Shown here: in pieces, positions 1 through 23,567 of the stretch
How the letters are laid out: each line of letters opens with the position of its first letter
How positions within the stretch are numbered: position 1 is the stretch's first letter
Source: a virus
Reading direction: 5' to 3' (one strand)
DNA: 23,567 nucleotides
IMG/VR virus record: IMGVR_UViG_3300036406_000539
Location: 1 to 23,567 of that record
Notes under the pieces: generated by a model
What the model saw: only the letters and a program-made list of their open reading frames with translations
Told to the model about the DNA's origin: nothing
Databases searched by the model: none
Position numbers and translations under genes: made by a program

Positions 1-18
1 ATGGTCAGTGGTCTCGGG

Positions 19-327
19 TTATTTTGCAGACCCCCTATCCCCTCGCGCTCGAGTTTCCGCGGCGGTCTTCTTGCCATGGCACGTCATGCAAAGCGTTTGC
101 CAGTTGTCCACGTCGTAGAACTCGCCGCCATCGCGCACTGCGACGATGTGGTCAACGAGCGTGCCAAGATGCCCGCAGGACTGGCACGACGGGTGCGCCC
201 GCATGTGTGCCTCCCTCGCTCGCTTCCATGTTCGCGTCCAATAACGGGGATCCTGCTGCACGCCCTCGAACGGTGTCTTCTCCTTCACCCACGGCGAGCG
301 CCGGGCCTTGCGTGGTATGTACGCCAT
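19..327 (-). CDS. HNH endonuclease, phage packaging-associated type
   Basis: This 102-residue protein carries a complete zinc-bound HNH core. Visible elements are a CxxC pair (C48, C51), the catalytic D59-H60 in VDHIV, N75 in DNWQTLC and a second CxxCH (C80, C83, H84). The N-terminus is basic, with several Trp and Arg residues. Family knowledge: small HNH nucleases of this kind usually lie beside terS/terL and help TerL cut DNA at cos sites. Here the gene is the last of the leftward early unit, 9 nt after the preceding gene and 18 nt from the window edge. TerS lies at the other edge, so the two would be close on a circular map. The nuclease fold is clear; the packaging role is inferred from family and context. 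Confidence 0.9.
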   Translation of the reverse strand: MAYIPRKARRSPWVKEKTPFEGVQQDPRYWTRTWKRAREAHMRAHPSCQSCGHLGTLVDHIVAVRDGGEFYDVDNWQTLCMTCHGKKTAAETRARGDRGSAK

Positions 328-336
328 GACGTGAAG

Positions 337-708
337 TTATGAACGCTGCACCTCGCCCGGTTCGTCCGCATGCGCACTGCACGGGTAACGCTTGGGTGCC
401 AGCCACTCGAGGTAAGCCCGCATGTCCGCCGCCTGCTCCTCCATCTTCTCGGCCTCGGTGATGATGCGCATGGCCGTGCCTTTGTCCAATGTCGCCACGA
501 TGCGGCGGTACGTCTTGTGGCTGTAATGCTCCGCGGCAAAATGCTCAATCTTCCCCTCCGCCACGTACTCCCGCAGGGCCTGCGCCTGCTGAATCAGTTC
601 CGTGGCCTTCTCCCACGTGAGCGCCGGTTCCTCGAAGTAGTGCGTGCTTGGCTGATGGGTCATCGGCGTGGCCGCGCGCTTGGTTGGTTCGTAGTTGTGG
701 GCTTTCAT
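337..708 (-). CDS. hypothetical protein, mostly helical
   Basis: A 123-residue product that I do not recognise. The start at 708 gives an ATGA overlap with the stop of the upstream gene, and this favours it over longer in-frame starts. The protein is rich in Ala, Glu, Lys and Gln from about residue 28 to 105, which suggests two or three long helices. The tail is short and charged and carries a single Cys (C110). No signal peptide, membrane segment or known motif is visible. It sits between a Cys-rich small protein and the HNH nuclease in the replication-side unit. No function is assigned. Confidence 0.7.
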   Translation of the reverse strand: MKAHNYEPTKRAATPMTHQPSTHYFEEPALTWEKATELIQQAQALREYVAEGKIEHFAAEHYSHKTYRRIVATLDKGTAMRIITEAEKMEEQAADMRAYLEWLAPKRYPCSAHADEPGEVQRS

Positions 709-911
709 TGCGCTTGGTATTTGTTCAATTGAAACCCGGCCATGCATCCGCACTGCGGGGTGTCGTACCAGTCCGGACGGGGATAGCCCTCTACGGTTAC
801 CGTGCCAGTGAACCGCTCGGCTGCGCACTTGCACGCGCAAGTCACCGACCCGCCGGGGATGGATATGCGGAACGTGTACAGGGTGTCCTGGAATAAGTTC
901 AACTGGCTCAT
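705..911 (-). CDS. small Cys-rich hypothetical protein
   Basis: A 68-residue protein starting MSQLNLFQ. The ATG at 911 overlaps the upstream stop as ATGA, which fixes the start. It has five Cys in two clusters, CACKC near residues 25 to 29 and CGC near residues 54 to 56. This could bind a metal ion, but the spacing matches no zinc finger I know. There is no basic DNA-binding patch and no membrane segment. It may be a small phage accessory protein; function unknown. Confidence 0.65.
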   Translation of the reverse strand: MSQLNLFQDTLYTFRISIPGGSVTCACKCAAERFTGTVTVEGYPRPDWYDTPQCGCMAGFQLNKYQAQ

Positions 912-1312
912 TTCTTTTGGCTTGCGATGTAGGCGGCCAGTTCGTCGCGGTCCCGCTGCTGCTGTTGATACAACGGCTGCGCCATTGCGTTGCGGCGGTT
1001 CCGCTCGATGCGGTCTTCCCATGTTTGCCGCTGCACGGCGTATGTGGCGTCGCAGAATGCCCAAAAATCGCGGTGATGGGCATCGACCTCCGCTTGTAGC
1101 GGCTGCGCCTCGTAAACGCTATTGGGGCTTGGGTTGCTCGGAAGGTGGCCGTGCAGCAGAAAGTACTGCTTTTCCTTCGCCAGCCACTGGTAACGCTCGG
1201 CTGCATCAAGCCCGTATATCTGCTGAATTTGCCACCTTCGGCTATCGACAACCTCGTTCCATACCTTGAGGCGTGCGTCCAGTTGTGCCTCCGCTTTGTC
1301 TTGATCCATCAT
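908..1312 (-). CDS. hypothetical protein, helical and Gln/Arg rich
   Basis: A 134-residue protein that I do not recognise. Two ATG codons in tandem (1312 and 1309) are both possible starts; the first lies 3 nt after the stop of the upstream gene. The sequence is strongly helical, with many Gln, Arg, Asp and Trp residues. A Gln-rich run near residues 113 to 121 (LYQQQQRDR) is followed by a basic end. No motif, signal or membrane segment is seen. Its stop overlaps the start of the Cys-rich gene (ATGA), so the two are probably translated together. Confidence 0.65.
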   Translation of the reverse strand: MMDQDKAEAQLDARLKVWNEVVDSRRWQIQQIYGLDAAERYQWLAKEKQYFLLHGHLPSNPSPNSVYEAQPLQAEVDAHHRDFWAFCDATYAVQRQTWEDRIERNRRNAMAQPLYQQQQRDRDELAAYIASQKK

Positions 1313-1315
1313 TGG

Positions 1316-1906
1316 TCAGCTATTTGAGTTGTTCTTCTTCTTCGCCCGATACTCTGCCCGCAGCAGCGCCCGCATCTCTTTCTTCATCGTGGCTTCGCGC
1401 CGGTGAGCGTCGCGGCGCGCCATGGCCTCGCGCTCTTCCCACGATGTTACAGGTGGCTTGTCGAGCAGGTCAGCCAACGTGCGCTTTATCGGCATCTCCT
1501 GCACTACGTCCTTCAGCACCTCTTTGACAAAACGCGCCGTCTGGTCTTGGTTCCTTTGCGCCTCGTCGTTGTGGTACGCCCGCAGTTCGGCCAGCTTGCG
1601 CTGGTCGTATGCTTGGAAGCACTTGATAAGCCACTCCAAATTGGTGTTGTTGTAGTGGTTGAGTGACCGGCCGGCCTCCATCTCGTACAGGCACAATTTC
1701 CAATCCTCGATTGTGAAGTTGCCATGCTCATCGACAAGCCGCTTGGCTGCGCGGGCGATAGCTTCTTCGCTCTTAATTCCGTTGGGCGCGCTGATGCTCT
1801 CCAGTGTGGCTGTGATCAAGCTCACCAACAGCGCCCGTGTTTGTTCCGGCTCCTGCCTTAATGCCGTCTGCACGTTAGCCCCAAATATCGCGGTCCTTAA
1901 GGACAT
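1316..1906 (-). CDS. hypothetical protein next to the replication initiator (DUF6633-like pattern)
   Basis: A 196-residue product. The reading frame stays open up to 2122, but that part overlaps the initiator gene, so the ATG at 1906 (MSLRTAIFG, 32-nt overlap) is preferred. A GTG just past the initiator stop is an alternative. Residues around FTIEDWKLC and the following NTNLEWLIKCFQAYD stretch resemble a protein family I recall beside replication genes in Bacteroidota mobile elements. That link is from memory and weak. The C-terminus is very basic (RAKKK near the end) and suits nucleic-acid contact. Its position directly after the initiator would fit a helicase-loading or accessory replication role, but no Walker motif is present. 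Confidence 0.6.
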   Translation of the reverse strand: MSLRTAIFGANVQTALRQEPEQTRALLVSLITATLESISAPNGIKSEEAIARAAKRLVDEHGNFTIEDWKLCLYEMEAGRSLNHYNNTNLEWLIKCFQAYDQRKLAELRAYHNDEAQRNQDQTARFVKEVLKDVVQEMPIKRTLADLLDKPPVTSWEEREAMARRDAHRREATMKKEMRALLRAEYRAKKKNNSNS

Positions 1907-2684
1907 CGGCGGGGTGTTCGTACTTGCCACTCGAATGGAAGTAACTACCGGAGCGCGACCCGGGCCCCATGTTGGATTTTTTTGAAGTGCTTGCAAATAG
2001 GCCTTGCCATCCATTGGCGATGCTTGATGCAATGATGTGGATTGCGAGTTGTTCATTTCCGTTGCTATTTTTTTGAAGGTGATGTAATGCGGTTTGTTCG
2101 TCTTGCTTGCGCTTGTAGGCAAATCGGTGCTGCGCCCATTTGTAGTCCAGCCATTCGCGCCATGCGGCGCTGAACGTGTCCGTGTCGAACGGCATGACCA
2201 CGTCGTGGTATTCGCGCTCTTTGGGCTTGCGCTGAGTTGATTTTTGCGTGCGGCCCTTATTCTTAACTACTTCTATACTTATTCTATTCTCTTCTATACT
2301 CTCCGCAACTGTGGTTGCTTCTTGGCGCAACTGTGGTTGCAACTCTTGCTTCTCTGGTTGCAACTCTTGCGCCTCTGGTTGCTTGTTCCTCTGGTTGCTT
2401 GTTCCTACAGGCGCAACTTTTGCAACTACAGGCGCAACTTCAACTCGAAGCCTCCTTTTGTGGCCGTATCCCTCGGTCACAATGTGGCCGGATGCCTCCA
2501 GTTGACCGCGCATCTTGCGCACGTGCTGCGGGGTGCATCCAAGCGATTGAGCGAGAAACTCATCTCCCGCCCAAGACGCCCCGTCGCTCTGGCTCAAGGC
2601 TACCAGCCGCGCCAAAAAGACCCGGTGCAATGGCGGCAAGTCCAGCGCCCATATTTCGGCCGGAATCCAAATGCCGTCGCTCAT
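1875..2684 (-). CDS. replication initiation protein, N-terminal winged HTH and C-terminal recruitment domain
   Basis: A 269-residue protein. Residues 16 to 75 look like a winged helix-turn-helix (FLAQSLGCTPQHVRKMRG as the recognition region). Residues 82 to 160 are a low-complexity Gln/Glu/Pro linker. Residues 165 to 230 carry the pattern F..AW..W..YK....F.YK, then AL..L and an ending IANGWQGLF. Family knowledge: this N-terminal HTH, linker and W..W..K domain is typical of phage initiators of the lambda O / DnaD-like class that bind an origin and recruit the host helicase. The linker-coding DNA holds repeated GGTTGC boxes and an A+T-rich block, which suggests the origin is inside the gene. 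Its ATG overlaps the stop of the small RHH gene (ATGA). Confidence 0.8.
   Translation of the reverse strand: MSDGIWIPAEIWALDLPPLHRVFLARLVALSQSDGASWAGDEFLAQSLGCTPQHVRKMRGQLEASGHIVTEGYGHKRRLRVEVAPVVAKVAPVGTSNQRNKQPEAQELQPEKQELQPQLRQEATTVAESIEENRISIEVVKNKGRTQKSTQRKPKEREYHDVVMPFDTDTFSAAWREWLDYKWAQHRFAYKRKQDEQTALHHLQKNSNGNEQLAIHIIASSIANGWQGLFASTSKKSNMGPGSRSGSYFHSSGKYEHPADVLKDRDIWG
2250..2440. other. candidate replication origin inside the initiator gene
   Basis: GGTTGC occurs five times on the plus strand at 2313, 2335, 2356, 2377 and 2393, with spacings of 22, 21, 21 and 16 bases. Its partner GCAACT occurs at 2305, 2327, 2339, 2360, 2413, 2422 and 2434. Directly beside them, 2255..2300 is strongly A+T-rich and contains CTTCTATACT twice, 21 bases apart (2270 and 2291). 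Iterons of about two helical turns next to an easily melted block, in the linker region of an initiator gene, is the layout of lambda ori in gene O. A repeated QELQP peptide could explain part of the periodicity, so the origin call is inference. Confidence 0.5.
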
Positions 2685-2821
2685 TTGAGGTTGGCTGATA
2701 GGATGTCGTAAGCGATGGTGCTGGGCTTCTTTCCGCTAATTTTTGCGGCGAACACCAAGCGGCTGTATTCCTCGGGGGTTAGCCGAACGCCCACAAGGGC
2801 GGTTTTCTTTGCTTGTTTCAT
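2681..2821 (-). CDS. ribbon-helix-helix (Arc/CopG-like) small DNA-binding protein
   Basis: A 46-residue protein. After a Lys-rich start, VGVRLTPEEYSRLVFAAKIS reads as a beta strand followed by helix A, and KKPSTIAYDILSANL as helix B. This is the length and pattern of the RHH fold. Family knowledge: such dimers bind operators in the major groove and often regulate their own operon. The gene is first in its unit, 4 to 5 bases after a promoter-like site, and its stop overlaps the initiator ATG (ATGA). It is therefore a good candidate for autoregulation of replication genes. The fold is assigned by pattern only. Confidence 0.7.
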   Translation of the reverse strand: MKQAKKTALVGVRLTPEEYSRLVFAAKISGKKPSTIAYDILSANLK

Positions 2822-2825
2822 GTGC

Positions 2826-2855
2826 GCAAGTTAACGCGGTTGTTTGGTTTGTCAA
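2826..2855 (-). promoter_or_regulatory. probable promoter for the RHH-initiator unit
   Basis: On the minus strand TTGACA (2855..2850) is a perfect sigma-70 -35 box. TTG (2855..2853) is followed by 19 bases and then TAACTTGC (2833..2826), an imperfect match to the Bacteroidota -7 box TAnnTTTG. The site lies between a terminator and the first gene of the next unit, and GTTAAC inside it is palindromic. Transcription would start at or just before the ATG, giving a very short leader. The position supports the call more than the -7 match does. Confidence 0.5.
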
Positions 2856-2869
2856 GTGGTGCCTGTAAC

Positions 2870-2891
2870 AAAAAAAGGGGCCGCAGCCCCT
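2870..2891 (-). terminator. rho-independent terminator of the recombination unit
   Basis: On the minus strand AGGGGC and GCCCCT pair perfectly around a TGCG loop and run straight into seven T residues. It lies 17 bases after the stop of the HTH gene and immediately before the promoter-like site of the next unit, as expected for an operon boundary. Confidence 0.85.
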
Positions 2892-2907
2892 CTTTCCGTG
2901 TGGTCAT

Positions 2908-3111
2908 TCAGCACTCCGCCCCGTCGATTTCAAGCCGTCGCATCTGCACCGCGTGCATCAGCGTGGCGGGATCTACGTGGCCGACTTGGTCGAACATGTA
3001 TGCGTAGCGCATCAACTCCTCCGGCTCGTCGTTCAGCCAGCGGTGGAGCGTGGAGCGTGACACGCCCATGCATTCACTTGCCAGCGTAACGCTTCCGAAG
3101 GCTTGCTTCAC
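2908..3111 (-). CDS. helix-turn-helix regulator, Cro/XRE-like, start uncertain
   Basis: The core SVTLASECMGVSRSTLHRWL is a classic HTH of the Cro/XRE kind, with LASECMGVS as helices 2 and 3 and SRSTLHRWL for recognition. I chose the GTG at 3111 (67 aa) because it begins just before the HTH and overlaps the upstream gene by only 38 nt. The ATG at 3177 (89 aa) is the alternative, with an overlap of about 100 nt. The region after the HTH is mildly acidic and helical. It is the last gene before a terminator. It may repress the early promoter, but no operator was identified. Confidence 0.6.
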   Translation of the reverse strand: MKQAFGSVTLASECMGVSRSTLHRWLNDEPEELMRYAYMFDQVGHVDPATLMHAVQMRRLEIDGAEC

Positions 3112-3262
3112 TATTTGGGTCGCCGGGTTTAATCTCAATTTCGACGGTATGAGGAACCTGGCGTGTGCGGATTTCATTGAGATAAAGCTTAAAATGGTAT
3201 TCATCATCTGTCCATGAGAGACGGGCATTGTGTTCCGTCAGCACCACGGTGTACGTGACCAT
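3074..3262 (-). CDS. small hypothetical protein
   Basis: A 62-residue product starting MVTYTVVL at the ATG at 3262, 16 bases after the stop of the SSB-like gene. Alternating hydrophobic residues (YTVVLTE, VEIEIKP) suggest a small beta-rich fold with a basic end (LRKRYAGK). The frame also runs upstream across the SSB-like gene, but that part is a shadow. The gene overlaps the HTH gene in another frame, so one of the two starts is not as drawn. Function unknown. Confidence 0.5.
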   Translation of the reverse strand: MVTYTVVLTEHNARLSWTDDEYHFKLYLNEIRTRQVPHTVEIEIKPGDPNSEASLRKRYAGK

Positions 3263-3278
3263 CGGCGGATTGGTTACG

Positions 3279-3623
3279 TTAGAATGGGATGTCAAGGCCA
3301 TCGGGCTGCGGGATGAACCCCGGAGGGCGTGCGTCGCTCGTATGCGTGCCGGGTGCGCTTTCCTTGACGTCGTGGCCCGCGTACTTGAGTTCAATGAAAT
3401 AGCGGTCCTGCCACTTCCGGGCGCCGAGGTAGCACCTGACCTCCACCAGTGCGCCGATGTGCGCGTCCATCTCCCCACATGCGTCCTTGACGAGCGTGAT
3501 GGGCATCTCGTTGTCGTACTTGTCCTCGGTGGTCACCAGCACCTGCTGCTTGCGGAATCCACCGCTTCCGAAGTTCTGCGGCTCCCCAACGTCGGTTAGC
3601 CGTCCTTTAATCAACACCTTCAT
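3279..3623 (-). CDS. DUF3127-like OB-fold protein with SSB-type C-terminal tip
   Basis: A 114-residue protein. The start KVLIKGRLTDVG, then FRKQQVLVTTEDKY and later VEVRCYLGARKW...YFIELKY follow the strand order of DUF3127, an OB-fold family common in Bacteroidota. Residues 85 to 105 are a Gly/Pro-rich disordered tail, and the protein ends GLDIPF. In bacterial SSB the last residues (DDIPF) are the docking tip for RecO, PriA, exonuclease I and other partners. The same layout here points to a phage single-stranded DNA-binding protein. It lies downstream of a RecE-like nuclease and an annealing protein, which fits. DNA binding itself is inferred. Confidence 0.75.
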   Translation of the reverse strand: MKVLIKGRLTDVGEPQNFGSGGFRKQQVLVTTEDKYDNEMPITLVKDACGEMDAHIGALVEVRCYLGARKWQDRYFIELKYAGHDVKESAPGTHTSDARPPGFIPQPDGLDIPF

Positions 3624-3729
3624 GTCGCTTCTTTTTTTGGTTGTATTTGATTTTCCACTGTTCGTATGCCACCCCGACGTACATCAGGGCGGCGCCTCCG
3701 GCGATGAACGCCAGGGCCAAATCACTCAT
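3607..3729 (-). CDS. 40-residue membrane microprotein
   Basis: A single predicted membrane helix (DLALAFIAGGAALMYVGVAY, residues 3 to 22) is followed by a basic tail with KKKR, so the C-terminus would stay in the cytoplasm. The ATG at 3729 overlaps the upstream stop by 8 nt, and the end overlaps the SSB-like gene start by 17 nt. The A-rich codons of the tail would also serve as the leader for that next gene. The role is unknown. Small early membrane peptides in phages often act on host physiology or superinfection, but nothing here shows that. Confidence 0.55.
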   Translation of the reverse strand: MSDLALAFIAGGAALMYVGVAYEQWKIKYNQKKKRHEGVD

Positions 3730-3994
3730 CGTCATCTGCAAACCCTCTTGCATTTAACAGAACGATGTCCGCGTAGCGCCTGGCCTCCTTTATCTCCTCG
3801 CCTGTCTTCGCCCGCATCAGCGTGCGCAGGGCGGTTTCGAGCATCGGGGCGGCGGCCATCAGGTGACCGTTCTCTTCGTGCGGCAGGTCTTTGCGGAACT
3901 CGTCGTACCACTCCAAGCCGGCGATGATGGTGCCGTCGGCGTCCGTGATTTCCATGTCGTGGTACTTCCACGGGGCGGGTGAGGGCTTCTTCAT
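3722..3994 (-). CDS. conserved phage protein of unknown function (PWK...MAAAP type)
   Basis: A 90-residue protein. The ATG at 3994 gives an ATGA overlap with the nuclease stop; another ATG two codons earlier is possible. It has PSPAPWKYHDMEITDADG near the start and ENGHLMAAAPMLETALRTLM in the middle. I recognise this pairing (a short beta part, then N.HLMAAAP..L.AL) from many unrelated phage genomes, where its function is not known. The C-terminal half is helical and ends acidic (ADDDE). It lies between recombination genes. Confidence 0.65.
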   Translation of the reverse strand: MKKPSPAPWKYHDMEITDADGTIIAGLEWYDEFRKDLPHEENGHLMAAAPMLETALRTLMRAKTGEEIKEARRYADIVLLNARGFADDDE

Positions 3995-4755
3995 AGCCAT
4001 TCGATTTGACGTGTGGTGCGCATGGCCGGGTGCCACGGCGGTAGTTCGATGGTTGCCTCGGGGTAGGCGTATGGCTCGCCGTCCCATTCCTTCCAGGCTT
4101 CGATGAGGTCGTCGAGGTAGGCCGCGGCCATGTCGAGCGAGTGCGGGTGCGGCGTGTACACCGCCACGTTGAACGGCTCGCCGGTTTCAACCACGATCCA
4201 CTTGAACTCCTTGCGGCCCGTGAGGCGCAGGTACGCCGCCGCTTGCAGGTGGTAGTCGAACTTGGCCGCGTCCCGCGTGAACGCCTCCGGAGATGCGTCG
4301 CTAGTGGTCTTCACGTCGTACACCGTGCGGTCGTTTGCCGCGTCGATGCGGCCGCGGAACAGCACCCCGCGCATGTCGCACTCGGCGTTGAACTCGACTT
4401 CACAGTGGTACAGGCCGAGAACATGCTCGTTGGTGCAATCTCGCACCGCCGCGGCAATTTGGCTGGCCTGCTCGTAGTGCTCAAACGTGACGAGCTTGCG
4501 CTCGCCTGCATTTGCCTCCGCAACCAACTCGTTGTAGGCCGCTTTGCCTGCGTTGGTTCGGCGGTCGATTTCCAACGGCACGTGTTTGTACCGCTTGGGG
4601 AACGCCAGCGGCTCCAAAATCGCGCAGTGAATCATCTCCCCCAACTGCATCGCCGGGGACTGCTTGCGGCCCGTGTCGGTGACGTACGCGAGGTAGTGGT
4701 TGGGCGATTTGGCAAACTGCTTGAGCGCCGTTACCGATAGGTAGTCCCGCTTCAT
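3991..4755 (-). CDS. RecE-like PD-(D/E)XK exonuclease (DUF3799 / exodeoxyribonuclease VIII type)
   Basis: A 254-residue protein. The start YLSVTALKQFAKSPNHYLAY and LGEMIHCAILEP (H43) are hallmarks of the RecE / DUF3799 group. The nuclease core is visible: D138 in GRIDA, D147 and K149 in YDVKTT, then Q171 and Y175 in YHLQAAAYL, the QxxxY motif of RecB-type nucleases. Family knowledge: these enzymes degrade 5' ends of duplex DNA and hand single strands to a phage annealing protein. A putative annealing protein is upstream and an SSB-like protein downstream. The ATG at 4755 overlaps the upstream stop (ATGA). All catalytic residues appear present. Confidence 0.88.
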   Translation of the reverse strand: MKRDYLSVTALKQFAKSPNHYLAYVTDTGRKQSPAMQLGEMIHCAILEPLAFPKRYKHVPLEIDRRTNAGKAAYNELVAEANAGERKLVTFEHYEQASQIAAAVRDCTNEHVLGLYHCEVEFNAECDMRGVLFRGRIDAANDRTVYDVKTTSDASPEAFTRDAAKFDYHLQAAAYLRLTGRKEFKWIVVETGEPFNVAVYTPHPHSLDMAAAYLDDLIEAWKEWDGEPYAYPEATIELPPWHPAMRTTRQIEWL

Positions 4756-4964
4756 GGCTCCAGCATTTCGATTTCAACAGGCCAGTGAGGGACGATGGCC
4801 ACGCCGTGCGCGCCATAGGCCACCACGTAGTCCTGGCCTTGATAGGGGTACACAAGCACGCCCGGCTCCATGGGTTCGCTTTCCGGGATCAGTGACCACA
4901 GCGACATTCCGAACGCTGCGATGATTAGCGCCCATGCAAGGGCCTCTTTGATTTGGTCTTTCAT
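4752..4964 (-). CDS. small membrane-anchored hypothetical protein
   Basis: A 70-residue product. Residues 9 to 26 (LAWALIIAAFGMSLWSLI) form one membrane helix after a short charged start. Then follows a small domain with alternating hydrophobics (GVLVYPYQGQDYVVAYG) that looks beta-rich. The ATG at 4964 lies in the repeated 21-bp junction sequence and overlaps the upstream stop as ATGA. Longer starts in the same frame are shadows. Unknown function; the order helix then small beta domain suggests the domain is displayed on one face of the inner membrane. Confidence 0.6.
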   Translation of the reverse strand: MKDQIKEALAWALIIAAFGMSLWSLIPESEPMEPGVLVYPYQGQDYVVAYGAHGVAIVPHWPVEIEMLEP

Positions 4965-4981
4965 TGGTTCAAACAGATTTG
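4961..4981 (-). repeat. 21-bp gene-boundary repeat, copy 1
   Basis: This stretch is identical over 21 bases to 5464..5484. In both places it forms the last codons and stop of one gene (reading QICLNQ) and the ATG of the next through an ATGA overlap. The bases on either side differ. Confidence 0.9.
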
Positions 4982-5233
4982 TGATTGAGTTGATTCTTGA
5001 ACTTCGCCCCATGTGATTGGGTCGCAATGGTGCTTTACGTAATTGAGGCCAACTTCCGGGTCTTTGACCACTTCGTGCCGACATTGGGCGAATGTCATCC
5101 CCCAGTCCTTGCCTTCTTCGCGCACGACGTACGGGTGCGGGCAGTCCACTTTCGCCACAAAAATTCTTGGCCACCATTCCGTGTTGTCGTAATCGCGCAC
5201 CTCTACGCGGTCTCCAGTTTTGAACTCTGTCAT
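4961..5233 (-). CDS. hypothetical protein, possible SH3-like fold
   Basis: A 90-residue protein starting MTEFKTGDRVEVRDYDN, then WWPRIFVAKVDCPHPYVV. The pattern of a G-D-V-V turn followed by short strands with Trp pairs resembles small SH3/Tudor-like proteins found in phages and plasmids, but this is a visual match only. It ends in QICLNQ, encoded by the 21-bp boundary repeat shared with the gene that ends at 5464. The start is 3 nt after the upstream stop. Confidence 0.6.
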   Translation of the reverse strand: MTEFKTGDRVEVRDYDNTEWWPRIFVAKVDCPHPYVVREEGKDWGMTFAQCRHEVVKDPEVGLNYVKHHCDPITWGEVQESTQSQICLNQ

Positions 5234-5236
5234 TGT

Positions 5237-5467
5237 TTAACTTGATTTCTTGATTTGACTTGTAAACTCTTGGGTTGACTCTGTGTGATGATGCCGCAGC
5301 ACGGCGCACTTTGCCACTTTCAAATACGCGGTTCGATTGTCCACCACTTCGTCGTTTACGTACAGCAATGGCGTCATTAGTTCCTTCGCCCATGGCGGAG
5401 AATAGAACAGGGCCGTGATGACGTCTGAGGGAATTAACTCGCGTTGATGTGTTTGCGGCTCGCTCAT
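5237..5467 (-). CDS. hypothetical protein
   Basis: A 76-residue protein that I do not recognise. The ATG at 5467 lies inside the second copy of the boundary repeat and overlaps the upstream stop (ATGA). The middle (ALFYSPPWAKELMTPLLYVN) is hydrophobic, but Pro and charge make a membrane helix unlikely. The C-terminus is basic and polar. No motif is seen. Confidence 0.55.
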   Translation of the reverse strand: MSEPQTHQRELIPSDVITALFYSPPWAKELMTPLLYVNDEVVDNRTAYLKVAKCAVLRHHHTESTQEFTSQIKKSS

Positions 5468-5484
5468 TGGTTCAAACAGATTTG
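5464..5484 (-). repeat. 21-bp gene-boundary repeat, copy 2
   Basis: Identical to 4961..4981, again spanning a stop codon and the start codon of the next gene. The two copies are 503 bases apart and bracket the 90-aa SH3-like gene and the 76-aa gene. This is a possible footprint of module exchange. Confidence 0.9.
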
Positions 5485-5733
5485 CATTTCAAATTGGGTG
5501 CCGTCGATGTGGTAGGCCGTGAACTCGGCGCGCAGGTACTCCGTGCCGGTCGGCAGCGAGGTCGTTTTGAACTCGTATTTGGATTGAACGAGGTCGGCCG
5601 ATGCGCCGCTGCGCAACCACAGGTTGCACATAACTTGGGCGTTGTAGCCCTTGGTGGTGTACATGGACAGGATGTCGTCCTGATGCACGCCCATGATGCC
5701 GATGACATCGATGAGTTGTTGGTACTTGGTCAT
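5464..5733 (-). CDS. hypothetical protein
   Basis: An 89-residue protein. The first part (QQLIDVIGIMGVHQDDILSM) reads as helices that could form a small HTH-like bundle, and the second part is beta-rich (YEFKTTSLPTGTEYLRAEFT). The C-terminus is QICLNQ, the same as the 90-aa protein ending at 4961, because both are encoded by the boundary repeat. The start overlaps the stop of the annealing-protein gene (ATGA). Function unknown. Confidence 0.6.
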   Translation of the reverse strand: MTKYQQLIDVIGIMGVHQDDILSMYTTKGYNAQVMCNLWLRSGASADLVQSKYEFKTTSLPTGTEYLRAEFTAYHIDGTQFEMQICLNQ

Positions 5734-6128
5734 TTGGTATTGGTGTTTGTGTTGTCCATTTCGTCTTCGCCCTTGGCGTCCAATTCGTAGAAACCAGTCA
5801 GCTTCAGCACCGCCCGCGACATTGCCCGCTTTTCGGCCATGGCCACCGGGTAGGGGTTGCGGTTGTTCTGCGCGCTGGCCTCTCCGAAGGTGGTCACCGT
5901 GTTGCCCGCCGCATCGACCGCGTCAGCTTGAATTACGTAGCGTGCCTTTTCCGCGTCGCTCCATGCGTAGATGGGCGTATAGGTCACCTTGACTTTCGCC
6001 ACGCGGCAGATGTGTTCAATGCCCGCGCGGGTCACGATGATGAACCCGCGGCCGTCCTTGTGGAAGTGCCCGCCGTTCATCTTGTAGCGAGCGGCAAGCG
6101 CCCGCAGTTCGGCTGTGTTGTCCTTCAT
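5730..6128 (-). CDS. putative single-strand annealing / ssDNA-binding recombination protein
   Basis: A 132-residue protein. The central part runs IEHICRVAKVKVTYTPIY, then TTFGEASAQNN, then NPYPVAMAEKRAMSRAVLKL. I associate the last stretch (AEKRAxxRAVLKL after a G-E-A-S strand) with a widespread phage protein group near recombination and replication genes, resembling small Rad52-like annealing proteins. The tail is acidic and then NTNTNTK. Together with the RecE-like nuclease and the SSB-like protein it would make a complete phage recombination set. The annealing activity is inference. It is the second gene after the consensus promoter, behind a UUCG hairpin. Confidence 0.6.
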   Translation of the reverse strand: MKDNTAELRALAARYKMNGGHFHKDGRGFIIVTRAGIEHICRVAKVKVTYTPIYAWSDAEKARYVIQADAVDAAGNTVTTFGEASAQNNRNPYPVAMAEKRAMSRAVLKLTGFYELDAKGEDEMDNTNTNTK

Positions 6129-6132
6129 GAGT

Positions 6133-6162
6133 AAAAGGGCCCCCGAAGGGGCCCGGGGTTTT
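6133..6162 (-). terminator. UUCG hairpin, terminator or attenuator within the early unit
   Basis: Minus-strand GGGCCCC and GGGGCCC (6154..6148 and 6143..6137) pair over 7 G-C bases around a TTCG loop and are followed by TTTT. On the plus strand the same hairpin is followed by GGGGTTTT, so it may act both ways. It sits between the stop of the first early gene and the ATG at 6128, with no new promoter visible after it. Confidence 0.75.
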
Positions 6163-6394
6163 AATCTTGGAAGTAGTAAGGGGTTTGTGAGCGAGTGATG
6201 GCCTTAATTAAGGAAGTCGCTTCTGCTTTGTTATTGGCCACAAAGCACAGCATGCCTTCGTTCGTGACCTCCCATTCGCTACCGGTATTAAACACCTGGA
6301 AGGAGGTGTAGACCGTGCTATCCGCGGGGCGGTGTTCTACCTCGTAAAGTCCGCCCGTGATTTTGCGGGTGATGGTGTGGGCTTGGTTTTTCAT
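6161..6394 (-). CDS. hypothetical protein, first early gene
   Basis: A 77-residue product. The frame can be read from a GTG at 6430, but the promoter -7 box lies at 6417..6424, so the ATG at 6394 with upstream GGAGAACAA is the sensible start. The sequence is polar with beta-type alternation (GGLYEVEHRP, YTSFQVFN, EWEVTN), then a helix (NKAEATSLIKAITRS). No motif is recognised. As the gene nearest the strongest promoter and the only one before the UUCG hairpin, it would be the most abundant early product, which suits a host-takeover or regulatory role. That last point is inference. Confidence 0.65.
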   Translation of the reverse strand: MKNQAHTITRKITGGLYEVEHRPADSTVYTSFQVFNTGSEWEVTNEGMLCFVANNKAEATSLIKAITRSQTPYYFQD

Positions 6395-6416
6395 TTGTTC
6401 TCCGTGTTTGTTGTCC

Positions 6417-6447
6417 CAAAGATAGGCCACTTTGTTCTACCTCCAAA
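6417..6447 (-). promoter_or_regulatory. Bacteroidota-type promoter of the early unit
   Basis: On the minus strand TTTG (6447..6444), a spacer of exactly 19 bases and TATCTTTG (6424..6417) match the Bacteroidota consensus TTTG-N19-TAnnTTTG at every defined position. It follows the lysis terminator and precedes the ATG at 6394 by about 22 bases, leaving a short leader with GGAG. Confidence 0.88.
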
Positions 6448-6467
6448 TCTTTTGCTAACTTTTTTCG

Positions 6468-6500
6468 AAAAAAAATGGGGAACCCCCGTTGGAGCCCCCC
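6468..6500 (-). terminator. terminator of the late/lysis unit
   Basis: On the minus strand a G-rich arm (6500..6495) and CCCC (6480..6477) can pair, with an inner CTCC/GGGG stem that includes one wobble pair. Eight T residues follow (6475..6468). It lies about 50 bases after the last lysis gene and just before the early promoter. Bases 6501..6550 hold no gene that I can see. Confidence 0.75.
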
Positions 6501-6550
6501 ATCGCCAAATAACAAATACGTTGAACTACGCGCGAAAAACCGAGCCGAAG

Positions 6551-6778
6551 TTAGTCATTCGCCACCGAGATGCATAGCGGCACAATGGCCACGGCGCACA
6601 GTGCAACGGCTGGCCAACTGATGCCGTGCGTGACGATGTCGGCGCAGGCGGTGGTGGCAATCAGGCCGCCCACCGTCCGCTTCGCTGACCACCGCTTCAG
6701 GTCGCCTTTGGTCTTGAACGCTTCGGTCAAGTCAAACGAGCCGAGCAGTTTGGTCAACTGCGCCAGCAGCGGGTTCAT
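6551..6778 (-). CDS. holin-like protein with two membrane segments
   Basis: A 75-residue protein starting MNPLLAQLTKLL. A charged helix (LTEAFKTKGDLKRWSAKR) precedes two hydrophobic stretches, about residues 30 to 46 (VGGLIATTACADIVTHG) and 50 to 70 (AVALCAVAIVPLCISVA). The ATG at 6778 overlaps the stop of the 52-aa gene (ATGA). Longer in-frame starts are shadows. Family knowledge: small proteins with two membrane helices beside a peptidoglycan peptidase are usually class II holins. It is the last gene before the late terminator. Function is by context. Confidence 0.65.
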   Translation of the reverse strand: MNPLLAQLTKLLGSFDLTEAFKTKGDLKRWSAKRTVGGLIATTACADIVTHGISWPAVALCAVAIVPLCISVAND

Positions 6779-6933
6779 TTGGGTTTGCCCATCACGATGG
6801 CCGTCACCACCTTCCGCACCACGTCCAGCCACTTGTCGTCCGTCGTGCTTTCGGTCAGGGCGGTTATCGTTCCCAACAGCGTGATCAGGGCCAACACGAT
6901 TTCTGCCCAATTTGCGATTAAAAAATCCCACAT
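6775..6933 (-). CDS. small holin-like membrane protein
   Basis: A 52-residue protein. Residues 3 to 27 (DFLIANWAEIVLALITLLGT and onward) form one membrane helix after an N-terminal Trp. The C-terminal half (KWLDVVRKVVTAIVMGKPK) is an amphipathic basic helix. I recall this layout from small phage proteins next to endolysins. It starts 10 bases after the peptidase stop and overlaps the next gene (ATGA). It may be a holin or a pinholin partner of the 75-aa protein; which one sets lysis timing cannot be read from the sequence. Confidence 0.6.
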   Translation of the reverse strand: MWDFLIANWAEIVLALITLLGTITALTESTTDDKWLDVVRKVVTAIVMGKPK

Positions 6934-6943
6934 TGTATAGAGT

Positions 6944-7300
6944 TTAATACAACCAAATTACGTCCTCCGGTTTTGATGGGTCGTTGTCCACGTGGATGAA
7001 CGTCGATGAAATGCCGATGCGGTTGAACCCGGCCTCCATCAAGGCGCTGACGATGTGGCACCGGTTGCGCGAATCCGTGCAGTGAATGTCCGCCGCAAGG
7101 CCCAAGGTGTGTGCGCTTGCCCGAACCCCGCCCACTTTCTTGTTGTGCGCCGCGGTGCGGTAGCCGCTGTTGATTTTGAACGGGACCCCGGCGAGGCCGC
7201 GGGCGCGGTCAAGCATCTGCAGGAAGTCCGCATCCATGTGCGCCTCTCCGCTGCCTGGCTTGTCAGGCGAATCAAACTCCGCGTAGTTGAACCACTTCAT
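6944..7300 (-). CDS. endolysin, peptidase M15 (D-Ala-D-Ala carboxypeptidase / L-D endopeptidase type)
   Basis: A 118-residue single-domain enzyme. All zinc ligands of family M15A are visible: H64 and D71 in SAHTLGLAADIH and H103 in FIHVDND. They follow the substrate-loop signature INSGYRTAAHN (residues 43 to 53). The ATG at 7300 overlaps the upstream stop (ATGA); longer starts run into the upstream gene. It would cleave peptide cross-links in peptidoglycan. There is no signal peptide and no separate wall-binding domain, so export must depend on the holin-like neighbours. Confidence 0.9.
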   Translation of the reverse strand: MKWFNYAEFDSPDKPGSGEAHMDADFLQMLDRARGLAGVPFKINSGYRTAAHNKKVGGVRASAHTLGLAADIHCTDSRNRCHIVSALMEAGFNRIGISSTFIHVDNDPSKPEDVIWLY

Positions 7301-7500
7301 GGCTGGTGCTTGGCGAGATGTAACTCGATTCGGCGGATGGCCTCCGCCATCTCCTTGAGCAGGGTCTTCACTTCCACTTCGTTCTTTTCGAGCGAGTGAA
7401 TGCGCGCGTTCATCCGCGCAATGTCCGCGTTCAACTTCACCCACGTGCCGATGATGGCGAGGCCCACAGTAATGGCGATGCCGATAACTTCCGGTGTCAT
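7297..7500 (-). CDS. membrane protein with C-terminal coiled coil, lysis-associated
   Basis: A 67-residue product from the ATG at 7500 (an in-frame TTG at 7509 is less likely). Residues 4 to 21 (EVIGIAITVGLAIIGTWV) are one membrane helix. Residues 22 to 63 show heptad-like hydrophobics with KLNADIARMNARIHSLEKN and are a likely coiled coil. It resembles XhlA-type proteins with the order reversed, or an anchored lysis accessory. Directly upstream of, and overlapping, the M15 peptidase, it is probably part of the lysis cassette. It could be a holin or a spanin-like partner. Confidence 0.65.
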   Translation of the reverse strand: MTPEVIGIAITVGLAIIGTWVKLNADIARMNARIHSLEKNEVEVKTLLKEMAEAIRRIELHLAKHQP

Positions 7501-7524
7501 GGGCTGCAATTTACCGCCTGACGC

Positions 7525-10350
7525 TTAAATCAATTCCAAATGGCCGTGGACGTGGTAAGTGTTTGACGCTATGCACTTAACGCGCGCGCGGGCATACTGC
7601 TCGGCAAGGTTGGTCAGAAAGCTCCCTGCGCACAATAGCGTCACACCCGACCCCGCGACGATGTTCACCGTGCCAATTCCTCCCTGCTCGATTTCAAACT
7701 CCTGCCCGATGCTAAACGTGCCGGTGTTGATGGTGAAGCTTTCCGTGGTGTTCCACATTGGCCGCTTGTACCTCCCCGCATCGCCTGCCACGAGCGTGTA
7801 GCCGCTGGTGGTGATTTCGTCAACGGGCGTGAAGTACGGCCCCTCGCTTACCCACGACAGCGTGCCCGACCCGTTAGTGCGCAGCAGTTGGCCCGAAGTG
7901 CCGTCCGCCGATGGCAAGGTGTATGTGGTCGATGTGGTCAGCGAATTGGGCGCCTTGAGTCCGATTTCTGCCGTGCCGTTGTCGCGAGCTTCCCGCAGCG
8001 CTAAACGCCCGCCGACCGCGTCGTCAAAGCTTTCAATTAGAATCTCCACCGCATAAACGGCCGAAGTGTTATCAATGGTCAACGGGTCAGCCTGCCCGGC
8101 TGATTCAATTGTAAAGTTTCCGAGCTGCAAATCCAAAGTCACCGGCACGTTGAACCGCGCTGACACGTCGTCGGCCTCCAAGATTTTTACCGCGCCGACG
8201 TTGATTTCGAATTCGTCATCGCCGACGCTTATGAAGTTGTCCTGGTCTGCCACGAGCGAGACGATGCCGTTGCGCAGGGGAATGACGCTGTCGATGGTTC
8301 CGGCGTTCACCGCCACCTGCGCCTCGGTGGACGTCAGCGACGCGATGGTGCCGGACGGTGCGACGGGGAGCGGCGGGATGTAGTCCTCGAACTGCGCAGC
8401 CGGGACGGTCACCCCGGACGATGCCCGCGCGAGCTGCACCAGTTCGATGTCATATTGATTGATGCCCGCCGTGTAGGACAGTGTGATGGCCGCGTAGTTG
8501 TTGCCGCCGTGCGTGTAGGTGTCGAATGGCGTGAGGCACTCGCCTGTGCCTTGCGGCCGGCTGTCGTAGATGGTGCCGGACATCCGGCGGAGGTTGGACG
8601 CTTGGCCGAGCAGCCACTCCCTGCACACCAGTGCGTGCAGGTTGCTTTCAAATCCCGTGTTGTAGTTGTAGCGGAACTTGGTCGGTTGGAAGCGGTCGGA
8701 CGCCGCACCGCCCGATGGCAGGGCGAAGATCCCGCCGCCGCGGGTGCCGACGCGGTCGCTGATTTTAGCCTCGGGCAAATCCACCTTGAGGCGCGACGTG
8801 GTGTTGTCGTTGGTCGCCTTGAACACGATGGTGCTGCCCTGCATTTCGTAAATGGCCGTTGGGTAGATGGTCACCCCCGACGCGCTGTGTTCGGTTGGAT
8901 TGTAGGTCGTGTAACTCCCGCCCGCGTCATCTCGGTAGCCGCTCAAGATGCTGAACGCGAAGTTCTCGCTGGTCAAATCGCCCGGCAAGCCGGGCATGTC
9001 GATGGCAAAGTCGAACGTGAGGCTTTCCTCGATGGTGAGGTCGACGCCCGGCGATATGAAGTAGATCCCGTCGTTGCTGTCCGTTGTCCACTCCGTTTCC
9101 CCGTAGGTGAATGACGCAATCAAATCGTTGCCGAGCGAGGTGGCAAAGGGTATCGGGTTGGTGGCAAATTGCCGCAGGCGCTTGGCGTAGTATTGCCCAA
9201 TTCGAACTTTGATGAGGTACTGCACACGCACGCCGAGCGCGGTCACGGAATCCGCATCGTGCTTGAGGTTGATGCGCATGCGCAGCGACAGCGCGGTGCC
9301 GGAGGTGTAATGCACCAGGGCCGCCGGGTTGAAATTTACCGGCGTGCCGTCGAAGTGGTTGGTTGCGCTGCCAACCTCCGCGTACACGTGGTCGATGGCG
9401 AACGGCGATGCCTGCAAGTAGTCGAACGACCGCCGCACCTCCTTAAGCGCAGGCAGGTAGCCATGCCGCCATCCGCGCAGGCGGTTGATGCCGGTGCTGT
9501 CAAGGGCGAACTGCGTGCGGGCCTGGCTGAAGGCGCCAATCTGCGATGCACCGCTGTTGTAGTTGTAGCCCGAGAAGGTATCCTCGTACCAGTGCAACGC
9601 CCATGCGTCAAAGACAAAGCCGGATGTGAGGTCGGTGTCGAAGGTCGGCTTCCAAAACAGCCGCAGCCCGAACGCAAGGCACACCTCCTCAAGCACCTCG
9701 TAGCAACTCCAGTATTCCGCAGGTTCGGCCTCCGCGTCTTTGAACGTGGCGAAGTTCAGCTGAGTGCGCAGGAACGAAATCCACGTGCTGTTGGATGGGC
9801 GGAAGCATTCGAGGTCGTCGATGATGCGGAACCGCTCGGTGTCCGCCGTAATCGACCACGTGCGCAGCGCGTTGATGGCGTTGGTGAGATGGCCCGTTAC
9901 AAGCGCGTAGCCCGTGCCTTCGGGCGATTGGAGGTAATCGACGTTGCGCAGGTTCGCGAGGTCGTCGGTCGCCAGGATTTCCACCTGCTGCGGGTACGCC
10001 TCGTCGATGACGTCAATGAACTCCGGCAGGATGATGCCGCGCCAGTACAGCAGGCCGTTGCTGATGGTGCTGCCGCCGGTGCGGATTTCGAGGAAGTAGC
10101 GCCCCTCGTAGGCGGCGGCGAGGTTGAAAAGCAGGGCGGCGTCGTTGTTGTTCTGCAGGATCATCGGCAGCGTCACCGTGCTCGGGATGATGGGGCTGAA
10201 CCTGTCGTCCCCCTCGAAGTCCAAGCGAAAACCGTAGTCGCCCAACACGAACTCGAACGGCGATGTGCCGCCGTAGTCCTGGTCAAAGATGTTGACGGTG
10301 AACAGCGTGTTTTGGAGGTCGCGGAACTGCGACGTGTAGCGGATGGCCAT
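7525..10350 (-). CDS. large tail-tip / baseplate protein with C-terminal fibre region
   Basis: A 941-residue protein starting on the last base of the tape-measure stop (TAATG). Residues 1 to about 640 form a large, mostly beta region (FTVNIFDQDYGG, YEGRYFLEIRTG, LLYWRGIILPEFID). I associate this with the hub-like protein that follows the tape measure in Bacteroidota phages. From about 690 the sequence becomes fibre-like and repetitive, with the signature TYTLPSADGTSGQLL...GTLSWVSE near residues 810 to 836. A final beta domain rich in Gly, Thr and Ser (837 to 941) is a probable receptor or surface-binding end. No lysozyme or protease motif is seen. The tail-tip role rests on gene order and composition. 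Confidence 0.75.
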   Translation of the reverse strand: MAIRYTSQFRDLQNTLFTVNIFDQDYGGTSPFEFVLGDYGFRLDFEGDDRFSPIIPSTVTLPMILQNNNDAALLFNLAAAYEGRYFLEIRTGGSTISNGLLYWRGIILPEFIDVIDEAYPQQVEILATDDLANLRNVDYLQSPEGTGYALVTGHLTNAINALRTWSITADTERFRIIDDLECFRPSNSTWISFLRTQLNFATFKDAEAEPAEYWSCYEVLEEVCLAFGLRLFWKPTFDTDLTSGFVFDAWALHWYEDTFSGYNYNSGASQIGAFSQARTQFALDSTGINRLRGWRHGYLPALKEVRRSFDYLQASPFAIDHVYAEVGSATNHFDGTPVNFNPAALVHYTSGTALSLRMRINLKHDADSVTALGVRVQYLIKVRIGQYYAKRLRQFATNPIPFATSLGNDLIASFTYGETEWTTDSNDGIYFISPGVDLTIEESLTFDFAIDMPGLPGDLTSENFAFSILSGYRDDAGGSYTTYNPTEHSASGVTIYPTAIYEMQGSTIVFKATNDNTTSRLKVDLPEAKISDRVGTRGGGIFALPSGGAASDRFQPTKFRYNYNTGFESNLHALVCREWLLGQASNLRRMSGTIYDSRPQGTGECLTPFDTYTHGGNNYAAITLSYTAGINQYDIELVQLARASSGVTVPAAQFEDYIPPLPVAPSGTIASLTSTEAQVAVNAGTIDSVIPLRNGIVSLVADQDNFISVGDDEFEINVGAVKILEADDVSARFNVPVTLDLQLGNFTIESAGQADPLTIDNTSAVYAVEILIESFDDAVGGRLALREARDNGTAEIGLKAPNSLTTSTTYTLPSADGTSGQLLRTNGSGTLSWVSEGPYFTPVDEITTSGYTLVAGDAGRYKRPMWNTTESFTINTGTFSIGQEFEIEQGGIGTVNIVAGSGVTLLCAGSFLTNLAEQYARARVKCIASNTYHVHGHLELI

Positions 10351-12680
10351 TACCTGTATCTGTTTGCGTCGCGCCCTGTGCGCTGGTTGGAAATTAGGAT
10401 GTCACGCCCGCTGATGCGCCCGCTGACTACGACGTTGCCGCCCGCCCCACCGATGAGCGACCGCAACTTGTCGAGCGGCGCAATGACCTCGGGGTTGGTG
10501 CGCGCCCCGGGGTACTCGCCCACAAGGCCCATCGTGGGGCCGCTGACGATGCCGCCGTCCGCAAAGCCGGTGATGCTGCCAAACACTTCGCGCATGAGCG
10601 CCATGCCCGCCGTGATGAGCGCAGGCAGGACGATGGCTGCACCCGGCCCGGCCGCGGTGGACGTCTGCGCTGCGGCCTGAATGGCCAGCGCCGTGGCTGC
10701 GTTGAACGCCGCGTCAACGGCCGATGATGCAAAGGCTTTCATTGCCTCCTTGCCTTCCTCGGATCCCGTCAAGATTTGCCCGAACGCGGTGCCGAACTGC
10801 GCGCCAAGTTGCTGCGCCGTAGCTGCGATGTCCGCAATGATTTGCTTCAGGTTCTCGCCCCACTGCTGTTGCGCTGCTTTAATCTTCAGGAACTTGTCGA
10901 ACATGACTTGGTCAAAGTCGAGGTCATCGACCACGTCGTCAATCATTTCGATTTCGTCCAGCACGATGTTGTCCGCAAGGCCCGCCTGCCATTCGGCGAT
11001 GCGCTGGCTTTCCGTTTGCAAGTCGGCCAGCACCTCATCCATGGTGGTGCCGAACTCGCCCGCTGCCGCTGTGATAGCTCCGGCGTTCTGCGCCCTGCCA
11101 TCCCCGCCGCCGGTGGTGGGCGTGTTGACCTTGCCGATTTTCAGCGGCTGCTTGAGCGCGGAGCCAAGGCCGTTCATGCTGTCCGCTGACTCCTTCGCCC
11201 CCGTCTTGATGCTGTCAAAGAACGCGTTGACGTCGTCTTGAATGCCGCCAAGCCAGCCCTCGATGCTGCTGTCAATGCCAAGGGCGTTGAGCACGAGGTC
11301 GACGCCGTGTGCAATCTTGCGGAGCGCACCGATGATGGTGTTGGTAATTAACTGCCACATGCTTGCAGCCACGTCCACAAGGCCGGAAAGGAACTTGCGC
11401 CAGTCGCCCTTGAACAGCGCGGTGAACGTCGCGAGGATGCCCTCGATGACATTGAACGCGCTTCCCAAGATTTGCATGACAACGTCCATGCTTACGGCAA
11501 TCGTCTGCATAATGGCCCCGCCGAACCTATCCCAAAAGGCCTGAAGAAATCCAATCGCCGCAGCCCACAGCGCCTTCACTGCTTCCATGCCCTGTTCAAA
11601 AGCCCCCCTCAAATCCTCAAGCACCGCACTGCCATCGCCGGTGCCGAAGTAGGCAACAATCTGATCCCAATTCGCGATGATGAGCGCAACCGCCGCAGCC
11701 ACCGCAAGGGCGATAGCCGTCACGGGGTTGGTAAGCATCGCCGCGTTCATCGCCCCAATGGCTTTGGTGGCAATCGCCGCCGCGCCCTGCATAGCGGTTA
11801 CCGCTTTAGATGCGTAGCCGAATGCTAAGATTGCCGGGCCGATTGCCGCGACTACGCCGCCTACCACAATGATGATGCGCTTGGTGCGCGCGTCAAGGTC
11901 GCTGAACCTTTCCGCAAGTTCGGTCACCCGCTCGATGATGCCAGTGACCATCGGCAGCAACTGCACACCAAGCGATGCGGCCGCAAGCTTCAGCGCATCC
12001 ATAGCGGTGCTGAACTTGCCCATTGCCGTCTGGCTCAAATTGTACATGGCGTTGAACGCGAACCCGCCCTCCTCGCTCATGCTGGCAAGCGTCTCGTTGA
12101 ACATCTCCACACTGACGGCGCCGCCTCCCAACTGCGAAGGCAGCAGGCCGGTAGCCTCCGACAGCATGGTGAAAATGGGGATGCCGCGCTCGGCCAGTTG
12201 GTTCAGGTTTTCCAACTCAACCTTGCCCTTGGCTTGAACCTTTGCGAAGATCCCGGCCATCTCGTCAATCGGCACACCCGCAGCCGCGGCGATGTCGCCG
12301 AGAAACTGCAACTGTCCGTTGACTTGGTCGATGTCGGTACCGGCCGCAAGCAACTGCCGCGCCGCCGATGCGATGCCCTCGATTTCGTAGGGCGTCTCGG
12401 CTGCGAACTTGTTCAACTGGTCAACCATCTGACCGGCTTGCTCCGCGCCGCCCGTGAGCGACACGAACTGCACTTGCATCGTCTGCAAATCCATGGCCGC
12501 CTTCACCGCCGCAGCACCAAGGCCAACCACAGGCAGCGTCAATGCCATGGACATGTTCTTGCCCAAGTCCGTGACGTTGTCGGCGGTGGATTTGATGTTG
12601 CGCTGGAGCTTGCCTAACTCCGTGTTGAACTGCCGCGTATCCGCGCCAATTTTGACTATGAGGTCGCCGAGTTTAGCCAT
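10350..12680 (-). CDS. tail tape measure protein
   Basis: A 776-residue protein. The start IVKIGADTRQFNTELGKLQRNI is the usual TP901-type opening. Residues 60 to 260 are helical. Membrane-type helices occur at about 268 to 290 (RIIIVVGGVVAAIGPAIL) and 318 to 337 (NPVTAIALAVAAAVALII), with further hydrophobic helices to about 450. The C-terminal region has FADGGIVSGPTMGLVGEYPG and NPEVIAPLDKL, an ending I know from tape measures of Bacteroidota phages. Family knowledge: tape length sets tail length at about 0.15 nm per residue, which gives roughly 115 nm. It overlaps the chaperone extension by 8 nt and the tail-tip gene by 1 nt. Confidence 0.92.
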   Translation of the reverse strand: MAKLGDLIVKIGADTRQFNTELGKLQRNIKSTADNVTDLGKNMSMALTLPVVGLGAAAVKAAMDLQTMQVQFVSLTGGAEQAGQMVDQLNKFAAETPYEIEGIASAARQLLAAGTDIDQVNGQLQFLGDIAAAAGVPIDEMAGIFAKVQAKGKVELENLNQLAERGIPIFTMLSEATGLLPSQLGGGAVSVEMFNETLASMSEEGGFAFNAMYNLSQTAMGKFSTAMDALKLAAASLGVQLLPMVTGIIERVTELAERFSDLDARTKRIIIVVGGVVAAIGPAILAFGYASKAVTAMQGAAAIATKAIGAMNAAMLTNPVTAIALAVAAAVALIIANWDQIVAYFGTGDGSAVLEDLRGAFEQGMEAVKALWAAAIGFLQAFWDRFGGAIMQTIAVSMDVVMQILGSAFNVIEGILATFTALFKGDWRKFLSGLVDVAASMWQLITNTIIGALRKIAHGVDLVLNALGIDSSIEGWLGGIQDDVNAFFDSIKTGAKESADSMNGLGSALKQPLKIGKVNTPTTGGGDGRAQNAGAITAAAGEFGTTMDEVLADLQTESQRIAEWQAGLADNIVLDEIEMIDDVVDDLDFDQVMFDKFLKIKAAQQQWGENLKQIIADIAATAQQLGAQFGTAFGQILTGSEEGKEAMKAFASSAVDAAFNAATALAIQAAAQTSTAAGPGAAIVLPALITAGMALMREVFGSITGFADGGIVSGPTMGLVGEYPGARTNPEVIAPLDKLRSLIGGAGGNVVVSGRISGRDILISNQRTGRDANRYR

Positions 12681-12993
12681 GGCTCATTTTAGCAATTTGC
12701 CGCAAGATACCACGCCCATCGACGGGCACTTTGGCCTTGCGCTCCCATTCAAATTCCGCCAGGTCTTGCGGCTTGAGGCGGCGCTTGGTGTGGGGGTTTA
12801 GCAGCAGGCAGGCGAGCCACCGGGTGCGCTCCCATTCAGCGCGCTGGCGCAGTTCCTCAATCTCGTGCAGCCCGCGCATCGCGTTGCCGAACTCGGCGAA
12901 CGTCATGCCGTAAAGCGACGAAGGGGTCAGGCCAAGTTGGCCCAACCCCATCGCCTCGATTTCATCCCAACTCAGCGCTTTATCGCGGCGCTT
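12673..12993 (-). CDS. tail assembly chaperone, -1 frameshift extension (gpT analogue)
   Basis: Read in the -1 frame after the A-run at 12992..13000, this gives a 106-residue extension, so the joined product is about 201 aa. It begins KRRDKALSWDEIEAMG, and LGLTPSSLYGMTFAEFGNAM follows. The pattern of a Trp helix, a G-LGLxPxxxxxMT turn and a helical E-rich part is what I expect of the second domain of phage tail chaperones. The C-terminus is basic. An internal ATG at 12951 is open, but it would cut off the Trp helix. Family knowledge: the G-T fusion binds the tail tube and tape measure during assembly. Confidence 0.75.
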   Translation of the reverse strand, partial: KRRDKALSWDEIEAMGLGQLGLTPSSLYGMTFAEFGNAMRGLHEIEELRQRAEWERTRWLACLLLNPHTKRRLKPQDLAEFEWERKAKVPVDGRGILRQIAKMSHG

Positions 12994-13277
12994 TTTTTTT
13001 GGCCGCTTGCAGTGCCAAGCAGCGCGGCGATTGCCTCGCTGATGGCCTGCACATCCTGCACGGTGACAAGGTCGAGGAACTCGTCCACTGTCAACTCGAA
13101 CTTCATGCCCGCCGCCTTGCAGCCGCTTTCGATGAAGTAGTACGCCATCTCAGGGATGCGCGTGATGTCATCGGCATCCACTCCGGTGACCTTCACGCCC
13201 GTCGCCTGCTCAAACTTCCGCCACGCGCCCATAGATGCGCGCAGCGGGTAGGTGACGCCGTTGATTTGAATGTCCAT
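12972..13277 (-). CDS. tail assembly chaperone (gpG analogue)
   Basis: A 101-residue protein between the tail tube and tape measure genes, where the gpG-type chaperone always lies. The start MDIQINGVTYPLRASMGAWRKFEQATG matches the usual opening (a short beta hairpin, then a helix with W.K.E..TG) of such chaperones. The rest is helical. The end (GQKKSAAIKR) is encoded across nine consecutive A residues, where a share of ribosomes should slip to make the longer product. It starts on the last base of the tail tube stop (TAATG). Confidence 0.85.
   Translation of the reverse strand: MDIQINGVTYPLRASMGAWRKFEQATGVKVTGVDADDITRIPEMAYYFIESGCKAAGMKFELTVDEFLDLVTVQDVQAISEAIAALLGTASGQKKSAAIKR
12974..13000 (-). 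promoter_or_regulatory. programmed -1 ribosomal frameshift site
   Basis: On the minus strand nine A residues (13000..12992) are read CAA AAA AAA AGC in the zero frame. Both AAA codons can re-pair perfectly after a -1 slip and then read AAG into the open extension frame. AGCGC (12992..12988) and GCGCT (12978..12974) can form a 5-bp stem directly downstream. Such a stem is usually a few bases further away, so its role is doubtful. The zero frame stops at 12972. Confidence 0.8.
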
Positions 13278-13723
13278 TAAACGATGGTCTCACGTACAAT
13301 TGCGCCCGTCAAATCCATGGTCAGCGACCACGTGACGTTGTCCTCAAATCCGGCGCTCTGCTCCATCGAAGTGATGTAGCCCGCAACATCAAACTCCTGG
13401 TCGCCTGCGTTTGGCAGGGCGCTGCTGCCCACGTTCGTAAACACGGCAAATACCTTCGTGCCAGCGATTTGGTATCCCACCAATGTGTTAAAGCCATTGG
13501 TTGCATCCTCAGCGAAGTAGCCGCTGACACTGATGCTGGCCGATTTCATGGCCGGCAGGATTTCGCGCCATCCGGCGGAGGTCTTCGTGGTGACGTCCCG
13601 CACGTCGGTGGTGAGGGAGATGCTGCACTCGGTCACGTTGGCAACCACGGTGTGGGTGCCATCGGTGGTGCCTGTGAAAAAGCGAACGCTGGATGCGTTC
13701 AGGATGCCAGTGGTCTGTGCCAT
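13277..13723 (-). CDS. major tail tube protein
   Basis: A 148-residue protein with the features of TP901-1 type tube proteins: a short N-terminus, then TECSISLTTDVRDVTTKTSAGWRE. The last part, a D-x-T-T-K-x-S-x-G-W stretch, is a signature of this family. ASISVSGYFAEDA and a beta-rich C-terminal half with VTWSLTMDLTG follow. It stacks in hexameric rings to make the tail tube. The position between small tail-completion genes and the chaperone pair is standard. It joins both neighbours by TAATG overlaps. Confidence 0.9.
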   Translation of the reverse strand: MAQTTGILNASSVRFFTGTTDGTHTVVANVTECSISLTTDVRDVTTKTSAGWREILPAMKSASISVSGYFAEDATNGFNTLVGYQIAGTKVFAVFTNVGSSALPNAGDQEFDVAGYITSMEQSAGFEDNVTWSLTMDLTGAIVRETIV

Positions 13724-13944
13724 TATTCTTCGGTGATTTCAGATGGGGGTTCGGGAGCGGGTGCCGGGGCGGCCTTTGCCTTGCTCGCCTTTGGAGCGGG
13801 CTGGTGCGCGGGATCCTCCGGGTGCGGGTCGATGTAGCCCTCCGCAATCAGCTTGCGGTAGAACTTCATGGACACTTCTACGGTGGTCGATGCCGGCCAA
13901 TTATAGCCGTAATCGTTCAGGGGCTTTTTGAGCGTGACTACCAT
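13723..13944 (-). CDS. small hypothetical tail-region protein
   Basis: A 73-residue protein. Residues 1 to 40 have strand-like alternation (VVTLKKPLNDYGYNWPASTT) followed by a short helix (MKFYRKLIAEGYI). Residues 41 to 73 are a Pro/Ala/Lys-rich disordered tail ending in acidic residues. The stop overlaps the tail tube ATG (TAATG), so it is likely made along with tail proteins. It may be a minor structural protein or an assembly aid. The N-terminal pattern recalls small phage proteins with a KxL..G.I ending, but no family is claimed. Confidence 0.6.
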   Translation of the reverse strand: MVVTLKKPLNDYGYNWPASTTVEVSMKFYRKLIAEGYIDPHPEDPAHQPAPKASKAKAAPAPAPEPPSEITEE

Positions 13945-13967
13945 GTCGCTAATGTACGCAAGTTCAA

Positions 13968-14102
13968 CTACCTCCCCTGTCCCCGGTACGCCTTGCGGTA
14001 ATTCCGCGCGCCCTTCTTGCTGCTCGTCCGCGTCTTGGCATGCACGCCCGGCCGCGACACTTCGCGCAGCACCTTGGTGTGGGTGGTTTGGGATTTAGCC
14101 AT
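13968..14102 (-). CDS. very basic 44-residue protein
   Basis: Starting MAKSQTTHTKV at the ATG at 14102, which shares one base with the stop of the dockerin-like gene. The protein is strongly basic, with about a third Lys or Arg. It ends NYRKAYRGQGR, an ending I recall from tiny basic proteins in the structural regions of other phages. It lacks hydrophobic residues for a fold of its own. It could bind DNA or a capsid/tail surface; the function is unknown. It precedes the 73-aa gene by 23 bases. Confidence 0.65.
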   Translation of the reverse strand: MAKSQTTHTKVLREVSRPGVHAKTRTSSKKGARNYRKAYRGQGR

Positions 14103-14239
14103 CAGAACATGGTTAGCAGTTGCAGCAGGTCGGCGATGTTGATGATTCCGTTGCGGTCGATGTCACCGGCCAAGTCGTAGTGCCCGGCCATTCCGGCCAG
14201 CACGTAGCCGAGCAGTTGGATGGGGGAAAGTACCGTCAT
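14102..14239 (-). CDS. 45-residue dockerin/EF-hand-like peptide
   Basis: The ATG at 14239 overlaps the upstream stop (ATGA), and the stop shares a base with the next ATG. Residues 1 to 23 are helical (SPIQLLGYVLAG). Residues 25 to 45 read GDIDRNGIINIADLLQLLTM. This has the D-x-D-x-N-G-x-x-N-x-x-D layout of a calcium-binding dockerin loop followed by its helix. Family knowledge: dockerin repeats bind calcium and dock onto cohesin-type partners; similar single motifs occur in secreted Bacteroidota proteins. Only one loop is present here, with the linker and second repeat missing. Calcium binding and a structural role are inference. Confidence 0.7.
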   Translation of the reverse strand: MTVLSPIQLLGYVLAGMAGHYDLAGDIDRNGIINIADLLQLLTMF

Positions 14240-14631
14240 GGTTCAGCAGGAAACCAGCCTTCCGCGATCATAAACGCCTCGTCCCTGACCGTGACCGTGC
14301 TTGGCACGATGTGCCGAAACGGGAACGACTTGCTGCTAAATATCACCTGCATCAGCGTCATGCGCTCCGCGTCGGTAATCTCCGGGAACAACGACACCAG
14401 CCGCTCCAACGTGACCAGCGGATGCACCGGAATGACGTAGTCCAAATCCACCTGCAACGCTGCCCTGCCGTCCGTCGGGTGGTGGATGACCCCGAACACC
14501 GTGCCGTCGGCTTGGTCGGGGCTTTGGAACTGCAAAGGCAGCGTGATGCAGTAGAGTTCGCGCGTGATGAACTGCGCTCGCTGCGGGCTGCTTAAAATCC
14601 CTTCGGGGCGGACGATGATGTAGGATGCCAT
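14236..14631 (-). CDS. hypothetical tail/neck-region protein
   Basis: A 131-residue protein starting on the last base of the fusion protein stop (TAATG). It is beta-rich at first (YIIVRPEGIL, ELYCITLPLQF, GTVFGVIHHP), with a hydrophobic central part (LQVDLDYVIPVHPLVTLERL) and a C-terminal HIVPSTVTVRDEAFM. No family is recognised. Sandwiched between the neck/fibre protein and tail genes and coupled to both sides, it is probably structural or a partner of the preceding fibre. Confidence 0.65.
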   Translation of the reverse strand: MASYIIVRPEGILSSPQRAQFITRELYCITLPLQFQSPDQADGTVFGVIHHPTDGRAALQVDLDYVIPVHPLVTLERLVSLFPEITDAERMTLMQVIFSSKSFPFRHIVPSTVTVRDEAFMIAEGWFPAEP

Positions 14632-17081
14632 TAGTAGACGTTGAAATAGTCGTTGAGGGCGGATTCAATGGCGGCGCGGTTGGCGGATTGGTCGGAGTTA
14701 TACAAAATAAAAGCCTGAAAAGTACCCTCGAATGAACTTGGATTGGCATTAATGTACCGGCCGACAATTAATTTATCTGCAAAAGCTGTAACCGTTGTGG
14801 TGCTTACACTGCAAATCTCTGACCCTTGAAAAAAAAGCTTTGATGTAGAGTTGCTTATTTGGCACGTGAAAATTGCTTGCGTTCCTTTTATAGAACTAAA
14901 GCTTCCCATAAATGTATTTGAAGCTGATTGACGCAAGTAGTAGTCGTGGCCCGCGTTTAATTGGGCTATTGCCGGTGATTGGTCGCCGTCAATGGCGTTG
15001 CTTTCAGCGAAATATCCATTGCCATCTGTACCCGCCTGCACCCTATTTACAATGTAAATGTGATTAGTGGCAGAGGTTTGATTCAATTCATTTGTAGTAA
15101 TTAATTCACTGCCTGCAAAAGTTGTAGCTGGCAATAGATTGTCTTTTACCACGCCCGTGCTGCTATCGTAGATTTTTGGCTGACTTGCGGTCGTCGTTTG
15201 GATGAGGTCGTTGCCATTTCCGCTTTGGTCATACCACGTGCGGATGAACCCATTTGTCCCCGTGCAAAAAGTAGTCAGCGCGCTGGTGTCAAGGTCTTGG
15301 CCGTCAAATCCAATGTCCTGCTCGGTATTGTCGGACGCCCGCCGCACCCGAATTGCGCTGCCCGTGTAACTTGGATTTAGCCATGCAGTTGCATACGCCA
15401 AACCAACGCCCGACGTATAGCCGTCCAAGATGCCAGTCACGGCAGGCGCTTCCTCCCAACTAATCGCCAGCGTGAACGGCGGTGTGCCGTTGGCCTGCCC
15501 ATCCAAATACTCCTGCCACTTGGTCGCGGTCGAAGCGTAGGTCGTGTCATCGGCGAAGGTGTGCAGCAGCGTCCATGTGTCCACGTCGGTGGCTTCGAAC
15601 GCTTCGTCCTTGTACCAGATTTTCCGCACGATTTTATTGCCAGCCGACGGGGTGTTGCTTTGGATGTTGAAACTTTCCCCGTTGCCCTCAGCGGTCACGG
15701 TGAAGTAGCGTTCGACGGTCAGCGATGCGGTGTTGGCAAGCGCCCGGTTGGTTGCCGCCTGCGTCGCGTAACGCTGCCCGAAGGTGTTGCTGCCCTTCAC
15801 TAAGCCTGACCCGGTGACGGTGGTTCCGGTGATGTTCTCGACCGCAAGCGTGTTGGTCGATGCGGTGTATCTGAACGCGTCCTCGAACGTCAAATTTCCG
15901 GCGTTGTCCTGATAGAACACATTGCCAAGGAAGCCGCCCGGGGGCGGTGACCCGGGCACGTAGCCGACCGAGCCCGGCGCCCACGTGCTGCCGTTCCACA
16001 CGAGGCCCTGACCGGGGTTGGGCGTGGTCGATGCGACATTGGAAAGGTCGGCCAATCGGTAGGCCGGGGTGTACGTGCGAACGAAGATGCGCCCGGTGTT
16101 CGCGTGCTGCCGCGTCACTACGCCAATGGCGATGCGGTGATTGGGCGCAGCCGGTGGCGTTGAGGTCAACTGACCTGCGGTGGTGGAACAGTACAGCACC
16201 GTGCCGACAGGGTGGGCGAGGGTGTTCAGGCCGTAGATAGTGCCGTAACTGCGGACGTGGCCGGGGGTGCGGAATGCCATCGTTTCGCTGGCGATCCCGA
16301 CTACAGATTTGGGGTCGTTGGCGCTGCTGGCGCTGAACGGCACAACCTGCGGACGGTCGCCCTGCACGACGCCGTTGAACGCGACCACCGTGCCAAGGGC
16401 GATGCCTCCGGCGTAGTTGTTGGTGACGGGGAAATCGACCTTGGCCGGGCCGCCGTTAATCCACGAGGTGGATGCCTCGTCGTACACCAACCCTTCGCGG
16501 TCGAGGGGTTCGTCAAGCGCCACGTCGGTGAGGTCGGCGAGGGCGGATGCCGCATCGCCTGCAACCCATTGCGAGGTGGCTGCGTCGTACACCAGGGCTT
16601 GGCCGTCCGTCGGTGCGGGGACGTTGACGTTTGACAGGTCGTCGAGGTTGTACACGCCTGCCTCAATCATGACCTGCGGGATCGTGACGTTGGTGCGAAG
16701 GATGCGCACCTGGTAGTCCGCGGTCACGACGTACAGGCGGCGCGGCTCCTCGAAGTTCATGAGCTCCGACTGGTACTGGCAGCTTTGTACGTTCACGCCC
16801 GCATACGTTCCCTGCACGCGGTCAAGCGTGCCGCGCACCGCGACGCTGATGGCGATGGCGGTTTCGTAGGTGGCGGCGTAGCAGTTGACCTCCACGCTCG
16901 CCGTGTCCAGGGTTGACGGCGATAGCTGCGTGTCGCTCGGCTCGTTGGAGCGGACGTTGTAAACGATGTAGGGCGCGACGTCCTGCTGATGCGCCACTTC
17001 GGGGTACACGCGGGTGCTGACCAACGCGCTCACGTTGGCGTTGTTGGAGAGCAAGTTGTAGATGGCCTTTCCGACTAACAT
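14631..17081 (-). CDS. tail-completion (DUF3168) domain fused to a fibre with a lectin-like end
   Basis: An 816-residue protein from the ATG at 17081, which shares one base with the gp10-like stop; an open frame further upstream is a shadow. Residues 1 to 126 are a DUF3168 tail-completion domain (VGKAIYNLLSNNANVSALV, PYIVYNV, a C-terminal YQVRI). Residues 144 to 211 hold two fibre repeats (LDDLSNV...GQALVYD...WVAG and LADLTDV...GLVYD...WING), and a third lies at 341 to 370. Residues 215 to 338 are a beta domain often seen in phage fibres. Residues 555 to 816 resemble the concanavalin/arabinofuranosidase-type fold (YTGSAIRVRRASDN, FIRTWYDQSGNGND). Base composition falls sharply over the last 170 or so residues. 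No stop separates the parts. The fusion would place sugar-binding fibres at the neck; that role is inference. Confidence 0.8.
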   Translation of the reverse strand: MLVGKAIYNLLSNNANVSALVSTRVYPEVAHQQDVAPYIVYNVRSNEPSDTQLSPSTLDTASVEVNCYAATYETAIAISVAVRGTLDRVQGTYAGVNVQSCQYQSELMNFEEPRRLYVVTADYQVRILRTNVTIPQVMIEAGVYNLDDLSNVNVPAPTDGQALVYDAATSQWVAGDAASALADLTDVALDEPLDREGLVYDEASTSWINGGPAKVDFPVTNNYAGGIALGTVVAFNGVVQGDRPQVVPFSASSANDPKSVVGIASETMAFRTPGHVRSYGTIYGLNTLAHPVGTVLYCSTTAGQLTSTPPAAPNHRIAIGVVTRQHANTGRIFVRTYTPAYRLADLSNVASTTPNPGQGLVWNGSTWAPGSVGYVPGSPPPGGFLGNVFYQDNAGNLTFEDAFRYTASTNTLAVENITGTTVTGSGLVKGSNTFGQRYATQAATNRALANTASLTVERYFTVTAEGNGESFNIQSNTPSAGNKIVRKIWYKDEAFEATDVDTWTLLHTFADDTTYASTATKWQEYLDGQANGTPPFTLAISWEEAPAVTGILDGYTSGVGLAYATAWLNPSYTGSAIRVRRASDNTEQDIGFDGQDLDTSALTTFCTGTNGFIRTWYDQSGNGNDLIQTTTASQPKIYDSSTGVVKDNLLPATTFAGSELITTNELNQTSATNHIYIVNRVQAGTDGNGYFAESNAIDGDQSPAIAQLNAGHDYYLRQSASNTFMGSFSSIKGTQAIFTCQISNSTSKLFFQGSEICSVSTTTVTAFADKLIVGRYINANPSSFEGTFQAFILYNSDQSANRAAIESALNDYFNVY

Positions 17082-17584
17082 CACTTCATGAATTTGGCAA
17101 ATGAACTCCGCAACTCCTTGTACAACTTCGTGCGCATGGCGTCCTGCGTTGCCTTGATGGCGCGCTCGGTAACCTTGTAGTTTGGGTGACTTGCCGACTT
17201 GCCGCCGAATGCGTCCGGGAAATCCCCTTGTTCGACGATGTGCGCAAACCACGCGTCGCTGTCCTTGCCAACTTTCCGCTTCATGGGGTAGTTGGCCCGC
17301 GGCCCGGCGAGGATGGTAGGCAGTTGGCGGTTGGGCGCCCACGTACCGAACGAGCGGCGCAGCGTGCCGGGGGCGACGCGGATGGGCTTGCTGTTGGCGT
17401 AGCGATGGATGACGATTTCTTTGGGGTAATCCTTGGTCATCGTCCGCGCTTTGCGCACAAAGATTTGCGCCACCTTGCGGTAACCGCGCTGCACGTCCTG
17501 CTTGTTCAGGATGCCAAATTTGACGGCCTTGAGGATGCGCTTCTGCGCACGCTCCACGCCCTGCATTTCGGTTGTGATTCTCAT
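17081..17584 (-). CDS. HK97 gp10-like head-tail / tail-completion protein
   Basis: A 167-residue protein. The ATG at 17584 overlaps the upstream stop (ATGA), which is preferred to an ATG five codons earlier. It has the basic helical start EMQGVERAQKRILKAVKFG, then RGYRKVAQIFVRKARTM and a final helix typical of the HK97 gp10 / phage_HK97_TLTM group, which acts at the head-tail interface. The gene order connector, closure, gp10, DUF3168 supports the call. The middle (RRSFGTWAPNRQLPT) is Arg-rich. Confidence 0.78.
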   Translation of the reverse strand: MRITTEMQGVERAQKRILKAVKFGILNKQDVQRGYRKVAQIFVRKARTMTKDYPKEIVIHRYANSKPIRVAPGTLRRSFGTWAPNRQLPTILAGPRANYPMKRKVGKDSDAWFAHIVEQGDFPDAFGGKSASHPNYKVTERAIKATQDAMRTKLYKELRSSFAKFMK

Positions 17585-17910
17585 TCGCGGATGGTGCATG
17601 TAAGGCGCAGCCCATCGTTGCGGCCAATCTCTTGCACCGCTTCGATGTTGTACGTCTTGCTGTTATAGCTGACCCGGTCTTTTGGGTTCACGTCCGCCCA
17701 GGTTGAGCCGTAGCGGATGACGAAATGCACGGGCTGCTTGCTGTATACCTGCTCACTGGCGATGGACTCGCTGCCGGAACCTTCGCGGTAAATGACATCA
17801 GCCCACACCGTTGCCAGTGTGCCCCAACTTTCGACGCGCTGGCCGTAGAGGTCGGTGGTGGTGGTGGCGCGCTGAATGGTGATGCGCGAATCCATGCGGC
17901 CAAATTTCAT
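17581..17910 (-). CDS. head closure protein (Phage_H_T_join / SPP1 gp16-like)
   Basis: A 109-residue protein. The start MDSRITIQRATTTTDLYGQ and the following ESWGTLATVWADV are the standard signature of this family, in which a small beta barrel stoppers the connector after packaging. The C-terminal part (YNIEAVQEIGRNDGLRLTC) also fits. The length is usual. The start overlaps the connector stop and the end overlaps the gp10-like ATG (both ATGA). Confidence 0.88.
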   Translation of the reverse strand: MKFGRMDSRITIQRATTTTDLYGQRVESWGTLATVWADVIYREGSGSESIASEQVYSKQPVHFVIRYGSTWADVNPKDRVSYNSKTYNIEAVQEIGRNDGLRLTCTIRE

Positions 17911-18464
17911 TGCAGCGTTCTGTAAGGTGATACGAGCGCGTCAATGCCAACCTTCAGGCGGGTGGTTATGGTGCCGGTGACCTCCTCCACGCGGTTCTCG
18001 TACAGATGCCCCACGAGCAGCCGCACCGCTTGGATAAGCGGCGTGGGAATGCTGGCCTCGGGGTGGCCGACGACCATGTTGATTTGCACTCGCGCGAGCG
18101 CGTCGTCGTACAGGTCGGGCGGCGACACAAACCGAATGCGCGCCGGGCTGGTGTTTAGGTCGGTGTAGTAGAACGAAGCGCCGAGCGTCTGCGTGGTGTT
18201 GGCCGTTGACAGATAGGTGATGCTGCTGATGCTCTGCACCGGGCCGATGGGGAATGATGCCGACATCCAGCTGTCGAGGTAGCCCACCGCGCTCACGTCG
18301 CCAAGGCGGGTGTCTGCGATGGTTTCGACGTAGGAAATGGCGACCTGTCGCAGCGCGGTGATGTACGTGTCCTCGTCGCTGTGGTCAACGCGCAGGAACG
18401 CTTTTAGGCTCGCCACCGTGATGATGTCGTCGAGCGATGGTGTGCCGGTAATTTTAACTCGCAT
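17907..18464 (-). CDS. head-tail connector (HK97 gp6-like)
   Basis: A 185-residue protein. ITVASLKAFLRVDHSDEDTY followed by ITALRQVAISYVE is the standard gp6-like opening (L..LK..LR.D...ED..I). The end HLYENRVEEV also belongs to this family, which forms a ring below the portal. The protein is longer than many gp6 members because of a beta insertion near residues 70 to 130. The ATG lies 5 bases after TACTTTTG, a -7-like box, in the tail of the capsid terminator, so the message may start almost at the ATG. Confidence 0.87.
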   Translation of the reverse strand: MRVKITGTPSLDDIITVASLKAFLRVDHSDEDTYITALRQVAISYVETIADTRLGDVSAVGYLDSWMSASFPIGPVQSISSITYLSTANTTQTLGASFYYTDLNTSPARIRFVSPPDLYDDALARVQINMVVGHPEASIPTPLIQAVRLLVGHLYENRVEEVTGTITTRLKVGIDALVSPYRTLQ

Positions 18465-18469
18465 ACCCC

Positions 18470-18502
18470 AAAAGTAAGAAAGCCCGAGGCGATGCCCCGG
18501 GC
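18470..18502 (-). terminator. terminator after the capsid gene
   Basis: On the minus strand GCCCGGGGC and GCCTCGGGC pair over nine positions (one G-T wobble) around ATC, followed by TTTCTTACTTTT. It lies 25 bases after the capsid stop. A terminator here would limit the neck and tail genes relative to capsid protein. The box TACTTTTG (18476..18469) within its T tract matches the Bacteroidota -7 element, but there is no TTTG 19 bases before it. Confidence 0.8.
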
Positions 18503-18527
18503 CTTCCCGCTAACCAAAACCAAACGC

Positions 18528-20459
18528 TTATGCAGCGTTGATGTCCGTGATTTTCGACAGGGCGCCTGCCTGACGAACGTCGAAGTCAAAGAACCGGTTG
18601 ACGTGCAGCACAATCTGCGCGTTGCCTGCCGCGCTGTATGGATCCACGAGAAGGTCGATGCCGCCGAAATAGGCGAGGATGCATCCCTGCTGGAAGTTGC
18701 CGAACAACATTTGACCAACGCCTTCCGATGCGTCCACGAGGTACGGCGTAGCCACCGCGGGGTAGCCGTTGAACGTGTTGGATGCCAGGTCGTACAAGGC
18801 CGAAACGCTGGACACCTGCGCCAAGTTCTTTGCGAACTTGTAAGCGGTGGGTGACATGACGTAACGAGCAGCAGCCAAGTTGCCACCGGCCGCGAGGACT
18901 GCCGATTCCATAGCCACGGCGATAGCCGCTGTGAGGGTCGTGCTGCCGTCCGTCGACTGGTTGTTGATGGTCGCGCCATCCAACGTATCAAACGCCTTCG
19001 TGTCAATGAATGCGTTCATTGCGTTCTGCAATTCCTGCGCGATCACGAGGTCAACTGCGCCGCCGCCCTGCAACAGCAACTGCTTGCTGTAGGTCGTCTT
19101 GGCAGAAACGCGCTGTGGTGACAAGGTCAACTCGTCCATCTCGAGGCCGGACGCTGCGTTGGCATCAACTTCGCCCTCGGCGGTGCCGGTTGCCTTCACG
19201 CTAACCCGTGGGAACTTGAGGTTGCCGGTCATGCCCTGCAACGTCGTCGTGCCCAACAGCTCGATGACCGATGGAGCGCGCAGTGCTTCGATGGCACCGC
19301 CTACGTTCACGGGTACGAATGCGTTGCCGTCTGCCGTTGCGCCGTAAGCGCCTGCGGTGAAGTTGTCAGCGGATGCGCGGTACAACGCCTTGGTGGGGAT
19401 AGCCACCTGGCCGACCACCTGCAAACCCTGTGCGCGCATTTCGCGCTGTGCCTCCTGCGCCCACTCCGCCTCTGCGCCCTCCAATGAGCGGCCGTTGGCT
19501 GCGGACATGATGGCGCGCGACAAGCTGAAATGGCCGTTTACGCGCTCGATTTCACGCTTCTCCGTGGTCGATGCGGTGCCGCTGTACGCGACGCGTGCAA
19601 CCATCGCCTCGTGGTCGGCGCGGTGCTTGATGCGCTTGTCCAGCGCCTCAACTTCACCAACCAACCAAGCAGCGCGCTGCTCCTCAGCCTCGGTGATGGT
19701 GCGTCCTTCCTTGTCGGGGTTCTCCACGAGGGCAACGTGCTCCTCGTAGTACTTGGCGCGGAGCGCCTTCAGGTCATTGAGATTCATGTGTCTAATTTTA
19801 AGAGGTTCAGGTGCAAATGTACGTGACTGCGCCAAATCGGGTTCGTCGATGTCGTCGGGGCTTTCCATCTCCGGTGCGTCAGGCATTTCGGTAACGGTGA
19901 CCTGGACGTTGACTTGGATTTGTTCGGCGCGCTCTTCGGCGGATGAGGCCATGGCGCGGGCTTGTACGGTGGTCGTAGCGTATGCCGGGTAGGTGACGGG
20001 TGACACGTCGTACAGGCGGCCGACCTTCAGCACGGTGCGCAGGTTGGTCTTGTTGTCCCACGCCTCATCCTCGATGCTGAACGCGAAGGACGATTGTGAG
20101 ATGTCACCGCGTTTGATGAGCGTGTACAGGTCGCGCCCCTCCTGCGTGTCGGCGAGTTCGGCCTCGTAGCGCAGGCCGCCGTTGTCCACCGACAGGCGCA
20201 GCGTGCCGTTGGTGGTGCGTGCAAGCGGTACGCCCGTGTGGTTAATGAGCAGCCGGACGTCGTCGTCGGTGCGGCCCTCAAATGCGCCCGTGGCAATTTG
20301 CTCGCGAAAATAGCCAAGGTCGGTGACGTCGTTGAACGTCGCGGCGTAGCCACTGATGCGGCGCTCGCCTTCGGCGGCCCGCACCTCCATCACGCGCAGT
20401 TCGACGTTGTCGCCGTAGGCCGCGCGGATTTCTCTTTCAAATTCCTCCTGTGATTTCAT
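18528..20459 (-). CDS. prohead protease fused to HK97-fold major capsid protein
   Basis: A 643-residue protein. Residues 20 to 165 are a prohead protease of the HK97 type: RRISGYAATFN, H74 in LINHTGVPL and S124 in SQSSFAF as the likely catalytic pair. Residues 166 to 224 are a linker. Residues 225 to about 345 are a helical scaffold-like delta domain (MNLNDLKALRAKYYEEHV). The rest is the HK97-fold shell protein (VIELLGTTTLQG, LKFPRV, then QEL...FDTLDG and TPYLVD). An ATG at 19787 begins the capsid part behind an A+T-rich stretch, so capsid alone may also be made. The 5' end overlaps the portal gene by 23 nt. Confidence 0.9.
   Translation of the reverse strand: MKSQEEFEREIRAAYGDNVELRVMEVRAAEGERRISGYAATFNDVTDLGYFREQIATGAFEGRTDDDVRLLINHTGVPLARTTNGTLRLSVDNGGLRYEAELADTQEGRDLYTLIKRGDISQSSFAFSIEDEAWDNKTNLRTVLKVGRLYDVSPVTYPAYATTTVQARAMASSAEERAEQIQVNVQVTVTEMPDAPEMESPDDIDEPDLAQSRTFAPEPLKIRHMNLNDLKALRAKYYEEHVALVENPDKEGRTITEAEEQRAAWLVGEVEALDKRIKHRADHEAMVARVAYSGTASTTEKREIERVNGHFSLSRAIMSAANGRSLEGAEAEWAQEAQREMRAQGLQVVGQVAIPTKALYRASADNFTAGAYGATADGNAFVPVNVGGAIEALRAPSVIELLGTTTLQGMTGNLKFPRVSVKATGTAEGEVDANAASGLEMDELTLSPQRVSAKTTYSKQLLLQGGGAVDLVIAQELQNAMNAFIDTKAFDTLDGATINNQSTDGSTTLTAAIAVAMESAVLAAGGNLAAARYVMSPTAYKFAKNLAQVSSVSALYDLASNTFNGYPAVATPYLVDASEGVGQMLFGNFQQGCILAYFGGIDLLVDPYSAAGNAQIVLHVNRFFDFDVRQAGALSKITDINAA
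19785..19808 (-). promoter_or_regulatory. possible internal translation start for capsid protein
   Basis: Within the protease-capsid ORF the bases before the in-frame ATG at 19787 read CTTAAAATTAGACAC, A+T-rich in a GC-rich gene. The peptide that begins there (MNLNDLKAL) looks like a normal N-terminus of HK97 capsid precursors. A+T-rich leaders favour initiation in Bacteroidota. The idea is inferred; no strong SD is seen. Confidence 0.45.
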
Positions 20460-21639
20460 TGCTGCTGATTTTGTCGCTGTACGCTTGGAAGCGGTCGAGC
20501 GCGATTTGGTTCACCTGCACGGCGTGCATGTCGCCGCCCTCCACCGGGTTCATATCCTCCTTCGCGCGCACCTCGTTGATGGACAACACGCCGGTTGCCA
20601 GCATCTCGCGGTAAAACGATGCGCGCGCGGCCATGTCGCCGCGGAACAAGTCGGTCATGTCGTGGCGGCTGTACACGAGCGGCCGGTCGAATGACTGGAT
20701 GAGCTTGCGGTCGACCTCCTGCGACAGGCGCACCGCCCACGGCGTGATGGTGTGGCGGGCAAACTGGATGTGCTGCTGCTCGACGTTGTTGAATGTCGAC
20801 TTGCCTGGCAGTTGCACCAGGTCCGGCGGCACGCTGTAGATCCTGCAAATCTCCTCCGCTTGGAACTTGCGCGTCTCGATGAACTGCGCCTCCTCCGGCG
20901 GGATGCTTTGCGACTGGTAGCGCATGTCGTAGGGCAGCATCTTGACGCCACCGCTTGCCGCGTTCCATGAATCCCGCAGCGCCTCCAGCTGCTCCTTCTT
21001 CATCGGGTTCGCAGGTGTCAGGATGCCGGTCGGCCGTGCGCCGTTTGCGAAGTAGTCGGAGCCGTAATCCTGCACCGCCTTTGCCAGACCCATGTTTTCC
21101 GCATGCACCTTGAGCGGTGACAGCTTGCCCATGTTTGACAACTCGAGCATGTTCTCGGGGTACACGACGCCGTAGTCCTTCACCACGAACACCTTCTCAT
21201 CCTCGATGGCCTTGGGTTCGACGTGGTAGAACGGCACCGGGTGCAGCGCGATCACGTCGCCGCGGTTGTCGCGGTCGATGATGGCGTAGCCTACGCCGTA
21301 CATCAGGGCCTGCGTAAACATCCCCTCCCAAAACTCGTAAGCAGTTTGGTACGGGTTGGGCGTGTACTTCACCACGTCAAATGCCGGGTGGCTTTCGGCC
21401 AGCGTCACGTTGCGGCCGTTCCGTTCGTACACGTTCAGCGAGAGCGACGCGCACGTGGAGGCGATGCGGTAGATGCAGGCGTACACGGTGCTGATGGCCA
21501 ACGCGCCCTCTGGCGACACGGTGACGTTGTTGCGGTAGGTGATGCCCATCTCGCGGGCAATCGTCTGCGAATCGAACTTGCCGATGCGGGCGCGCTCCTC
21601 AACGCCGCGACGAAATAGGGATTGCCATACAGATGCCAT
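20437..21639 (-). CDS. portal protein, HK97 family
   Basis: A 400-residue protein with the expected layout. ALAISTVYACIYRIASTCAS is near residue 46, and FWEGMFTQALMYGVGYAII follows. The strongly conserved EICRIYSVPPDLV and STFNNVEQQHIQFARHTITP come before IGVLS-type GVLSINEVRAKEDMNPVEGG. Family knowledge: twelve copies form the DNA entry ring at one capsid vertex and hold TerL during packaging. The length is usual. The gene begins 14 bases after the TerL stop. Confidence 0.95.
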   Translation of the reverse strand: MASVWQSLFRRGVEERARIGKFDSQTIAREMGITYRNNVTVSPEGALAISTVYACIYRIASTCASLSLNVYERNGRNVTLAESHPAFDVVKYTPNPYQTAYEFWEGMFTQALMYGVGYAIIDRDNRGDVIALHPVPFYHVEPKAIEDEKVFVVKDYGVVYPENMLELSNMGKLSPLKVHAENMGLAKAVQDYGSDYFANGARPTGILTPANPMKKEQLEALRDSWNAASGGVKMLPYDMRYQSQSIPPEEAQFIETRKFQAEEICRIYSVPPDLVQLPGKSTFNNVEQQHIQFARHTITPWAVRLSQEVDRKLIQSFDRPLVYSRHDMTDLFRGDMAARASFYREMLATGVLSINEVRAKEDMNPVEGGDMHAVQVNQIALDRFQAYSDKISSNEITGGI

Positions 21640-21653
21640 TACGGCAAATGTAG

Positions 21654-23264
21654 TTAGAGCGAAATAACCGTGAACAATTCGTCCCCCGAGCCGTTGGTGC
21701 GGTGGTGGACGTACTCGTTCATCGCGATGATGGACGCGATGACGCCGTCCACCTTTTTTGTTTCACTGTACTTCTCCTTGGTGACCCGCTTGTTTTCGTT
21801 CACGTCCGTGTACGTCACGGCGCAGCCGATTTGCCAGCGCAGAACCTCGTTGCCGCCGTGGATGATGTTGCCCTTGAGCATCTCCATTTCAAACTCCTTG
21901 GTCGGGCCGTTCATGGTGGTGATGTTCTGTGCCATGGCGTGCATTTCGACGTCGTCCGCCACTAGTTCGCTGACGATGTACGGGCTGAAACGAGGATCGT
22001 AACCAATGCTGCGGATGTCGTAGCGTTCCACCTGGCGCATGATGTGCTCCTTCACGTAGCGGTAGTCAGTGGTGTTGCCGGGCACCACGGTGATGTGTCC
22101 CTCCTCCGCCCACCGCAGGTAGTCGATGCCGGCGTTTAGCTTTTTGGATTCGGCCTTCTCGGAGTTCACAAACTGGTGAACGCGCAGGTAAAAGCACCCG
22201 GCCTCGTCGTCCCGCCACAACATTGCAAAGGCGGTAAGGTCTTGCGTGCTGGCAAGGTCGAGACCACCGAAGCAAGGCAACCGTTGCAGCACCTCATCCG
22301 ATGGCAGCGGGTCGGAACCGCGCATGAAGATGTCGTCGGATATCCACGCCTGCTCGGCGCTTGTCCAGATGTTCAGGTTGAGCCGCAGAAAGGTGTTGAG
22401 GTACGACGGCACCGCCCTTGCCTTCTGCACCTCCTGCTCGAAATACTCTGCCCGGCAGATGGTACCAAAGCCGGGGTTTGCCTTGCGCCAGGTTTCCTCT
22501 TGCGTCCAATCGTCGGCGGCTTCGGCGCCGTACAGCACAGGCAGGAAGGTGGGGTCGACGATGCTGCCCTCTTTCACTTGCCGGGCGTACTCGTGCTGCT
22601 CCCAACAGATGCTGCTGCGGTCGTGGCCGGCGGTGGTCAGCGCGATGATAAGCGGCTGCGTCCGCGCCCCGGTCGAGGTGACCAGGACATCCCACAGCTC
22701 GCGGTTGGGCTGCGTGTGCAGCTCGTCGAAGATGACGGCATGACAGTTAAACCCGTGCTTGGTGGATGCCTCGGCGCTGATGGATTTGTAAAAGCTGGAT
22801 TTGTATTCGATGGCGTTGCGCAACACCTTGCACCGCTTGCGCAGGTCGGGGTGGTTGTAGATCATCTCTTGCGCCACGCTGAACACAATGTTGGCCTGCT
22901 GCCTGTCGCCCGCCGCGCTGATGACTTCCGCCCCGGGTTCGCCGTCGCTGAACAGCATGTACAGTGCAATGGCTGCCGACAGGTTCGACTTGCCGTTCTT
23001 CCGCGGAATCTCCACGTAGCACGTGCGGTACTTCCGCCGACCGTCTGGACGCTTCCACCCGAACAGCGGCCGGATGATGTCGTCCTTCTGCCAAGGCTCG
23101 AGCAGGAACGGCTTGCCGCCCAACTCGCCCTTCACGTGTGAGCAGAAACGCTCGATGAAGTTCACCGCGCGGTCGGCCGCCGCGGCATCGAAATAGTAAT
23201 CAGCCGAAGTAGGCCTCGGCGTCGTCTTCGGCTTTTTGGTCATGGCCTTTGATGTGAAGTTCAA
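21654..23264 (-). CDS. terL: terminase large subunit (Terminase_1 family)
   Basis: A 536-residue packaging motor. Walker A is PRKNGKSN (87 to 94) and Walker B VIFDELH (177 to 183, D180 and E181). ALTTAG near 209 is the coupling motif. The nuclease part has D336 in GGLDLAS, D423 in GYDPR and D506 in KVDGVIAS as likely metal ligands. The start is uncertain: the ATG at 23264 overlaps TerS by 65 nt, and an ATG seven codons later (23243) reduces this to 44. The conserved part begins at YYFD (residue 23). The enzyme type does not tell cos from pac packaging, but the HNH gene at the other window edge favours cos. Confidence 0.95.
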   Translation of the reverse strand: MNFTSKAMTKKPKTTPRPTSADYYFDAAAADRAVNFIERFCSHVKGELGGKPFLLEPWQKDDIIRPLFGWKRPDGRRKYRTCYVEIPRKNGKSNLSAAIALYMLFSDGEPGAEVISAAGDRQQANIVFSVAQEMIYNHPDLRKRCKVLRNAIEYKSSFYKSISAEASTKHGFNCHAVIFDELHTQPNRELWDVLVTSTGARTQPLIIALTTAGHDRSSICWEQHEYARQVKEGSIVDPTFLPVLYGAEAADDWTQEETWRKANPGFGTICRAEYFEQEVQKARAVPSYLNTFLRLNLNIWTSAEQAWISDDIFMRGSDPLPSDEVLQRLPCFGGLDLASTQDLTAFAMLWRDDEAGCFYLRVHQFVNSEKAESKKLNAGIDYLRWAEEGHITVVPGNTTDYRYVKEHIMRQVERYDIRSIGYDPRFSPYIVSELVADDVEMHAMAQNITTMNGPTKEFEMEMLKGNIIHGGNEVLRWQIGCAVTYTDVNENKRVTKEKYSETKKVDGVIASIIAMNEYVHHRTNGSGDELFTVISL

Positions 23265-23526
23265 GTCGCGCGACGATGGCTTGCTTGCGCATCCGGGCCT
23301 CCTTGAGTTGTTGCCACTCGGGACGGGCGCGGCTGTAAATGTCGCCTGACTTGCCCTCCACTTGGTAGCACGTGCCGTTCTGATTGCAGAACTCCTGCAA
23401 CTGTTCCTCCTCGATTTCCACGCATGCGAGCGTGTAGATGATTGACTTGTAGCCGGGTGTAAGGTCGCACACCGCGCCGTACTCGGCGAGCCGCTGCTCG
23501 TAGCGGGTTTGTTGTTCCTGGTTCAT
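23200..23526 (-). CDS. terS: terminase small subunit, P27-like
   Basis: A 108-residue protein before TerL. TPGYKSIIYTLACVEIEEEQL is a helical part, followed by a short strand region (GTCYQVEGKSGDIYSRARPEW) with the P27-type turn before a final helix (LKEARMRKQAIVARL). The order helix, V-G-S-D-P turn, helix is that of P27-type small terminases, which recognise the packaging site. The identity of the distant pattern is moderate; the position is strong. GGGAA sits 4 bases before the ATG. Confidence 0.75.
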   Translation of the reverse strand: MNQEQQTRYEQRLAEYGAVCDLTPGYKSIIYTLACVEIEEEQLQEFCNQNGTCYQVEGKSGDIYSRARPEWQQLKEARMRKQAIVARLELHIKGHDQKAEDDAEAYFG

Positions 23527-23548
23527 GGTTCCCTTTAGGTTTTAAGTG

Positions 23549-23567
23549 AAAAAAACGTCTCCCCCTT
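23549..23567 (-). terminator. possible 3' half of a terminator at the window edge
   Basis: On the minus strand the window opens with AAGGGGGAGACG followed by seven T residues. This looks like the second arm and T tract of a rho-independent terminator whose first arm lies outside the window. It cannot be confirmed from here. Confidence 0.35.

Follow-up and report, generated by a model that had tools for sequence, protein, structure and literature searches.

In an uncultivated phage, the protein predicted to cap the tail tube carries in the same chain a long fibre with a lectin-like end, and we consider it likely that this protein is a receptor-binding fibre built on the terminator ring of the neck. 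The DNA analysed here (the window) comprises 23,567 bases and is a virus record of IMG/VR. The fused gene, its parts and the gene that follows it are listed below. All lie on the minus strand; across this region the plus strand contains many stops.

14631–17081, minus strand: fused gene, tail terminator plus fibre plus lectin-like end (816 aa, one open frame)
16698–17081, minus strand: tail terminator domain with the SPP1 gp17/lambda gpU fold, residues 1–128 (PF11367, phrog_347, Foldseek)
16437–16691, minus strand: stalk repeats (LDDLSDV..G.ALVYD..T..W), residues 131–215 (phrog_13853, phrog_9627)
15984–16436, minus strand: beta domain resembling phage cement proteins, residues 216–366 (PF09956 in relative L009)
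15447–15806, minus strand: most conserved fibre domain, residues 426–545 (91% amino-acid identity between A and B types)
14634–15446, minus strand: lectin-like jelly-roll domain (GH54-type fold), residues 546–816 (AlphaFold2, Foldseek)
14697–15161, minus strand: hypervariable tip, residues 641–795 (identity 18–23%, pN/pS 0.75)
14236–14631, minus strand: g131, a 131-aa partner gene directly downstream of the fused gene

The unbroken 816-codon frame claimed in the earlier note is present on the minus strand and encodes a protein of 87.2 kDa (pI 4.6). Both ends of the gene are well supported, since the preceding gene's stop overlaps the start ATG (TGATG) and the next gene's ATG overlaps the stop (TAATG). 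At the N-terminus, residues 5–127 match Pfam family PF11367 (Tail_completion_gp17; E=1.2e-9, 38.8 bits against a curated cut-off of 24.5) and residues 2–139 match the PHROGs tail terminator family phrog_347 (E=3e-21); these matches and the predicted fold bear out the DUF3168 identity that had been proposed for this part. A structure check suggested for the two ends returned terminator folds at the N-terminus and a GH54 jelly roll at the C-terminus. In Foldseek searches the N-terminus of the predicted model had a gpU-like fold, with matches to the RcGTA terminator 6tba (TMt 0.72) and also to terminators or neck/cap proteins of Bxb1, T5 (p142), Mu and pyocin R2 (E down to ~1e-5), and the terminator matches among the best 50 BFVD matches were 122–161 aa long. 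The fused gene is the sole PF11367 match in the whole 23.6-kb record, where a search with this family found no second terminator; in seven related virus contigs it is likewise the terminator gene that gives the sole PF11367 match, six having it fused and one plain.

The surrounding genes place the fused gene in the neck region.

17907–18464, minus strand: head–tail adaptor Ad1 (phrog_40, E=3e-17)
17581–17910, minus strand: head closure protein Hc1, the stopper (PF05521, E=1.2e-20; phrog_25)
17081–17599, minus strand: neck-protein slot (gp10-like by position), 172 aa, between Hc1 and the terminator and conserved in relatives
13277–13723, minus strand: major tail tube protein (PF06199, E=1e-14; phrog_1407)
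10350–12680, minus strand: tape measure protein (PF20155, E=3e-17)
7525–10350, minus strand: 941-aa tail-tip candidate (minor-tail families)

Read along the minus strand, the order is terminase, portal, protease-plus-capsid, Ad1, Hc1, the 172-aa neck-slot protein and the fused gene, followed by g131, a 73-aa gene, the major tail protein (MTP), two small genes, the tape measure protein (TMP) and the 941-aa tail protein. The fused gene therefore stands, as the sole terminator copy, between the neck genes and the major tail protein, and relatives whose terminator is a plain protein of 130 aa keep the same Ad1–Hc1–neck–terminator–MTP–TMP order. Two claims of the earlier note about this neighbourhood hold in part. 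The neck position stands, in that the gene fills the slot between Hc1 and the major tail protein, but the neighbour called gp10-like had no significant HMM match in Pfam or PHROGs and is named by position. A separate tail-tip protein has a candidate at 7525–10350, but its matches to minor-tail families are confined to the last 100 residues. The protease–capsid fusion upstream is a 643-aa ORF (18528–20459, minus strand) that matches head maturation protease and major capsid families, and an endolysin/peptidase-like gene lies at 6944–7444 (minus strand).

AlphaFold2 modelled the C-terminal 271 residues, with 46 relatives in the alignment, as a jelly roll (pLDDT 82, pTM 0.85), in agreement with the concanavalin-like end proposed beforehand. 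The nearest Foldseek match was the GH54 arabinofuranosidase AbfB (TMq 0.63–0.71), followed by sialidase and neurotoxin lectin-like domains; a kinship with clostridial toxins was rejected, since the binding-domain matches represent a common lectin-like fold. By sequence, residues 558–815 match the virion structural protein family phrog_10356 (E=8e-20) and residues 565–634 match PF09206 (ArabFuran-catal; E=2.7e-10), the latter over profile positions 19–90 of 315 only. Similarity to the 482-residue arabinofuranosidase is likewise limited to its first ~90 residues (alignment end at about residue 88). Because this similarity stops early and the remainder of the domain is hypervariable, the domain has probably not kept an enzyme active site, and from the modelled fold the ligand is probably a host surface sugar. 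Two tandem copies of the lectin domain occur within the fused protein of L040, L041, L042 and L043. The phrog_10356 profile aligns both to Hc1 (positions 4–103) and to the lectin (335–624), which hints at another neck ring with the same domain, some phage perhaps having this lectin fused to its head-closure protein.

The earlier note had called for a search for the same fusion in other phages. One scan yielded 51 related contigs, and the full-length fusion was found in 21 contigs besides the window, from many different metagenomes and 58–100% identical, with the frame open through the junction. The resulting alignment set of 22 full-length single-frame sequences (these 21 and the window) contains two terminator types, A and B, whose mutual identity is only 25% but whose fibre residues 131–640 are 71–91% identical between types. 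The tip behaves differently from both, with a mean identity of 18–23% within as well as between terminator types. Nearly identical tips are found on dissimilar terminators in the window and L009 (tip 97%, terminator 26%), in L008 and L021 (99% and 26%) and in L015 and L025 (94% and 21%), and these sequence comparisons indicate that tips are exchanged between phages and terminator types by recombination. Individual tip swaps could be assembly chimeras, although there are three independent cases. Phage receptor-binding proteins typically combine a conserved anchor and stalk with a hypervariable tip that is exchanged, which is the pattern found here. L113:5001–7243 and L144 have an interrupted fused frame (the breaks lie near residue 400 and within the tip, respectively), through either sequencing error or decay. 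All fused examples are metagenomic sequences, and tblastn searches with the window terminator, the type-B terminator and g131 found no isolated phage with the fusion. Relatives among isolates, Bacteroides phage F4 and Paracoccus phage Pthi1, have ordinary terminators, that of F4 being a 129-aa tail completion protein in the same neck gene order.

Between the two ends, the full-length structure model is poor (residues 130 to 548, with a low-confidence stalk); independent tests support the fibre that had been read in this part. Identity in the stalk repeats (residues 131–215) is 85% among type A sequences and 74% across types A and B. The beta domain (residues 216–366) matches phage proteins annotated as tail fibre or fibritin, and in L009 it shows a weak resemblance to PF09956 (E=8e-5), slightly below the curated cut-off. 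In the most conserved stretch, residues 426–545, pS falls to 0.22–0.27 compared with 0.41–0.75 in other regions, as expected if recombination passes through it, and this stretch is a possible recombination handle for tip exchange. The window also encodes an exonuclease VIII-like recombination nuclease (3991–4755, minus strand), which could help recombination in the fibre.

The partner gene g131 comes directly after the lectin fibre at all 41 of the 41 distinct complete loci for which flanking sequence exists, and at none of 28 loci that lack the lectin (both sets were gathered without g131 as query). It is 90–98% identical across most of both terminator types, compared with only 28% for Hc1. 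No significant match to g131 was found in Pfam, PHROGs, PDB or 50,697 phage records, and it has more than 400 relatives in IMG/VR; it is thus a conserved family absent from the libraries searched. Our guess is that it serves as a fibre-folding or assembly factor.

A survey using the terminator domain alone revealed the same kind of fusion in dozens of related phages. Extensions start at the same point after the terminator and range from none (a 130-aa protein) to ~940 aa. The forms include plain 130-aa terminators with nothing attached (L115–L129 except L121 and L126), 261-aa terminators followed by one small beta domain (in L063 among others), 288-aa proteins in which the other terminator type bears a small related domain (L140–L143), terminators with fibre and lectin (~650–1075 aa) and an 819-aa protein with a different fibre (L126). 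In L228:770–1921 the lectin is joined directly to the terminator; the stalk and g131 are both missing, and the fusion appears to be an independent one. On the terminator tree, built from few columns, extension class needs 10 changes where the minimum is 4, a few of these changes coming from truncated rows. The N-terminus of L041 (hhalign 83%, Pfam E=0.039) is, from profile comparison, a probable third, diverged terminator. Another N-terminal class, beginning MITFNNIV (L163, L167, L199, L219, L259 and L264), bears one or, in some members, several copies of the lectin together with g131; its helix–strand pattern looks terminator-like, but hhalign against the terminator gave a probability of 0.1, which does not establish homology. 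In L034–L036 a collagen-like carrier protein, whose gene adjoins the portal gene in a 65-kb contig of an unrelated phage type, bears the lectin (~85%) and is followed by g131 (94%). We slightly favour the broader proposal that the terminator is a general docking platform, in which a mobile two-gene cassette (the lectin-tipped fibre and g131) would have been joined repeatedly to unrelated terminators and to at least one non-terminator carrier, which would give phages a neck adhesin that is exchangeable and does not depend on the tail tip. Among 294 Planctomycetota genomes sampled, the PF11367 loci that were read are ordinary except for one fusion in a Pirellulaceae MAG, the tip of which is interrupted; long PF11367 frames in this phylum were rejected as further fusions because the loci read contain a spurious upstream open frame around ordinary terminators.

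Several other explanations of the fused gene were weighed. The record is a metagenomic contig, as would suit an assembly or sequencing artefact that joined two genes, but we find this scarcely credible given 22 full-length fusion ORFs from many metagenomes that span 57–100% identity and keep the junction open. A frameshift error near residues 126–140, raised in the earlier note, is excluded because the frame is open in the full-length relatives and because the junction (residues 120–160) has a pN/pS of 0.28, comparable to that of the terminator domain. An internal start yielding a free fibre was also rejected, as residues 126–165 contain no start codon common to types A and B. Some phage structural proteins undergo processing, and the middle domain weakly resembles capsid-bound phage cement proteins; the fusion might then be cleaved after translation, the terminator half capping the tail and the fibre being released or attached elsewhere (tail or capsid). 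We consider this unlikely because no cleavage signal was identified in the protein, the junction is under purifying selection, fibre-less terminators are plain 130-aa genes, so that a fusion is not needed for making a terminator, and the stalk-less terminator–lectin fusion of L228 exists.

The remaining alternatives each concern one end of the protein. At the C-terminus, an active depolymerase or arabinofuranosidase in place of a lectin would fit the nearest fold, GH54 arabinofuranosidase B, and the Pfam match to the GH54 catalytic domain (PF09206); the phage domain shares with the GH54 alpha-L-arabinofuranosidase B catalytic domain both the jelly-roll fold and an N-terminal sequence motif. 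The catalytic half, however, is not conserved in the phage domain, which is hypervariable there, and the catalytic E221 (named in PDB entry 6sxr) lies beyond the ~90 aligned residues. The hypervariable part holds no invariant acidic residue, making one conserved active site unlikely, and we regard the enzyme interpretation as improbable. D297, which we take to be the second GH54 catalytic residue, is also beyond the aligned part. The gpU-like fold is related to that of other tail proteins, and the N-terminal domain might accordingly be a different, terminator-like ring, the true terminator being an unrecognised protein; this is very unlikely, however, in view of the single PF11367 match in the record, the exact neck gene position and the ordinary 130-aa terminator, without g131, that close relatives have in the same slot.

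The best explanation is the neck adhesin, an interpretation already advanced in the earlier note and supported here by independent tests of the DUF3168 domain, its position at the neck, the fibre and the C-terminal concanavalin-like region. The exchanged, hypervariable tip is further evidence for receptor binding, which the earlier note lacked. The domain identities, the neck gene order, the conservation of the fusion, the tip exchange and the g131 linkage were established computationally. Terminators are hexamers placed between tube and stopper (R4C, T5), and by analogy residues 1–128 would form a hexameric ring capping the tail tube and contacting the head stopper. Each ring subunit would continue into an outward arm composed of stalk, beta domain, conserved spacer and jelly roll with hypervariable tip. 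In E217 the terminator-like gp29 has a C-terminal extension directed outward from the ring (PMC10329688), and if the extension projects likewise here, the arms would be exposed at the neck in mature virions. Their number may be six, one per subunit, or, should the cement-like domain form trimers as it hints, two fibres of three chains each; a six-chain ring and three-chain fibres have no simple match, which we counted against the neck interpretation. Such arms would add reversible adhesion beside the tail-tip receptor binder, their tips being swapped by recombination, perhaps at the conserved 426–545 stretch, and the fibre and g131 would form a cassette moved by recombination between terminators and other carriers. 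The attachment would be covalent, readable from sequence and on a ring of known structure, which would make it directly testable. If the interpretation is true, a ring regarded as purely structural also serves host recognition, many uncultivated phages have a second receptor-binding site away from the tail tip, and receptor-binding searches confined to tail-tip genes miss the neck site.

Neck adhesion fibres are known already; what appears new here is the terminator anchor, together with the partner gene g131. We found no description of a terminator–fibre fusion in the open-access literature searched, and the earlier remark that no example was described held for the sources searched, published or annotated, so a terminator serving as the anchor of a neck fibre looks undescribed. 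Known tail terminators (SPP1 gp17, lambda gpU, T5 p142 and RcGTA) share the family, fold and neck gene position of the N-terminal 128 residues but are ~120–165 aa long, whereas the fused protein adds a 690-aa fibre with a lectin-like end. Extra terminator C-terminal domains reported to date, that of E217 gp29 among them, serve sheath binding or are duplications (PMC11784142, PMC10329688).

The lactococcal neck passage structure (NPS) of 936 and P335 phages resembles the fused protein in its predicted neck location, elongated fibre and variable ends of carbohydrate-binding type. The neck fibres of lactococcal phages carry carbohydrate-binding modules at their ends, and one such module bound host cells; the NPS copy number is thought to be 18 (PMC6669499). 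The NPS, the best-studied neck fibre, is, however, a separate gene with a BppU-like anchor, and its attachment to the neck is stated as unknown (PMC10747895), whereas the fused protein is anchored by the terminator itself: in place of a separate whisker gene with its own anchor (a BppU-like or fibritin N-terminus), the PF11367 domain is in the same chain. The fused protein may thus work like an NPS but is not itself one. T4 fibritin whiskers are similarly fibres at the head–tail joint but come from a separate gene. In Alteromonas phage R7M the whiskers have likewise been attributed, tentatively, to a gene of their own (PMC8265664); its terminator is a free protein of 140 aa, and the candidate whisker gene encodes 1154 aa. 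The ‘evolved’ Dit and MTP/TpeX of lactococcal phages share the principle of carrying a sugar-binding domain on a structural ring protein (PMC6669499), although on a different ring. TpeX is extended in some copies only, by programmed frameshifting, whereas for the fused terminator an extension on every copy is expected.
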